A program made the translations under genes and the position numbers. The notes below the pieces were generated by a model that saw nothing but the letters and a program-made list of their open reading frames with translations, ran no database searches and was not told the origin of the DNA. This document shows positions 1 to 64,000 of a DNA stretch of 64,000 nt, piece by piece. The first letter of the stretch is position 1; every line of letters begins with the position of its first letter. The DNA lies in IMG/VR virus record IMGVR_UViG_3300022752_000020, positions 95,921 to 159,920 of that record. One strand, given 5' to 3'. The stretch is from a virus.

Positions 1-126
1 TTAATCCTGTTCAAACAGCCAAATCACGGCATTTAAGTGATCGTCATCCTTGCGGGTAGTGGCTGAGTACTCACTACGGCGGTGAGTTTTCCATCCCTGC
101 GACTCGTGGTCCAGGTATAGGGGCAC
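1..126 (-). CDS. C-terminal coding fragment, unknown
   Basis: A minus-strand reading frame ends with TAA at positions 1-3 and reads well as protein (charged and aromatic, ending WLFEQD), but it has no ATG. The frame is open back to about 208, overlapping the end of the GIY-YIG gene. The only plausible start is GTG at 124-126, without a Shine-Dalgarno sequence. It could be a small gene with an odd start, or a gene end (exon or remnant) separated from its beginning by the neighbouring homing-type nuclease. The product is not recognised. Confidence 0.3.
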   Translation of the reverse strand: MPLYLDHESQGWKTHRRSEYSATTRKDDDHLNAVIWLFEQD

Positions 127-149
127 CTGAAATTGGCCGGTGCCTAGCC

Positions 150-587
150 TTAACCGTGTAATATTTTGCCTTTGATGTGTTTGCCGTGAACTCTGACCTG
201 AATATGCCCGTTATAATAATCGTCTGATTCTAACACTTTTCTTTCAAACTGTATTTTCGCTTCAACATAACTACATTCTGATTTGCTGGTACAATAATAT
301 AATATTTCTCTTGTGAAATTTTCAGTGCCTAATTTGATAACATCTGCCTTGAGTTCGTCATTTGAGCCATAATAATCTTGCCAATCACTTGATACTTTGC
401 CTCTGATTCGTTTTCTTTTCTTAGTACCATTTTTTAATTTTACTATTTTGTAACTTGTTTTTGCAAACTGAGCTAATTTTTTGCCTATATACATACGGCC
501 TGACTGTGTATTCGTAATAAGATAAACGAAGCCTATATACTCTTCTGGAATTTCTGTAACTAATTGGCCTTGATAAGTCCATGACAT
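150..587 (-). CDS. GIY-YIG family endonuclease (Seg-like)
   Basis: The N-terminal part has the GIY-YIG signature in the form GFVYLI followed 13 residues later by MYIGKK, then a basic stretch and a conserved glutamate near residue 111, as in T4 Seg-type free-standing homing endonucleases. Such enzymes make site-specific double-strand breaks that spread their own gene. The ATG at 587 is preferred over the TTG one codon earlier. It is the last full gene of the minus-strand gp55-gp47-gp46 run and lies next to a start-less coding fragment, a typical position for a homing gene. Family call is good; the target site is unknown. Confidence 0.8.
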   Translation of the reverse strand: MSWTYQGQLVTEIPEEYIGFVYLITNTQSGRMYIGKKLAQFAKTSYKIVKLKNGTKKRKRIRGKVSSDWQDYYGSNDELKADVIKLGTENFTREILYYCTSKSECSYVEAKIQFERKVLESDDYYNGHIQVRVHGKHIKGKILHG

Positions 588-619
588 CAATTATATATTC
601 CATTACGGTGCCTTTATAA

Positions 620-1576
620 TTATTTTACGCTATCCATCACAGCTAAAACATATTCAGCTAGTGTTCTAGTTGTGCAATGTTTTTGAAAATGTTCAAAAAT
701 TTTATTTTCTAAATCATGATATTCCTTGTGTCCCTGTTCTGTAGCATAGTATCTCATTTTATCATCATATATACCACGCATACTAACAGCCTCTTTGATT
801 AAGCCTTTGGGTAAAGTTTTACATACTTCAGGAGGACAACCATCTATGTCAGTGAAATATGGCAAGCATCTACAGGCCATTATTTCATAATGACGCATAC
901 AGTCCCATCCTGCTTTTTTATAGGTTAATCCAAACAAACTTTCTCTATATCCATCATAATAATCTTGTTCTGTTTTATATGGGTATACATAGTCTCGATA
1001 TTTTTTTCCTAATGGTTTAGGCTTCATTTTTGCCTGTGCTCTAGTTTTTGGTAGAGATGTTTGAATTTTTTCTTCAGGAAAAGCAAAACTTATAGGATAC
1101 ATTGTTTTATTACGAAAATTTCCATACAGTTCTCTTTTAAAATATGTACCATAATCAAAAGCTTCATCAACAAAATAAGCTACTTCATCATGACCCTCTA
1201 TTACTGCTATTTGTTTTTTATCGTAATATTTTATAACTTCTTTTACCAAAGGATGTATTTCGGCCACATACATACTTGTTCTAGCACTGACATAGGGTAA
1301 TATAATATAATCAAAATAATTTTTTTTAACTTTCTCTAATATATCATTTTCTTCATAAGGTCCACGATAAACAGGCAAAGTTCCAAAAATAGTAAACCCC
1401 ATACCATAAATTCTAGCTTTTTTAATATTTTCAAAAGTATCCATATACATAAAGTCAGTTTTAGGATAGTTTGTTAGTTCAATATTAGGCAAAAAATATA
1501 GCCCATGTAATACCATATCAGGCAAATAATCAGTGACAGCTCTTCCTAAAAAAAGTATTTTAGTTTTTTCTTTCAT
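620..1576 (-). CDS. Glycosyltransferase-like protein
   Basis: This 318-residue protein has an N-terminal Rossmann-like start (KILFLGRAV) and a C-terminal motif around residues 225-262 (GWDCMRHYEIMACRCLPYF, then D, CPP, LPKGLI). That motif resembles the nucleotide-sugar-binding part of GT-B enzymes of the CgeB/exostosin type, where an HYE-like element precedes a conserved CLP. The likely role is sugar transfer in surface or virion glycan metabolism. It overlaps the preceding small gene by 17 bases, so the two are probably translated together. Donor and acceptor cannot be read from sequence. An otherwise unrelated GT-B-fold protein is possible. Confidence 0.55.
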   Translation of the reverse strand: MKEKTKILFLGRAVTDYLPDMVLHGLYFLPNIELTNYPKTDFMYMDTFENIKKARIYGMGFTIFGTLPVYRGPYEENDILEKVKKNYFDYIILPYVSARTSMYVAEIHPLVKEVIKYYDKKQIAVIEGHDEVAYFVDEAFDYGTYFKRELYGNFRNKTMYPISFAFPEEKIQTSLPKTRAQAKMKPKPLGKKYRDYVYPYKTEQDYYDGYRESLFGLTYKKAGWDCMRHYEIMACRCLPYFTDIDGCPPEVCKTLPKGLIKEAVSMRGIYDDKMRYYATEQGHKEYHDLENKIFEHFQKHCTTRTLAEYVLAVMDSVK

Positions 1577-1802
1577 TTTTTTGTTTTTTCCTTTCTGCTT
1601 TTTCTCTATCTATTTGATAACGCCATTGCATGATTACTTCACGACGTTCTATAGCAATATGCCTAATTTCACTGAGCCATTTTCTTGTTTTCAACCCTGC
1701 TCTTCGTGTGCCTTTATCAATCCATTCTTGATTGGCCTTGTAATATTGCCTAAATGCATCCATTAAACGATCATGGAGTTCTTCATCACGTGGAGGTTTC
1801 AA
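1560..1802 (-). CDS. Small basic helical protein, unknown
   Basis: An 80-residue, strongly charged, probably all-helical protein that ends in a lysine/arginine/glutamate-rich tail. It has no recognisable domain. Its start overlaps the stop of gp46 in an ATGA arrangement and its end overlaps the next gene by 17 bases, so it is a genuine member of the gp47-gp46 transcription unit. Composition suggests nucleic-acid or protein binding, which is inference only. Confidence 0.6.
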   Translation of the reverse strand: MKPPRDEELHDRLMDAFRQYYKANQEWIDKGTRRAGLKTRKWLSEIRHIAIERREVIMQWRYQIDREKAERKKQKNERKN

Positions 1803-3571
1803 TCCCTAATCTCCAAGTCATTGGCATAACTGGTATATCCATTTTCTTTAATAACTTTTAATACATTATTTACACGACCAACTAGTTCATCCTTATGACT
1901 GATCAAATATATATTCTTATTACGTTCTCTGGCCATTTTCTTTAATACTGCTAGAGCACTTTCTACCCCACTGGCATCCAAACCATTGTCAATAAGTTCG
2001 TCAATAAACAACAGATTAATATTCTGATATAGGCTTTCCCATACATCTCTAAATGCCCAACTTAACCCTAAAATTAATCTATTACGTTCACCTCTACTTA
2101 AATTGTCAAAGTCTAAATCTTGTCCTAATTGAGTAATTTCTACATTAAGATCATTTAAAAAACTAACTTGATGAGGTAGTCCCATACGATCCAAATAATA
2201 ACTCAACCTATTATTCAAGTAGGCCAAGTTTTGATCAATGATCTTTTTACGAATAAAACTATCCTTACTGGTCAATAACTTAAGTAAAAATTCCTGATGT
2301 TCTTTTAAACTGTTAAGCTCATTGATTTGATCCCAACTGATTTCCTGCATGGCAGTACTACGCAATTCGTCTATCTGTTCTTGATAAGGATCCCGTTCTT
2401 CACTACGATTCAATAAGGTCTTTTCCAGTGTAGTAAGATTATTTTGATGTTTTAATGCTTGTTCCACAGTGTCATAAAATGTTTGAGGTCTGCCATTTAT
2501 GTTGCCAATCTCATCTAATTCTGCTACCACATTAATTAATTTAAAATCTACATTGTTAAGATAAGTTTGTGCCTCATCTAAATTCTTTTTAGCCTCAGCT
2601 ATCAAATCATCATGTATATGCCCTGGCAAGTTTTGATCACATTTGGAACATTTATTATTGGCTAACTTTTCTAATTCAACAGTATAATTTTTAACACTAC
2701 GTTCAGCCTGATTAACAGCAGTTTCTAATGTGGCCTTTTCCTTATTCAAACTATTAATACGAGCACTCTGTTCCAGATAATTTTTTAATTTATCATGTTG
2801 TTCTAGTTCTTGTTCAATATCGATACTCTGTAGTTCTAAAATACTTTTAGCAATCTTTTCTAAATCTTGCTCTTGTTGACTGAGCCAAGCACGTTGTTTA
2901 GAATGTAGACTGTTTATACTTTGTTCAATACGTTCATTGCTGCGTTTGGCTGCTTCAATGTTAGCAGATTCTTGCTGTATAGCATCTTTAGTTTCTTTTA
3001 TTTGATTTTTTAAACTTTCACTTTTATCACTGAGCAAGGTAATACCCAGTAACTGCTCAATGATCATACGTTGATCCGCAGCCCTCATGCTTAGAAATGG
3101 CTCTGTGTATGTGTTCAATGCCACAATATGCTTAAACATATCATGGCTCATACCCAATAGTTCATCTAAATCTTTCTGTGTTTCTCTTACATCACCTTGA
3201 CTTTCATCAATGACTTCTTGTTCTAAGCCATTGACAAAAAATTTAAACACATTAGGCCTACGTCCACGCTCAATGCGATATTCAACACCATTCTTTTCAA
3301 AGTTTAACTTGACCAACATGGCTTTGCCATTAGTCTTATTGACCAAGTTATCTTTCTTAATGTTGGTTAATGCTTGGCCGTAGAGCGCATAACTTAGAGC
3401 ATTGACGATTGTGGTTTTCCCGGTACCATTACGGCTTCCTGAATCATCACCTCCTTGATCTAAATTTTCGCCTAATACTAAAGTTAATTGCTCTCGGCCG
3501 AAGTCGACGGCTTGGGTATTATTACCCACGCTCATAAAATTCTTAACACTAAGATCCTGTATCTTAATCAT
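1799..3571 (-). CDS. 46: Recombination endonuclease subunit gp46 (Rad50/SbcC-like)
   Basis: The 590-residue protein is an SMC-like ATPase. Residues 45-54 (GSRNGTGKTT) are the Walker A loop. A long coiled coil follows, interrupted near residue 307 by a CSKC zinc hook, then a second coiled coil, the ABC signature LSRGERNR near 490 and Walker B FIDELIDNGLD near 520. With gp47 it forms the Mre11/Rad50-type complex that resects DNA ends for recombination-dependent replication. It overlaps gp47 by four bases (ATGA), implying coupled translation. Length matches the T4 protein (560 residues). Confidence 0.95.
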   Translation of the reverse strand: MIKIQDLSVKNFMSVGNNTQAVDFGREQLTLVLGENLDQGGDDSGSRNGTGKTTIVNALSYALYGQALTNIKKDNLVNKTNGKAMLVKLNFEKNGVEYRIERGRRPNVFKFFVNGLEQEVIDESQGDVRETQKDLDELLGMSHDMFKHIVALNTYTEPFLSMRAADQRMIIEQLLGITLLSDKSESLKNQIKETKDAIQQESANIEAAKRSNERIEQSINSLHSKQRAWLSQQEQDLEKIAKSILELQSIDIEQELEQHDKLKNYLEQSARINSLNKEKATLETAVNQAERSVKNYTVELEKLANNKCSKCDQNLPGHIHDDLIAEAKKNLDEAQTYLNNVDFKLINVVAELDEIGNINGRPQTFYDTVEQALKHQNNLTTLEKTLLNRSEERDPYQEQIDELRSTAMQEISWDQINELNSLKEHQEFLLKLLTSKDSFIRKKIIDQNLAYLNNRLSYYLDRMGLPHQVSFLNDLNVEITQLGQDLDFDNLSRGERNRLILGLSWAFRDVWESLYQNINLLFIDELIDNGLDASGVESALAVLKKMARERNKNIYLISHKDELVGRVNNVLKVIKENGYTSYANDLEIRD

Positions 3572-4578
3572 AAATTGTTATAAATGTCCATTAATAGTTT
3601 AACATTGTAGGTATCACTCTCTACACTGGTCAGTTGATTCATTACAATTTGATCTACACTTTCAAATTGTTTAATTTCCAAATCACTATCGAATTCAATC
3701 TCACGTTTTTCAGGTATCAAGGTTAACTCCCTAATTTCGTATTTGTTAAAAAATTCTTCTTTAATATGACCACTTTCTTCATAACTGATATCTACATCTA
3801 ATAATACTCTTAGGTGTTGTTTAGGTTTTATTATACGCTCTTGTTCATCTATAAGTTGAGTCAATTTGATAGTTCTGAATGTAGGTTGAGCAGGCCAAGC
3901 GTGATATTCTGGATCACCTCCCCATTCTAAAATCATCATGCCTCGGTCATCATCCCAAGCATCCGCATAGTTATGTGGAAATGCGTTGCCAATATAGTGC
4001 ATGTTCTGTTTATTTTGGCGTTTATGAAAATGTCCACTCAACCCAAGTTCATATTTTTTAAATTGAGCCAGTTGTATCTCACCGTGATCAGGCATCTGTA
4101 CCATGGCATTCATATAAAAACTAGGCAGTTCAAAATGACCAAATATATAACGGGCATCTTTCTTGCCCACAGTTTTCCACTCTTCACCTACAAGCCAAGG
4201 ACACATAATAACTTCGCCTAATGTCATAGGCTGATGCACTACTGTGATCCCTGGTATATATTTGCCAAACTCTACACTATGGATATCTCGTTTATCTTTA
4301 TAATAGAGATCATGATTACCAGGAAAGAAAAAGAACTGGTCAAATGCCCTGCCCAGTTTTTCCAAAGCTCTAAGACTATAATCCATAGTAACAATATTAA
4401 GACTGTTTCGGTTATGATGCCAATCACCCAAAAAGAATCCGGTATCACATCCATTCTTTTTAGCAGTGGCAATAAACCAATCTACAAAATCTTCACAGTC
4501 TTGATTATGTGTTTGGCTATTTGATTTTAGACCAAAGTGTATGTCTGTAAAAAATGCTGCCTTTTTGAATAAGCTCAT
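3568..4578 (-). CDS. 47: Recombination endonuclease subunit gp47 (Mre11/SbcD-like)
   Basis: A calcineurin-type metallophosphoesterase of 336 residues. The metal-binding motifs occur in order: DIHFG (12-16), FLGDWHHNRN (near 50), GNHDLY (near 85) and GHFHKR (near 180). It is the nuclease partner of gp46, whose gene follows with a four-base overlap. It overlaps the upstream gp55 gene by four bases. All motifs are intact and the length equals the family norm. Confidence 0.95.
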   Translation of the reverse strand: MSLFKKAAFFTDIHFGLKSNSQTHNQDCEDFVDWFIATAKKNGCDTGFFLGDWHHNRNSLNIVTMDYSLRALEKLGRAFDQFFFFPGNHDLYYKDKRDIHSVEFGKYIPGITVVHQPMTLGEVIMCPWLVGEEWKTVGKKDARYIFGHFELPSFYMNAMVQMPDHGEIQLAQFKKYELGLSGHFHKRQNKQNMHYIGNAFPHNYADAWDDDRGMMILEWGGDPEYHAWPAQPTFRTIKLTQLIDEQERIIKPKQHLRVLLDVDISYEESGHIKEEFFNKYEIRELTLIPEKREIEFDSDLEIKQFESVDQIVMNQLTSVESDTYNVKLLMDIYNNL

Positions 4579-5396
4579 TCCTCTTCTCTCTCAAATCTAC
4601 GTAGGCTAGCGGCGTGTTCAGCATTACTAGTTCTAGTATAACTTGGGGCCATATCATTCATTTCTAGTATATCATCCCTAATATTTTGATTACGTTTTTC
4701 AATATTGATTATCCGTACAAAACTGTTAGTAACAGCAGCAGTAAAATAAGCAAATGGATTATTCGATTTAGCTTCATTAAATTGTAGTCCTACTTGTGTG
4801 AGTTGCAGTATAGCCTGTGCCCTCATTTCATCGTTATAGGTATAGCCACGCACATTACCACGGGTAGCATAACGTTCGCATAGTTTGATATACATACGGG
4901 CCAATGTGTTGGTTATTTGTCCATGATCCTTACTGAACTTGCCACTTTTTACACCACCTCTCCAATGACTTTTCCCTACGCATATGAGTTCGTCATTTTC
5001 ATCAAACTTCCAATGTTGGAAAGGTGGAAAATTTACTCGATCGTGACTATCTGCTTCAGTTTTTTGATTTTTCTTACGTGTTTTGTTCACAGGGATATGA
5101 TCATAAGTCATGATCCTAAAAACCAAGTCTCCTTTGGCTATTTTTTTATAATCAATTTCACAGTCAGCCATTTTGACCTTTTCACCTGCTTCTTTTAGTC
5201 TAGCATATTCTTGGTCACCCATACGTTTGGCACGGTTTCTTTTAGCTTCTGCTATGGTTCTTATGTTAATTTTGTCCAAGCTGGGTAAAATAATATCGTA
5301 TTGATTATATTCTGGCTTAGAATAACTGCTATAAGTGTTTTTACTTTTGTGTATTTCTTCTAACAAATCTTTGTTATTAAGATAATTTACAGTCAT
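4575..5396 (-). CDS. 55: Late-transcription sigma factor gp55-like
   Basis: This 273-residue protein has the C-terminal signature of T4-type gp55, including the stretch NPFAYFTAAVTNSFVRIIN followed by EKRN, which corresponds to the sigma region-2-like helix that recognises the late -10 element. T4 gp55 lets host RNA polymerase read TATAAATA promoters, and matching octamers occur throughout this window. The N-terminal half (about 130 residues) is longer than in T4 (185 residues total), as in marine relatives. A good AGGAG ribosome site lies upstream. The gene is driven by the consensus sigma70-type promoter at 5419-5447. Confidence 0.85.
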   Translation of the reverse strand: MTVNYLNNKDLLEEIHKSKNTYSSYSKPEYNQYDIILPSLDKINIRTIAEAKRNRAKRMGDQEYARLKEAGEKVKMADCEIDYKKIAKGDLVFRIMTYDHIPVNKTRKKNQKTEADSHDRVNFPPFQHWKFDENDELICVGKSHWRGGVKSGKFSKDHGQITNTLARMYIKLCERYATRGNVRGYTYNDEMRAQAILQLTQVGLQFNEAKSNNPFAYFTAAVTNSFVRIINIEKRNQNIRDDILEMNDMAPSYTRTSNAEHAASLRRFEREEE

Positions 5397-5418
5397 TTGT
5401 AATAATTCTCCTCATGTT

Positions 5419-5447
5419 ATTATAAACTACGCACATTTGAAAGTCAA
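5419..5447 (-). promoter_or_regulatory. Sigma70-type early promoter for gp55-gp47-gp46
   Basis: On the minus strand TTGACT (5442-5447) and TATAAT (5419-5424) are separated by exactly 17 bases, about 22 bases before the gp55 start. The host holoenzyme should use it early. Its -35 box touches the opposing late-promoter octamer. Confidence 0.85.
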
Positions 5448-5454
5448 ATAAATA
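5447..5454 (+). promoter_or_regulatory. Late promoter octamer (AATAAATA)
   Basis: The octamer matches the NATAAATA late -10 element of T4-like phages and sits 19 bases before the first baseplate gene. It is back-to-back with the early minus promoter, forming a compact early/late divergent switch. Confidence 0.7.
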
Positions 5455-5473
5455 TTTGCCAAAGGGGAATAAA

Positions 5474-6502
5474 ATGAGTCTAATTTCAAATATTGCCAGT
5501 GCTGCTGTGGGTGCTGCTGTAGGTAACCTAGCTAGTGGGTTAGCAGGTGGCCTAGCTGGTGCAGCAAATAGTCTTGTAGGTGGCCTAGCTGGTGCAGGTA
5601 ATAACTTAATGAGTGCTCTAAGAAGTAAAAATATACCCATTAATGCAGAAAATTTTATTCCCAAGGAAGTTACAACAGCGCAAATTGGTTCAGATGGCGA
5701 TCCAAAAGATTGGAGAGTCCGTCTTAGTTTTCCCTCCAGTGTGGCTCCATATCAAGACTCTCCATTATTTACTCCTTTACGAGAGGCTGGCGGCTTAATT
5801 TTTCCCTACACTCCAACAATAAGTATCAGTAGTCAAGCTAACTACACTGAGACTCCTATAACACATAATAATTTCCATTTTACAAGTTTTTCCAGTAGTC
5901 GTGTTAGTGAAATCAGTATCAGTGGTGATTTTTATGTTGAGGATGCTGTTCAAGGACAGTATTGGTTAGCATGTATACATTTTTTGCGTAGTGTAACTAA
6001 AATGTTCACCGGTGGTGTTGGCCTAAGTGGCAATCCTCCTGTTATTTTATATTTTAACGCCTATGGAGATTATGTATTCAAAGATGTTCCTGTGGTAGTA
6101 AGAAGCTTTAGCATGACCTTGCCCAAAGAAGTAGATTATATAACTACCAACATGACAAATCCCAAGCAGGGATCAGCAGGTGGTTTTGCTGATCCTACCA
6201 GCAGTTTAGCAGATACAGCCAGTCAAATGGCAGGGTTGGCCAGTGCATTTGGAGCTACTAAGGCTGCTAATGCTCTAAGAACAGTCAGCAATGTGTCAAA
6301 TGTCCTAGGCGGATTAACCAGTCTAGCAAATAAAACACTAGCACCCAGTAACGAAGGTAAAGCCGGTGCAGATGATAGCCATGTGCCAACTCAAAGTAGT
6401 TTAAATATAAGTCTTATACCCATTTACAGTAGAAATAGAATTAGAAAATTCAACTTAGAAGATTTTATCAAAGGAACATATGTAAAGGATGGGTTCATTT
6501 AA
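5474..6502 (+). CDS. Baseplate tail-tube cap protein, gp48/gp54-like
   Basis: The start is ATG 5474, preceded by a strong AAGGGGA site; a TTG 18 bases upstream is also in frame but has no such site. The N-terminus (about 45 residues) is glycine/alanine-rich and amphipathic with two near-identical GGLAGA repeats. The middle is beta-rich with aromatic motifs (GQYWLACIHFLRSVTKMF) and the element LPKEVDYI, which resemble baseplate tube-cap proteins that start tail-tube assembly in T4-like phages. Position next to gp53, gp5 and gp25 supports a baseplate role. Which of gp48 and gp54 it matches cannot be decided by eye. Confidence 0.6.
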   Translation: MSLISNIASAAVGAAVGNLASGLAGGLAGAANSLVGGLAGAGNNLMSALRSKNIPINAENFIPKEVTTAQIGSDGDPKDWRVRLSFPSSVAPYQDSPLFTPLREAGGLIFPYTPTISISSQANYTETPITHNNFHFTSFSSSRVSEISISGDFYVEDAVQGQYWLACIHFLRSVTKMFTGGVGLSGNPPVILYFNAYGDYVFKDVPVVVRSFSMTLPKEVDYITTNMTNPKQGSAGGFADPTSSLADTASQMAGLASAFGATKAANALRTVSNVSNVLGGLTSLANKTLAPSNEGKAGADDSHVPTQSSLNISLIPIYSRNRIRKFNLEDFIKGTYVKDGFI

Positions 6503-6804
6503 TGGTAGCGAAATATAATTCAACTAGTCCTTGGCAAAATACCAAGATAACAAAAAATTATTTAGATATATTGACCATTAGGCCTGTAAGTGCTGAAAGT
6601 GATGATTTTCTTTATACTATAGAAAGTCAATATGCTCTAAGACCAGATCTATTGGCCTACGATCTATATGGTAGTCATAATCTATGGTGGGTGTTTACAC
6701 AGCGTAATTTAGACGTACTACAAGATCCTATATTTGATTTTGTTCCAGGAGTACAAATATACCTACCAAAAAAGAGTAGTTTATTTAAGGTGTTAGGAAA
6801 CTGA
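6502..6804 (+). CDS. 53: Baseplate wedge protein gp53
   Basis: A 100-residue protein with the typical gp53 layout: an extended N-terminus (SPWQNTKI), then a region with YALRPDLLAYDLYGSHNLWWVFTQRN and a LysM-like end with IYLPKK. gp53 joins wedge to hub in the T4 baseplate. It is about half the length of T4 gp53, as in marine T4-like phages. The start overlaps the previous stop (TAATG). Confidence 0.88.
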   Translation: MVAKYNSTSPWQNTKITKNYLDILTIRPVSAESDDFLYTIESQYALRPDLLAYDLYGSHNLWWVFTQRNLDVLQDPIFDFVPGVQIYLPKKSSLFKVLGN

Positions 6805-6805
6805 T

Positions 6806-9325
6806 ATGAGCATTTTAAAAAATGCTGTAAAGGCTACTATAGCTACAGCAGCAGTAGGTGCAGTGGCTAACCAACTTAAAAATGTAAATCCTGTAAGTGA
6901 TTTAAAAAATGCTGTATCTACGCTATCAGGTGGTTTAGATAAACTAAAAGCAGGACTAAGTCTTGATGCTAGTCAATTAGTAAACAAAATAGCAGGGCAA
7001 GTACCAACAGCATTTGATGTAGGTGAAGTTGGCGGGTTCTTCAAAGTCCCAACTCGTAAAATTAGTATTGATCTCAAAAACGAAAATATTGTAGAAACAA
7101 ATATTAAAAAACTACCTTTGTCTAATGTATTACGAAACTATGCCAGTGTTAACTATGTTTGGACTCTAAGTGTACTCAGTCCTTTTGCCTGTAATTTTCC
7201 AGATGAAACTTATAAAAAAGGTGAGTTAGGTGATATTATTCTTCGCAGTGGTGGTGGAGATCCAGAAAATAGAGTAAGTTTAAAAAACTATGGTTATACA
7301 GGTGAAGCTAGAATGGATCATAATCCTGATGGTAAATTTGATTTTTATATAGACAACCTTAAAATTCAAAGTGTTATAGGTTTAGATCAAAATACCAAAA
7401 ATACAAATGCTAGTACTCTACAATTCAAAGTATTTGAACCCTACAGTATAGGATTATTTTTTCAAAGTTTACAAATGGCAGCTGCTAATAATGGTTATGA
7501 AAACTGGATCATTATGCCTGTGCTACTTACTTTAGAGTTTAAAGGGCATTATGGTCCAGATCAACAAATGGTGGACAGTGCCGTAACTAAAAGACATTTT
7601 CCAATCAAAATTACCAATATAGATTTAAGAGTTACAGATAAAGGTAGTGAATATGAATGTCAAGCTGTGGCATGGAATGACGAAGCATATAGCGACACCA
7701 TAAGTAGAACAAGAGTTGATCTACAATTGCAAGGAAAAACTGTACAGGAAATGTTGCAAAGTGGTCCCTACAGTGTACAAAGTATTGTTAATGATCAATT
7801 ATTAGAACAAGCTATAAAAAATAAAGTTCCTATAGCAGATCGTATTGTTATATTATTTCCTACAGATACCAGTAGTAAAAGGAATAGTGATACCACAGAC
7901 GATACTAGTAGTCCAAAAAGTGCCACTGCCAATCCAAATGTTAAAAAACAAAATGTATTCAAAAAACTAGGATTAGAAATAGCCAACGATGGATACAACT
8001 ATGTGCAGAAAGACAATGTAAACAATGTTGGAACAGCTTCAATGGGATTTACTGATCGTAAAAAAGCAGAGGGTGTATTTGGTAAGGACGGTGCAATTTG
8101 GGACGAAAAGAAGCAAGTATTTACAAGAGGTAAAATCGAATTAAGTACTACCACTGGCAAAGCAGAATTTAAACAAGGTAGTATGATACCTAACATAATC
8201 ATTGAAATAATAACCAGCAGTAATTATGGAATTGAAGCATTGCAACCTAGTAATATTGTAAAAGGTAAAGTTAATTGGTTCAAAATAGACAGCCAAAGCT
8301 ATATAATAGATACTGATGCCAACATACCAAAAACAGGACGTATGCCCATGGTCACAGTATTTAGAATTATACCTTTTCAGGTTGATAAGTCTAGATTTCA
8401 GAGTGCTGGAGCTGCTCCAGAACATGCCCCAGAAGTGGTCAAAACCAGCCTAAAACAATATGATTATTATTACACAGGAGAAAATACAGAAATTTTAGAT
8501 TTTCAAGTTAAATTTGCCACTACATTTTATAAAGCTACCACTGCTGATAGTGGTATTAATAACGAAGATGCTAGACAACGTGATAAAAATGCACCAGTAG
8601 CCACACCCACTAGTCCAGTGATCACTAATGGTAAGGTTACCAATTTTAGACGTAAAGAAGATGGTAGTATATACGATGCAACTGATGAATATAAACAAGG
8701 CAAACATGGCAATACAAATATAGGTGACGCTGCTACTAAGGTATTAGTACAAGCAGATCAGTTAAAACCTAAGCGTAATGGGGGAGGAGTGACTGTACAG
8801 GATACAGGTACATTGATAGCTAAACAATTCAATGATGCTATAAACAGTGCTGGTGATATGATCACTGTTAATATGAAAATTCTAGGAGATCCATTCTTTT
8901 TAGGTGATAGTGGATTTGGAAATTATACTGCTCAAGGTACTGAAAATCCTGCCATCACCGCCGACGGTACTATAAATCAACAACGTGGTGAAGTTTTTAT
9001 AACAGTAAATTTTAAAAATCCTACAGATATCAATGGTAATTTATACAAATTTCCTGGGCCTAATACAGTTAATACAATAAGTGGTTTATATAGAGTGAAT
9101 ACATTAGAAAGTTATTTTGACAGAGGCATGTTTACACAGAATTTAGATTTATGTAGAATGCCAAATCTAGACAGTGCCCCAACTGATGCTGCATTAGGTG
9201 AATTAGGTATAAACACTGCCCTACAAAGCCAAACAGTGTCACCAGCAGCACCTGATATATTGACTGGCCCGCCACCTCCTTCTGACGCTGATCTAACAGT
9301 TTATCCAGATGACGGAGTTATCTAA
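6806..9325 (+). CDS. Baseplate hub-like virion protein (gp27 position)
   Basis: An 839-residue protein between gp53 and the gp5 spike, so probably a hub component. The N-terminal 65 residues are an amphipathic alanine/glycine-rich segment like that of the tube-cap gene two positions upstream. Residues about 70-300 are beta-rich with conserved-looking tryptophans and FKGHYGPDQQ. The centre (about 350-400 and 590-660) is low-complexity and charged. The C-terminus contains FFLGDSGFGNY and an LxTxxSYFDRGMFTQNL-type segment, similar in style to hub or Gp27-fold proteins. No enzyme motif is visible. The precise T4 equivalent is uncertain. Confidence 0.55.
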   Translation: MSILKNAVKATIATAAVGAVANQLKNVNPVSDLKNAVSTLSGGLDKLKAGLSLDASQLVNKIAGQVPTAFDVGEVGGFFKVPTRKISIDLKNENIVETNIKKLPLSNVLRNYASVNYVWTLSVLSPFACNFPDETYKKGELGDIILRSGGGDPENRVSLKNYGYTGEARMDHNPDGKFDFYIDNLKIQSVIGLDQNTKNTNASTLQFKVFEPYSIGLFFQSLQMAAANNGYENWIIMPVLLTLEFKGHYGPDQQMVDSAVTKRHFPIKITNIDLRVTDKGSEYECQAVAWNDEAYSDTISRTRVDLQLQGKTVQEMLQSGPYSVQSIVNDQLLEQAIKNKVPIADRIVILFPTDTSSKRNSDTTDDTSSPKSATANPNVKKQNVFKKLGLEIANDGYNYVQKDNVNNVGTASMGFTDRKKAEGVFGKDGAIWDEKKQVFTRGKIELSTTTGKAEFKQGSMIPNIIIEIITSSNYGIEALQPSNIVKGKVNWFKIDSQSYIIDTDANIPKTGRMPMVTVFRIIPFQVDKSRFQSAGAAPEHAPEVVKTSLKQYDYYYTGENTEILDFQVKFATTFYKATTADSGINNEDARQRDKNAPVATPTSPVITNGKVTNFRRKEDGSIYDATDEYKQGKHGNTNIGDAATKVLVQADQLKPKRNGGGVTVQDTGTLIAKQFNDAINSAGDMITVNMKILGDPFFLGDSGFGNYTAQGTENPAITADGTINQQRGEVFITVNFKNPTDINGNLYKFPGPNTVNTISGLYRVNTLESYFDRGMFTQNLDLCRMPNLDSAPTDAALGELGINTALQSQTVSPAAPDILTGPPPPSDADLTVYPDDGVI

Positions 9326-10968
9326 TGCCTGAAATTAATAGATCAACTCTTGAAGGTGAAGGTACTAGTAAAGAAGATGGACTGATATTGGCCATTGTGG
9401 TCAGTCATTTAGATCCTGATTATATGGGTAGCCTGCAAGTGGAAAAATTACGACAAGTTGGAAATGATCGTAAAAGAACAGGACAACTGGCCACTGTAAA
9501 ATATGTAAGTCCATTCATAGGTGTTACCAGTGCAGAATTTAATAGTAAAGTAAATGATTACAATGGAACTCAAAAAAGTTATGGATTTTGGGCCATACCA
9601 CCAGATGTAGGTACCACAGTGGTCTGTTTCTTTGTAGATGGTGATCCAGCTAGGGGATATTATATAGGTAGCATACAGGATAAAGACATGAATTTTATGA
9701 TACCTGGCTATGCTGCTACTAGTTTTAATCAAGATGGGGAAGAAGAACGTGTACCTGTAGCTGAATACAATAAAAAAGCTGACTTACCAATTAAAAAAGA
9801 TACTACCAGAATTGAAAAACCACAGCATCCATTTACCACAGTACTAAAAGATCAAGGTTTACTACGTGATGATGTAAGAGGCATAACCACTAGTAGTGCT
9901 CGTAGAGAATGGCCCAGTGCTGTATTAGGTATTAGTACACCAGGACCTATAGACAAAGATGGCCCAAAAGGAAAAGTAGGTAAACACGAAGACGAAGTTA
10001 GTAAAATGCCTATAAGTAGGTTAGGCGGTAGTAGTTTTGTTATGGATGATGGAGATGACAAATTTCTACGTAGAAAAAACGCCAGTGAAGGTCCACCTGA
10101 TTATGCTGCTGTAGAGGATGATGAATTAGATGGTGATAAAAAAATATTACACAATGAACTCATACGCATACGTACACGCACTGGACATCAAATATTATTA
10201 CACAATAGTGAAGACCTTATCTATATAGGAAATGCACGTGGTACAGCATGGATAGAATTAAGCAGTGATGGAAAGATGGATATATTCACTGAAGACAGTG
10301 TAAACGTACATGCTAAAAACGACTTTAATCTATATGCTGACCGAGATATAAACATGGAAGCAGGACGTAACTTTAACATTAAAGTAAAAGAAGAAATGCA
10401 TACACATGTTTTAAAAGATAGTATCTTAATTGTAGAAGAAAATCAAAAAATACACATCAAAAAAGATGTTGATATAACCTATGATATGACATTTCAACAT
10501 AAGGTCAAACAAGATGTAAACATTCAATTTGACACTAACTACCTACACAAAGTTGGCAGTAACTATGACTTCAATGCAGGTGGACATATCTATATGACTA
10601 GTGGTGGCAGTAATGAAACACAAGCTGGAGGAAATATTATAGAAACAGCACCACAGATTCATATGAACGGGCCAAGGGCGGCCACCGCTGCCATAGCCAG
10701 TCAAGCAGAATTACCTCAAATATTAAAAACTCATAGTGTCCCAGATCAAGAAGGTAGTGAATTATTTCAAACTATTATGCGTAGAGTACCTATTAAGGAA
10801 CCTTGGTGTCACCATGAAAATTTGGATCCTGTAGAATTCAAGCCAGATAAAACAGATCGTGATATAGATGGTAGATATGAAGGTAATAGCGAAAGTATAC
10901 TAAAAGTTCCTGATTTTTTCAAACAGTACACTACAAAGTATGATACTTTTAATAAGGTCAAAACATAA
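9325..10968 (+). CDS. 5: Baseplate spike protein gp5-like (no lysozyme domain)
   Basis: A 547-residue spike protein. The N-terminal 100 residues form the Gp5/VgrG OB-fold (GSLQVEKLR, then FWAIPPDVGTTVVCFFVDGDPARGYYIGS). The region from about 270 to 450 has the regular short beta repeats (DGKMDIFTEDSVNVHAKNDF and similar) of a needle-forming triple beta-helix. The lysozyme domain found in T4 gp5 is absent, so peptidoglycan digestion must come from elsewhere. It acts at the tail tip, piercing the outer membrane. It is joined to its neighbours by TAATG junctions. Confidence 0.85.
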   Translation: MPEINRSTLEGEGTSKEDGLILAIVVSHLDPDYMGSLQVEKLRQVGNDRKRTGQLATVKYVSPFIGVTSAEFNSKVNDYNGTQKSYGFWAIPPDVGTTVVCFFVDGDPARGYYIGSIQDKDMNFMIPGYAATSFNQDGEEERVPVAEYNKKADLPIKKDTTRIEKPQHPFTTVLKDQGLLRDDVRGITTSSARREWPSAVLGISTPGPIDKDGPKGKVGKHEDEVSKMPISRLGGSSFVMDDGDDKFLRRKNASEGPPDYAAVEDDELDGDKKILHNELIRIRTRTGHQILLHNSEDLIYIGNARGTAWIELSSDGKMDIFTEDSVNVHAKNDFNLYADRDINMEAGRNFNIKVKEEMHTHVLKDSILIVEENQKIHIKKDVDITYDMTFQHKVKQDVNIQFDTNYLHKVGSNYDFNAGGHIYMTSGGSNETQAGGNIIETAPQIHMNGPRAATAAIASQAELPQILKTHSVPDQEGSELFQTIMRRVPIKEPWCHHENLDPVEFKPDKTDRDIDGRYEGNSESILKVPDFFKQYTTKYDTFNKVKT

Positions 10969-11408
10969 TGAGCATACAAAGACTATATGAAAATACAGTG
11001 GTTAAAGGTGATAATAGGGGATCAAAGCCACCCTTACCTAGAACTTATAGGGGGTTTAGCACAGTGAGCCCAGATAGTGAAAACTTTAGCCTTTATGATT
11101 TAAGCCTGATAAAACAAGATTTACTCAATCATTTTCATATTAGACAAGGTGAGAAATTAAATGATCCTACTTTTGGTACTATAATATGGGATTTAATTTT
11201 TGAACCTTTGACACAAGATGTAAAACAATTGGTATTAGATAATGTAACAGCTATAATAAATTACGATCCAAGGGTACAAGCTAATAGTATCATTGTAAGC
11301 AGTTATCAAACAGGTATACAAATCGAATGCGAATTGACCTATTTGCCCTATAATGTCAGTGAAAAAATACGGTTTAGATTTGATCAAAGTTTGGGTTTGA
11401 TAGGTTAA
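10968..11408 (+). CDS. 25: Baseplate wedge protein gp25
   Basis: A 146-residue gp25/GpW-family wedge protein. The diagnostic segment IKQDLLNHFHIRQGEKLNDP, then FGTIIWDLIFEP and NYDPRV, matches the conserved core that contacts gp6 and starts sheath assembly. It has about 30 extra N-terminal residues before the core. It starts at a TAATG junction with the spike gene and is followed by a late promoter for gp6. Confidence 0.93.
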   Translation: MSIQRLYENTVVKGDNRGSKPPLPRTYRGFSTVSPDSENFSLYDLSLIKQDLLNHFHIRQGEKLNDPTFGTIIWDLIFEPLTQDVKQLVLDNVTAIINYDPRVQANSIIVSSYQTGIQIECELTYLPYNVSEKIRFRFDQSLGLIG

Positions 11409-11414
11409 TAAATA
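11407..11414 (+). promoter_or_regulatory. Late promoter octamer (AATAAATA) before gp6
   Basis: NATAAATA-type octamer starting just inside the gp25 stop codon region and 17 bases before the gp6 ATG, which also has an AAGGAAG ribosome site. Confidence 0.65.
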
Positions 11415-11431
11415 AGAAATAAGGAAGTTTT

Positions 11432-14400
11432 ATGTCATCCACTGATAGACAAAATAGATTGCTTGTAGCCGAAGATTGGAAGAGGATCTATCAAAGTTTC
11501 AAAAACGCTGATTTTACCAGCTATGATTTTGAAAATTTGCGTAGAGTAATGATAAACTATCTTCGTGAAAACTATCCTGAAGATTTTAATGACTATATTG
11601 AAAGCAGTGAATATCTAGCACTCATAGACATGATTGCTTTTTTAGGTCAAAGTTTTGCCTTTCGTGTGGACCTAAATGCTCGTGAAAACTTTCTAGAACT
11701 AGCAGAACGTAGAGAAAGTATATTAAGATTAGCACGTACTCTAAGTTATAATGCTAAACGTAATAAACCAGCTACTGGTTTACTAAAATGGGAAAGTATT
11801 AGTACCACTGAAGATGTTATAGATAGTAATGGACGTAACATCAGTAATCAAGAAATTGCTTGGAATGATCCTAGTAACGCTAATTGGTTAGATCAGTTTA
11901 TTAGAATAATTAATGCGGCATTGCCTATGACTGCACAATTTGGTAGCCCAGACTCATCAGAAAAAATATTCAATATACCTACTGAACAATATAGATTGCA
12001 AACTGTAGGAACAAGCGTGCCTGTATATGCTTTTACCAAGGCAGTTGACGGTCGTAATATGAATTTTGAACTAGTAAGTACAGTGATCAAAGATAATAAT
12101 ATCGAAGAAGAACCACCATTAGCTGGACGTAGACTAAGTTTTATATACCGAGATGATGGTAAAGGTGCAGCCAGCAACAGTAACGGTTTCTTTTTATTGT
12201 TCAAACAAGGTGGATTGAATACGGGTACATTTACATTAAGTGAACCAACAACTAATGAAATAGTAGATATTGATGCAACTAATATAAATGATAGTGATGT
12301 ATGGTTATACAAACTCAATGCCAACGGTAGTGAAAGCGAATACTGGGACAAAGTTACAAACTTTGAAGCTAATAATATTATCTATAACAGTGTAAAAAAG
12401 AATATAAAAAATATCTATAATATTATTACTAGAACTAATGATAGAATAAGTTTAGTTTTTAGTGATGGCGTATTCGGTAATCTTCCATTAGGTACTTTTA
12501 GAATATATTATAGAACTAGTAATGGTGTAAGCTATACAATTAATCCAAAAGATATGCGTAGTGTCAGTGTAGATGTAAGTTATCTATCAAATACAGGGCA
12601 ATTAGAAGTATTAAGCATAGCGATGAGTCTACAAACCAGTGTATCTAACAGCAGTCCTAGCGAAAGTGATGATGAAATTAAGGCTAAGGCTCCTGCTACA
12701 TACTATACTCAAAATAGAATGATCACAGCGGAGGATTATAATATTAGTCCTCTAAGTGTAGATCAAGATGTTTTAAAAATTAAAGCTGTTAATAGATCAA
12801 GTAGTGGTATCAGTAGATATTTTGATCTTATAGATCCAACAGGCAAATACAGTAGTACTGATTTATTCAGTGATGATGGTATAATTTATAGAGAAGAATA
12901 TGAAGACAGTTTTAGATTTACCTATAAAAATCGTGTAGATATACAGGCTGTAATTATAAATCAAGTGTTACCTTATCTAAGTAAAATCAGCATTCGTAAT
13001 TATTATTATCAAAAATTTGGTAGAATTGTTTTAGATTTAAGTGCTGAATCACGCATCATATGGCAGCAAAATACTGAAGGTACAAATTATAGCACAGGTA
13101 AATTTAAAAATAATGATCAAGTTATACTTGGATATAATTCAAATAATACATTTAAAAGTTTAGAGTCAGGTGCTTTATTAAAATTTGTTGCTCCTGATAA
13201 TTATGCTTTTTTACGCTCAGAAAATAATAGATTAGTAAATTCAAACTTACCTAACACTACCAAATACATTTGGGCTAAACTAGTAACTATAACCAATGAT
13301 GGGTTAGTTGAAAGTTTAGATGATGGTAGCGGACCTATCACATTAAATGAAAAAATTCCTAATAATGCCATAATCACTGAAATTATACCAAAATGGACTA
13401 TAACATTAGATGACGTCACAGTAACATTAATGAATGATTTAATATTCAATAATAGAGACTTTGGTCTACGTTATGATTTAGATACAAAAACTTGGCAATT
13501 AATATTTGATACTAACTTAAATCTTGTAGATCCCTTCAATATAGGAAGAACTGGAGATATTAGCAATCAAAAATTAGATAGTAGTTGGTTATTGAGTTTT
13601 ACTACAGATACAGAAAAATATACTGTACTCAGTCGTAACCTAAGTTACATATTTGAAAGTGATAAAAAAATTAGATTTTATTATGATAAAACTAACAAAG
13701 TTTTTGACACTAAAACTAATAAAATTATAAAAGATAAAATTAGTATTTTAAACATTAATACTATTCCAGATTCGCCTTATACACCTTTAAATTATTCAAT
13801 AGATTGGGAAATAATAAATGAATTTATTGGTAATGATGGATACATCGACACCAAGAAAATTGAAATTACCTTTAAAGACTCCAATGATGATGGTGTTGTA
13901 GATGATCCAGATATTTTTAACTTAGTTGTAAGTCCTAGTACTACTGATCTTTATAAATTTGTTGTGCTTAAAAAGTATGAAACAAGTACAGGACAAATAG
14001 ATTACGCTTGGATTGAAAATATAGGTTCTGACGGAAATATATTAATTCATATAGCTAATACTTTTACTAATATTCCATCTAATTATTTTATAGATAAAAA
14101 ATATGTTTATGTCTATGATACAGATACATTATTTCAATATGACATGCTTTTAAATAAATTTGTAGTAAGTTTGGACTATAAAGTATACCAAGGACGTAAA
14201 GGTCTTAAATTCCATTATATACACAGTGCTGATTATGAAGCCAGAATTGATCCAGGTTATAGCAATTTTATGGATCTATATGTTTTAACCAAACAATATG
14301 ATATTAGTTTTAGACAATGGCTATTAGGTAGTATAGATCAAGAGCCCATGCCGCCTAGTACAGATCAATTGGCTATAACATTAGGTAGTAAATTGGAACA

Positions 14401-14881
14401 AATTAAGGCAATGAGTGATGAAATTATATATCATCCTATTAGATATAAAATATTGTTTGGAGCAAAGGCTATATCAAATCTAAGAGCCAGTTTTAAATTA
14501 GTCAAAAACCAAGAACAAATTATCAGTGACAATGATCTTAAATCTAGGGTATTAAACAGCATAAATGAATTTTTTAGTTTAGAGAATTGGGATTTTGGTG
14601 ATAGTTTCTATTTCAGTGAATTAGTTGCTTATATAATGAATAGAACAGCACCTTTTTTGGTAAACATTGTAATTGTACCAAGACAAGAGAATTTAACTTT
14701 TGGTAGTTTGTTTGAAATTAAAGCTGAAAATGATCAAATTTTCATAAGTGGTGCTACCAGTGAGGATTTAGAGATAATAGATAGTATTACAACAAGTAGC
14801 CTTAATGCCACAGGGCTTATCAGTACTAATAATACTGTATTAAGTCAGCAATTTATTGAAAGCAGAGTGAGAGATAATTAA
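11432..14881 (+). CDS. 6: Baseplate wedge protein gp6
   Basis: An 1149-residue gp6/J-family wedge protein. The N-terminus carries the family core (FTSYDFENLRRVMINYLREN, then FRVDLNARENFLELAERRES, LARTLSYNAKR). The C-terminus (about 1000-1110) has the terminal J-like fold including LGSKLEQIKAMSDEIIYHP and the ISNLRASFKL segment. It dimerises to form the inner ring of the baseplate wedges. It is nearly twice as long as T4 gp6 (660 residues); the extra length is a beta-rich insertion at roughly 480-930. Confidence 0.9.
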   Translation: MSSTDRQNRLLVAEDWKRIYQSFKNADFTSYDFENLRRVMINYLRENYPEDFNDYIESSEYLALIDMIAFLGQSFAFRVDLNARENFLELAERRESILRLARTLSYNAKRNKPATGLLKWESISTTEDVIDSNGRNISNQEIAWNDPSNANWLDQFIRIINAALPMTAQFGSPDSSEKIFNIPTEQYRLQTVGTSVPVYAFTKAVDGRNMNFELVSTVIKDNNIEEEPPLAGRRLSFIYRDDGKGAASNSNGFFLLFKQGGLNTGTFTLSEPTTNEIVDIDATNINDSDVWLYKLNANGSESEYWDKVTNFEANNIIYNSVKKNIKNIYNIITRTNDRISLVFSDGVFGNLPLGTFRIYYRTSNGVSYTINPKDMRSVSVDVSYLSNTGQLEVLSIAMSLQTSVSNSSPSESDDEIKAKAPATYYTQNRMITAEDYNISPLSVDQDVLKIKAVNRSSSGISRYFDLIDPTGKYSSTDLFSDDGIIYREEYEDSFRFTYKNRVDIQAVIINQVLPYLSKISIRNYYYQKFGRIVLDLSAESRIIWQQNTEGTNYSTGKFKNNDQVILGYNSNNTFKSLESGALLKFVAPDNYAFLRSENNRLVNSNLPNTTKYIWAKLVTITNDGLVESLDDGSGPITLNEKIPNNAIITEIIPKWTITLDDVTVTLMNDLIFNNRDFGLRYDLDTKTWQLIFDTNLNLVDPFNIGRTGDISNQKLDSSWLLSFTTDTEKYTVLSRNLSYIFESDKKIRFYYDKTNKVFDTKTNKIIKDKISILNINTIPDSPYTPLNYSIDWEIINEFIGNDGYIDTKKIEITFKDSNDDGVVDDPDIFNLVVSPSTTDLYKFVVLKKYETSTGQIDYAWIENIGSDGNILIHIANTFTNIPSNYFIDKKYVYVYDTDTLFQYDMLLNKFVVSLDYKVYQGRKGLKFHYIHSADYEARIDPGYSNFMDLYVLTKQYDISFRQWLLGSIDQEPMPPSTDQLAITLGSKLEQIKAMSDEIIYHPIRYKILFGAKAISNLRASFKLVKNQEQIISDNDLKSRVLNSINEFFSLENWDFGDSFYFSELVAYIMNRTAPFLVNIVIVPRQENLTFGSLFEIKAENDQIFISGATSEDLEIIDSITTSSLNATGLISTNNTVLSQQFIESRVRDN

Positions 14882-17800
14882 TGTCTGACGAAAATACATT
14901 AGGAATACCTTTAGATAAAAATGAAAAGCGTAAATCTGAAAGGTTTTTACCTCAATTTTACCGTACTGATAGTAATAAAAAATTCTTGTCAGCCACAGTT
15001 GACCCTTTAATTCAAAGAGGCACAGCAAAAAAACTTAGTGGATTTATAGGTAGAAAAAATAGTAAAGCCAGCAAAGCCAATGATATTTTTATAAATGAAG
15101 TTAATGATGAACGTAATAACTATCAATTAGAACCATGCTTGACCAATGAGGATATATTAGGTAATACAACTTTCTTTAAAGATTATATAGATTATATTAA
15201 TACAATTGATGTTTTTGGAGGAGTAACTAATAATCATCAACGACTAAATGTACAAGAGTTTTACAGTTGGAATCCTCATATTTGTTGGGATAAGTTTGTA
15301 AATTATCTACAATATTATTGGTTACCATATGGTCCAGAAACTGTAAGAGTAAATGGTACTAAAACATTAGACATAGTTAGTACCTTTAAAGTTGAAATAG
15401 TAGATGAAGGCGATAATTTTGCCTATTTAATGACTCCTGATGCACTAACTCGCAACCCAGCACTAAGATTATATAGAGGAGAAACTTATAAATTTGAAAT
15501 AAATGCTGAAGCACATCCATTAAGTATACGTACAGCAAGAGTTAGTAGTACTAGTCCAGAATTTAGAGGTAGCGTTAGTTTTAACTATAATCAACATGGT
15601 AGTAATAATTTTGTTGTTGACATACTTACAGATTTTGATGTTGTACATTTAGAAAAACAACAGAAATTTGTATCCAGTTCTACAGGATTAATGAGAGCAA
15701 ATGTCAAAGCTCAAGATGGTACCGTAAGAATAATTAATTCTAGTCAAACAGATCATCTAACAAATGTAGTATCAATAACACCAACTGCTCAAAATTTATT
15801 AAAAATAGATGATGAAGTAATATTTGATTCTAATATATCTGGATCTACTGGAGTATTAGGTAGTTTAGAACCTAATCAAACTTACTATATTAAGAGTTTT
15901 GTATATGATAATCCGCCCCCTCCACCAGAAGGCATAGCTCCTACCCCACGTAAAATTATAGGATTCACACTAAATTATGTACCAGCAGTAAATCTATTCG
16001 CTGAAGTATATGTAAATGGTAATAAACTTAAACAAAGTGAATTTAATTTTTATACAAATGATAAAAGAAAAAGAGTATTAAACATACAATCTAATATCGG
16101 CCAAGATGACATTGTTATTTTGGACTTTTTTAAATTAAAAGAAAATGATCAGTTTAGATATTTTGATGGTATTAAAACATTTGAATATCTAAATGATAAA
16201 CTTGTTGAAACTAAAAACTTTAGTGTTAGTAAAGGAATATTAGAATTTACAGTGTCAGCTGATGCACCTGATGTATTGTACTATGTAAGTAACATTGATC
16301 CTAATACTAGCGGATTGATTAAAATTTTTGATATTACAGAGAATACAAGTATAGATGTTGATGCTGAAATAGTTGGAAAAATTAATTACACTTCACGAGG
16401 CATTGATCTAAGCAATGGCATGAAAATTAAGTTTGGTGGTTTAGTTTATCCTGAATCATATCGTGATAGAGATTTTTTTGTTGAAGGTGTAGGAGAAGGT
16501 ATAAAATTAATAGATGTAAAAACTTTAGAAGTTGTTACAGATATAGCCTATAATGTAGACGTAAATTTTGATACAAGTGGATATGACGAACTAGCATTTA
16601 ACAATATAAATTATGCTGCTTTAGATAAGGATTATATTGTTATTAATAGATCTAGTCGTGATCGTAACCCTTGGACTAGATATAATAGATGGTTTCACAA
16701 AGATGTAATTGAAAAAACTGCTAAAATTTTAGGCAAAGTAGCAGTGTTCGATCAAAGTCAAAGAGCTATTAGACCAATAATTGAATTTAATCCTAATCTA
16801 AGATTACATAATTTTGGCAACACTAGTAAGAAAAATATTGATCTAGTGGATAATTTTACAAAAGATGCATTCAGCACCATAGAAGGAAGTTTAGGATATA
16901 TTGTTGATGGTATAGAATTATTTAATGGACATAGAATAATTTTTACTGCTGATTCAGATATTAGAGTAAAAAATAAAATTTACAAAGTAGAATTTATCAA
17001 TGTGTTTAATGAAGATACTGGTATAACTAAAAGACTTATTCATTTAGCAGAAGAATCTGATGCTATACCACATGAATTAGAAACTGTACTAGTTCTAGCA
17101 GGTAAAGAATATGGTAGTAATATGGTTTGGTTTGATGGTAGTAATTGGCTTAAAGGGCAAGCTAAAACTTCATTAAATCAAGCACCTTTATTTGCTTTAT
17201 TTGATAAAGAAGGTAGGGCATTAAACGATTCAAACAAATATGATGGTAGTACCTTTATAGGAACTAAGCTTTTTTCCTACAGAATTGGTAATGGTAGTAT
17301 AGATAAAGAATTAGGATTTAGTTTAACTTATAAAAATATTAATAATATTGGAGATATTGTATTTGATTTTAATTTAAGTGTTGATACATTTAAGTATAAA
17401 CAGGAAAATAAAGTTGTAGAGGAAAGTATATCTAATAAGTTTTTACAATACTACACTGCATCTAATGAATTAAGTTTAGTTAATGGGTGGACCAGAAATA
17501 ATATTGAAAATGTACAGCCTATTATTAGAATTTTTAAACAAGAATATATAGAAAAAAATGGATTAAAACAAATACAAATTAATAATTTCCCTTTAGATGT
17601 ATTTGAAGATAGTATAGATTTAGAAGATTTACGTATTAAAGTTTATGTAAACAATAAAAAATTAAGTGAAACTGAGTATGAATTATATCAAGGTATTGAT
17701 ATAAAATATATTAGGTTAGAAAATGATATAGAAAATGATGATATTGTCACTTTAAAAATTTACACTAAAAAACCAAAAAGTACAAGTAAAGGATACTACG

Positions 17801-20800
17801 AATTTCCTATTAATTTTCAAAATAATCCTCTAAATGAAGACGTGACAACTTTTACTCTTGGTGAAGTTATAGATCATGTAGATTCAATAGTTGATAATGT
17901 GGATAGTTTTTACGGTATATACCCTGGACCTAGTAATTTAAGAGATATAGGCTACTTATCTAGTAAAGGTACAAAATTTGTACAACATAGCGGAAGCATA
18001 AATCTTAGCTTGTACCATTTAGCCAACACTGATGCTAATATTGTTAGAGCTCTTGAAAAAAGTATGTTTGACTATAATAACTTTAAAAAATCCTTTATGT
18101 ATAATACAGAGTATTTAGAAGAAGGATTAAGTGATAAAGATGCTGTAGACAAACTATTACAATCAATAAATCAAAATAAAACAATGAATATGGCCTACTA
18201 TTTTAGTGACATGTTGGCATATTTAGGCGAAAAAAATACACAATTTAAAATAAAAGAATTTGTTCAAACTAAATTTCCTTTAACAGAAAACTTTACATTG
18301 ACCACTATGACGCCAAAAGCAGTGTATATCTACGTCAATAAACAGCAATTAATTTATGAAAAGGATTACAATTTTACTGGAGATGGGTTTGTAGAAATAT
18401 TTATAGAGTTAAAAGAAGATGACATTGTTGATATGTACGAATATGCCAGTACAGATGGGTGTTTTATTCCACCGACTCCTACTAGCTTAGGACTATATCC
18501 AAAATATGAACCAAAAATTTATTTAGATACCACTTTAATAACTCCTCAATATGTAATACAAGGTCATGACGGCAGTATAATTTTAGCTTTTAATGATTTT
18601 AGAGATAATCTAATATTAGAATTAGAAAAAAGAATTTTTAATAATATTAAAATAAACTATGATCCTAAAATTTTAGACATTTACGATTACATACAGGGAC
18701 CTAATAGACCTACATCTTATAGTAAAGATGAATTTAATCAAGTACTGGCCCCAAACTTTTTTAAATGGACTACCTATGTAGATAAAGATTATACAAAAAG
18801 TCAACTTTACATTCAATCTAATCCTTTTACTTACAATTATAGTGAAATACAAAGCTTTGATTTTACACCATTACCAGGTTATTGGAGAGGCATATACAAG
18901 TGGTATTTTGACACAGATCGTATTCATTTATGCCCATGGGAAAGTTTAGGATTTAGCATAGAACCAAAATGGTGGCAAGCAGTATATGGCCCTGCTCCTT
19001 ATACCAGTGATAACTTAATATTATGGAATGATCTTAAAGAAGGACTAGTTCGTGAACCTAACAAGCCTATCAGAGTTATTAATAAATTTATTAAACCTGT
19101 ATTAGAAAATATTCCAACGAATTCTAATGGTGCATTAGTTAATCCAATTCAAGCGAATTTAGCCACAGGATTATTCAACGCAAGAACAGAAAAAAATTAT
19201 GTATTTGGTGATATTAGTCCTGTAGAAAATGCTTGGCGTCGTAGCAGTTATTATCCCTTCGCTATGCTAAAAACTATGATCTTACTAACACCAAATCGTG
19301 TATTCAGTGTATATTTTGATCGTAGTAGAATATTAAGAGATCAAACTGGTCAACTTGTATATGAACCTACAGGTAAAAGAATAAAATTAAAAGATATATT
19401 AATTACTAATACAATAAATGAACAAGAAAGGGTACAAACTTCAGGTCTTGTAAATTATATAGTAGATTACTTGATAACTAGAAAGCCTCAAGCATTAGAA
19501 AATTACAAATTTGATTTAAAAAATTTATCAAACAAAATAGGTCACAGACTAAGTGGGTTTAGCAGTGAAGAAAAATTTAATTTAATTCTTGATAGTAGAA
19601 ATATTAATTCTACAACCAGTGTATTTGTACCTAAAGAAAATTATAAAATATTTCTAAATACTGGATCACCTACTAAAAAACTTTTTTACAGTGGTGTTAT
19701 TATAACCAAACTATTAACTAGATATGGTTTAGGATATGAAATAAAAGGATATAGTCAAAATCAACCATTTTTTTATTATTTTCCTTGGTCAAAATCTGGA
19801 TATAATATAAACATTGGTGGTATTAGTGAATCATATATAAACTATGAATCTAATCAAACATATGTTATTGGAAATATAGTAAAAGTTTTAGATAATTATT
19901 ATAGAGTAAAAATATCCCATAACAGTGGACCTAATGTAGATTATACTCTATTAGAAAAATTACCCAGCTTGCCTATTGTAGGTGGTGTTGATGCTGAATT
20001 TAGATCAGAATTTAGTAGTATACCTCAGGTATTAAATTACGGAACTATATTATATAGCGTACAAGATGTTGTTGATTTTATCTTAGGCTATGGAGAATAC
20101 TTAAAAAGTAAAGGGTTTATTTTTGATTCATATATTGCTGAACTTAAAGATGTAGGTAGATGGGAACTAAGTTCCAAAGAATTTATGTTTTGGATTACAC
20201 AGAATTGGGGAACTGGAAAAGATTATTATGATGAATGGAAACCACAGACTAATTATAGGAGTGGTGATCTAATTATTAATAATAATTTATTTTACAGCGT
20301 TAGACAAGATCATACTACAACTGAAATATTTGATGTTAGGAACTATATACCAGTAGAAAATATTGATAGTTCAGGTGCTAGTGCTATCAGTTTAAGTCCA
20401 GCAGCTTTAGGAATATCATTAGGATTACAATATAATGTAGTTGATAATATCATCAGTCCATTAGACTATGAAATTTTTAAAAGTGATGGTAGTAAATATG
20501 AACCTAATGATTTAAATTACTATAGAGATGGCAATAAATTTACTATAAAACCTAAAAATGAAGAACAAGGTATATATGGTGTTGGATTTCATCTAGTACA
20601 AAAAGAACATGTATTAGTGATAGATAATGTTACTCAATTTAATGATATCATTTATAATACTTCAACAGGTTATAGGCAAGAACGATTAAAGATATACGGG
20701 TATAAAACTATAGATTGGAATGGAAGTTTTGATAGTCCAGGATTTGTTTATGATTCTGCATATCTAAATGAGTGGTCTACATGGACAGACTATAACGTAG

Positions 20801-23800
20801 GTGATATTGTAAAATATAAAGAATTTTTTTATACTGCCACTCAACGAATAGATGGTACAGATGAATTTAATCCTAGTGTTTGGCAAAGACTAAGTCAAAC
20901 ACCTACTAGTAAACTATTACCTAATTGGGATTATAAATCTTTACAATTTTTAGATTTTTATGACCTAGACAGTGATAACTTTGATAGCAATCAACAGGCC
21001 ATAGCTCAACATCTTATTGGTTATCAAAAACGTCAATACTTAAACAATATCATTAAAAATGATGTAAGTGAATTTAAATTCTATCAAGGAATGATAACCG
21101 AAAAAGGCACTTTAAATTCACTTAACAAGCTATTTGATGTATTAGGACCAGATAATAAAGAAAGTTTAGAATTTTTAGAAGAATGGGCTGTACGTGTAGG
21201 TACTTATGGAGCAACTAATACATTTGATGAGATAGAGTTTGTATTAGATGAAATTAAGTGGAAAACCGAACCTCAAGCTTTCGAATTAGTTAATGAAATT
21301 GATCCAACTAAAAAAGATTATGTAATTAGACAAACTGAAAATGACTTATATCTTAAGCCTCTCAATTACTCTAATAATATTTGGCCAATTGCAACTGATT
21401 ATACAAAATTTCTAAAAACTCCTGGATTTAGTAAAGTAGAATTTGCAAAACTTATATTAGATGATTTGACAGATATCATAACACTTCAAGATACAGAATC
21501 AATAGATATAAATGTAGGCGAATACGCTTGGTGTGGTTTTCAAACAAAAATTAATCAATTTGGCGATGATTGGAATATATTTAGATATAACAAACTAGAT
21601 GTAACAGTGTCTAATGTTACAGTAAGCACTACTAATTTAATTATTACATTTAATGTTTGGCCTAACTTTGTTATTGGAGATGTGGTTAGATTTGTCAGTA
21701 ATTATGAAAAATTTAATAAATTTTATAGAATTAATAATATAAATCAAAGTTCTAAAACTATCACAGTGATAAAGGACAAAGATTTTCAAATTAATGAATT
21801 ACAAAATAACACAGTTCAAACTTATGCATTTAATAATCAAAGATATAACGATATTGATCAGGTAACTATTCCTAAATATGTTAATACAGACACTAATTTA
21901 TGGCCTTATGGTGAATTATTATGGTTTACAGATAACGGTAAAAATAGTATTTGGAAAAATACTAATGTATATAAACAAGAAGTTATAACAAATTTCAGTA
22001 ATTTTGATAATCAAGAATTTGGTTATACTGTAGCAGTAAATGAAGATTCTACAGTACTAGCAGTGATGTCAAGAACAGATGAAGTATGGCGTAGTAGTTG
22101 GCAATCTGGAACAACATATCAAAAGAATAACCTAGTATATAGAGATAATAAGTTTTGGCAATGTATTTCTGCTACAAGCACTCGGGCCATATTTAATCCC
22201 AATAAATATATTACAAATGTAGAAATAATTGAATCAACTCCTGGACAAAAAATATTTACATGTGATAGTGTAGAATATTTACAAGTAGGATCCTTAGTAG
22301 AAATAGTTGGTGTATTTGTAGGCTCTGCTCAAATTATAGATCATGTTGATGGCAAAACTTATAAAGTTAGACAAATAATTAACAATGCTAACCAAAATGA
22401 TTTTATTTTAGAAAATTTAGATGGCAGTAATTTAACATTGGCAGTTGGTGTAGCTAGTAGTGTAAGCTTTTTATTAAAAGGTGATTGGACTGAAACTAAT
22501 CAATCTACTAGACAAGTATTAATATATGTTAAGCCTTATCTGAGTACACAATGGGCCAAAAAACAAGTTATCTATGCTGAATCAAATGTATTCAATTTTG
22601 GTTCGAGTATCAATATAGATAAAAATGGAAGATTTATTTCAATAACTGGTATACGAAAAAAAGTTAGTAATAATCAATTAGAATCTGCTGTATATCTTTA
22701 TAGTATACCTCAAAAAATAGTTACCTTTAGTAGTAACTTTAGACTGACCACTGGGAATAGATTAGATTATGTGAATAATAAAATCGTTATACCAGGTCAT
22801 CTACTATCAGAAGGGACATTAGTAAAGTATTCAACATCTGATACGCCATTAAAGGGCTTAGAAAATAATCAGGAGTATTATGTAGAAACTCTTGATAGTG
22901 AAAGTTTTAGACTTACTCGAGATGTAGATTTAATTGATTTAATTATATTACAAAAAAGTGTATCTGGAACTCACTATATTACTAATTTAAATATAGCTCA
23001 GAATTACAGTTTAACTACAATAATATCAAATACTGAAACTACTGATATCAACTTTGGAAGTAAAGTAAAATTTGCATTGGTTCCTAATGCTAATCCTAAT
23101 TTAAGTTATTATAAAATTTACATTAGTAGCTATGAAAAGGGAGTGTTTGTTTATGAATATACTAGTTCAATAGGACCAGGACTTAACATAGATAATAATA
23201 ATCTTACGGGCTTTGCCTATGATTTTGATGTCAATAGCGACGGAACAAGAATTGTTGTTAGTGCTCCTACTCAAGGAAAAATATTCTTTTATAATAATTC
23301 ATATATACCAACAAGTATAATAAGAACAACTAGCGAAGGTTTTGGACAAAGTTTGAGTTTAAATAATGATGGTTCTTATTTGGCTGCTAGTAGTCCATTA
23401 GAGGACGGTGTAAAAACTGATCAGGGTAAGGTTAGAATATATAAACTTACTGGTAGCACTTATATTTTAGATCAAACCATAGAAGATCGTAATCCAGAGA
23501 CTAATGAGGAATTTGGTTATTATATTAAGTTTATTAACAATCAAGATAATATAGCAAAAACACTTGTAATTTACAGTAGGAAAGCTGATAGTTTTACATT
23601 AGATACTTACGATGATGTTACATATCCTCAAATAGGTGAATCTAATACTGTGGTAGATGTAGGTAGAATAGACATATATGATAGATATTTGACCAAATAT
23701 ATCTATTCTGAATCACTGCCTGCAAGTAATATACCTTTAACTACGCCATATAGTTTGGCTATAGGTGAAAATACTGTAATTTTAGGCAATCCAAACGTGC

Positions 23801-26800
23801 TTAAGGATAACAAACGAGATGGTAAATTGTATCTCTACACTAAAAAAGCAAACACTTATAGTTGGCAAAAGTATATTCAACAACAACCCAATATTAAACT
23901 AGATTGGTTTAAAAAGATATTTGTTTATAATAAAAAGAATAACAGTTTTATAAGTTATCTTGATATAATTGATCCTGTACAGGGTAAGATAGCAGGGGTA
24001 GCAGAACAGGAATTAAAGTTTAAAACTTACTACGATCCTGCTACATATTCCTTCAAAAATAGTACATTTAGTAAAACAGTAGCAGTAGATAGAGGTATAG
24101 CTTGGACAGATAAACATGTTGGAATGTTATGGTGGGATCTACGACGTGCTAAATTTTTAGATGCAGGATTAGGTGATGTTGTTTATAATAACAGTGTATG
24201 GAATACGTTATTCCCAACAGCCAGTATTGACATCTATGAATGGGTGGAAAGCAAATTATTACCCAGTAAATGGGATACATTAGCTGACACTGTTGAAGGA
24301 TTTGCTGATGGCATTAGTGGAACTAGTTTATATGGTGATAATGTATACAGTACCAAAACTAGTTATGATACTTTAGGTAAAAAAAATATAACAACTTACT
24401 ATTTTTGGGTAAAAAATAAACGCATAACACCCAATATAAAGGATAGAAAATATAGTGCTTCGGATGTAGTCAGTTTAATTGAAAATCCTAAAAATTACAA
24501 TATAAAATATATTCAATTTACATCAAGAAATAGTTGGGGATTAGTCAATGTTAAAAATGTTTTAGATAAAAAGGATGTAGCCTTAAGTGTGCAATATTGG
24601 AATTATGAACCAGATGATCTTAAGATACACAGTGAATTTAAAATATTGAGTAATAATGAAAAAACTGTAATACCAGCTAGTATTGAGGAAAAATGGTTTG
24701 ATAGTCTAGTAGGGTTTGATAAAAAAGGACGTATGTTACCAAATTTAAAATTAAGTCCTAAACTTAGATATGGGATAGAAAATAAACCAAACCAAACTAT
24801 GTTTGTTAATAGATTGGAAGCATTAAAGATTTTTATAGAAAATTTAAATTACGAATTAAAAGATATTCAAATAGACAATGTTGATCTACAAGATTTATAT
24901 CTAAAAGATAATATTCCTGAATTTAAATTTGGATATTATGATTATGTTAAAGATTTTTATGAAGAATTAGTTTATATTGTTGTTCAAACCTTTCAACCTG
25001 GATCATTATTACCTATTATATCAAACGGTAGACTTAGCAGTGTAAAAATATTAAGTCCAGGATCAGGTTATAAATCTGCACCAATAGTTAAAATAAAAGG
25101 TAAAGGATATGATGCAGAAGTTAAAACTCAAATAAACTCATCGGGTTCAATTACAAATGTTAAAATAGTATCAAGTGGTTACGGATACTTAGATGATACA
25201 GAACTTGAAATCAGGCCATTAAGTGTGCTAATTCGTAGTGACAAGTATACTTTGAATGATTGGGCCATATATCATTATATTAACGGAAATTGGATCAAAG
25301 CGAAAACTAAACAATATGATGTCACAGATTACTGGTATTTTATAGATTGGTATGCAAAAGGGTATAATCAATATACTAAAATTGATTATATAGTTAAAGG
25401 ATTCAATGAATTATTAAGCCTAAAAGCTAATATTGGAGATATTGTTCAAATTGAAAATACGCAGGGTACCACAAATTGGACACTGGCGGAAAAAATATCA
25501 AATGATTTAGCTATTGATTATACTAAAATTTATAAAGTTGTTGGAAAGAAAAACGGTGCTATTCAAATAAGCAATAATTTTTATAATTTTAAGTTAAACG
25601 AACAGGGTTATGATGGTTTATTATATGATAGTGATTTATATGATCGAGTTGGAACTATTGAGTTAAAAACTATATTAGATGCCTTAAAAAATAAAATTTT
25701 AATAGACAATCGTAGAAGCATTTATATGAACCTATTTTTCAGTAGTCTGAAGTATATTCTAAAAGAACAACCTTTTGTAGATTGGTTCTTTAAAACTAGC
25801 TTTGTTAAAGTGCTTCACAATGTAGGTGGACTAAAACAAAAAGTTACCTTTAATAACGATAATTTAAGTGATTACGAAAATTACATAAGAGAAGTAAAGC
25901 CATTTAGAACAAAAATAAGAGAATTTGTAAGCATATATGATAATACTGAAAATTCTAATAGTCTAATAACAGACTTTGATGTACCATCTTATGTGAGCCC
26001 AGCAAATGTTATAAGAAATTTATATACTGAATATCAAAATAGTAGTGTATATGTAAATGACAATGTATTGATCAATCAATATCCATATAAGTCATGGATT
26101 GATAATGTTGGATTTGGTATAAAAGAAGTTGTAATTGTTGATTCAGGTCAAGGATATATTGACTATCCTAATATCAAAATAACAGGTGCTTGTAAGAGAC
26201 CTGCTAAGATTAAAATTTATATAAGTAGAGCCAAAATTAGTAAAATTGATATTTTAGATGCAGGTGAAGGATATTTTACTCCACCTACAATTAAATTAGA
26301 AGGTCAATTTACTCAAGATGGATACGAAGCTAAAGTAATAGCAATATTAGGAAATAACCCAATTAGATCTAATCATATTGCAATGAAATTTGATAGATAT
26401 GCTAAGGAAACTATTGCAAACGTACAAGATATTAATGTTATAGAGAATTTTATAGGTGATTCAAGTACAACAAGTTTTATATTAAAATATAGTCCAGAAA
26501 TAATTAGAAACAAAATTAATGTTTATGTTAATAATGTCCAATTATTCAATAATCAATTTTCTATTACTAAAACAAGTAATAATGACAAAAAATATAAAGT
26601 TTATTTAGGAAATTTAATATTAACGAAAGCCCCAGTTGATAACGCCGCAATTAGAATAGAATATGTAAAAGATTTTAATAACCTTAATGCACTAGAAAGA
26701 ATCAAGCATTACTATACACCAACAGCAGGAATGCTGGGATTAGAATTTGATCAACTTATGACAGGTATAGATTATGCTGGAGTTAGTATTACAGGTATAG

Positions 26801-29628
26801 GATTTGATAAAGTTAATACTTGGGATGGAGAATATACTTGGAGCAGTAAAGGATGGGACGCAGGTGATCCTACAGATGACGAGCGATATGATATAATAAT
26901 TGACGGTGGTAATTTACCTAAATTAAATGCTGCCTACAGAACAGCTAATGGTATACGTGCAGAAGATATTATCATTGATGGGGATAGTTTTATTACTCCA
27001 ATGACTAGTCCAGCTCCAGAAGAAATGGTACCAGGACACACAGCAGATACATTGGCTATCAAAGTTTTTGAGCGTAATATCAGTGTAACTAGTGAAATAA
27101 ACTGTGTAAGATACATTACAGATGGTATATCTAATGAATTTAAACTGGACGTTTATCCTAATAATGAACAAGCTATTATAGTAAAACTAGATGATAATGT
27201 ACTAGATTCTAATCAATATGTATTTGATTATAACACATTAACACTAACTTTAATACAGACACCACCAATTAATAAAGATCTTAGCATAATTTGTTTTGGA
27301 TTTAATGGAAATAATTTGCTGGCCATAGATAAAGTAGTTGTTACTGAACGTAGCGATACTGTAATTTTAAATACAGATTGGCAGGATAATATCAGTGTAT
27401 ATACTGTTGTTGCTGGTGATCCGACTGATTGCATACCATTTCAAACATTTGGTGCCTATCAGTCTAATATACCCTACAAATTAAATGATAAAGTTGTCTA
27501 TCAAAATCAATTATTCCAATCTAACATTAATAATAATTTTAATAATGTTCCATTAATTTATAGTGAAAATGATAGAGCATTTATTGTAAACAATACTTTT
27601 TGGACTAAAATAAAAGATGGTGTAACTGCTTATGCAAATATAAACAAAATAGCAGTATTACTTCCAATTACAGTGGATGTAGGAGATGTAATTGTTTATA
27701 GTGTTTTCATTGGAGATACTAAAGATCAAAGTGTACTAACTAAAGAAATTGTAGTTTCTAATGGCACTAGTACTCAATATACCCTAAGTAATTTTGTTGG
27801 TTATAGTTTTCCCTTAGCCAGTAACACTCTAGTAAGAATTAATAATACTGTTCTTAACAGTATAGATCAATTTAAATTTACTCTAAAAAATAGAGTAACA
27901 AAATACATTATACCCCTTAATAAAGGTGATATAGATGTTTACTCTAGTAATGATTATGAAGTTTATATTAATTCTATTAAAGTACCTGATGCTATTGCAT
28001 ACACTTTGAACTTATTAGATAATACTATTACAATTAAACCTAATTATTATAGAGAAAATGCTGAAGTATTAGTTGCCATAACAAAATTTAGTGATTATAC
28101 TATAAGTAACGCCACAGGTAAATCTGTTTTAACACTAAGACAAACATATCCCGCAGGTACAAGAATTGAAGTTATAGCTATGACTAATCACGATATTTTA
28201 AAAATCAATCGTAATTATTTGACTATAGAAAAAAATGTTAATGCCCTAACAGATAATATCTATAAAGCTGTTTTAATGGAAGCCAGCGGAGGTATATTAT
28301 ACTTAGGACAAGAAATAGTTAATAGTAATTATGTTTGGGTAACCAAGAATAAACAACTATTAGTTCCTTTATTAGATTATCAACTTAGAGAAGATAAGAG
28401 TAGCATAAAATTATCTAAAACACCAAGCGAAAATGATGTTTTTGGTTTAATAACATTTACCAGTAATATAGTTCGTAATCCAGTTAGTTTTATGCAGTTT
28501 AAAGATATGTTAAATGACTTTAGTTATAAACGTCTTAACAAATATAGAACTACTAGATTAAAAAATAATCTTAATCAAAATGATAAAGAAATTATAATAG
28601 AAGATAGTGATCATATCGCAGACGGATTAAGAGACAGCAATACTTCTGGTGTAATATATGTTAATGGAGAAAGAATTGAATACTTTGTAAGAACTGGTAA
28701 TAAATTAAGTGAAATACGCAGAGGAACTAGAGGAACTGGAGTCCCCCAGATTCATAAAGCTGGTGTAGAAGTTTATGATATTGGTATAGCAGAAACTATA
28801 CCATATAGAGATACTACATCAATTTATAAAATTTTGGGAACATGGATACCTAGTTATAGATATCTAATAAACGATATTGTTACCTATAATAATGAAAACT
28901 GGATATCAATAACTGGAATTAATTATGACTTATGGACTGCTACTAAAACTTATAAGCTCAATCAACAAATAATCTTTAATCATAACTTATACATAGCTAT
29001 TAAAGACATAGATGGAACAGTAACCAATACTAATAAATCTCCAAACACTGAAAATACTTGGTGGCAATTAGAAAAAACAGGAGTAACACAATATCCTAGT
29101 TTGACTAATACAAATTGGGAAAAAACTAAAATAGCATATTTTGATGATTTTAGCTCTGTTAATGACCCATATGGGAAAATTGTATTACCTTGGATGCCTA
29201 TAGTACAAACTGATATAAACAATTCTAGCATAAAAACTGTATTAGATACTGAAATTTTTATTGGAACAGAAAGACTTAAAAAGGTACCGTATACAATACA
29301 TGATAGAAATATCAATCCACATAGTCCAGAAGGTGATGTAAACTACCCAAGAGATTTTGTAACTGATGCAACAAATCACAGCACAGTTAATGGCGAAGTT
29401 GTAGTATACATTAAATTAGAAAATGATGTAGCAGTAAATAGTAGAATAACTATAGTAAGAAAACAAGGCAGAGTTTGGAGCGATTTAGGATTTAGTTTGT
29501 CAGAATCAGCTAATAAAGTAGCTGAATTTTTGAAAGTAGATGTGGCTAAATTTCCAGGGACTAACCCAACTTTTGACAGTAGAGGTTATACTATAGACTC
29601 TGGAAATATTAGAACGGATGAGGAATAA
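14881..29628 (+). CDS. Giant baseplate/tail protein in gp7 position (4915 residues)
   Basis: A single uninterrupted frame of 14.7 kb directly after gp6 (TAATG junction), the place of the wedge initiator gp7 in T4-like phages. The N-terminus (about 115-150) has FYSWNPHICWDKFVNYLQYYW, a motif typical of these large proteins. Visible modules are: chitin-binding-type short domains (W...YxxGDxVxYxxxxYxA) near residues 1780, 1960, 2400, 4190, 4655 and 4690; FG-GAP/beta-propeller-like repeats at about 2370-2990 (for example FGQSLSLNNDGSYLAASSP); and two paired GxGY repeats near 3385-3445 and 3750-3823. The modules suggest cell-surface glycan contact. The gp7 equivalence is positional inference. Confidence 0.65.
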   Translation: MSDENTLGIPLDKNEKRKSERFLPQFYRTDSNKKFLSATVDPLIQRGTAKKLSGFIGRKNSKASKANDIFINEVNDERNNYQLEPCLTNEDILGNTTFFKDYIDYINTIDVFGGVTNNHQRLNVQEFYSWNPHICWDKFVNYLQYYWLPYGPETVRVNGTKTLDIVSTFKVEIVDEGDNFAYLMTPDALTRNPALRLYRGETYKFEINAEAHPLSIRTARVSSTSPEFRGSVSFNYNQHGSNNFVVDILTDFDVVHLEKQQKFVSSSTGLMRANVKAQDGTVRIINSSQTDHLTNVVSITPTAQNLLKIDDEVIFDSNISGSTGVLGSLEPNQTYYIKSFVYDNPPPPPEGIAPTPRKIIGFTLNYVPAVNLFAEVYVNGNKLKQSEFNFYTNDKRKRVLNIQSNIGQDDIVILDFFKLKENDQFRYFDGIKTFEYLNDKLVETKNFSVSKGILEFTVSADAPDVLYYVSNIDPNTSGLIKIFDITENTSIDVDAEIVGKINYTSRGIDLSNGMKIKFGGLVYPESYRDRDFFVEGVGEGIKLIDVKTLEVVTDIAYNVDVNFDTSGYDELAFNNINYAALDKDYIVINRSSRDRNPWTRYNRWFHKDVIEKTAKILGKVAVFDQSQRAIRPIIEFNPNLRLHNFGNTSKKNIDLVDNFTKDAFSTIEGSLGYIVDGIELFNGHRIIFTADSDIRVKNKIYKVEFINVFNEDTGITKRLIHLAEESDAIPHELETVLVLAGKEYGSNMVWFDGSNWLKGQAKTSLNQAPLFALFDKEGRALNDSNKYDGSTFIGTKLFSYRIGNGSIDKELGFSLTYKNINNIGDIVFDFNLSVDTFKYKQENKVVEESISNKFLQYYTASNELSLVNGWTRNNIENVQPIIRIFKQEYIEKNGLKQIQINNFPLDVFEDSIDLEDLRIKVYVNNKKLSETEYELYQGIDIKYIRLENDIENDDIVTLKIYTKKPKSTSKGYYEFPINFQNNPLNEDVTTFTLGEVIDHVDSIVDNVDSFYGIYPGPSNLRDIGYLSSKGTKFVQHSGSINLSLYHLANTDANIVRALEKSMFDYNNFKKSFMYNTEYLEEGLSDKDAVDKLLQSINQNKTMNMAYYFSDMLAYLGEKNTQFKIKEFVQTKFPLTENFTLTTMTPKAVYIYVNKQQLIYEKDYNFTGDGFVEIFIELKEDDIVDMYEYASTDGCFIPPTPTSLGLYPKYEPKIYLDTTLITPQYVIQGHDGSIILAFNDFRDNLILELEKRIFNNIKINYDPKILDIYDYIQGPNRPTSYSKDEFNQVLAPNFFKWTTYVDKDYTKSQLYIQSNPFTYNYSEIQSFDFTPLPGYWRGIYKWYFDTDRIHLCPWESLGFSIEPKWWQAVYGPAPYTSDNLILWNDLKEGLVREPNKPIRVINKFIKPVLENIPTNSNGALVNPIQANLATGLFNARTEKNYVFGDISPVENAWRRSSYYPFAMLKTMILLTPNRVFSVYFDRSRILRDQTGQLVYEPTGKRIKLKDILITNTINEQERVQTSGLVNYIVDYLITRKPQALENYKFDLKNLSNKIGHRLSGFSSEEKFNLILDSRNINSTTSVFVPKENYKIFLNTGSPTKKLFYSGVIITKLLTRYGLGYEIKGYSQNQPFFYYFPWSKSGYNINIGGISESYINYESNQTYVIGNIVKVLDNYYRVKISHNSGPNVDYTLLEKLPSLPIVGGVDAEFRSEFSSIPQVLNYGTILYSVQDVVDFILGYGEYLKSKGFIFDSYIAELKDVGRWELSSKEFMFWITQNWGTGKDYYDEWKPQTNYRSGDLIINNNLFYSVRQDHTTTEIFDVRNYIPVENIDSSGASAISLSPAALGISLGLQYNVVDNIISPLDYEIFKSDGSKYEPNDLNYYRDGNKFTIKPKNEEQGIYGVGFHLVQKEHVLVIDNVTQFNDIIYNTSTGYRQERLKIYGYKTIDWNGSFDSPGFVYDSAYLNEWSTWTDYNVGDIVKYKEFFYTATQRIDGTDEFNPSVWQRLSQTPTSKLLPNWDYKSLQFLDFYDLDSDNFDSNQQAIAQHLIGYQKRQYLNNIIKNDVSEFKFYQGMITEKGTLNSLNKLFDVLGPDNKESLEFLEEWAVRVGTYGATNTFDEIEFVLDEIKWKTEPQAFELVNEIDPTKKDYVIRQTENDLYLKPLNYSNNIWPIATDYTKFLKTPGFSKVEFAKLILDDLTDIITLQDTESIDINVGEYAWCGFQTKINQFGDDWNIFRYNKLDVTVSNVTVSTTNLIITFNVWPNFVIGDVVRFVSNYEKFNKFYRINNINQSSKTITVIKDKDFQINELQNNTVQTYAFNNQRYNDIDQVTIPKYVNTDTNLWPYGELLWFTDNGKNSIWKNTNVYKQEVITNFSNFDNQEFGYTVAVNEDSTVLAVMSRTDEVWRSSWQSGTTYQKNNLVYRDNKFWQCISATSTRAIFNPNKYITNVEIIESTPGQKIFTCDSVEYLQVGSLVEIVGVFVGSAQIIDHVDGKTYKVRQIINNANQNDFILENLDGSNLTLAVGVASSVSFLLKGDWTETNQSTRQVLIYVKPYLSTQWAKKQVIYAESNVFNFGSSINIDKNGRFISITGIRKKVSNNQLESAVYLYSIPQKIVTFSSNFRLTTGNRLDYVNNKIVIPGHLLSEGTLVKYSTSDTPLKGLENNQEYYVETLDSESFRLTRDVDLIDLIILQKSVSGTHYITNLNIAQNYSLTTIISNTETTDINFGSKVKFALVPNANPNLSYYKIYISSYEKGVFVYEYTSSIGPGLNIDNNNLTGFAYDFDVNSDGTRIVVSAPTQGKIFFYNNSYIPTSIIRTTSEGFGQSLSLNNDGSYLAASSPLEDGVKTDQGKVRIYKLTGSTYILDQTIEDRNPETNEEFGYYIKFINNQDNIAKTLVIYSRKADSFTLDTYDDVTYPQIGESNTVVDVGRIDIYDRYLTKYIYSESLPASNIPLTTPYSLAIGENTVILGNPNVLKDNKRDGKLYLYTKKANTYSWQKYIQQQPNIKLDWFKKIFVYNKKNNSFISYLDIIDPVQGKIAGVAEQELKFKTYYDPATYSFKNSTFSKTVAVDRGIAWTDKHVGMLWWDLRRAKFLDAGLGDVVYNNSVWNTLFPTASIDIYEWVESKLLPSKWDTLADTVEGFADGISGTSLYGDNVYSTKTSYDTLGKKNITTYYFWVKNKRITPNIKDRKYSASDVVSLIENPKNYNIKYIQFTSRNSWGLVNVKNVLDKKDVALSVQYWNYEPDDLKIHSEFKILSNNEKTVIPASIEEKWFDSLVGFDKKGRMLPNLKLSPKLRYGIENKPNQTMFVNRLEALKIFIENLNYELKDIQIDNVDLQDLYLKDNIPEFKFGYYDYVKDFYEELVYIVVQTFQPGSLLPIISNGRLSSVKILSPGSGYKSAPIVKIKGKGYDAEVKTQINSSGSITNVKIVSSGYGYLDDTELEIRPLSVLIRSDKYTLNDWAIYHYINGNWIKAKTKQYDVTDYWYFIDWYAKGYNQYTKIDYIVKGFNELLSLKANIGDIVQIENTQGTTNWTLAEKISNDLAIDYTKIYKVVGKKNGAIQISNNFYNFKLNEQGYDGLLYDSDLYDRVGTIELKTILDALKNKILIDNRRSIYMNLFFSSLKYILKEQPFVDWFFKTSFVKVLHNVGGLKQKVTFNNDNLSDYENYIREVKPFRTKIREFVSIYDNTENSNSLITDFDVPSYVSPANVIRNLYTEYQNSSVYVNDNVLINQYPYKSWIDNVGFGIKEVVIVDSGQGYIDYPNIKITGACKRPAKIKIYISRAKISKIDILDAGEGYFTPPTIKLEGQFTQDGYEAKVIAILGNNPIRSNHIAMKFDRYAKETIANVQDINVIENFIGDSSTTSFILKYSPEIIRNKINVYVNNVQLFNNQFSITKTSNNDKKYKVYLGNLILTKAPVDNAAIRIEYVKDFNNLNALERIKHYYTPTAGMLGLEFDQLMTGIDYAGVSITGIGFDKVNTWDGEYTWSSKGWDAGDPTDDERYDIIIDGGNLPKLNAAYRTANGIRAEDIIIDGDSFITPMTSPAPEEMVPGHTADTLAIKVFERNISVTSEINCVRYITDGISNEFKLDVYPNNEQAIIVKLDDNVLDSNQYVFDYNTLTLTLIQTPPINKDLSIICFGFNGNNLLAIDKVVVTERSDTVILNTDWQDNISVYTVVAGDPTDCIPFQTFGAYQSNIPYKLNDKVVYQNQLFQSNINNNFNNVPLIYSENDRAFIVNNTFWTKIKDGVTAYANINKIAVLLPITVDVGDVIVYSVFIGDTKDQSVLTKEIVVSNGTSTQYTLSNFVGYSFPLASNTLVRINNTVLNSIDQFKFTLKNRVTKYIIPLNKGDIDVYSSNDYEVYINSIKVPDAIAYTLNLLDNTITIKPNYYRENAEVLVAITKFSDYTISNATGKSVLTLRQTYPAGTRIEVIAMTNHDILKINRNYLTIEKNVNALTDNIYKAVLMEASGGILYLGQEIVNSNYVWVTKNKQLLVPLLDYQLREDKSSIKLSKTPSENDVFGLITFTSNIVRNPVSFMQFKDMLNDFSYKRLNKYRTTRLKNNLNQNDKEIIIEDSDHIADGLRDSNTSGVIYVNGERIEYFVRTGNKLSEIRRGTRGTGVPQIHKAGVEVYDIGIAETIPYRDTTSIYKILGTWIPSYRYLINDIVTYNNENWISITGINYDLWTATKTYKLNQQIIFNHNLYIAIKDIDGTVTNTNKSPNTENTWWQLEKTGVTQYPSLTNTNWEKTKIAYFDDFSSVNDPYGKIVLPWMPIVQTDINNSSIKTVLDTEIFIGTERLKKVPYTIHDRNINPHSPEGDVNYPRDFVTDATNHSTVNGEVVVYIKLENDVAVNSRITIVRKQGRVWSDLGFSLSESANKVAEFLKVDVAKFPGTNPTFDSRGYTIDSGNIRTDEE

Positions 29629-29630
29629 GC

Positions 29631-30899
29631 ATGGCCAAGCAAATAATTAATGTAGGTTCTAGACCAAATGATGGCACTGGAGACAGTATACGTAGAGCTG
29701 CAATCAAGATCAATGAAAACTTTACTGAAACTTATGATAATATTCAAAGTCTTCAAAGTACTATACAAACTATAAGCCTACAGCAAGGGTCTCAAGGTAT
29801 ACAAGGTATACAAGGTCGTCAAGGTATACAAGGTCGTCAAGGTATACAAGGTCGTCAAGGTACAACAGGAAGTCAAGGTACAACAGGAAGTCAAGGTACA
29901 ACAGGAAGTCAAGGTATACAAGGTCGTCAAGGTACAACAGGAAGTCAAGGTACAACAGGAAGTCAAGGTACAACAGGAAGTCAAGGTACAACAGGTAGTC
30001 AAGGTACAACAGGTAGTCAAGGTACAACAGGAAGTCAAGGTACAACAGGAAGTCAAGGTACAACAGGAAGTCAAGGTACAACAGGTAGTCAAGGTACAAC
30101 AGGAAGTCAAGGTACAACAGGAAGTCAAGGTACAACAGGAAGTCAAGGTATACAAGGTCGTCAAGGTATTTTAGGTAATCAAGGTACACAAGGTATTTTA
30201 GGTAATCAAGGTATACAAGGTATACAAGGTATTTTAGGTAATCAAGGTATACAAGGTCGTCAAGGTACACAAGGTATTTTAGGTAATCAAGGTATTTTAG
30301 GTAATCAAGGTATACAAGGTATTTTAGGTAATCAAGGTATACAAGGTATACAGGGAATTCAAAGTTTACAAGGAATTCAAGGAATTCAAGGTGCCAATGG
30401 TGTACAAGGTGCCAATGGTGCTACAGCAGCACAAGGTATTCAAGGTGCCAATGGTGTACAAGGTGCCAATGGTGTACAAGGTGCTCAAGGTACAGCAGGA
30501 AGTTCAGGTACCGGATCTGTAGGATCACGTACCACCGCACAAGCAACTACAAGCAGCATAGCCAATAATGCTAGTACTAGTTTAGATATTACTGGTTTTA
30601 AAGGTTATGTATTGTATAAAATACAGACTAGTCATGCTGCTTGGGTAAGATTATACGTATCAGCAGCAGCTAGGACAGCTGACGTAAGTAGAGCACAAGG
30701 TACTGATCCTGCTTATGATGCAGGTGTTGTTACTGAAATTATAACTACCGGGTCCAGCACTGTGATTATGGCTCCTGCTGTACATGGGTTTAATGATGAA
30801 AGCCCAGTTACTACAAACATACCAGTAGCTGTTACTAACCTAAGTGGTAGCTCAGCTACTATCACAGTGACACTAACTTTATTGCAGGTCGAATCATGA
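29631..30899 (+). CDS. Collagen-like tail fibre protein
   Basis: A 422-residue fibre. Residues 1-40 carry the common marine-phage fibre start (INVGSRPNDGTGDSIRRAAI, then KINENFTE), a trimer-forming or attachment domain. Residues about 55-285 are perfect Gly-X-Y repeats of types GTTGSQ, GIQGRQ, GILGNQ and GANGVQ, giving a collagen-like triple helix. The C-terminal 135 residues are a compact beta domain, presumably the tip. It overlaps the protease gene by four bases (ATGA). The receptor is unknown. Confidence 0.88.
   Translation: MAKQIINVGSRPNDGTGDSIRRAAIKINENFTETYDNIQSLQSTIQTISLQQGSQGIQGIQGRQGIQGRQGIQGRQGTTGSQGTTGSQGTTGSQGIQGRQGTTGSQGTTGSQGTTGSQGTTGSQGTTGSQGTTGSQGTTGSQGTTGSQGTTGSQGTTGSQGTTGSQGTTGSQGIQGRQGILGNQGTQGILGNQGIQGIQGILGNQGIQGRQGTQGILGNQGILGNQGIQGILGNQGIQGIQGIQSLQGIQGIQGANGVQGANGATAAQGIQGANGVQGANGVQGAQGTAGSSGTGSVGSRTTAQATTSSIANNASTSLDITGFKGYVLYKIQTSHAAWVRLYVSAAARTADVSRAQGTDPAYDAGVVTEIITTGSSTVIMAPAVHGFNDESPVTTNIPVAVTNLSGSSATITVTLTLLQVES
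29794..30497 (+). repeat. Tandem 9/18-bp repeats encoding Gly-X-Y
   Basis: An 18-base unit encoding GTTGSQ occurs 15 times (3 plus 12), interspersed with 9- and 18-base units encoding GIQGRQ and GILGNQ. The units differ only at silent positions (AGGAAGT against AGGTAGT). The array can expand or contract by slippage, which would change fibre length. Confidence 0.9.
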
Positions 30900-32497
30900 A
30901 AGAATATGTGATCACCCTAAAAAACTTTGATGATCTGGATCAGTTCTATGATGACATGGAAACACCTGGCGGTAATCTGTATGTCCCAGATCGTAGTGTA
31001 GATATTGTCAATCGTAGACCTATTAGTCGTAATACCCATTATATGCTCAGTGATGAGGAAGCAGCTCAGATAAGAAATGATCCAAGAGTATTAGCCTGTG
31101 AGTTAACCCCAAGTCAGCTAGGTATTAGTATACGTCCATCATGGACACAATATAGTACATATTGGGATAAATCTACATCTAACAATTCTAATCATAAAAA
31201 TTGGGGATTATTAAGATGTGTTGAAGGCACTCAACGTAGTAACTGGGGTAATGATAGTATATTAACAACAAAAACTGTATCAGGAACTATTCAAGTTAAT
31301 GCCGAAGGACGTAACGTAGATGTAGTTATTATAGATGGATTTATCAATCCATCGCATCCAGAAATGGCTCTAAACAGTGATGGTGGTGGCGGCTCAAGAG
31401 TTGTTCAATATAACTGGTTACAACATCGTGCTACACCTGGAACTTATGTATATGGTCCATATACTGGAACTGGGGCCGAAAGTGATAATAATCATGGGAT
31501 GCATGTAGCTGGGACCGTAGCAGGCAATACTCAAGGTTGGGCTCGAAGTGCTAATATCTATAATATTAGTCCTTATAGCACAGACCCAAATGGTGTTAAT
31601 TCATTAGAGATTTTTGATTTCATAAGAGCTTGGCATGGTAGTAAATCTATCAATCCTGCTACTGGTAGAAAAAATCCAACAATAACTAATAATAGTTATG
31701 GGTTTTCTTATAAGCTAACCATTTCAAATATAAGTTCTATTACTAACAGAGGAATAACATACTCGAATGGATTAACCAGCTCTGCTCTTAATGCATTAGG
31801 TGTTATTAATGATGGCACGTATGCTTATACACCAGCTAGATATACTGCTTTTGAACAGGATATAATAGATGCAATGAATGATGGTATAATATGTGTTTGT
31901 TCTGCTGGTAATGCTAGTTATAAAATAGATAAATCAGATGGATTAGATTATAATAACTATTGCATTCACAGTGGATCTAATATACCTTATCATCAAGGCG
32001 GTGCTCCTATATCTGCTGGTAATATTATAGTTGTGGGTGCTATAGGAACAAGTGCTAATGATAGTAAGGCATCTTATAGTAATACTGGACCAAGAATTGA
32101 CATATATGCTCCAGGAAGTAGTATTATGAGTAGTCTTAATAGCACAGGAGTATACGATTCACGTAGTCTTTCTTATAGGATTGGAAAATACAGTGGGACA
32201 AGTATGGCCAGCCCACAAGTCTGCGGAGTGTTAGCCTGTTTACTAGAAATATACCCTAATCTTGCACAATCAGAGGCTATTGAATATTTGGAAAAATACA
32301 GCAAATATGGCCAAATCGCTGACACCAATGGTGGGTATTCGGATACAGCCAGTTTACAAGGATCGCCCAATAGATACCTTTATTACTATAAAGAACGTGC
32401 AGATACAGGCACAACTTGGCCTAAATTGAACTACAAAGCCAGACCTAGTACAGGAAGATTGTATCCAAGACAAAGAATTAGAAAAACTAGCGCATAA
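30896..32497 (+). CDS. Subtilisin-family (S8) serine protease, tail-associated
   Basis: A 533-residue S8 peptidase with the full catalytic set: Asp147 (VVIIDGF), His200 (NNHGMHVAGTVAG), the oxyanion asparagine in SAGNASY near 340 and Ser near 435 (SGTSMASPQVCGVL). The first 80 residues look like an inhibitor/propeptide-type domain (MKEYVITLKNFDDLDQFYDD and a following PRVLACELTP strand). There is no signal peptide, so it acts in the cytoplasm or on the virion. The ATGA overlap with the collagen-like fibre and the flanking fibre genes point to tail-fibre maturation or a virion-borne protease for host surface proteins; both are inference. Confidence 0.88.
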   Translation: MKEYVITLKNFDDLDQFYDDMETPGGNLYVPDRSVDIVNRRPISRNTHYMLSDEEAAQIRNDPRVLACELTPSQLGISIRPSWTQYSTYWDKSTSNNSNHKNWGLLRCVEGTQRSNWGNDSILTTKTVSGTIQVNAEGRNVDVVIIDGFINPSHPEMALNSDGGGGSRVVQYNWLQHRATPGTYVYGPYTGTGAESDNNHGMHVAGTVAGNTQGWARSANIYNISPYSTDPNGVNSLEIFDFIRAWHGSKSINPATGRKNPTITNNSYGFSYKLTISNISSITNRGITYSNGLTSSALNALGVINDGTYAYTPARYTAFEQDIIDAMNDGIICVCSAGNASYKIDKSDGLDYNNYCIHSGSNIPYHQGGAPISAGNIIVVGAIGTSANDSKASYSNTGPRIDIYAPGSSIMSSLNSTGVYDSRSLSYRIGKYSGTSMASPQVCGVLACLLEIYPNLAQSEAIEYLEKYSKYGQIADTNGGYSDTASLQGSPNRYLYYYKERADTGTTWPKLNYKARPSTGRLYPRQRIRKTSA

Positions 32498-32504
32498 TGA
32501 TTTT

Positions 32505-32512
32505 AATAAATA
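32505..32512 (+). promoter_or_regulatory. Late promoter octamer (AATAAATA)
   Basis: NATAAATA octamer in the short gap after the protease gene, 18 bases before the next start codon. It probably begins a fibre-gene late transcript. Confidence 0.65.
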
Positions 32513-32530
32513 TTTTGATAGAGAGTTAAC

Positions 32531-33139
32531 ATGCAAAATAAAGAATTTGGCGGTATTCACGTAGAAGGGCACATTAAGATTTGGGATCCTGCATCACAAG
32601 AAATCTACATCAATAAAAGAAACGCCATTCATTATGAAAACATGAGTATAGCTCTCGCTAATAGTCTAGCTAATTCAGGCAGCGGATTTATTACTAAAAT
32701 GGTGTTTGGCAATGGCGGAACTGCTGTAGATCCTACCGGTATTATAACTTATCTTACCCCTAATACCACTGGTGTTAATGCAGATCTATACAATAAAACT
32801 TATAGTAAAGTGGTAGATGACTCTAGTAAAGATAACTTAGATCCTGTTAGAAATTACATAGAAACACGTCATGTCACTGGTACAACTTATACTGATGTTT
32901 TTGTAACATGTTTATTAGATTACGGTGAGCCAAACGGTCAGGAAGCTTTTGATAATACTACTGATAATAATAGTATATACACTTTTGATGAATTAGGACT
33001 GGTGACAGATAATGAATCAGGTGGGGAAAGATTACTAACTCATGTAATATTTCATCCTGTACAAAAAAGTTTGAATAGATTAATTCAAATTGATTATACA
33101 GTGAGAGTACAAAGTTTAACTGGGTTAATGGGCGAATAA
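32531..33139 (+). CDS. Virion structural protein, unknown (baseplate/fibre cluster)
   Basis: A 202-residue, beta-rich protein with no enzyme motif. It has a glycine-rich centre (SGSGFITKMVFGNGG) and a C-terminal strand pattern (RLLTHVIFHPVQKSLNRLIQ) that looks like an assembly domain. It is preceded by a late promoter and followed at two bases by the first long fibre gene, so it is most likely a baseplate or fibre-attachment protein. No T4 equivalent could be assigned by eye. Confidence 0.6.
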   Translation: MQNKEFGGIHVEGHIKIWDPASQEIYINKRNAIHYENMSIALANSLANSGSGFITKMVFGNGGTAVDPTGIITYLTPNTTGVNADLYNKTYSKVVDDSSKDNLDPVRNYIETRHVTGTTYTDVFVTCLLDYGEPNGQEAFDNTTDNNSIYTFDELGLVTDNESGGERLLTHVIFHPVQKSLNRLIQIDYTVRVQSLTGLMGE

Positions 33140-33140
33140 T

Positions 33141-35378
33141 ATGGCAAATACTACTGTAAATTTCACTGACCTAAGTAAAGCTCCTATACTAGTTGCAGAT
33201 GCTCAGATAAATGTCTCGGCAACTGATTTAACATTTATAGGTAAAAAATATCCAGAAAGTTATAGTAAAATTATAGCGGAAAATTTTTTACATCTTTTAG
33301 AAAATTTTGCTAGTAGTACTGAACCTGATAAGCCTGTTGAAGGACAACTTTGGTTTAACACTAATAGTCTACAAGAAGTGGACAGCGATGTTAGTGATGC
33401 TTCAAATAGTTTTGGTTTAAAAATATATGTAGGCAGTACTTGGTTACCATTAGGCATAATTAAAAAGGCAGCAGTTAGCCCCAGTAGTGGTAATTTAACA
33501 AGTTCAAACCTTAAAAAAGGTGACCTATATGTAGATACTAGTAAAAATCAATTATACATATATAATGGATCAGGCTATAGTCTTGTTGGCCCATTTTTTA
33601 ATAGTTTTGAAAAAACAGGTATAGAAGTTGAGGAAATTATTGATAGTGCAGACAATAGAGCTATCAGTGTTGTTACTTTTTTTATTAAAGCAAGACGTCT
33701 AGCAATTTTCAGTGATAAGTCATTTACACCAAAATTAATTTATGAAGGTTTTAAAATTATAAAACAAGGAGTAAATTTAAGCAATAGTACTTTTGATATA
33801 GATACTACATTTTGGGGTACTAGTGAAAAGGCTAAGAATCTTATAGTTGGGGATACAGTAGTTTTAGGTAATAATTTCCTAAGATCAGATGTAATCAGTA
33901 CAACTAATTTTGAATTTAATATTAGGTCAAATAAAGGTTTAAACTTAGGACCTGACGGTAGTTTTAATATTGCTAATGATAATACAGGTGCATTTCTTTA
34001 TAATAAGAATAGCGATAGTGATATAGATTTTAGGTTTAAACGTGCAGATAGTACTGATTCACAAACTGTAGTTCGTATAACTGGACGTAATAATGGCAGA
34101 GTCGGTATAAACAAAACTAATCCTCAAGAAGTATTAGATGTTACAGGTAACATACAGGCTACGGGAAATTTTTTAGGATCTAATCTTTTTGCTACTGGTA
34201 ATATAGAATTAGGTGGTAAATTAACAATTACAAATAATATTGAATTTGCTACCAGTCCAAATATTAATATAGGTAAAATTACAAATGTCAACGATATAAT
34301 ACCTAGACTAGGGGCAGATTTAGGGGCACAAGATAAAAAATGGGCCACAATATACGTTGATCGTATAGGTAGCCCTCAGCAATATCCGTTAATATATGGT
34401 AACATAGTTGCTAATCAATTAGTAGTAGGTGGCAATGGAAGAACGCAACTTGCAGTCGAAGATCTTACAAATAGCTCAACTACTATAAAAGTTCTTAGTA
34501 CTGCTGATTTTCCTTCAAGTGGAACTTTGATCATTGATAATGAAGAAATTACTTATACTAGTAAACTAAGTGATAGATTTACTGGAATTACAAGAGGTTC
34601 TTCGGCAGTTAATCATTCTATAGGAACATTTGTATTTCAAAAAACAGGAACCCAACAAAATTTTGGAACTATAGATGGATTGAGTAGAGGATTAAGTAGC
34701 CCGGTAACATTTGTTACCAGCAATGACAGTGATATTGTTTTTGAAGAATCAGGAACGGGTTTATCAAGTATAGCCTTTCAAAATGCAGGTCAATTAAAAA
34801 CTATCAAAACAAAGCTCAATACTAATTTTATTACTAGTAAGAATGTGGCTAATATTGTAAAAAACGAAGATCTTTTCTTAATTCAAGATCCTAGTGACAA
34901 TGCTTATTATAAAGTAAACAAGACCGCATTATCAAATAGCTTACCAACTATACCTGTAGGAACTATTATTTTATATACAGGATCACTTGCAAACATACCT
35001 GCTGGCTACTATCCCTGTGATGGTCGTGAACTTGTTAAAACATTTGATCAAAAACTATTTAATGTTATAAGATATAGGTTTAGAGCTGAAGCAGACTTAC
35101 CAAGTGCAGGCGGAACTGTGGATACTTTTTGTCTACCAGATTTAAGAAGTAGTGTCCCAAATTTTTATCCTAATCAATTATTGAAGGGGTTATCCTACGC
35201 AATTACAGATTTAGGAACAACTGATTGGAGCACATTAGGGTATACTGGGTTACTTGCACCGCAGGTGAATACGGTGTTTCTAGCCACTTGGAATGGTCCT
35301 ACACATCCAGGAACAGGCACAGGTCGTGCTAGGTTAGCAGACGGTCTACACTATATAATATTCACTGGAAACTTATAA
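33141..35378 (+). CDS. Tail fibre protein with phage tail-collar domain
   Basis: A 745-residue fibre. Residues about 20-150 contain the domain shared with the next two genes (LxFIGKKY, then LLENFAS and GQLWFNT). The middle has repeated short beta motifs (GRVGINKTNPQEVLDVTGNI). The region from about 605 to 680 (PVGTIILYTG, PAGYYPCDGRE, then CLPDLRS) is a Phage_Collar domain as in short tail fibre gp12-like proteins. The C-terminal 60 residues form another small domain. It begins two bases after the preceding stop and ends in a TAATG junction with its paralogue. Confidence 0.82.
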   Translation: MANTTVNFTDLSKAPILVADAQINVSATDLTFIGKKYPESYSKIIAENFLHLLENFASSTEPDKPVEGQLWFNTNSLQEVDSDVSDASNSFGLKIYVGSTWLPLGIIKKAAVSPSSGNLTSSNLKKGDLYVDTSKNQLYIYNGSGYSLVGPFFNSFEKTGIEVEEIIDSADNRAISVVTFFIKARRLAIFSDKSFTPKLIYEGFKIIKQGVNLSNSTFDIDTTFWGTSEKAKNLIVGDTVVLGNNFLRSDVISTTNFEFNIRSNKGLNLGPDGSFNIANDNTGAFLYNKNSDSDIDFRFKRADSTDSQTVVRITGRNNGRVGINKTNPQEVLDVTGNIQATGNFLGSNLFATGNIELGGKLTITNNIEFATSPNINIGKITNVNDIIPRLGADLGAQDKKWATIYVDRIGSPQQYPLIYGNIVANQLVVGGNGRTQLAVEDLTNSSTTIKVLSTADFPSSGTLIIDNEEITYTSKLSDRFTGITRGSSAVNHSIGTFVFQKTGTQQNFGTIDGLSRGLSSPVTFVTSNDSDIVFEESGTGLSSIAFQNAGQLKTIKTKLNTNFITSKNVANIVKNEDLFLIQDPSDNAYYKVNKTALSNSLPTIPVGTIILYTGSLANIPAGYYPCDGRELVKTFDQKLFNVIRYRFRAEADLPSAGGTVDTFCLPDLRSSVPNFYPNQLLKGLSYAITDLGTTDWSTLGYTGLLAPQVNTVFLATWNGPTHPGTGTGRARLADGLHYIIFTGNL

Positions 35379-38300
35379 TGCCATATACATTGAATAAAAC
35401 TGATGGTACTATACTTACTGATTTATTAGATAACAGTGTTGATAGAACCACTACGGATCTAGCCCTAGTAGGTAAAAACACAGCTAATTATGGTGAATTA
35501 TTCAATGAAAATTTCATCAAACTTTTAGAAAATTTCGCCAGCGATCAAGAACCAAGAAGTCCTCTTAAAGGACAGTTATGGTTTGATACAAGTGAAGACA
35601 CATTAAAAATTTATACCGGTAATACCTTTATTGAGTTTGCTAGACCTATAGTATCCAGCTCAGAGCCAAATAATACCAGTGCAGGTGACTTTTGGTTTAA
35701 TTCAAATACAAGACAATTATTTTTCAACGATGGTAATGGTCTTAGACTAGCAGGACCAATTTACACAGCACAACAAGGAATAAGTGGTTTTGAAATTGCT
35801 ACAGTAGCAGATATTACAGGTATTACTCATGTTATAGCTAAACTAAAATTAGGAAATATTTTGGTAGGTATCTTTAGTGATTCAGCCTTTACTCCTAATT
35901 ACAGTGCAGGAGAAGGATTAAAACTTGCTAGTGAAAATGTAACAGGCGATATTATTAAAGGATTTACTCCTTTAAGTAATTTGTTTAAGTTTAACGTAAC
36001 AGTGGCCAGATCGGAAAGTTTAGTAGATGCTTTTGGCCAACCTATTAGTGTTGATGAATTTGTAAAAGTTACAGGTCAAAATACCATAGATGGTAGATTA
36101 ACTATAACAGGAACTAACACTAGCAGTCTCAGTGATTTATTGAATAAACCTTTAAGTTTAGGTTGGGGACCTAATCTAACATTTGAAATGGAACAACCTC
36201 CTAGTGGTGCAACTGTAACACCTCCTGTACGTTTAAGAATAAATCGTGCAGACCAAGATATTACAATTACCACAAAGAAAGGTACTGTATTTGAAGATGC
36301 AGTATATGTAAAGGCAGATACAAGTAGAGTCGGTATCTTTACAACAAGTCCCGGTACTACACTAGATGTCAATGGCGATCTCACAGTTAGAAATAATATC
36401 ATAGGTACAACTACTACATCCTTACTTGATGTAGGAACTGGTACAATAAATTTTGGTGGTGATGCTACAGATATTCAAATAGGTAGTACTACTGGGTTTA
36501 CAACCATTAATAACGATACAAAAGTTTTAGCAAAACTTATTATTAATAATCCTATTAGTTTAAATCCAGCTGTATTACAAAGTAATAATACTAAATTTAA
36601 TCTACTGAATACAAATACTACAGAAATTAATTTTGGTAGTGTGGCTGGTACAATTAATATAGGAGCGGCTAACGGCACTGTTACCTTCAACAATGATGTT
36701 GTAGTTACAGGGAATCATAAGATTGAAGGAGTTTTCAATGTAGATAACATAAGAATAAAAGATAATCAAGTTAATACTACCGGTGATTTTGATCTTGAAT
36801 TAGGTGCATTATTTCCTAATAGAGGTATAAAACTTATTGATGTAACATCTGCTCAAGAAGAATTTTTTATTGAAAAGCAACTTACATTTATAGGGAATAC
36901 CCTAAGAGTTGATCCAAGTTTTACTGGACCTTTTAATCTTCTAAATACAACTGTTCCGACCATTAATATAGGAGGTGAAACTTTAGCTATCAATATAGGT
37001 AACTCTCCAAGTCCTAATGCTAAAATTAATGCTCTTAGCAGATTACAAACATATAAAGATTTAATTATAGGAAATAGTGCAGGTGATCCTGGAGAAATTA
37101 AGAGTTCAGGGCTAAACACTAATTTATTTAATAATACTAGAATAATCAATATGGCACAAGAAGCTAGTGATATTAATATTTTTGGTGATGGCGGTGCAGG
37201 TAGTTTTGGTCATAGACAACCAATAAGAACTATGAGAATCAATGCTACAAGTGTTGTTATTGAAGGGGATTTAGAATTAAGAGGTGGTGATATAACTGCC
37301 ACATTACCTAGAGCAGGTATTTTTAGTAATGCACAACTTATTGAAATAGGAGATAATAGTACAACTATTATTTTAGGAGGTCCTAGTACTAATGTTGAAA
37401 TAGGAAACAGATTACAAGTAGGCAGTACAGGTAGTGTGTTCCTACAGTCAAGAACAGTTGGAGGTAAAATTAGAGGCGGCTTATTAGGTAGCAGTAATAT
37501 GGATGAATTCGAACTCATACCAGAGTTTGTGACCAATGTTTACATTAGTCCTAGTAGTGAAGAACTTCAATTAGGTCAAGGTCTACGATCTGAATTATAT
37601 TGGAGAACACCAGCTACAGCAGGAGGAGCAGGATGGAGTCCTAATCGATTTATTCCCGATGGATTTGATATTATTGGTGGAAATCCTGTTCAAAGATATA
37701 GAACTCAGTATCCAGTAACCATTAGCAGAAATAATCACTTGATTCGCGGTAAGTTGATGATGAGTGATAAGTCTTTATATTATCCCAATGCCATATTGTT
37801 TATGAATGAGTGGAACGAAGTAGTTTCTGTTAATAATATTCAAGCATTCGATACAGGAAGTTTAACACTTGGCGGTTCGTTAACAGTTAGTGGAATAATT
37901 AGCGGTCCTGGGGCAACACCTGCATATTTTAATAATATTAGAATAAATCAAACAGCTGAATTCGTAGGAAACTTAACCAGCACAACTGTTGCAAGTAAAA
38001 ATGTGTTTACAAGTAATGTAACAACCTTAAACATAGGTGGAACTCTTAACGGTGTAATTAATTTAGGCGGGTCAACAGGAACTACTAATATTCCAGGCAA
38101 GCTCAAGGTAGGTTGGAAACGAATTACAGCCAATTATGATGCATATGCAGGTGATAGATTACTAGTTGATACAGAGATCGCAGGTATCGAGCTAAGATTA
38201 CCACCTAGCGTAGGTAATCCAACTATACCAGTAGTTGGTGATCAAATTCAAATTATTGATGTTTGGAAATTCAATGTAAACGTAGTAGAATTAATCAGAA

Positions 38301-38416
38301 ATGGTAATAAGATTAACGGAGTAGATGCTAATGTTACGTTAAATCAAGCAGGAACAGCATTTACACTAGTATATACAGGCACTGAAAGAGGCTGGTGCTA
38401 TGATCATAAGGTTTAA
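35378..38416 (+). CDS. Long tail fibre-like structural protein
   Basis: A 1012-residue paralogue of the previous gene. The N-terminal domain repeats the motif pair LVGKNTANYGELFNENF and LLENFAS...GQLWFDT. The centre holds many short repeats of the type NIGGxTLxINIG and TxINFGxxxxxINIG, typical of fibre beta-helices. The C-terminal 90 residues (KRITANYDAYAGDRLLVDT) resemble a fibre-tip domain that ends in an aromatic cluster. No collar domain or peptidase motif is seen. The start overlaps the upstream stop by one base. Confidence 0.75.
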   Translation: MPYTLNKTDGTILTDLLDNSVDRTTTDLALVGKNTANYGELFNENFIKLLENFASDQEPRSPLKGQLWFDTSEDTLKIYTGNTFIEFARPIVSSSEPNNTSAGDFWFNSNTRQLFFNDGNGLRLAGPIYTAQQGISGFEIATVADITGITHVIAKLKLGNILVGIFSDSAFTPNYSAGEGLKLASENVTGDIIKGFTPLSNLFKFNVTVARSESLVDAFGQPISVDEFVKVTGQNTIDGRLTITGTNTSSLSDLLNKPLSLGWGPNLTFEMEQPPSGATVTPPVRLRINRADQDITITTKKGTVFEDAVYVKADTSRVGIFTTSPGTTLDVNGDLTVRNNIIGTTTTSLLDVGTGTINFGGDATDIQIGSTTGFTTINNDTKVLAKLIINNPISLNPAVLQSNNTKFNLLNTNTTEINFGSVAGTINIGAANGTVTFNNDVVVTGNHKIEGVFNVDNIRIKDNQVNTTGDFDLELGALFPNRGIKLIDVTSAQEEFFIEKQLTFIGNTLRVDPSFTGPFNLLNTTVPTINIGGETLAINIGNSPSPNAKINALSRLQTYKDLIIGNSAGDPGEIKSSGLNTNLFNNTRIINMAQEASDINIFGDGGAGSFGHRQPIRTMRINATSVVIEGDLELRGGDITATLPRAGIFSNAQLIEIGDNSTTIILGGPSTNVEIGNRLQVGSTGSVFLQSRTVGGKIRGGLLGSSNMDEFELIPEFVTNVYISPSSEELQLGQGLRSELYWRTPATAGGAGWSPNRFIPDGFDIIGGNPVQRYRTQYPVTISRNNHLIRGKLMMSDKSLYYPNAILFMNEWNEVVSVNNIQAFDTGSLTLGGSLTVSGIISGPGATPAYFNNIRINQTAEFVGNLTSTTVASKNVFTSNVTTLNIGGTLNGVINLGGSTGTTNIPGKLKVGWKRITANYDAYAGDRLLVDTEIAGIELRLPPSVGNPTIPVVGDQIQIIDVWKFNVNVVELIRNGNKINGVDANVTLNQAGTAFTLVYTGTERGWCYDHKV

Positions 38417-38424
38417 AATAAATA
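38417..38424 (+). promoter_or_regulatory. Late promoter octamer (AATAAATA)
   Basis: NATAAATA octamer immediately after the previous stop codon and 17 bases before the next ATG, followed by a GAGGGG ribosome site. Confidence 0.65.
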
Positions 38425-38441
38425 GAGAAGAGGGGTGAAAA

Positions 38442-40271
38442 ATGCCATATAATATTAATAAATTTAACGGCACATTAGTTGCTACAGTAGAGGATGGAAC
38501 TGTAGATAATACCTTAGACATTAAGTTAGTAGGTAAAAACTATGCTGGTTATGGCGAAATTCAAAATGAAAATGCTGTTCATATGCTGGAAAACTTTGCT
38601 GGGCCTAGTCAACCCCCACGTAAGATTACAGGGCAACTTTGGTATGATAGTTTAGGTAAAAAATTAAAATTTTATGATGGAACACAGTTTAGAACTACTG
38701 GTGGAGCAGAAGTAGGCAATACACAGCCCAGCGGACTTAGTCAAGGTGACTTTTGGTTTAATACTAGTACTAATCAACTATTTGCTTGGGATGGGGATGA
38801 ATTTATTCTAGTTGGTCCACAGGCAGTAGAGGGAGCAGGTCAAACAGAATTACGCAGTGAAAGTGTAATAGATAATCAAAATATTTCTAGGCCCATAGTT
38901 AAAGCTCTAGTTAATAATAGTCCTGTGTTTATTATTAGCAATAATGAATTCATTCTAAAAAGTGATAGCCCATTGATAACAGATTTCCCAATGATAAAAA
39001 AGGGAATCACACTATCAAAAACAAGAAGCAGCGACGGAATCAGCCAAGAAAGTTGGCAGTTGTGGGGCACAGCCAGTAGCGCAAAAGGACTTGTTAATAC
39101 CGATGGAACATTGTTAACTGCTGCTAATTTTGTTAGATCAGGAAATGTTATATTTCCTACTGTAGTTAAATTCAATGATCCAGGATTTTTCCTAGGTGAC
39201 GATAACGATATAAGATTTCAAATTGATAATAATGTTCCTGTTCTTACAAGTAATACTGATGATGCTGGTTTAATTTTTAAGAGTAAATTAAGTTCAGCTA
39301 CTACTGCTAAAGTAACTGTTAAATTTTTAGGTAACGATATTTTGCCTGGAGCAGCAGACGTAAGTAGAATTGGTCTAAGTGGACAAAAATTTAGTGAAAT
39401 CTATGCCGGTACTTTTTATGGATCTTTAAATGGCACAGCTAATAGAGCAGATACTTTATTAGTAGAAGGTGGAACTTATAAGGGTGCTACAGCGGATGCA
39501 GACGCAGATACTATTGCTGTAAGAGATGCTCAAGGTAAACTTACTGCTAATGGATTTTTAGGCGAAGCAAGTAGAGCTGCTGCTATTACAGGCGGCACTG
39601 CTCAAAGTTTACTGATACAAACGGCAGCTAACACAACAGGGTTTTTAACTAAAGGTAGTGTAGGTACAGTGTTAAATGTCAACGCAACAGGTAATTTAGC
39701 ATGGGTTGATATCACAACTCTATTACCAACTAACGTAGCAGCTACTACATTAAATGTAGCCAATAATACAACAGCAGGTAATTATTTTCTAACATTTACA
39801 ACTGGTAGTAGTGGAGCCCAAAGTTTTAATGTACATGCAACAGGATTATTATATAATCCAGGGTCAAAAACAATAACTACTGATTATTTTTCCGGTGTAG
39901 CGGCCAATTCCAAATATGCTGACTTGGCAGAAAAATATCTTGCAGACAAAGACTATGAAATAGGAACAGTGATCATGGTGGGTGGGGAAAAGGAAGTTAC
40001 AGCAGCAATGACAGGATTCAAAGCTATTGGTGTTGTCAGTGCAAATCCAGCCTATTTGATGAATAGTGAGTTAGAAAATGGAACTGCTGTCGCTCTAAAA
40101 GGACGAGTACCCGTAAAAGTCGAAGGCTCAGTATTAAAGGGTCAAAGATTAGCTGCCAAAGATAATGGTGTTGCTATAGTAGATCATATAAATAGCTTTA
40201 ATGTATTTGCTATAGCTCTAGAATCATCTAATCATACAGGAATACAATTAGTTGAAGCTATAGTTTTATAA
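38442..40271 (+). CDS. Tail fibre-like structural protein with C-terminal capping domain
   Basis: A 609-residue third member of the fibre paralogue set: LVGKNYAGYGEIQNEN, then MLENFAG...GQLWYDS at the N-terminus. The C-terminal 130 residues start with KYADLAEKYLADKDYEIGT and continue as a compact beta domain (VALKGRVPVKVEG, KGQRLAAKDNGVA), a module seen at the ends of many marine phage fibre proteins. The central part contains residual beta-helix repeats. It is the last gene of the structural block; the glycan module starts 13 bases later. Confidence 0.75.
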   Translation: MPYNINKFNGTLVATVEDGTVDNTLDIKLVGKNYAGYGEIQNENAVHMLENFAGPSQPPRKITGQLWYDSLGKKLKFYDGTQFRTTGGAEVGNTQPSGLSQGDFWFNTSTNQLFAWDGDEFILVGPQAVEGAGQTELRSESVIDNQNISRPIVKALVNNSPVFIISNNEFILKSDSPLITDFPMIKKGITLSKTRSSDGISQESWQLWGTASSAKGLVNTDGTLLTAANFVRSGNVIFPTVVKFNDPGFFLGDDNDIRFQIDNNVPVLTSNTDDAGLIFKSKLSSATTAKVTVKFLGNDILPGAADVSRIGLSGQKFSEIYAGTFYGSLNGTANRADTLLVEGGTYKGATADADADTIAVRDAQGKLTANGFLGEASRAAAITGGTAQSLLIQTAANTTGFLTKGSVGTVLNVNATGNLAWVDITTLLPTNVAATTLNVANNTTAGNYFLTFTTGSSGAQSFNVHATGLLYNPGSKTITTDYFSGVAANSKYADLAEKYLADKDYEIGTVIMVGGEKEVTAAMTGFKAIGVVSANPAYLMNSELENGTAVALKGRVPVKVEGSVLKGQRLAAKDNGVAIVDHINSFNVFAIALESSNHTGIQLVEAIVL

Positions 40272-40284
40272 TCTTAAGGAATTT

Positions 40285-41049
40285 ATGTCAAAAATAGTAT
40301 TAGTAACTGGTGGGTTCGACCCCATCCATTCTGGTCATATACGTTATTTTGAACACGCAAAAACATTAGGTGATAAACTTATCGTTGGAATAAACAGCGA
40401 TGCTTGGTTAACAAGGAAAAAAGGTCGCCCTTTTATGCCAGCAAATGAACGTATGGATATAATTAGAAATCTACGTATGGTAGATTATGCATTCCAACAT
40501 AATGATGATGACGATAGTAGTTGTGATGCTATAAGACAAACACAACAAATGTTTCCTGGATATGAAATAATCTTTGCTAATGGTGGGGATCGTACAAAAG
40601 AAAACATTCCTGAAATGCGTATTCAAGATCCTAATGTAAAATTTGCTTTTTGTGTGGGTGGACAAGATAAAATAAATTCTAGTAGTTGGCTACTGGAAAA
40701 TTGGGCAGCACCGCGTACAGATAAAACTTGGGGATACTATAGGGTTATTTATGAAAATGGTCCAGAAACTAAAGTAAAAGAATTAGTCTGTAATCCACAT
40801 AGTAAATTAAGTTTACAAAGACATTTTGATCGTAAAGAATTTTGGTTTTTTATGGAAGGTGAGGGATATGTGAATACGCTCAATTCAAACGGTGAATTAG
40901 TACGGATGGGCCCGTATAAAGAATTTGATAGTTTGTTCATTAATTATGAAGAATGGCATCAACTGGTCAATGAAGGTGATGTTCCTATTAAAATTGTTGA
41001 AATTCAATACGGACACAATTGTGTCGAAGAAGATATTGAACGTAAATGA
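40285..41049 (+). CDS. Cytidylyltransferase-like domain fused to a sugar-isomerase-type cupin
   Basis: A 254-residue two-domain protein. Residues 1-140 are a nucleotidyltransferase of the HldE-C/TagD type: GGFDPIHSGHIRYF has the HxGH nucleotide motif, and INSSSW is the second conserved element. Residues 155-254 are a cupin matching the C-terminal part of type II mannose-6-phosphate isomerases (SLQRHFDRKEFWFFMEGEG, then HQLVNEGDVPIKIVEIQYG). The two activities suggest making an activated sugar for the downstream transferases. It has an AAGGAA ribosome site and overlaps the next gene by four bases. Confidence 0.8.
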   Translation: MSKIVLVTGGFDPIHSGHIRYFEHAKTLGDKLIVGINSDAWLTRKKGRPFMPANERMDIIRNLRMVDYAFQHNDDDDSSCDAIRQTQQMFPGYEIIFANGGDRTKENIPEMRIQDPNVKFAFCVGGQDKINSSSWLLENWAAPRTDKTWGYYRVIYENGPETKVKELVCNPHSKLSLQRHFDRKEFWFFMEGEGYVNTLNSNGELVRMGPYKEFDSLFINYEEWHQLVNEGDVPIKIVEIQYGHNCVEEDIERK

Positions 41050-41723
41050 ACACAATTCCTATATTTATAGGCTATGATCCTAGAGAAGCCGTTGTCTTTC
41101 ATACATGTGCCAACAGCATAATTAGACAAAGTTCTAAGCCTGTTAGTATCATTCCTCTAGCTCTAAATTTATTTAAAGAATACGAAGAAACGCATAAAGA
41201 CGGTAGTAATGCCTTTATCTACAGTAGATTCTTAGTTCCTTATCTTACAGGTTATGATGGTTATGCTATCTATATAGATGGAGACATGATCATCAAGGGA
41301 GATATAGTAGAATTATGGAATCAAAGAGAAATAGGCTACGATGTTCAAGTAGTTAAGCACAACTACAAAACTAAGATGCCTATAAAATACTTAGGCAGCA
41401 AGAATGAAGATTATCCTAGAAAAAATTGGAGTAGTGTGATTATTTGGAACTGTTTTACAGTAGCAAATAGAATATTAACACCTGAATATGTAATGCAGGC
41501 CCCTGGAAGTCATCTACACAGATTTCAATGGTTAAAAGATGATATGATAGGTGAATTACCTAAAGATTGGAACTGGTTACCAGATGAATTAGGCCCAAAT
41601 CCTGACGCAAAACTTTTGCATTATACTTTAGGTGCACCATGCTTTAATGAATTTAAAAATACAGAAATGGCCAGTGACTGGCATAATGAATATAGTTTAA
41701 CTACCTATTGTCTACAAAAATAA
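41046..41723 (+). CDS. Glycosyltransferase, GT8-like
   Basis: A 225-residue GT-A enzyme. The opening IPIFIGYDPREAVVFHTCANS and the metal-binding DGDM within YAIYIDGDMIIKGDIVELW are typical of GT8-like transferases; a late LLHYTLGAPCF carries the conserved histidine. It probably transfers a sugar from a nucleotide donor to a surface or virion glycan. The ATGA overlap with the nucleotidyltransferase-cupin gene links donor synthesis and transfer. Sugar and acceptor are unknown. Confidence 0.78.
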   Translation: MNTIPIFIGYDPREAVVFHTCANSIIRQSSKPVSIIPLALNLFKEYEETHKDGSNAFIYSRFLVPYLTGYDGYAIYIDGDMIIKGDIVELWNQREIGYDVQVVKHNYKTKMPIKYLGSKNEDYPRKNWSSVIIWNCFTVANRILTPEYVMQAPGSHLHRFQWLKDDMIGELPKDWNWLPDELGPNPDAKLLHYTLGAPCFNEFKNTEMASDWHNEYSLTTYCLQK

Positions 41724-41729
41724 TGCATC

Positions 41730-41737
41730 AATAAATA
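41730..41737 (+). promoter_or_regulatory. Late promoter octamer (AATAAATA)
   Basis: NATAAATA octamer followed by an AAGGGG ribosome site (41745-41750) and a TTG start at 41757. It suggests that the second half of the glycan module is expressed late with the structural genes. Confidence 0.65.
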
Positions 41738-41756
41738 CTCTATTAAGGGGTATATT

Positions 41757-42530
41757 TTGAATATAGCATGGACAGGTCTAGCAGACTCTGTATATTATCA
41801 CTACATAGCAAAATATTGCTTACCTTCTTGGCAAACTTTACCAGGTAATAAATTTATAGTTCACGATGCAGCAGATATATCCTTGTCTAATATAGAAATT
41901 GTAGATTGGAACAAAATTTATAACAAAAATAATACTTTCACTAAGAAATATCAACGAACTAAGCCTTTAAATTTTTGGCGTAAGATGCAAAGCCAGATAT
42001 GGGCACTTAAAAGTCTTACCAACTATGATTTCGTTATCTTATTAGATACAGATGTAGAAATTACCGGTATTAATATGAATATTCTTAATGATACCTTCAG
42101 AGAGCTTAAAAATTCAAATTATATATGGGCCATAGGCCAGAGTCAGAAAAATAAGTTGGATGCTGGACATATTATAGTAAATATGAATCATCAGCAGGTG
42201 AAAAGATTGATTTTTGACTATGAAGAGGTTTGGGAAAGTGGTAAAATATTCGAATTTAGACGATTTTATGATGGTAATGCCATAGAGTACCTACAAGAAC
42301 ATTATCCTAGTATAAAAATTAATAATATTGACCATGGTGGAGGACTACATACTTATGAATTGGGAACTGTGCATTATGGTAGCAAATTTCCTAAAATATT
42401 AAGGGCTTTATACTCTGGAAATTACGAAAATATGGTTAATTTTATCATAAATGAAAAAAATAGGTTAATCCGTGAGCAAATTCCTATAGAAGAATTAGAA
42501 AAGAGAAAAAATGAAACAAATTACGTTTAA
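41757..42530 (+). CDS. Putative glycosyltransferase (GT-A-like)
   Basis: A 257-residue protein with a likely TTG start, chosen because AAGGGG lies six bases upstream and no ATG fits. The central FVILLDTDVEITG gives a DxD metal site, and an HGGGLHTYELGTVHYGSKF segment near 200-220 resembles the conserved acceptor end of capsule-type GT-A transferases. It overlaps kdsA by 20 bases. A role in adding a sugar to a glycan is likely; the exact GT family is unclear. Confidence 0.65.
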   Translation: MNIAWTGLADSVYYHYIAKYCLPSWQTLPGNKFIVHDAADISLSNIEIVDWNKIYNKNNTFTKKYQRTKPLNFWRKMQSQIWALKSLTNYDFVILLDTDVEITGINMNILNDTFRELKNSNYIWAIGQSQKNKLDAGHIIVNMNHQQVKRLIFDYEEVWESGKIFEFRRFYDGNAIEYLQEHYPSIKINNIDHGGGLHTYELGTVHYGSKFPKILRALYSGNYENMVNFIINEKNRLIREQIPIEELEKRKNETNYV

Positions 42531-43338
42531 TAACTTTACTATAGACAATTCAAGTCCCATAAAGGTGATTGCAGGACCTTGCCAAATAGAAAGTAGAGAG
42601 CATGCCTATCAAATAGCCGCAGAATTACTAGATATTTGTAGAGACTTAGGTATGGACTTAATTTTTAAGAGTAGTTTTGATAAGGCCAATAGATCAAGCA
42701 TCAATGGACGTCGTGGAGTAGGTCTACATAAAGGATTGAGCATACTTAATGAAATAAAAACTAAATTAAGTGTGCCTGTACTAACAGATATACATGAAAA
42801 GGAACATGCCAAACTGGCACTAGCATATGAAATTGATGTTATTCAGATTCCTGCCTTTCTTTGTCGCCAAACTGACTTATTGATAGCAGCAGGTGGGACT
42901 GGATTGGTTATTAACGTGAAGAAAGGCCAATTCTTAGCCCCTCATGATATGAAAAATGTAGCAGAGAAGATAGCCAGTACTGGAAATCATAACATTATGT
43001 TATGTGAAAGAGGATATACTCATGGATATAACAATTTGGTGGTCGATATGCGTAGTTTGCCTATTATGGCCGGTACTGGTTACCCTGTCGTGTTCGATTG
43101 TACTCATTCAGTCCAACAGCCTGGAGGATTGGGTTCCTCTTCTGGCGGGGATCGCGGGATGGTCCCATATCTCGCCCGAGCAGCAGTAGCAACAGGCTGT
43201 TTAGCCGGCGTTTTCATCGAATGCCATGATGATCCAGACAACGCTCCCAGTGATGGACCTAACATGATTAAGATGGAAGATATGTCTAACCTACTGAAAA
43301 GCTTGAAAGAAATAGATGATCTTGTAAAAAAATTGTGA
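42511..43338 (+). CDS. kdsA: 3-deoxy-8-phosphooctulonate synthase (KdsA)
   Basis: KdsA condenses arabinose 5-phosphate with phosphoenolpyruvate to Kdo 8-phosphate, the first committed step to Kdo of LPS and some capsules. The 275-residue protein is full length. Seen motifs: AGPCQIESRE, FKSSFDKANRSS, GRRGVGLHKGL, LTDIHE, IQIPAFLCRQTDLL, FDCTHSVQQPGG and the end FIECHDDPDNAPSDGPN. Cys24 in AGPC, with the later His, Glu and Asp, marks the metal-dependent subclass (E. coli-type enzymes have Asn there). It sits inside a glycosyltransferase cluster and overlaps both neighbours. Confidence 0.96.
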   Translation: MKQITFNNFTIDNSSPIKVIAGPCQIESREHAYQIAAELLDICRDLGMDLIFKSSFDKANRSSINGRRGVGLHKGLSILNEIKTKLSVPVLTDIHEKEHAKLALAYEIDVIQIPAFLCRQTDLLIAAGGTGLVINVKKGQFLAPHDMKNVAEKIASTGNHNIMLCERGYTHGYNNLVVDMRSLPIMAGTGYPVVFDCTHSVQQPGGLGSSSGGDRGMVPYLARAAVATGCLAGVFIECHDDPDNAPSDGPNMIKMEDMSNLLKSLKEIDDLVKKL

Positions 43339-44246
43339 AAGTAGGAATTTTTTATACCAGTATAAGTGATTGGCGTACTGCTTCCTTAAAAACGTCAAGA
43401 TTGATAGATTTTGGCTTGGGAGTGGTAGCTGCTGGGGACGAAATCGTTAATTTTAAAAAACATGAACAAAAAATTTTAGATATTGACGCAGGATTTATTT
43501 TAGGCTATACTTTAGGTGAAAATTTTAGAAGTAAAATTATTAGAAACTTAAAATCTAGAGATATTCCTATAATTTACATAGATAGTAATATTTTTAACTA
43601 CGGAAAAAAAGATAATCATTGTTATAGATACAGTGTTAATGGAGTTTACCCAACAGATGGTGAATATTTTTTAAGTTTACCAAAAGACCCAACAAAATTA
43701 GATAAACTTTTAGCTATGCATGACTTAGAAATTAAACCATGGCGTCAAAATGGTAATCATATTGTAATTTTAGGTCAAAGAACTGAAGGTTGGAACATGT
43801 TAGGACATAATGGCATCAAATGGGTGTGCAATATGGTGGGAAGAGTGAGAGAAATAACTGATAGACCAATCACAGTGAGGCTTCATCCAGGTGATAGTGG
43901 CCATAATAAGGCAAATGTTGAAAGAATAAGAAAAAGATTCGGTCATACTGTGAATGTTCGTACTGGAGGTGACATAAAAGATGATTTGGCTGATGCTTGG
44001 TGTTGTGTAGGATTCAATAGTACACCAAATTGTGTCAGTGTAATAGAAGGTATCCCAGTTTATCTTGATGAGCCTACTAATAGTTGGGCCAAGGATGTGG
44101 GATTTACTAATCTTGAGCAACTTTCTGACCCGCCAATGCCTGACAGAAATGAATGGCTTCATAAAATTGCACATATACATCATACTGGTGACGAAATTCT
44201 CCAAGGAGTATATTGGAACAAGTTTAAAAGCTATTATAAACTTTGA
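43335..44246 (+). CDS. Capsule-type (Kps/Kdo-transferase-like) glycosyltransferase
   Basis: A 303-residue protein starting at GTG 43335 inside the kdsA stop (GTGA). The C-terminal half has VRLHPGDSGHNKANV and then CCVGFNSTPNCVSVIEGIPVYLDEP. This pair (R-x-H-P followed by N-S-x-x-x-x-x-x-I-x-G-x-P-V) is the pattern of KpsC/KpsS-like capsule proteins, some of which are beta-Kdo transferases. Translational coupling to kdsA fits a Kdo donor route. The Kdo specificity is inference; the family likeness is moderate. It converges with the next gene, overlapping by 13 bases. Confidence 0.6.
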   Translation: MKVGIFYTSISDWRTASLKTSRLIDFGLGVVAAGDEIVNFKKHEQKILDIDAGFILGYTLGENFRSKIIRNLKSRDIPIIYIDSNIFNYGKKDNHCYRYSVNGVYPTDGEYFLSLPKDPTKLDKLLAMHDLEIKPWRQNGNHIVILGQRTEGWNMLGHNGIKWVCNMVGRVREITDRPITVRLHPGDSGHNKANVERIRKRFGHTVNVRTGGDIKDDLADAWCCVGFNSTPNCVSVIEGIPVYLDEPTNSWAKDVGFTNLEQLSDPPMPDRNEWLHKIAHIHHTGDEILQGVYWNKFKSYYKL

Positions 44247-45037
44247 TATTTTTTAATTTCACTGAGCCAAGTTTGATTATCTTTTAAGTTTCCCTTGGCA
44301 CACCATATAAAACTAGTTTCGCCCATATCGAAGTCAACAAATGCTTGATCTAATGGTGCTCTTTTATATTTGGCTAGGGCAACATCTAAAGTTTCCTGAT
44401 CTAAAAACCAATAGAATAAATCTTTTTGATATTCTTCAATAATTAAATTGGCATGATCACGAATTAGCTTAAAACTAGCGTCAGTTCCAGTATAAAAAAT
44501 AGTACTAGCTAAATGTTGAGGCCATGGAACATGCTTTTTATGTTTTTTTATATATACATGAATGTCATATTCATTAGTAGGAAGAACAAAAGGCATCCTT
44601 ACCAAACTGTCAACGTCTAAAAGTATGACATAGGTCGGTTTTTGTAAAAGTTGCCACAGTCTAACAAATCTTGTACAGGCGTAATAAGTTTTTACCAGAT
44701 ATTTCCAAAGTTCTTTGTCATCTCTTTTGCCACTTTGCATTTTTGCCTTACGTCTTATTAGTTCAAAATCATAATAAGGCCTTTTATATATTTGGTGGGC
44801 TCGTTCAACTAATTTTTCATCAAAGAATTCAAAACTATAACTTACATTATTACTTTCGCAATAGATTTTTGTAGCATCACTTGGGTTATATATATGAATA
44901 TGTATAGGATGATTAAAATTTTCTTTGATACTGGCTATAAGAGTTTTGGCATGAAGATTAAAATAGACCTCGTCAGCGGCCATATAAAAAACTATGGAAT
45001 TTTGGGGGAATTCTCCTATGAAATTCGGCGTATTCAT
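44234..45037 (-). CDS. Glycosyltransferase, GT8-like, on the opposite strand
   Basis: A 267-residue protein starting at ATG 45037 (MNTPNFIGEF); an in-frame upstream extension to 45157 would run through the divergent neighbour and is rejected. The opening NSIVFYMAADEVYFNLHAKTL and the DVD of YVILLDVDSLVR are typical GT-A features, and a late LDQAFVDFDMGETSFIW fits the acceptor half. It is the only minus-strand gene in the glycan module and shares a 17-base divergent promoter region with the next gene. Confidence 0.68.
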   Translation of the reverse strand: MNTPNFIGEFPQNSIVFYMAADEVYFNLHAKTLIASIKENFNHPIHIHIYNPSDATKIYCESNNVSYSFEFFDEKLVERAHQIYKRPYYDFELIRRKAKMQSGKRDDKELWKYLVKTYYACTRFVRLWQLLQKPTYVILLDVDSLVRMPFVLPTNEYDIHVYIKKHKKHVPWPQHLASTIFYTGTDASFKLIRDHANLIIEEYQKDLFYWFLDQETLDVALAKYKRAPLDQAFVDFDMGETSFIWCAKGNLKDNQTWLSEIKKYQSL

Positions 45038-45039
45038 GA

Positions 45040-45051
45040 TTAAATATTTAA
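45040..45051. promoter_or_regulatory. Palindromic divergent late-promoter-like element
   Basis: The 12-base perfect palindrome TTAAATATTTAA lies in the 17-base gap between two divergent start codons. Each strand reads TTAAATA, one change from the late ATAAATA core, so a single site could serve both genes. There is no room for two separate promoters. Confidence 0.4.
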
Positions 45052-45054
45052 CAT

Positions 45055-45903
45055 ATGAAAATTTCCTACTTTGAAAATCAAACAGCACAACAGAGTGAAC
45101 CAGTGTGGCAGGGATTTTTAGAAGCCTGTAAAAAATTAGGTATTGAGCCTGTAGCAAATTCTTTAGATTGTGACTGTGCCTTAATTTGGAGTGTACTGTG
45201 GCGTGGTAGAATGCAGAAAAATCAAGAAATCTACAATCACTATAGAAATTTAGGTAAGCCTGTTTTTATTCTTGAAGTCGGAAGTTTGATCAGAGGACAA
45301 ACTTGGAAGGTCAGTGTAAACAATATTACTCGAGATGGAATTTATGCTCATAATGAAAACTTTATACCAGATAGAGACAAAAAATTAGGTATTAAATTAA
45401 ACGATGTCACTCCTAATAATAACAAACCTATATTGATAGCCGGACAGCATGATCAAAGTTTACAATGGACATATTCTGGATCATGTAAGGATTGGATGAG
45501 ACAAAAAATTCTTGAGATTAGAAAATATACAGATCAAAAAATCATCGCTAGGCCTCACCCACGTAACTATCTTGGTCAAGATTTTGGCCATAATGTCATT
45601 CTTGATACACCTAAGAAATTATTAGGCACTTATGACAAGTTTGATTTAAGTTTCAACTATAAGGCAATCATAAATTTTAATAGTGGTGTAGGTATACAAA
45701 GTATTATCAATGGCTGTCCCTTAATCTGTGATGAATCTAGCCTAGCCTATGAACAAAGTGATATGCTGTCTAATATAGACTCCCCAAGAATTTTAGATAG
45801 AAGCAGTTGGTTTAATGCCATACTACATACTGAATGGACCATTGAAGAAATTAATGAAGGAACACCTCTTAGAAGGTTATTGAGTAAAGTAGACTTGACA
45901 TAG
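45055..45903 (+). CDS. Capsule-type (Kps-like) glycosyltransferase
   Basis: A 282-residue protein with the same C-terminal pattern as the gene after kdsA: IIARPHPRNYLGQDFGHNVI, then YKAIINFNSGVGIQSIINGCPLICDE. The RPHPR and N-S-G-x-G-x-x-x-x-x-x-G-C-P elements are those of capsule polysaccharide KpsC/KpsS-like proteins. The N-terminal half contains FILEVGSLIRGQTW. It probably transfers a sugar to a surface glycan. The gene end overlaps the -35 box of the downstream early promoter. Confidence 0.6.
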   Translation: MKISYFENQTAQQSEPVWQGFLEACKKLGIEPVANSLDCDCALIWSVLWRGRMQKNQEIYNHYRNLGKPVFILEVGSLIRGQTWKVSVNNITRDGIYAHNENFIPDRDKKLGIKLNDVTPNNNKPILIAGQHDQSLQWTYSGSCKDWMRQKILEIRKYTDQKIIARPHPRNYLGQDFGHNVILDTPKKLLGTYDKFDLSFNYKAIINFNSGVGIQSIINGCPLICDESSLAYEQSDMLSNIDSPRILDRSSWFNAILHTEWTIEEINEGTPLRRLLSKVDLT

Positions 45904-45923
45904 CTTATCTAATTTTATACAAT
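45895..45923 (+). promoter_or_regulatory. Sigma70-type early promoter for the replication operon
   Basis: TTGACA (45895-45900), a 17-base spacer and TACAAT (45918-45923). The expected start of transcription, about seven bases on, coincides with the ATG at 45930, so the first gene may be leaderless. Confidence 0.85.
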
Positions 45924-45929
45924 ATACAT

Positions 45930-47114
45930 ATGAATACAGTTGATGATTTAATTTATTCTTTAAAACAAATAGGTTTCGATAATATCAATTCATCCATACC
46001 TCTTAAAGATAGAAAAATACTGAAAAATATATCATCTATGATGACTAAGGATTTGTATATTACGGAATCCCAATCTAATCTAGTATTAAAAATCTTAAAA
46101 GAAAATCAAGAACACTTAGGAAATTTTAAAGACTCTGTGCTAGAATTATTGGCAATGCCAATGTGGAAAAAAGAATTTAGAGTTAATGAAAAAATTCGTC
46201 AAATCTCACTAAAATACTCAAAAAATGAGGAAGCACAAATTCTAGTTGAATTTAGTTTTGATAAAGAAATCAAAAAAATATTGTCTATTATTAACTCTCA
46301 ATTGAAATATGAAAAGCATGATTTAAATAATAAAGGCTACATATACTCATTGTCAGAAAAAAATATAGTAACTTTATATGATCAGTTGTCCCCACTAAAA
46401 TTTAAGTTTTCCGATGATTTTTTGGAATTATATGAAAAAATTTCTAAACTTGATTTAAAACAAGTCCAAGAAAAATTTGAATTTGACCACCTTTATAAGA
46501 GTAAATTAGAACCAAATAATCATAAAATAGATACTACTAACCAGTTAATTGTTTTAGATCAAAAAATACGGTACCAGTACAATTTCAATGGTGAGTTTGA
46601 CGAAAATACAAAAAATAGTTTAGAATATAAGATAGCCAACAGAGTACAAAATAAAGTTTTTATCAATAGTAACATAGTCAATTTTAATACTCTTTTAACC
46701 GCACTGTCTAATCTTAGTAGAAATCGAATTTTGATAATTTTTGACGATTTTTCACCTATCAATAGTATACATTCAATTGAAAAATTGATAAAATTTTTAG
46801 AGTCAAATATTCAAGAATATAATACTGGAATTTATTTTAGATTTGATAACAAACAAGAAGGACTAGCATTTAACAAGATTATATCACAATATTCACTGAA
46901 TAAAAAATTAGATAACGATACTGACATAGTAGGTATTGGTAATGGAAAACTACCAAAATTCATGCTACACAGTAGTTGGTATCCAGATGCTGTAATCAGT
47001 TTTACCAATAGCCTTAGAAACAATAAATGTGATGTTTATTGTAATGACTGTGACCTGATAATTTATCATTTACCTGTAAAGCCATTAATATCAAATGTAC
47101 ATGAAATCCTGTAA
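45930..47114 (+). CDS. Unknown protein at head of the UvsW operon
   Basis: A 394-residue lysine- and asparagine-rich protein without a recognised catalytic motif. Residues about 95-165 (ILVEFSFDKEIKKILSIINS, then GYIYSLSEKNIVTLYDQL) resemble, loosely, the HARP-type annealing-helicase accessory fold, in which a protein strand is followed by a K-x-W/Y box. The C-terminal part (RILIIFDDFSPIN) looks like a degenerate nucleotide-binding fold without Walker A. It overlaps UvsW by 20 bases. A helicase-partner role is inferred from position only. No leader or ribosome site is seen. Confidence 0.6.
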   Translation: MNTVDDLIYSLKQIGFDNINSSIPLKDRKILKNISSMMTKDLYITESQSNLVLKILKENQEHLGNFKDSVLELLAMPMWKKEFRVNEKIRQISLKYSKNEEAQILVEFSFDKEIKKILSIINSQLKYEKHDLNNKGYIYSLSEKNIVTLYDQLSPLKFKFSDDFLELYEKISKLDLKQVQEKFEFDHLYKSKLEPNNHKIDTTNQLIVLDQKIRYQYNFNGEFDENTKNSLEYKIANRVQNKVFINSNIVNFNTLLTALSNLSRNRILIIFDDFSPINSIHSIEKLIKFLESNIQEYNTGIYFRFDNKQEGLAFNKIISQYSLNKKLDNDTDIVGIGNGKLPKFMLHSSWYPDAVISFTNSLRNNKCDVYCNDCDLIIYHLPVKPLISNVHEIL

Positions 47115-48567
47115 ATTAATAATAAAAGATGAAGTAAACATTAAATTTGAGGGGTTGCCATTAGAAGCACGTCGTAAGTTAGCCAACACCTTCAAATATG
47201 TATTGCCCTATGCACGTTTCCAACCTGCTTACAAGTTAGGACGTTGGGATGGTACAACTAGCCTATTTGGTATTGGAGGATCAGGGTACTTAACACACAT
47301 AGAAAAAATACTTGGGGTATTGGATTCTATGGATATCGAAGTAACTGATATTGAAGATCACAGATCCAGTAAACAAATCAGTTTTACTCCGGTAACTGAA
47401 ACATATTGGGCTGATCAGGGTAAGGTATGGCCTAAAGGTCATCAACAAGAAGGTCAACCTATATTGCTACGTGACTATCAAGTAGATGCTATAAACAATT
47501 TCCTTCAATATCATCAAAGCCTACAAGAGATTGCTACTGGTGCTGGTAAAACTATTACCACTGCTACTTTAAGCCAACTATGTGAGCCATATGGAAGGAC
47601 TATCACCATAGTACCAAACAAAAGTCTAGTTGAACAAACTGAAGAAGATTTTCGTAATGTAGGATTGGATGTTGGTGTGTATTATGGTGATCGTAAAGAA
47701 TTAAATTGTACGCATACAATATGCACTTGGCAAAGTTTAAACATATTGGATAAAAAAAGTAAAAATGGAGAAACAGATCAACTTACATTGGCTGAATTTT
47801 TAGATGGGGTTACTGCTGTAATTGTTGACGAAGTACACATGGCCAAAGCAGAGGTATTGAAAAATTTGTTAACACGTAACCTAAATAATGCTTGTATACG
47901 TTGGGGCCTAACTGGAACTGTGCCTAAAGAACCTTATGAACATGAACAAATTTTCGCCAGTATCGGTCCACTAGTTGGTGGCATTAAAGCTAGTGAATTA
48001 CAAGAGCGAGGAGTCCTTAGTAATTGTCATGTGAACATTGTACAACTTGTTGACTTACCTGAATTTAAAAATTATGCAGATGAACTAAAGTATCTTGTTA
48101 CAGATGAAACTAGGATGATTTATATTAGCAAATTTATTAAGAATGTAGCAGAGAAAGGCAATACATTAGTATTAGTAAATAGAATTGACACAGGCAAATT
48201 TATAGTAAATGAATTAGAAGGCAGCGTATTCATATCAGGCAATGTAAAGACAAAAGATAGGAAAGAAGAATATGACGAAGTGGCAACGAGTCAAAATAAA
48301 GTCATCGTCGCAACCTACGGTGTGGCGGCAGTTGGCATCAATATTCCTCGCATTTTTAATTTGGTTCTTATTGAGTCTGGCAAGTCCTTTGTACGTGTTA
48401 TACAAAGCATTGGCAGGGGTATCCGTCGAGCGGAGGACAAAGACCATGTTGAAATCTGGGATGTAACCAGCACCTGTAAGTTCAGCAAACGACATCTTAC
48501 AGAACGTAAAAAATATTATAAGGAAGCCCAATATCCATTCAGTATTCAAAAAATGGACTGGCAATAA
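47095..48567 (+). CDS. uvsW: ATP-dependent RNA-DNA/DNA helicase UvsW
   Basis: A 490-residue superfamily 2 helicase. The N-terminal 110 residues are the UvsW-type DNA-binding domain (YARFQPAYKLGRWDG). Then come the Q-like LLRDYQ, Walker A ATGAGKTI (near 150), motif II VDEVHM (near 246), motif III LTGT and motif VI QSIGRGIRRAED (near 440). UvsW unwinds R-loops and drives branch migration when the phage switches from origin- to recombination-dependent replication. A second ATG at 47101 is an equally possible start. Full length compared with T4 (about 500). Confidence 0.93.
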   Translation: MYMKSCKLIIKDEVNIKFEGLPLEARRKLANTFKYVLPYARFQPAYKLGRWDGTTSLFGIGGSGYLTHIEKILGVLDSMDIEVTDIEDHRSSKQISFTPVTETYWADQGKVWPKGHQQEGQPILLRDYQVDAINNFLQYHQSLQEIATGAGKTITTATLSQLCEPYGRTITIVPNKSLVEQTEEDFRNVGLDVGVYYGDRKELNCTHTICTWQSLNILDKKSKNGETDQLTLAEFLDGVTAVIVDEVHMAKAEVLKNLLTRNLNNACIRWGLTGTVPKEPYEHEQIFASIGPLVGGIKASELQERGVLSNCHVNIVQLVDLPEFKNYADELKYLVTDETRMIYISKFIKNVAEKGNTLVLVNRIDTGKFIVNELEGSVFISGNVKTKDRKEEYDEVATSQNKVIVATYGVAAVGINIPRIFNLVLIESGKSFVRVIQSIGRGIRRAEDKDHVEIWDVTSTCKFSKRHLTERKKYYKEAQYPFSIQKMDWQ

Positions 48568-48569
48568 TC

Positions 48570-49076
48570 ATGCAAATACTAACATTAGAAAACAAATTAT
48601 TCTCATTAAACAATTTACCAGACGAAGTAGATGAAAACACAAGATTCGCTGTATTAGACAATAGTGATCCAAAAAATCCAGACTTCTTCTTTGTACCATT
48701 GATATTTTTAGAAAGTTTTAACAGCCCAGCTATAGTGTTAAAAATAGGTGATCAAGAAATCAGTATGCCTATAGATTGGAGCATTGTTGTAGGAGATGGC
48801 ACTAGCAGTGTGGACGCTGAAATATTACCTCTAACTAGCCTAAATGATCGAGGATTTGATGCTGTAATTTTTAACCCTTTGAGCAGTTTCAAAATTGAAT
48901 ATAAGCCAATTGAGATTGTAAATTTTTATAATGATGTCAAATGGTATTTTCCTAAAATGCGTAATAACCATTTACTAGTAACTCCATTGAATTACGAAGA
49001 AAAGCCAGAATGTGCATTTTTTGTTAAAGAAGTAAGTAGGCAAAGTGAGCTGATTGATATTGGTAGGATTCTTTGA
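48570..49076 (+). CDS. Conserved small phage protein, unknown
   Basis: A 168-residue acidic, mainly beta protein (RFAVLDNSDPKNPDFFFVPL and a repeated hydrophobic-strand pattern). No motif with a known function. It starts two bases after uvsW and ends in a TGATG junction with the next gene, so it belongs to the replication operon. A small accessory factor of recombination or transcription is possible but not shown. Confidence 0.6.
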   Translation: MQILTLENKLFSLNNLPDEVDENTRFAVLDNSDPKNPDFFFVPLIFLESFNSPAIVLKIGDQEISMPIDWSIVVGDGTSSVDAEILPLTSLNDRGFDAVIFNPLSSFKIEYKPIEIVNFYNDVKWYFPKMRNNHLLVTPLNYEEKPECAFFVKEVSRQSELIDIGRIL

Positions 49077-49303
49077 TGGGGGAGATTTTTGAAAGTCCAG
49101 ACGGTGGTCATACAGTATATGTAAGGAAACCTAATAGCACCGAAAGAGCTCTTGTCAGTATGGATCAATATGCTATAGATAGGAGAAATCAATTAGAATG
49201 GAATGAAATATGGTATAAAAAAGATTCCAACCCTGCTTTACAAAAGGCTGTTGAACGTGTTATAATGATCTATAGATTAGGTAAAGAAGATGGCAAAACT
49301 TGA
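49076..49303 (+). CDS. Small conserved protein, unknown
   Basis: A 75-residue protein starting at ATG 49076, which overlaps the upstream TGA by one base. It begins MGEIFESPDGGHTVYVRKPN and is otherwise helical and charged. The end overlaps the next gene by 14 bases. No family is recognised; it is kept because of the operon spacing and natural amino-acid composition. Confidence 0.6.
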   Translation: MGEIFESPDGGHTVYVRKPNSTERALVSMDQYAIDRRNQLEWNEIWYKKDSNPALQKAVERVIMIYRLGKEDGKT

Positions 49304-49754
49304 ATTAAAAGACATACTCAGTGCAGTAGATCAAGGCGGTAAAGACCTTTGGGATTTATTCACTGATGAACAAAAAAAGAGCGTAAGTTTCTTTTTATTG
49401 AACAGATATGTTAGTAGTGTAAAAACTAGTAAAAGAGAAGTTCAAGAACACTATGTATTATCAACAAACGAATTTTATAATAAACACTGGTCATTGTTTA
49501 ATAAACATCCTAAATTACTTTGGCAGTTATTGTGTTGTTGTGGATATGAAAATAAACAAGAATATTTTCATGAATGGATTGGTTTTAAAAAGAAAAAGGG
49601 CGAAACTAAAAAATTAAAATTTTTACAGGATATATATCCAGATAGAAAACTGTGTGACCTAGAAATCCTAGCTGAAATCAATGGTGTGAAAGAACTTAAA
49701 AATTTAGCTAAAGACTTAGGTTGGGACGATTCACAAATTCAAAAATATTTTTAA
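49290..49754 (+). CDS. Small helical replication-operon protein, unknown
   Basis: A 154-residue protein, mostly helical, with KLLWQLLCCCGYENKQEYFHEWIGFKKKKG and a C-terminal helix (ELKNLAKDLGWDDSQIQKYF) that looks like a partner-binding tail. T4 clamp-loader subunit gp62 was considered because of size and helical style, but the gene is not next to gp44 or gp45 and the likeness is weak. The zinc-finger gene starts on its last base (TAATG). Confidence 0.55.
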   Translation: MAKLELKDILSAVDQGGKDLWDLFTDEQKKSVSFFLLNRYVSSVKTSKREVQEHYVLSTNEFYNKHWSLFNKHPKLLWQLLCCCGYENKQEYFHEWIGFKKKKGETKKLKFLQDIYPDRKLCDLEILAEINGVKELKNLAKDLGWDDSQIQKYF

Positions 49755-50434
49755 TGAATCAAGCATTTATTTGTAATCATTGTCAAAGTAAATTTACTAA
49801 GGAAAAAACTTTGATGGTGCATATGTGTGAACAAAAAAGACGCCATTTTGCTAAAAATGAAAAACATGTACAAATGGGCTTTCTAAGCTATTGTAGATTT
49901 TACAAATTATCACAGAAATTTGAAGGACAAAAAAGTTATGATGATTTTGCTAGAAGCCAATATTATAACGCTTTTGTTAAATTTGGTAGCTTTCTACACA
50001 ATGTAAATCCTTTGTATCCAGAATATTTTATTGATTATGTAGTGGTCAGTGGAGTAAAACTTGATCACTGGTGTAATGAAAAATTATATGAATCCTATGT
50101 TCTTGAACTAATAAAAAACGAAAGTGTAGAAACTGCACTGCAAAGAAGCATAGCTACTATGATGGATTGGGCAGATGATCATAGTAGCATATGGAATCAT
50201 TATTTTCTATACGCTAGCCCGACTAGAGCTACCTTTGATATTAAAGATGGAAAAGTGAGTCCTTGGCTATTGTTAAATAGTACTGGTGGTAGAAAATTAT
50301 TAACACAATTTAGCGATGAACAGTTAGCAGAACTCAGTAATACTATAGATCCAGAATTTTGGGTTAAAAAGTTTCGTTCAAACTCAGATGATCTTGATCT
50401 AGTCAAACATGTTGTAAAGGAACATAACTTATGA
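49754..50434 (+). CDS. N-terminal zinc-finger protein, unknown
   Basis: Residues 5-25 form a C2H2/C2HC-like finger: CNHC, then HMCEQKRRH, which should bind DNA or protein. The remaining 200 residues are helical (AFVKFGSFLHNVNPLYPEYF, DWADDHSSIWNHYF) without known catalytic residues. The start is ATG 49754, overlapping the upstream stop; the long in-frame extension upstream has no ribosome site. It overlaps the next small gene by four bases. Placement between UvsW and primase suggests a replication accessory role. Confidence 0.6.
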   Translation: MNQAFICNHCQSKFTKEKTLMVHMCEQKRRHFAKNEKHVQMGFLSYCRFYKLSQKFEGQKSYDDFARSQYYNAFVKFGSFLHNVNPLYPEYFIDYVVVSGVKLDHWCNEKLYESYVLELIKNESVETALQRSIATMMDWADDHSSIWNHYFLYASPTRATFDIKDGKVSPWLLLNSTGGRKLLTQFSDEQLAELSNTIDPEFWVKKFRSNSDDLDLVKHVVKEHNL

Positions 50435-50607
50435 GTACTGAAGTAAAAGAAATACCATTAGACATAGAAGTTAGGCTAGTCGAAGAAGATAAGGCAGTTT
50501 ACGTACAGTTCACTGGTTTTGAAACTGTAGAGGATGCTAAGGAATATACTGAATTTTTGGCAGATAATTTACCATTACTAATGTTTAACAGTGAGGTCAA
50601 GCACTGA
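50431..50607 (+). CDS. 58-residue acidic protein, unknown
   Basis: ATG 50431 overlaps the preceding TGA (ATGA) and the TGA at 50605-50607 overlaps the next ATG. The product is acidic (DIEVRLVEEDKAVYVQFTGF, then a helix EDAKEYTEFLADNLP). Strict coupling on both sides supports a real gene. It lies directly before the DnaE-like gene, so it might be a partner of it. Confidence 0.65.
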   Translation: MSTEVKEIPLDIEVRLVEEDKAVYVQFTGFETVEDAKEYTEFLADNLPLLMFNSEVKH

Positions 50608-51185
50608 TGCCTGACATCGACATCGATTTTGCCAATAGAGATCAAGCACTAAATTTGATACCTCATATCAAGGCAAGACGTGAAGGACCTGATGGGGTAG
50701 CTGTACATAATACAGGTATATATGTTCAAAGTATACCTTATGACCCTTTGACAAAAATAGCAGGCATAGAATACAAACAAGCCGAACAACGTGGCTATTT
50801 TAAAATAGATTTTCTCAATGTTAACATCTACAAAGATGTACAAAATGAAGCTCATTTAACACAATTAATGGAGACAGAACCACTATGGGAACTATTACTA
50901 CAAGACGAGTTTACGGATCTACTATTTCATTTGAAAGGGCATGGGACTATTCTGAAGAAGACCCAACCTACTTCCGTGGAACAATTAGCTGCCGTCCTCG
51001 CTATGATCCGACCATCCAAGAGGCACTTGATTGGAAAATCATGGCCCGAGATCATGATGGAAGTTTGGACGAAACCAGAGAATGACGAGTATTATTTTAA
51101 GAAGCCACATGCTGTAGCCTATGCTATGGCTGTAGTAGTACAGATGAATTTAATTTGTGAAAGCTTGAGTTATGATTATAGTTAG
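50607..51185 (+). CDS. Miniature DnaE/PolC-like protein (DNA polymerase III alpha palm remnant)
   Basis: The 192-residue protein reads as a condensed C-family polymerase core. PDIDIDF (2-8) matches the DnaE PDxDxDF catalytic motif; GYFKIDFLNVN (63-73) matches KFDFLGL with the third catalytic Asp (here Asp68); LFHLKGHGTILKKTQP, then LAMIRP (106-136) matches VFQLESRGM...LVALFRP; YYFKKPHAVAYAMAV (162-176) matches FNKSHSAAYAL. The upstream GRGSAAGS nucleotide motif, PHP domain and beta-binding region are absent. So it keeps the metal-site residues but probably cannot polymerise alone. It lies in the replication operon. Confidence 0.7.
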   Translation: MPDIDIDFANRDQALNLIPHIKARREGPDGVAVHNTGIYVQSIPYDPLTKIAGIEYKQAEQRGYFKIDFLNVNIYKDVQNEAHLTQLMETEPLWELLLQDEFTDLLFHLKGHGTILKKTQPTSVEQLAAVLAMIRPSKRHLIGKSWPEIMMEVWTKPENDEYYFKKPHAVAYAMAVVVQMNLICESLSYDYS

Positions 51186-51556
51186 ATCTTTCTAACTAAT
51201 TCAACACTACGACGTTTAGCTCTTTTTAAACTCATATTAAGTAAGTTTACTGTGGGACCTAATACTATACGAACACCTTTACTATTGAAAGTTTTAATAC
51301 AATATTTGAATATATCTATCTCAGCTTTCAAAAATATATTGATGGGTATTTGACGATTACTTTCCCACCACCAAGTTTCGCCCATCAGAATGAATTGATT
51401 TTTTTCTTCTGGTGTTCGTATAGCATCAATATCGTAGAAAGTTGTAACAAATTGATCTTGATTAATTATGATCCCAACATATTCCTGCTCACCATAGTTT
51501 AACACGCTGATAAAGGGTAATTGCTCTTTTGTTGTATCTCTTAGCTTTTTAGCCAT
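51182..51556 (-). CDS. Small conserved phage protein, unknown (opposite strand)
   Basis: A 124-residue protein in the otherwise plus-strand replication block. It starts MAKKLRDTTKEQLPFISVLN, has an aromatic stretch (MGETWWWESNRQIPINIFLK) and ends with a basic helix (NMSLKRAKRRSVELVRKI). Its 3' end overlaps the DnaE-like gene by four bases and its ATG abuts the late octamer of the next gene. No ribosome site or function is recognised. Confidence 0.6.
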   Translation of the reverse strand: MAKKLRDTTKEQLPFISVLNYGEQEYVGIIINQDQFVTTFYDIDAIRTPEEKNQFILMGETWWWESNRQIPINIFLKAEIDIFKYCIKTFNSKGVRIVLGPTVNLLNMSLKRAKRRSVELVRKI

Positions 51557-51563
51557 ATAAATA
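51556..51563 (+). promoter_or_regulatory. Consensus late promoter TATAAATA
   Basis: A perfect T4 late-promoter octamer, next to the divergent start at 51556 and followed by TAGGAG and the ATG at 51579. Its position rules out the earlier ATG at 51564 as the start. Confidence 0.8.
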
Positions 51564-51578
51564 ATGTTAGGAGTCCAA

Positions 51579-52394
51579 ATGCATAAAATTCAAGTTTATT
51601 TATATCCAAATCGTATAACTGTACTTACCAATTTGGATAATAATTCAGCTAATACGGAGTGGCGAATAGTGTACCAGCGTAACGTAAAAATATATAAAGG
51701 CATTGATAATGTCATAGAAATAGAAGTAAAAAATCATGATCAGAAACGTATTGAGATTGGTAATGATCTATTAAAACTAGTTTTAATGGATCAAAGTCGA
51801 AACCTCATTGGTACTTATACCGCAGAAAATATGGAAGACAGTACACAAGTAGGCCTTGCACGAATTACTATACCTACATCTGACTTAGACGACTTGGATC
51901 CACAATTTTTGAAATTTGCTGTACTAAAAGATCAAATGATGGGTCCTGAAGTGCTAACTTATACTGATAGTCAATACGGTGCTGTTGGAACTATGCAATT
52001 ATTAAATGGACTTAATTATATTACCACTAGCACTAAAGTATATGATAGGTTTACTCAAGAGACTAACTACACTGCTGGAAGATGGGAAGACCGAAAAACT
52101 TACTACAATAGCGAAGGCATTAGCTTAAATGATTATAGAGCCAAAAAAATAACAGAAGTTAAATTAAAAATTAAAATGACTAATTTCTACGGAACTGTAA
52201 AGGTTGAAGGTACAAAAACTGAAGTTATTGGTAATGAATCATTTAGAAACCCTGCAATACTTTTAAACTTTACTTGGGATGGATATAATGGGATTTGGAC
52301 AACAGATCCATTGCCTATTGATGATTTAAATTATTTAAGAGTTAGATATATTAAAACAGCCGGATCACTTGATTCAGTTAGTCTTCTAGTGTAA
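51579..52394 (+). CDS. Probable virion structural protein, beta-sandwich
   Basis: A 271-residue beta-rich protein starting at MHKIQVYLYPNRITV; the TAGGAG ribosome site fits ATG 51579 rather than 51564. The N-terminal 90 residues look like an immunoglobulin-like or BppU-type fold (VYQRNVKIYKGIDNVIEIEV), the C-terminal part has a strand-rich domain (ILLNFTWDGYNGIWTTDPLP). A consensus late promoter precedes it, unlike the early genes around it, which supports a virion role. No T4 equivalent is recognised. Confidence 0.65.
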   Translation: MHKIQVYLYPNRITVLTNLDNNSANTEWRIVYQRNVKIYKGIDNVIEIEVKNHDQKRIEIGNDLLKLVLMDQSRNLIGTYTAENMEDSTQVGLARITIPTSDLDDLDPQFLKFAVLKDQMMGPEVLTYTDSQYGAVGTMQLLNGLNYITTSTKVYDRFTQETNYTAGRWEDRKTYYNSEGISLNDYRAKKITEVKLKIKMTNFYGTVKVEGTKTEVIGNESFRNPAILLNFTWDGYNGIWTTDPLPIDDLNYLRVRYIKTAGSLDSVSLLV

Positions 52395-52402
52395 AATAAG
52401 GA

Positions 52403-53374
52403 ATGAACCTTATTGCTGATACTATATTAAGTCATTTACCTTACAGTCGAAAGACCACTCCAAGTGGATGGATCAGCTTTAATGCTATTTGTTGTAGTGA
52501 TCGTCGTAATAGAGGCGGCTTCATTATAGATGGGGAAAGTTTAAGTTACCACTGTTTTAACTGTGGATTTAAGGCAAGTTGGCAACCAGGGCGTAGTATT
52601 AGTGTAAAAATGAGACAGTTGCTACAATTATTATCAGTACCAACAGATATAATCAGTAAAATATATATTGAAGCAATGCGTCTTAAAGATACAGAAATAG
52701 TTGAACAAGAATTACATGTTCCAAAGTTTGTACCTAAGACATTACCCAGAGGTAGCAAACGAATCATTGATTTACTTGATGACCCAAGCGACCAATTAAT
52801 ATCAGTGATAGAATATATATACAGTAGAGCTTTGACCTTAGAGGACTATGATTTTTATTGGAGTTCAGAAGAAGGTTTTGACAATAGATTAATTATTCCC
52901 TATTACTTTAGAAATCAAATTGTAGGATATACCTGTAGAAGAATTGATGAAGGTAAGGCAAAATATCTAGCAGAGCAACAACCAGGTTATGTGTTCAATT
53001 TAGATCGTCAAAATTATCATAGACAATTTATTATTGTTTGTGAAGGGCAGTTTGATGCTATTAGTATAGATGGAGTTGCTGTAATGAGTAACGAAATCAA
53101 TAAACAACAAAGTATGTTAATTAATCAATTAGGTAAAAAAGTTGTTGTTGTTCCTGATAGAGATCAAGCAGGTTTAAAAATTATAGAAAGTGCATTAGAC
53201 AATAATTATAAGGTAAGTATGCCAGATTGGGATAATGATATAAAAGATATTAACGATGCAGTTAAATATTATGGCAAACTAAAAACTCTTTTGATTATTA
53301 AAAATGCAATATTAGAAAGTGAATTAAAAATTAAACTTAGGAGCAGAGAATGGTTAAAATCTTTAGAATTTTGA
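52403..53374 (+). CDS. 61: DNA primase gp61
   Basis: A 323-residue DnaG-type primase. The N-terminal zinc site is CC (30-31) with YHCFNCGF (49-56); the Toprim domain begins with FIIVCEGQFDAISIDG (about 210) and continues VVPDRDQAGLKI (about 250). It makes RNA primers for the gp41 helicase fork; gp41 lies two genes downstream. The AAGG element is unusually close to the ATG. The length is close to T4 gp61 (342). Confidence 0.92.
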   Translation: MNLIADTILSHLPYSRKTTPSGWISFNAICCSDRRNRGGFIIDGESLSYHCFNCGFKASWQPGRSISVKMRQLLQLLSVPTDIISKIYIEAMRLKDTEIVEQELHVPKFVPKTLPRGSKRIIDLLDDPSDQLISVIEYIYSRALTLEDYDFYWSSEEGFDNRLIIPYYFRNQIVGYTCRRIDEGKAKYLAEQQPGYVFNLDRQNYHRQFIIVCEGQFDAISIDGVAVMSNEINKQQSMLINQLGKKVVVVPDRDQAGLKIIESALDNNYKVSMPDWDNDIKDINDAVKYYGKLKTLLIIKNAILESELKIKLRSREWLKSLEF

Positions 53375-53475
53375 TATATTATGTCACTTATCCATATTAT
53401 TATCTAAAAGAAAAACAAAGAATAAAAAAGAGACTTGAGGAATTAAGAAAACAAGATCCGTTTATATACAAATGA
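53350..53475 (+). CDS. 41-residue basic protein, unknown
   Basis: ATG 53350 has a clean AGGAG seven bases upstream, inside the end of the primase gene in another frame, and the TGA (53473-53475) overlaps the next ATG. The product has a tyrosine-rich hydrophobic start (FRILIYYVTYPYYYLK) and a basic helix (RIKKRLEELRKQDPFIYK). It fills the primase-carbamoyltransferase gap exactly and is very probably translated. Function unknown. Confidence 0.7.
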   Translation: MVKIFRILIYYVTYPYYYLKEKQRIKKRLEELRKQDPFIYK

Positions 53476-54932
53476 TTTATTGGGGTGTCAATGCTAATAA
53501 CCACGACAGTAGTCTGTCAATAGTATCTGATAATCAGATATTATTTGCTGCTCATAGTGAACGTTATAGTAAAATTAAGAACGATAGTGATATAGATTCT
53601 AATTTGATAAAAGCAGCATTAGAATATGGACCTCCCAATCTAATCATTCAACACGAAAATCCTTGGAATAAAAGTTTAAGACAATTTTTAGCTGGACAAG
53701 GTATCATTAATAATTCTTTAAAAAAATATTTTAAAGATCATACTAAATCAAAAATTATTAATGTTAATCATCACCTAAGCCATGCTGCTGCTGGATATTT
53801 TACTAGTGGGTTTGATCGAGCCTGTGTACTTGTAATAGATGCTATAGGTGAATTTGAAACTTTGAGTATTTGGCAGGCAGAAGGATCTAAACTAATTAAA
53901 AAATTTAGTTTAAAATATCCTAATAGTATAGGTCTTTGGTACAGTGCTATGACAGATCGTATTGGTCTTAAACCTAACGAAGAAGAATATATATTAATGG
54001 GTATGGCTGCTTTTGGTGACCCTAATAGATTTTATTTTGATATTTTTGATGATTTCTTTACTCATGCATCCTATTCAAATATAAAATTTAAAAAAAATCT
54101 ACATCGTGGCTGTAAAGATTGGAAGACTGATCTGAAATCAAAACAAGATTTATTTGATATTGCTGCCTCTACTCAATGTGTTTATGAAAAAGTATTTGAT
54201 TTTACATTGAATAAGGCTAGGTCTTTGGTACCTAGTAAAAATCTAGTATTAATGGGAGGTTGTGCTCTTAATTGTAGTGCTAACTCTATAGCATTTGAAT
54301 ATTTTAATGATATTTGGATTATGCCTAATCCTGGTGATGCAGGTAGTAGTTTGGGCGCAATTTTAGCACATACAAGAAAAAACATAGGATGGAAAGATGC
54401 ATTTCTAGGACATAATATAGAACCTACAACAGATGTTAATCAAATAGTCGATTATCTAATTGAACATAAAATATGTGGGGTAGCTCAAGGTAGAGAAGAA
54501 TTTGGTCCGAGAGCTTTCGGAAATCGTAGCTTACTTGCTGATCCAAGAGGTCCTGATATTAAGGACCGTGTTAATCAAATAAAACGTAGACAAGAATTTA
54601 GACCGTTCGCTCCTATGATACTTGAGGAATACGTTACAGAACATTTTGAAATATTGGGTTCCCCTCGACATCATAGATATATGCAATACACCAGTAGATG
54701 TAGACATCCAGAGCAATTTCCTGCTATAGTACACAAGGATGGAACAAGTCGTGTACAATCAGTACCTAAAGATGGTTCAAGAATTAGACAACTTTTAGAA
54801 TATTGGTTTTTAAAAACAGGATGCCCTATGTTGCTTAACACCAGCTTGAATATTAAAGGACAACCTCTAGTGCATGATATTAAAGATGCAGAATATTTTC
54901 AACAAACTCATAATATTAGAGTTTTTACATAA
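53472..54932 (+). CDS. Carbamoyltransferase (NodU/TobZ family)
   Basis: A 486-residue O-carbamoyltransferase. The N-terminus has the ASKHA-like start (WGVNANNHDSSLSIV) and the HHLSHAAAGYFTSGF metal/ATP motif; then VLVIDAIGE, MGGCALNCSAN and the YrdC-like C-terminal elements GREEFGPRAFGNRSLL and EFRPFAPMIL. The family carbamoylates sugars or hydroxylated substrates using carbamoyl phosphate and ATP. The phage substrate is unknown; a glycan from the nearby glycosyltransferase module or modified DNA are possible. It is somewhat shorter than bacterial relatives. Confidence 0.88.
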   Translation: MIYWGVNANNHDSSLSIVSDNQILFAAHSERYSKIKNDSDIDSNLIKAALEYGPPNLIIQHENPWNKSLRQFLAGQGIINNSLKKYFKDHTKSKIINVNHHLSHAAAGYFTSGFDRACVLVIDAIGEFETLSIWQAEGSKLIKKFSLKYPNSIGLWYSAMTDRIGLKPNEEEYILMGMAAFGDPNRFYFDIFDDFFTHASYSNIKFKKNLHRGCKDWKTDLKSKQDLFDIAASTQCVYEKVFDFTLNKARSLVPSKNLVLMGGCALNCSANSIAFEYFNDIWIMPNPGDAGSSLGAILAHTRKNIGWKDAFLGHNIEPTTDVNQIVDYLIEHKICGVAQGREEFGPRAFGNRSLLADPRGPDIKDRVNQIKRRQEFRPFAPMILEEYVTEHFEILGSPRHHRYMQYTSRCRHPEQFPAIVHKDGTSRVQSVPKDGSRIRQLLEYWFLKTGCPMLLNTSLNIKGQPLVHDIKDAEYFQQTHNIRVFT

Positions 54933-54940
54933 GGACTTAT

Positions 54941-56353
54941 ATGACTAGACAAAATGCTGATTATGGATACGACATCCAAAAAATTTATTTAGAACTTATG
55001 CTTAATGACAGCGAAACATTTGTTAGATGTCAAAGCATATTCGATCACGAACTTTTTGATCGACGATTACAACCTACAGCAAAATTTATCAATGACTATG
55101 TGGTAGAACATAATATTCTTCCAACATTTGAAATTGTTAACGCTGCAACTAAAAGTAACTTGGTAAATCCTGGTACTATTAGAATAGAACACTATGATTG
55201 GCTACTACAAGACTTTGAAACCTTTATTAGACATAAGGGACTTGAAAGAGCCATTATCCAAAGTGCAGACTTGTTGGAGAAAGGTGAATATGGCCCAGTA
55301 GAAGATCTAATTAAACGAGCAGTTCAAATTGGTCTACAGAAGGACATGGGCACTGACTACTTTTTAGATCCTAGAAGTAGGCTAATGAGTATTAAAGATA
55401 AAAATGGTCAAGTTAGCACAGGATGGACTGCTCTTGATCAAAGACTATTTGGTGGATTTAATAGAGGTGAACTTAATATCTTCGCTGGTGGTAGTGGAGC
55501 CGGTAAAAGTTTATTCCTAGCCAATCTCGGACTTAATTGGTCTATAGCAGGTCTTAATGTACTTTATGTAACATTGGAACTTAGTGAAGAACTTGTTAGT
55601 ATGCGTATTGATAGTATGGTGACAGATATACCAACTAAGGAAATTTTTAAACAAATTGACGAAGTTGAAATGCGTGTAAGAATAATAGGTAAGAAGAGTG
55701 GTAGTTATCAAATTAAGTATATGCCCAGCGGTAAAACTGCTAACGATATACGTAGCTATATGAAGGAGTTTGAAGTAAAGGCTGGACGTAAGATTGATAT
55801 CTTGCTAGTAGACTACTTAGATCTATTGATGCCTATGAGTCGTAAGATCAGTGCAGAAAATTTGTTTATCAAAGATAAATTTGTCAGTGAAGAACTTAGA
55901 AACTTGGCTGTAGAAAAGAATGTAGTACTAGTAACTGCTGCTCAATTGAACAGAGGAGCAGTTGAAGAAATTGAGTTTGATCATAGTCATATCAGTGGAG
56001 GACTCAGCAAGATTCAAACTGCTGACAATGTATTTGGTATCTTTACTAGTCGTGGTATGAGGGAAAAAGGTAGATATCAAATTCAATTGATGAAAACTCG
56101 TAGCAGTAGCGGAGTAGGTACTAAAATTGATCTTGAATTTGATATGGATACTCTACGTATTAGAGATCTTAAAGAAGAGGACATGGGTACTGAATATAAA
56201 CCGGGCAGTACAGTATTAGATACTATACGTCAACGTAGTGCTACAGTAAGAGAAGATCCCACAGAAGGTTCAAGCTTGAAGACTAGTCGAGTTGATGTAC
56301 AGACTACTAAACTTAGGCAACTACTTAATAACTTGAATACCGAAGACCTATAA
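54941..56353 (+). CDS. 41: Replicative DNA helicase gp41 (DnaB-like)
   Basis: A 470-residue RecA-fold helicase. An N-terminal helical domain (ELFDRRLQPTAKFINDYV) precedes the motor: Walker A FAGGSGAGKSLF (about 182-193), the glutamate of VTLELSEELVSMRIDS, Walker B IDILLVDYLDLL (about 287-298) and the arginine-rich end SRGMREKGRYQIQLMKTRSS. It unwinds the lagging strand with gp61. An AAGGA ribosome site lies upstream. Full length against T4 (475). Confidence 0.94.
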   Translation: MTRQNADYGYDIQKIYLELMLNDSETFVRCQSIFDHELFDRRLQPTAKFINDYVVEHNILPTFEIVNAATKSNLVNPGTIRIEHYDWLLQDFETFIRHKGLERAIIQSADLLEKGEYGPVEDLIKRAVQIGLQKDMGTDYFLDPRSRLMSIKDKNGQVSTGWTALDQRLFGGFNRGELNIFAGGSGAGKSLFLANLGLNWSIAGLNVLYVTLELSEELVSMRIDSMVTDIPTKEIFKQIDEVEMRVRIIGKKSGSYQIKYMPSGKTANDIRSYMKEFEVKAGRKIDILLVDYLDLLMPMSRKISAENLFIKDKFVSEELRNLAVEKNVVLVTAAQLNRGAVEEIEFDHSHISGGLSKIQTADNVFGIFTSRGMREKGRYQIQLMKTRSSSGVGTKIDLEFDMDTLRIRDLKEEDMGTEYKPGSTVLDTIRQRSATVREDPTEGSSLKTSRVDVQTTKLRQLLNNLNTEDL

Positions 56354-56393
56354 ACTAGTAGTTTATGTCTCGTTCATACTCCTTAAATACAGT

Positions 56394-56678
56394 ATGGACG
56401 AGATCGGTATCATAACACAATTACTGGAAATTGGCAGCCCTATTGCGGCTGCTATTATTGCCTTTTATTTTGTATATCTTACTATAAAATTTATTCTAGC
56501 CGGCGTGACCAATAGTGTTAATGGAATGGCCAAGATCATCAGAGGATTAGATAGTAGAGTCTTTACTATGACTAATCAACTTATACAAATTGATGTTAAG
56601 GTTAGTACTGCTCTAGGGCTAAAACCAGACTATGAACGTTTGAGTAGATCCGAAATTAAGGATAAGAGAAAAGACTAA
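56394..56678 (+). CDS. Small membrane protein, holin-like
   Basis: A 94-residue protein with one strong membrane segment (PIAAAIIAFYFVYLTIKFIL, residues about 15-35) followed by a charged helical tail. The next gene encodes a protein with the same layout, so the two may work as a pair. No ribosome site is visible; CTTAAATA, a late-promoter variant, ends four bases before the ATG. Holin or inner-membrane accessory is inference from size and topology. Confidence 0.55.
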   Translation: MDEIGIITQLLEIGSPIAAAIIAFYFVYLTIKFILAGVTNSVNGMAKIIRGLDSRVFTMTNQLIQIDVKVSTALGLKPDYERLSRSEIKDKRKD

Positions 56679-57001
56679 TGAATTCAACCGATCTAATCAC
56701 ATTTATTAACAAATATGGATTTCCCATAGTGTTCTCAGGCTGCTTGGGAGCATTGATTTGGTATATTTGGAATTGGGTAACTAAAGAAATTAAACCAGTT
56801 ATCGGACAGGCCAACGAAACCCTACTTGAATTGATTGATCGAATTCGAATGTTGGACAATGACCTAATCCGACTAAATCAAAAAGTTGAAACTGTGATGG
56901 AATTGAGAGGCGAACGTATAGAAAAAGAAACCGAACAGTTTGATGACCTAATTAATAATGAGCCACCAAATAAAACTGAAAACGGGAACATACAACAGTA
57001 A
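56678..57001 (+). CDS. Small membrane protein with coiled coil (BhlA/holin-like)
   Basis: A 107-residue protein: a single membrane segment at about 14-34 (GFPIVFSGCLGALIWYIWNW), then a long coiled coil (ETLLELIDRIRMLDNDLIRL) and an acidic tail. The opening INKYGFPIVF resembles BhlA/UviB-type holin-like proteins. It starts at a TAATG junction with the preceding membrane protein. Its end overlaps the convergent gene by 54 bases. Holin-like role is likely but unproven. Confidence 0.6.
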   Translation: MNSTDLITFINKYGFPIVFSGCLGALIWYIWNWVTKEIKPVIGQANETLLELIDRIRMLDNDLIRLNQKVETVMELRGERIEKETEQFDDLINNEPPNKTENGNIQQ

Positions 57002-57163
57002 TAGACCCACCATTCGTCTCTGAACCATTTCCGCCTCAAATAATTCAATCTCTTTAGGGTTTAAACTTTGTCTTACTTCCTTGCTTAATGTACTAGATCC
57101 TGTAACAAATAATATTGATCCGTAGAGTAAAAATACTGTATATAGGGCAGCTAACATCATCAT
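56948..57163 (-). CDS. Small two-helix membrane protein, unknown
   Basis: A 71-residue protein with two membrane segments (LAALYTVFLLYGSILFVTG and MVGLLLLYVPVFSFIWWLII) joined by a charged loop. The start overlaps the cyclase stop (TAATG), so the pair is coupled. It might anchor or regulate the cyclase, or be a lysis-type protein; neither is shown. Three ATG codons lie in a row at the start. Confidence 0.6.
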   Translation of the reverse strand: MMMLAALYTVFLLYGSILFVTGSSTLSKEVRQSLNPKEIELFEAEMVQRRMVGLLLLYVPVFSFIWWLIIN

Positions 57164-58395
57164 TATTTCATTCTGTTATCATCAATAAATTTAATTTCAT
57201 CCACTAGAGCATCCGCATCAGTTTTGAAATTATTAAAATCACTTCGAGTGATGGTCTTATTGAGCTCTTCTAATAATTTCTGTGCCTCAGCATTATGCTC
57301 AGCACGAGCAGCATATAACCAACGGAAGGCATTTTTCTTATCACCTATCTGTGTATAATATTTTCCAAGACTTAGCATAGCTGGTATCTTACGCTTCATT
57401 GCACCTTCCTTGAGATCACCTATTACACTTTCTATTTCATTATCACTGCTGTTAGGATCACTAAACACCATCATGGCTAATCTATAACTGGCCTGTTCAT
57501 TGACCTTGGCTGCTTGACGTAAAAACTGCATGGCCAAACTACGACTTTCACCTTCAACTAGGTCTACTATACGTAGGGCTAGATCGCTATTGATCTTTTG
57601 ACAAAACTCTCTGAATACAGCATGTACATAGGGTTTTAACTCTGTTGGCACTAGGTTTTTTTGTACCATATTGATTAATTCATCTAATGCTTGACTATCC
57701 TGCTTGCTCACACGCCACATCATGATACGTGTAGCTGGGCCATACTTGGCATCATGTTTCATTGATATAGCATCATTTAGTGTACGATTACGGGCTGCTT
57801 GATCATTGACCACAGCGGCTACTAGTTCACTATGGCTCTTAGAAATAGTTTGATTTTGAGTTTTTTTTACTGTTTTATTAAGATGTGGATTGGGCTCTGC
57901 ACCTTCAATATCCACACTCCATATTTCCATGGGCGCTACATTCTTAAACTCTTGTACTCCCCTACTGATAAATTTATGATTTTTTATCTTAGGAGCTACT
58001 AGACGATAGACAGCATCGGTCATGGTAACACCACCATGGTCGGCTAGACTTTCACAACGAGCAGCAAGATTCACAGCATCGCCCATGAGGTTAGTACCAT
58101 AGATCCATACTTCGCCCATGTGCATACCCACACGCCAACGCATGCCATTATTGAGACTGCGTATTAGTGCTTGCATTTCTATGCCAAAGCGTACAGCATC
58201 CACTACACTGGCGAACTCAATAAGTACACTGTCTCCTCCTGTGTTGAACAATCGACCCCTACTACGGTCGATTAAGGGATCAATAACAGCACGACAGGCA
58301 TCTAACTTGGCCAACGTCCCTGCTTCATCTTGCTGCATCAGTGTGCTATAGCCAATAACATCACTACAGATAATGGTGGCTAGTTTGGTTTCCAT
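57163..58395 (-). CDS. Class III nucleotidyl cyclase with C-terminal repeat domain
   Basis: A 410-residue protein. Residues 1-165 are a class III cyclase: metal Asp12 (IICSDVIGYS) and Asp55 (NTGGDSVLIEF), transition-state Asn109 and Arg113 (VNLAARCE). The base-selecting Lys and Asp positions are Asn51 and Asn102, so cAMP, cGMP or another cyclic nucleotide cannot be predicted. Residues about 220-390 are helical Sel1/TPR-like repeats (MLSLGKYYTQIGDKKNAFRW). The domain resembles alphaproteobacterial cyclases (FASVVDAVRFGIEMQ). There is no membrane segment. The next gene, a membrane protein, is coupled to it. Confidence 0.88.
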   Translation of the reverse strand: METKLATIICSDVIGYSTLMQQDEAGTLAKLDACRAVIDPLIDRSRGRLFNTGGDSVLIEFASVVDAVRFGIEMQALIRSLNNGMRWRVGMHMGEVWIYGTNLMGDAVNLAARCESLADHGGVTMTDAVYRLVAPKIKNHKFISRGVQEFKNVAPMEIWSVDIEGAEPNPHLNKTVKKTQNQTISKSHSELVAAVVNDQAARNRTLNDAISMKHDAKYGPATRIMMWRVSKQDSQALDELINMVQKNLVPTELKPYVHAVFREFCQKINSDLALRIVDLVEGESRSLAMQFLRQAAKVNEQASYRLAMMVFSDPNSSDNEIESVIGDLKEGAMKRKIPAMLSLGKYYTQIGDKKNAFRWLYAARAEHNAEAQKLLEELNKTITRSDFNNFKTDADALVDEIKFIDDNRMK

Positions 58396-58400
58396 ACAAG

Positions 58401-58408
58401 TATTTATT
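58401..58408 (-). promoter_or_regulatory. Late promoter octamer (AATAAATA) before the cyclase
   Basis: NATAAATA octamer on the minus strand, partly inside the end of the preceding coiled-coil gene and only five bases before the cyclase ATG. If used, the transcript would be leaderless. Confidence 0.45.
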
Positions 58409-58631
58409 TGATTTGGCTACGTAATCTAGCGACCTCGTTGTGTAATTCTTTATGTCTATTGTGCAGGCGACGAATCTCCTGTTGTAGAGTATTGATTTGA
58501 CGCTGCAACATACGCATAAGATCATAATCCTGTGGGTTCTTGGCCACATTGTCACTGCCCATACTTAGGGGACTATGTCTATTATCTAAACTAGATTCTA
58601 CATTATATTGACTTTGAATTAAGTTCTTCAT
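58404..58631 (-). CDS. Small coiled-coil protein, unknown
   Basis: A 75-residue protein with a disordered start and a C-terminal coiled coil (MLQRQINTLQQEIRRLHNRH, then ELHNEVARLRSQIK). An AAGGGGA ribosome site lies at the right distance. It ends eight bases before the cyclase start. It may bind another coiled-coil protein; nothing more can be said. Confidence 0.65.
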   Translation of the reverse strand: MKNLIQSQYNVESSLDNRHSPLSMGSDNVAKNPQDYDLMRMLQRQINTLQQEIRRLHNRHKELHNEVARLRSQIK

Positions 58632-58692
58632 TTTTTCCCCTTATACACTGTTTAGATTACTTATCACTTAAATACATTATACAGGATCTAGT

Positions 58693-59118
58693 TTGAAAGG
58701 ACTTGAACAAGCTTTTGACCAACTGTTCTCTGAAACTCTAGAACATCAGGGATGGATGGTCCCAAAAACCTTGCAAAGGACTATGGTTTCTATTCTTATT
58801 AATAAAGTAGATAAAAATCCTTGGCAACCGCAACCCAGCTACGCTGAACAATACCTTACAGCACGCTCACCACAGGCTCTACGCAGCTTGGGTGATACTT
58901 GCTGGTTTACTCGTGCAGTATTTCCCAAACTAGGCACACGCAGAGGTATTAGTGCCAGCTACTACACAGACTTAGGACAAGGCTGCTACAATAGACTATT
59001 ACAACATACAGGCCCAGACACTACAATTGAAATGATGATTCGTCACTTTGACTTTCTTGCTGAAGTGGCTTGGACTGTGATACATAGCCAAGGCGAATTT
59101 AGGGAAATGTGGCTGTAG
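58693..59118 (+). CDS. Conserved unknown protein, gene with duplicated 3' end
   Basis: A 141-residue protein starting at TTG 58693 with AGGA at the right distance; there is no in-frame ATG nearby. The core (LGDTCWFTRAVFPKLGTRRG, then ISASYYTDLGQGCYNRL) resembles a family of bacterial proteins of unknown function with an LGD...FFP...YY...G pattern. A diverged copy of its last 22 codons sits at 60031-60105 beyond the inserted glycosyltransferase gene. Its base composition is less AT-rich than the structural genes. Confidence 0.7.
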   Translation: MKGLEQAFDQLFSETLEHQGWMVPKTLQRTMVSILINKVDKNPWQPQPSYAEQYLTARSPQALRSLGDTCWFTRAVFPKLGTRRGISASYYTDLGQGCYNRLLQHTGPDTTIEMMIRHFDFLAEVAWTVIHSQGEFREMWL

Positions 59119-59126
59119 GGAGAACA

Positions 59127-59164
59127 TGCTGCGAAGCGCAGCAAACCGCCGTTAGCGATTTTTT
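59127..59164 (+). terminator. GCGAAGC mini-hairpin followed by a T run
   Basis: TGCTGCG-AAG-CGCAGCA is a perfect 7-bp stem (59127-59143) containing GCGAAGC, a heptamer known to fold into an unusually stable DNA mini-hairpin. A run of six T (59159-59164) follows 15 bases later, so a terminator is possible though not canonical. A related element lies at 61024-61058. Confidence 0.5.
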
Positions 59165-59186
59165 ACTCCATTAACTGCTACTATTA

Positions 59187-59194
59187 TATAAATA
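59187..59194 (+). promoter_or_regulatory. Consensus late promoter TATAAATA
   Basis: A perfect late octamer 45 bases before the glycosyltransferase ATG, within the leader of the probable inserted cassette. Confidence 0.75.
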
Positions 59195-59239
59195 CCACAC
59201 ACGAAAAATACCTATCTTATAAACTAAAAATTAAATCTA

Positions 59240-60040
59240 ATGCGATATTTTATATTAACACAGCAATACAACGAAGATTACTTATTACCTATTTTTCTCA
59301 AGCATTACCAACAATATGTAAATGCCGAAGATATAAAAATTATTGATCACGGAAGCACTATGCCTATACCTACAGCGGGCTACGATAGAATATACATACC
59401 TAGAAACAAACCATTCAGTGAATTTAATAGACTACATAGCATGAGACATATAGCAGCTAGTCTGCTATTTTCTTATGATTTTGGCATTATAGTTGATATA
59501 GATGAATTAATCAATCTCTCTGCATTACCTCAACTTGAATTTACTCATAAAGAAGTTTATTACGTAACAGGGTTTGAAGTGTTTTATAGACAAACCGAAC
59601 AGGGAAGAAGACTTAGAGGATTTTGGAATCCAAATATGAGCAAACCTAGTGTGTTTAAAGACTTGCCTAATTGGGACCTTGGATTTCATCGATGCGACCA
59701 ACCTATAGTAAATTTTTCATTGCCCATGGCTCATATAAGATATTTGCATCCAGATCGAGCTAAAAATAGATTAAATTTAAGAAATGAAATTCATCAAGAA
59801 ATGCTCGACCTTGAAAGAAATTCAGGAGTTAACTTGCATTGGCAACGTGGCCTGCAAAATTTAAGTAATTTTTATGAATACGTAAACCTAACTAATTTTA
59901 CCTGTGAGAATTTGGATCAAAATTACTTAAATAAACTATATGAAAGATTTATGTCGGACCCCACCTCATTAGATTTCCATTATAAAAAATTACCTATAGA
60001 ATTTGATCTAACTGATTATTTTCCACAATTGATTTTCTAG
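59240..60040 (+). CDS. Glycosyltransferase, GT2-like, probable inserted cassette gene
   Basis: A 266-residue GT-A protein. FILTQQYNEDYLLPIFLKHY and the metal-site VDIDELINL are typical of GT2/GT92-like transferases; a C-terminal HQEMLDLERNSG helix follows. The consensus late promoter lies 45 bases upstream. The end of the frame runs into the duplicated tail of the upstream gene, whose sequence supplies the TAG stop (60038-60040). This suggests the gene arrived together with a replacement gene end. Acceptor unknown. Confidence 0.72.
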   Translation: MRYFILTQQYNEDYLLPIFLKHYQQYVNAEDIKIIDHGSTMPIPTAGYDRIYIPRNKPFSEFNRLHSMRHIAASLLFSYDFGIIVDIDELINLSALPQLEFTHKEVYYVTGFEVFYRQTEQGRRLRGFWNPNMSKPSVFKDLPNWDLGFHRCDQPIVNFSLPMAHIRYLHPDRAKNRLNLRNEIHQEMLDLERNSGVNLHWQRGLQNLSNFYEYVNLTNFTCENLDQNYLNKLYERFMSDPTSLDFHYKKLPIEFDLTDYFPQLIF

Positions 60041-60105
60041 CTGAAGTGGCTTGGACCGTTATACATAGCCAAGGACAATTTCGAGAAATGTGGCACGACG
60101 ATTGA
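60031..60105 (+). pseudogene. Displaced 3' end of the 58693-59118 gene
   Basis: In a different frame from the glycosyltransferase this segment reads DFLAEVAWTVIHSQGQFREM plus WHDD and a TGA. The upstream gene ends with DFLAEVAWTVIHSQGEFREM plus WL and a TAG. Most base changes are synonymous, so it is a diverged allele of the gene end and not a recent tandem copy. Confidence 0.85.
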
Positions 60106-60141
60106 TATCTATTAAATAGTATTTTAATAATATAAAATGCT

Positions 60142-61023
60142 ATGTTAAAAGATCAAGCTCTAGAATTTTTTATTCAACTACAGACAGATATAATCTCTGA
60201 CTTAGAATCATTAGATGGAAAACAATTTATTACAGATACTTGGCACAGACCAGAAGGTGGAGGTGGTACTAGTAGACTGGTAGAAGATGGTAACATATTT
60301 GAACGTGGTGGCTGTAACTATAGCCATGTATTTGGAAAAAAATTACCACCTAGTGCCAGTGAACATAGACCAGAACTTGCTGGACAGAGTTGGGAGGCAG
60401 CAGGCGTTAGCCTAGTCATGCACCCAAAGAATCCCTACGTGCCCACAGCGCATCTTAACGTGCGTATGTTTATCACAGAGTCAGGACAGGGTTGGTTCGG
60501 CGGTGGTATGGATCTTACCCCATATTACTACTTTGAACAAGACGCTGTACACTGGCATGGTATTTGTAAACAAGCACTAGACCCCATTGACACAAACCTA
60601 TACCCCAAGTATAAACAATGGTGCGATAACTACTTTGATCTTAAACATAGAAACGAATCAAGAGGCATTGGCGGCATATTCTTCGACGATCTCTCCCGGC
60701 CTTCAATGGAACAGGCATTTGACATAGTTAAAGCTACTGGACGAGCTTTTATTAAAGGCTATGCTCCCATAGTAACACTGAGAAGGGATATGCCCTATAC
60801 ACAACGAGAACGTGATTGGCAACTACATCGTAGAGGTAGATACGTAGAGTTTAATCTAATCTACGACAGAGGTACACTGTTTGGCCTACAGAGCATGGGA
60901 CGTACTGAAAGTATATTGATGAGTATGCCTCCCTTGGCTAGTTGGCAGTATGACTATAAACCAGCATATGGAACTAGGGAAGATGACTTATTGAAGAACT
61001 TGGTGCCTAAACAGTACGTATAG
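60142..61023 (+). CDS. hemF: Aerobic coproporphyrinogen III oxidase (HemF)
   Basis: HemF converts coproporphyrinogen III to protoporphyrinogen IX with oxygen, a late step of heme (and chlorophyll) synthesis. The 293-residue protein is full length (E. coli 299). Motifs seen include [50 protein letters not shown], the GGIFFDDL catalytic-site region, [15 protein letters not shown] and [11 protein letters not shown]. No disrupting change is visible. It lies in the probable inserted block after the gene-end remnant. Its base composition is less AT-rich than the phage core, fitting host origin. Confidence 0.95.
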
Positions 61024-61058
61024 GCCGAAGGCTCCGCGAAGCGGTAGAAACGGTAGCC
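61024..61058 (+). repeat. Mini-hairpin element with GCGAAGC
   Basis: Immediately after hemF lie GCC-GAA-GGC (61024-61032) and CCGC-GAA-GCGG (61034-61044), then AAACGGTAGCC. The order GCGAAGCG, AG, AAACGG/AAACCG, TAGC matches the element at 59128-59157. The two elements therefore bracket the glycosyltransferase-hemF block. A T run is missing, so this copy is not a standard terminator. Confidence 0.55.
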
Positions 61059-61084
61059 CAAATTTTAAAACCATTACAAACAGA

Positions 61085-61738
61085 TTACAACTTATTAACC
61101 AATAATCTTATGAAATCTGCTAACAAAGCATGATGAGTATACTGATGCCAATGCTGCTGCATATAGCGATCCATATACCAAAAACTGTCACTCTCTGGAT
61201 GAGGCCCAATTAGACCAACCCTACCCTCAATTAGGGCCGCACAGTCACCATTAGTATAACTGGCTATGCTACTAGAAGGCTTGGCTCCTAATAGGCTACA
61301 CCCATCATAAAAAAACATGGTTTCATTATGACCCATCCAAGTAACATTAACTACTGTGCTGTAACTACGACGTACACTGGCTCCGGGACGCCGAATATAC
61401 TGCACTGGATTGATATCCTTGACTAGATCAAAATATAAGGGACCGGCCCAGTAGGCTCCCATACAGATGCCAAGATAATGCCCACCCTCTAAACAGTACT
61501 GCTGGACTAAGGGCTTGGAGGGCTCTAATAATCTATGCCAACTGTCCGCATCCCCTAGGCCACCGGGCACACAGAATAACTGATACTTACGTAATCTCTG
61601 TAAGGTTAACTGGTCTGGACTGATACAGTCTACGTTGGTGAGTCCATATAAAGATGACAATACCCTTACTAGACCGTGTGCACTGTGTAGGCTACACTGG
61701 GGATGGTTCAGCAAAACTGCTGCTCGGGGCTTGGCCAT
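61085..61738 (-). CDS. Glutamine-amidotransferase-like (BPL N-terminal type) protein
   Basis: A 217-residue class I GATase-fold protein. The nucleophile elbow is YLGICMGAYWAG with Cys92; the catalytic His180 and Glu182 are in GPHPESDSF. The N-terminus (AVLLNHPQCSLHSAHGLVRVL) matches the BPL_N-type domain found in front of fungal biotin ligases and as free-standing bacterial proteins. Its reaction is not known; hydrolase or peptidase-like activity is possible. It converges on hemF, with 61 bases between. A late-like TGTAAATA lies just upstream on its strand. Confidence 0.75.
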   Translation of the reverse strand: MAKPRAAVLLNHPQCSLHSAHGLVRVLSSLYGLTNVDCISPDQLTLQRLRKYQLFCVPGGLGDADSWHRLLEPSKPLVQQYCLEGGHYLGICMGAYWAGPLYFDLVKDINPVQYIRRPGASVRRSYSTVVNVTWMGHNETMFFYDGCSLLGAKPSSSIASYTNGDCAALIEGRVGLIGPHPESDSFWYMDRYMQQHWHQYTHHALLADFIRLLVNKL

Positions 61739-61784
61739 AATACTATATTTACACTAGAATTATGGAGTTTTGATTACACAGAAT

Positions 61785-61925
61785 TTACTTATTCCAACGA
61801 TCTAAATCGTAATCTTTGACCTCTTGCCGACTGCCCAGACTAGAACTGGCTAGAAATCCTAGAAATATGATAAATCCTATGACCTCAACCCATACAGCTA
61901 AATCAATCTCACTATAGTCTATCAT
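61785..61925 (-). CDS. 46-residue single-membrane-segment protein, unknown
   Basis: ATG 61925 has AAAGGAT eight bases upstream. The product starts acidic, then has a hydrophobic helix (VWVEVIGFIIFLGFLASSSL), then a charged tail (QEVKDYDLDRWNK). Good start signals and normal amino-acid use support a real membrane microprotein. No function is recognised. Confidence 0.55.
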   Translation of the reverse strand: MIDYSEIDLAVWVEVIGFIIFLGFLASSSLGSRQEVKDYDLDRWNK

Positions 61926-62122
61926 AATACAGATCCTTTCAAGAATTATTTAGCAGAATCCGAACCGGGTCTACACTAAAAAAAAGCTGTAAAAAAATTT
62001 TTTAATATGAAGTACTTAGAGTTTTCAGGGGGTTTTTCTGCCACCATGGGTTCTGTAGCAGCAGCGCTATAAAATATATAATTTATTTTTATAAGCCACC
62101 ACCCAAGACATCCTTCAGAGAT

Positions 62123-62156
62123 AAAAAAAGTCCTGACGGTGTACTCACATCAGGAC
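62123..62156 (-). terminator. Rho-independent terminator
   Basis: On the minus strand GTCCTGA, a 13-base loop and TCAGGAC (7-bp stem) are followed by seven T. It lies just after the stop of the 110-residue gene and ends the early minus-strand unit. Confidence 0.88.
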
Positions 62157-62167
62157 CTAAAGGGGGC

Positions 62168-62500
62168 CTAGTCTAGTCTACTGCCTGCGTATACACGCTC
62201 AAGTCCAAGTTGAGCCTTCAGGACCTGTGCAAAGGCTTCAGCGCCGTCCTCCAGTATGCCTACACTCTGTACGCCTAGTCTGCTGGGGTTCCAGTACTGT
62301 AGGCTACGCTCGTAGCCATTGCGAGTAAAGCCTGCTGCTAACAGTGCCCGACCCAGTTTACTGTTAGCCCTAACGCCGTAGACGTCTACCCAAGCAAAGC
62401 CACAAGCGTCCCTATCACCACGTAGTTCTAAGCTCTTACGTGCTTGGCTGTTAGCGGCTTGGAGTGCTTGTTCTACAGCCTGTTGTACCTGTTGTTCCAT
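62168..62500 (-). CDS. Small early protein, unknown
   Basis: A 110-residue protein: an N-terminal helix (QQVQQAVEQALQAANSQARK), then a compact region GDRDACGFAWVDVYGVRANS, a repeat-like LLAAGFTRNGYERSLQYWNP and a C-terminal helix. No catalytic motif is recognised. It has its own consensus sigma70-type promoter upstream and a strong terminator downstream, so it is probably expressed early and strongly. Its GC content is well above the phage average. Confidence 0.68.
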   Translation of the reverse strand: MEQQVQQAVEQALQAANSQARKSLELRGDRDACGFAWVDVYGVRANSKLGRALLAAGFTRNGYERSLQYWNPSRLGVQSVGILEDGAEAFAQVLKAQLGLERVYAGSRLD

Positions 62501-62535
62501 TTGCTAGTCCTTTGTGTTAATGTCTAAGTGTTCGT

Positions 62536-62564
62536 AGTATACGCAGGTTCTAAAAGCCTGTCAA
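62536..62564 (-). promoter_or_regulatory. Sigma70-type early promoter, copy 1
   Basis: TTGACA (62559-62564), 17-base spacer, TATACT (62536-62541). The flanking sequence is nearly the same as copy 2 at 62837-62865, including the CCCACAC block upstream of -35. It drives the 110-residue gene; its -35 box overlaps the end of the upstream gene. Confidence 0.88.
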
Positions 62565-62806
62565 CCCGTGTGGGTATTGGCTAAGTTCACAGTGTGGATG
62601 GGCACTGAAAGAATATAGAAGTCAGTGAGATCTAGTGTGCCGTAGAGGCTGAGGTGTTGTTGTTCTGCGGCTCGTTGTGCCTCTAGTGCCTCATCCAGGG
62701 AAGTGTAGAAGCCTAAGGTGCCATCGTAGTCTGGGTCCAAGAGGCTGCTGGCCAGTGTGGGTTGGCCCAAGTTCTGTAGAATGTAGATCAGGATAGTGTC
62801 AAACAT
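62561..62806 (-). CDS. Small early protein, unknown
   Basis: An 81-residue protein with an N-terminal hydrophobic helix (DTILIYILQNLG) and a central helix (SLDEALEAQRAAEQQHLSLY) and a C-terminal beta part (DLTDFYILSVPIHTV). It has a consensus sigma70-type promoter. No family is recognised. It is GC-richer than the late genes. Phage genes of this size and position often act in host takeover, which is inference. Confidence 0.6.
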   Translation of the reverse strand: MFDTILIYILQNLGQPTLASSLLDPDYDGTLGFYTSLDEALEAQRAAEQQHLSLYGTLDLTDFYILSVPIHTVNLANTHTG

Positions 62807-62836
62807 CTGTGTTCCTTTCTGTGTCTGTATGTTCGT

Positions 62837-62865
62837 ATTGTACGTTCGTTCTAAAGACCTGTCAA
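62837..62865 (-). promoter_or_regulatory. Sigma70-type early promoter, copy 2
   Basis: TTGACA (62860-62865), 17-base spacer, TACAAT (62837-62842). It is a close repeat of copy 1, differing mainly in the spacer and -10, and drives the 81-residue gene. Confidence 0.88.
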
Positions 62866-62880
62866 CCTGTGTGGGTATTT

Positions 62881-62957
62881 TGGCCTGACTGGAGGGATTC
62901 GAACCCCCGACCGACGGATTAGAAATCCGTTGCTCTATCCTACTGAGCTACAGTCAG
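62881..62957 (-). tRNA. tRNA-Arg (anticodon TCT)
   Basis: The cloverleaf is complete: acceptor CTGACTG pairs with CAGTCAG, D arm GCTC/GAGC, anticodon stem ACGGA/TCCGT with loop TTTCTAA, T loop TTCGAAT, and an encoded CCA end. It reads AGA, the arginine codon favoured in this AT-rich genome. Confidence 0.95.
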
Positions 62958-62980
62958 TTGGTGCCCGTAGCCGGACCTTT

Positions 62981-63065
62981 TGGTGCTCCGACCCGGACTC
63001 GAACCGGGACTCCCGAAAGAAGTGGATTTTAAGTCCACTGCGGCTACCTATTACGCCATCGGAGC
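62981..63065 (-). tRNA. tRNA-Leu (anticodon TAA)
   Basis: Class II tRNA of 85 bases: acceptor GCTCCGA/TCGGAGC, anticodon stem GTGGA/TCCAC with loop CTTAAAA, a long variable arm, T loop TTCGAGT and encoded CCA. It reads TTA, a very common codon here. Its 5' end overlaps the last 15 bases of the HNH gene. Confidence 0.94.
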
Positions 63066-63488
63066 ATGACTTCTATTATACTTACTCTTTATCGCTTCTG
63101 CAATCTTCCTTTTATGTTCTTCTGATTTAGGTTTACCTTTATTAGCCTTTCCTCCTGATGCCTTGTTGCCTCTTGAATTCCTACGACAAGCCTCTTCGTA
63201 ACCATACTTATCTACTGAGCGATCCCATGCACTTTTCCAAGTTCCATTAGCGATTTGATCATCTATATTCTCTTTGTAGGACCCCCAATAAAGGTGCTCG
63301 GGATTAGAACATTTTGCATTGTGACAAGCATGACATAGTACTATTTTCTTTTCTATAAAAATATCAGTGCCTAAAAAGTCTGCTAGCAATCCACGGAACA
63401 TTGTTGAGTATCCACCACGCTCTTTACAAGGAGTGTTTAATCTTAAATGTTGTTTTCTTTCTTCTTTTGGTTTATCTAAATAATTCAT
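63051..63488 (-). CDS. HNH homing endonuclease
   Basis: A 145-residue HNH nuclease: LCHACHNAKCSNPEHLYWGS provides the H-N-H and zinc cysteines. The C-terminus has a NUMOD3-like DNA-binding motif (GKPKSEEHKRKIAEAIKSKY). The ribosome site AAGGGGAT and a perfect late promoter TATAAATA precede it. The reading frame ends inside the tRNA-Leu 5' end, so the gene seems to have inserted against the tRNA. Target site unknown. Confidence 0.88.
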   Translation of the reverse strand: MNYLDKPKEERKQHLRLNTPCKERGGYSTMFRGLLADFLGTDIFIEKKIVLCHACHNAKCSNPEHLYWGSYKENIDDQIANGTWKSAWDRSVDKYGYEEACRRNSRGNKASGGKANKGKPKSEEHKRKIAEAIKSKYNRSHAPMA

Positions 63489-63507
63489 ATTGATCCCCTT
63501 CTACATT

Positions 63508-63515
63508 TATTTATA
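63508..63515 (-). promoter_or_regulatory. Consensus late promoter TATAAATA before the HNH gene
   Basis: A perfect late octamer on the minus strand, 19 bases upstream of the HNH ATG. Confidence 0.75.
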
Positions 63516-63573
63516 ATAAACACGGAGAACCAACATGATTTGTGTCTACCTATTCCACCATACGGGCCTGTGT

Positions 63574-63900
63574 CTATTTAGCGGGTTCCAGGCTGGCTAT
63601 GCCCAGTTCCTGCATGCCTTGTTCTGTGAACTTCACTGGGAAGCCTACGATCCTGCTGACATCTTGTTCAAAGCCCCTGTCAGTGTAGACTTCCCAGGGA
63701 CCATCGTGTGCCACTAGGACTTCTGTTACAATCCTGTCTGCTAGGGCAAGATGCCTGATCGTTATAGCATCTACATTGAACTTCATACCTTTACTGTTCA
63801 TCCACAGACTTGAGCCATCGCAAGTCGCAGAATCTATAACAGTGAAGCTGTGCTCTACACAGCCCTCTGCAAAGTGTGTCATAGTCATATTCTTTAGCAT
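63574..63900 (-). CDS. Small protein, unknown
   Basis: A 108-residue protein with a beta-rich opening (EHSFTVIDSATCDGSSLWMN) and a C-terminal segment QDVSRIVGFPVKFTEQGMQE. AAGGA lies nine bases before the ATG. Nothing in it points to a known family. It follows the partial gene at the window end by ten bases and is probably in the same early unit. Confidence 0.6.
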   Translation of the reverse strand: MLKNMTMTHFAEGCVEHSFTVIDSATCDGSSLWMNSKGMKFNVDAITIRHLALADRIVTEVLVAHDGPWEVYTDRGFEQDVSRIVGFPVKFTEQGMQELGIASLEPAK

Positions 63901-63910
63901 GTTATAATCC

Positions 63911-64000
63911 TTAGCCTAATAGTGCCTTTACTCGCACATACTCTCCACCGCCAACTCGCAATTGCACGTCGCAGTCACAAGAGGTACGTTTCACCTTGTT
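63911..64000 (-). CDS. C-terminal part of a gene cut by the window end
   Basis: Twenty-nine codons and a TAA; the visible end is SCDCDVQLRVGGGEYVRVKA plus LLG. It is open to the window edge. Nothing can be said of its function. Confidence 0.55.
   Translation of the reverse strand, partial: NKVKRTSCDCDVQLRVGGGEYVRVKALLG

Follow-up and report, generated by a model that had tools for sequence, protein, structure and literature searches.

The gene at positions 50,607 to 51,185 of the window (the whole stretch of 64,000 nucleotides that was analysed) most probably encodes one half of a minimal family C DNA polymerase, namely the C-terminal part that binds metal and template; in this lineage of large T4-like phages the enzyme comes as two separate proteins that are not spliced together. 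We put the probability of this reading at roughly 0.8. We refer to the protein as the C-half and to its counterpart as the N-half. The open reading frame starts with an ATG at 50607, stops with a TAG at 51183-51185 and encodes 192 amino acids. An earlier note on this DNA had described a DnaE-like protein with four family C palm and finger motifs at this place. Its coordinates were confirmed, and all four motifs were found in the correct order, connected by much shortened loops:

50607..51185, plus strand: probable C-half of a split minimal DNA polymerase III alpha, phrog_11778 (from the open reading frame, PHROG match, predicted fold and dN/dS)
50610..50630, plus strand: PDIDIDF, residues 2-8 (invariant in 68/68 non-redundant homologues)
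50796..50813, plus strand: YFKIDF, residues 64-69 (K66 and D68 invariant; hhalign to the DnaE alignment)
50922..51014, plus strand: shortened finger segment LFHLKGHG...LAMIRP, residues 106-136 (hhalign, E=2.8e-7; R135 and P136 invariant)
51096..51134, plus strand: O-helix FKKPHAVAYAMAV, residues 164-176 (F164, H168 and Y172 invariant)

In the first motif, D3 and D5 correspond to the metal ligands D401 and D403 of E. coli DnaE and D7 to D405; in the second, K66 corresponds to K553 and D68 to the third catalytic aspartate, D555. The finger segment aligns with about residues 608-641 of the E. coli protein, and H168 of the O-helix is the equivalent of H760, which acts as a steric gate in E. coli (PMC8485763). 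D3 and D68 are 65 residues apart, whereas 154 residues separate D401 and D555 (about 60 and about 150 had been given earlier). As had also been claimed, neither a GRGS segment nor a PHP domain is present in the 192-residue frame, and the thumb, beta-binding and OB domains are missing as well.

The similarity of the C-half to family C polymerases is far beyond chance. Comparison with the PHROG profiles yielded phrog_11778, annotated 'DNA polymerase', with E=6.2e-69 and phrog_405 (phage Pol III) with E=4.6e-8. Profile-profile alignment by hhalign, using an alignment of 69 family members as query, matched a bacterial DnaE alignment with E=2.8e-7. By hmmsearch, the four motifs were collinear in M. 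tuberculosis DnaE1 (E=0.0017); the lone match to the tRNA hydroxylase 8fhc in that search was judged to be due to chance. In Pfam, DNA_pol3_finger was matched below threshold (E=0.07), which is suggestive at most. An AlphaFold2 model of the C-half had a mean pLDDT of 90, and a Foldseek comparison with about 350,000 PDB chains returned Pol III alpha as all of the best eight matches (probability 0.96-1.0 in seven and 0.44 in the last). The TM-scores were moderate (0.33-0.49 of the query) and the E-values modest, the best being about 1e-3, which is expected for only half a domain. The relationship to the C-family palm, which had been read from the motifs, was thus borne out both by sequence profiles and by predicted structure.

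In relatives of the source phage, the missing GxGRGS half is encoded by a separate gene with a product of about 170 amino acids (phrog_11127). An example is Atu_ph07 gp316, to which the genome paper (PMC6102473) gave the name Pol III alpha; it comprises 177 amino acids and ends ...GVGRGSCVSSYILYIIGVHKVNSIKYDLDFSEFLE, corresponding to DnaE sequence a few residues before PDIDIDF. The N-half family was placed on residues 323-393 of E. coli DnaE (hhalign, E=3e-6), and an N-half alignment to DnaE extended from GRGS to '...ERFLN' (hhalign, E=5.5e-8). The AlphaFold2 model of the N-half (pLDDT 91.9) had exclusively family C polymerases among its top 14 PDB matches. The two proteins are complementary at the break point: the 96 N-halves from IMG/VR end at '...EFLR', give or take a few residues, just before PDIDIDF, and the frames of the C-halves open only a few codons before this motif in most loci. 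No intein sequence occurs at the break, the N-halves in the 96 loci ending right after the DnaE segment, and neither a fused mini-DnaE nor an intermediate form was found among about 100 C-half and 96 N-half loci. A search for the PHP domain (PF02811) gave nothing in 16 of 16 records, with the control found in 14 of 14. Taken together, the two halves amount to about 360 residues, compared to 1160 in E. coli DnaE.

The two halves also occur together. Among GenBank isolates, 90-91 records carry the C-half and 87 the N-half, with near-identical counts per genus (C-half/N-half: Escherichia 34/34, Pseudomonas 11/11, Salmonella 8/8, Erwinia 8/8, Xanthomonas 3/3 and Klebsiella 11/10); the odd Klebsiella record is probably a partial one of 109.5 kb. 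For one phage of the group, Sharanji, the recorded host is the laboratory strain E. coli K-12 MG1655. Both genes were detected in the IMG/VR relatives G001, G003, G004, G005, G016, G017 and G026 as well as in Atu_ph07, RaK2 and Paride. One of the options that the earlier note had raised, one half of a split polymerase, is therefore strongly supported by a separate GxGRGS protein that ends before PDIDIDF and has the same distribution.

The note had further proposed to look for the GRGS half in the rest of the genome. This half is a separate gene in the relatives, but in the source record none was detected using Pfam PF07733, the Atu_ph07 N-half, phrog_11127 or a motif scan. The record is a linear fragment of 159,920 bp with the C-half at 146,527. 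It thus holds 146.5 kb upstream of the C-half, whereas the N-half of the relatives lies 159-185 kb upstream (about 180 kb in G001, 185 kb in G003, 167 kb in G004 and 159 kb in G005). Accordingly, the fragment ends before the expected site, which suggests truncation rather than absence of the gene. PolB was also not found on the 159.9-kb fragment. It is present in G001-G005, Atu_ph07, RaK2 and Paride, at a distance upstream of the C-half of about 155 kb (G001), 158 kb (G003), 144 kb (G004), 135 kb (G005) and 162 kb (G002). On the 280-kb record of G002, PolB is located near 260 kb and an N-half was not found; since the N-half is usually located 23-26 kb beyond PolB, it is expected past the end of that record. 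Judging from these relatives, the C-half of the source phage would likewise be paired with an N-half. In Atu_ph07 and Paride, PolB is split over two reading frames, whereas RaK2 and the IMG/VR relatives have it in a single one.

At least 544 relatives of the C-half were confirmed in IMG/VR, the best 80 of which are all open frames of constant length. The closest isolate among the matches listed was Atu_ph07, with 54% identity. D3, D5, D7, K66, D68, F164, H168 and Y172 are invariant in 68/68 non-redundant homologues (<90% identical to each other), and R135 and P136 of the finger segment are also invariant. Pairwise dN/dS values, determined for pairs with unsaturated dS, were about 0.06-0.17. 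This, together with the invariance of the aspartates, the lysine and the histidine, indicates that the catalytic set of the C-half is under selection, as had been suggested for the metal-binding aspartates. Neither of the two outcomes that the earlier note had named as refuting its view, lack of a significant match to the palm or aspartates free to vary, was thus observed. Conservation is deep, extending over hundreds of phage contigs and phages of unrelated hosts. Bacterial genome contigs yielded one real stand-alone homologue, located on a 60-kb contig of a Rickettsiales MAG (NZHE01000029.1) that is probably a misbinned phage contig; the other matches examined were ordinary actinobacterial DnaE, and a stand-alone bacterial origin was rejected. 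For the C-half of Atu_ph07 (FDI40_gp074), RefSeq places the start too far downstream, at 12073, so that the catalytic DIDID motif is lost; homology begins at 12001, and a Met codon at 11992 gives a gene of 11992-12567.

The C-half gene lies in a replication context, as the motif-based description had already implied, with a UvsW-like helicase upstream and a primase and a DnaB-like helicase downstream:

47095..48567, plus strand: UvsW-like helicase, start of the syntenic block (homology, synteny)
48570..49076, plus strand: phrog_11279, conserved in the block (PHROG match, synteny)
49290..49754, plus strand: phrog_11758, conserved in the block (PHROG match, synteny)
49721..50434, plus strand: phrog_11058, possible Zn-finger N-terminus (PHROG match, synteny)
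50431..50607, plus strand: 58-amino-acid upstream open reading frame (sequence; homologues in close relatives only)
51182..51556, minus strand: convergent neighbour of 124 amino acids, phrog_11637 (E=2.5e-32)
52403..53374, plus strand: DNA primase (phrog_47, E=1.7e-45; synteny)
54941..56353, plus strand: DnaB-like replicative helicase, T4 gp41-like (phrog_19, E=4.2e-65; synteny)

The order UvsW, phrog_11279, phrog_11758, phrog_11058, C-half, phrog_11637, one further gene, primase and helicase is the same in phages of Agrobacterium, Klebsiella and Pseudomonas. The phrog_11058 product (237 amino acids) has a CxxC-type, Zn-finger-like start, and its gene is located close upstream of the C-half in six of six loci compared. 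The TGA of the 58-amino-acid frame (50605-50607) overlaps the ATG of the C-half in the sequence TGATG (50605-50609), and the two are likely to be translationally coupled. At its other end, the C-half gene is arranged tail-to-tail with the phrog_11637 gene, with a 3' overlap of 4 bp. A convergent frame overlapping or abutting the 3' end of the C-half was observed in 84 of 100 homologous loci, the overlap being 4-30 bp in nearly all, and in six loci, among them those of Atu_ph07, RaK2 and Paride, the neighbour was confirmed to be homologous. Its product is a possible partner or regulator of the C-half. A gene for a Nol-like carbamoyltransferase (53472-54932, E=1.2e-95) is located between primase and helicase and is absent at that site in Atu_ph07, RaK2 and Paride. 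Two tandem small genes at 56394-57001, encoding 94 and 107 amino acids, both belong to phrog_18771, probably as the result of a duplication.

From the residues that each protein carries, the N-half would supply the GxGRGS nucleotide-binding segment, and the C-half the catalytic aspartates, Lys66 and the finger O-helix with its steric-gate histidine. Since each half by itself contains only part of the active site, non-covalent assembly is the simplest reading: the halves would bind to each other without covalent joining and create one composite active site. This site may add deoxynucleotides to a primer, the use of dNTPs being suggested by the conserved steric gate in the light of the E. coli work. 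Next to a clamp-tethered PolB, the split Pol III might then function as a distributive second polymerase in gap filling, repair or lagging-strand finishing. This role, which we infer more weakly, is suggested by what the pair lacks: a thumb, a PHP domain, tau- and beta-binding parts and the clamp-type peptide of PolB. In the relatives, PolB terminates with an LF[DE]-type peptide that resembles the clamp peptide of T4; the C-half tails of the source lineage have no such end. A T4-type clamp peptide on the C-half was rejected, as its tail, SYxYS, which is not universal, differs from the LF[DE] type. The C-half of Paride is an exception, with a tail (DPFKLFS) that could be a clamp-type peptide. 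A DnaQ-type proofreader is present in RaK2, Atu_ph07 and Paride, but none was detected in G001 and G003, two of the long relatives, indicating that it is not a constant partner.

Some points weigh against a functional pair. The missing thumb puts the holding of primer-template in doubt, and the large distance between the two half genes does not in itself suggest a complex. It is a tentative proposal, to which we would give a little less than even odds, that the assembled pair is a functional template-dependent polymerase of about 360 residues which has neither thumb nor PHP domain and serves a task that PolB does not perform. The predicted pair would perhaps be the smallest family C polymerase.

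Many members of the Pol beta-type nucleotidyltransferase fold are not polymerases, and the two halves might form such an enzyme, either a terminal transferase or a modifier of DNA ends or of another molecule, instead of a templated polymerase. The palm does belong to this fold (PMC7824862), and the loss of the thumb and of most of the fingers, which leaves 65 residues between D3 and D68 in place of the 154 in E. coli, would fit. However, simple transfer would not need the O-helix, the steric-gate histidine and the IRP segment, all of which are invariant, and the position of the C-half gene within the UvsW-primase-helicase block also argues against it; we regard a transferase as unlikely. The earlier note had considered a decoy or regulator of host Pol III. 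It is very improbable that the C-half acts by itself in such a role, through non-catalytic binding to host Pol III, to the clamp or to DNA. The C-half is not a complete polymerase on its own, as it is devoid of the GRGS segment, but the metal ligands and the steric gate are invariant in 68/68 homologues, the GRGS partner shares its distribution, and conservation extends across phages of unrelated hosts. With the full catalytic set conserved across the two halves, both the decoy and the nuclease-like palm that had been named as a further option are the poorer explanations. The earlier note had spoken of a remnant, and the reduction from 1160 to about 360 residues in two halves could recall a bacterial dnaE that was captured and is now decaying. 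The gene is intact, however: it has at least 544 relatives in viral contigs, the best 80 of which are open and of constant length, dN/dS is about 0.06-0.17, and the loci compared (about 100 for the C-half and 96 for the N-half) contain neither intermediates nor fused forms. Decay is hardly credible.

The split polymerase reading agrees with a kind of enzyme already known since 2021, of which the source protein is a further, well-conserved example. Iyer et al. described a split minimal DNA polymerase III beside PolB in group 2.2 jumbo phages, proposed that it may model the ancestral enzyme and suggested a role on one strand or in repair (PMC7824862). The earlier note had considered a family C remnant unexpected, T4-like phages normally replicating with family B gp43; given this report the statement needs to be qualified. 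The enzyme of Iyer et al. belongs to the same family as phrog_11778 (C-half) and phrog_11127 (N-half): an NTP-binding N-protein and an Mg2+- and template-binding C-protein are encoded by distant genes in phages with PolB. A literature search yielded no biochemical study of it. The source phage differs from these examples in being uncultivated, and its IMG/VR relatives add several hundred members. As far as we found, the present analysis adds the invariance of individual residues, among them the steric gate, the position of the break in about 200 loci, the size of the family and the conserved convergent neighbour. Thus, a lineage of large T4-like phages of many unrelated bacterial hosts keeps a two-piece bacterial-type polymerase beside its own PolB. 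If active, the split Pol III would show the minimal part of DnaE needed for catalysis and would test the suggestion of an ancestral model (PMC7824862), and the conserved residues and several hundred natural variants provide material for such a test.

The DnaE proteins of E. coli, T. aquaticus and M. tuberculosis have the same fold, and the equivalents of D401, D403, K553, D555 and H760 are found in the C-half. In contrast to these enzymes, the phage pair has no PHP, thumb, beta-binding, OB and C-terminal domains, its fingers are cut down, and its catalytic core is divided between two polypeptides. Cyanobacterial DnaE is likewise encoded by two genes, and its halves are joined by a split intein; the phage N-halves, unlike it, carry no intein sequence. 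Full-length Pol III alpha of phage G and others (phrog_405) is also a family C polymerase encoded by phages, and in group 3.2 jumbo phages it is a single long protein with a PHP domain that replaces PolB (PMC7824862). The phrog_405 enzymes are single long proteins, whereas the C-half is most probably one part of a split pair.
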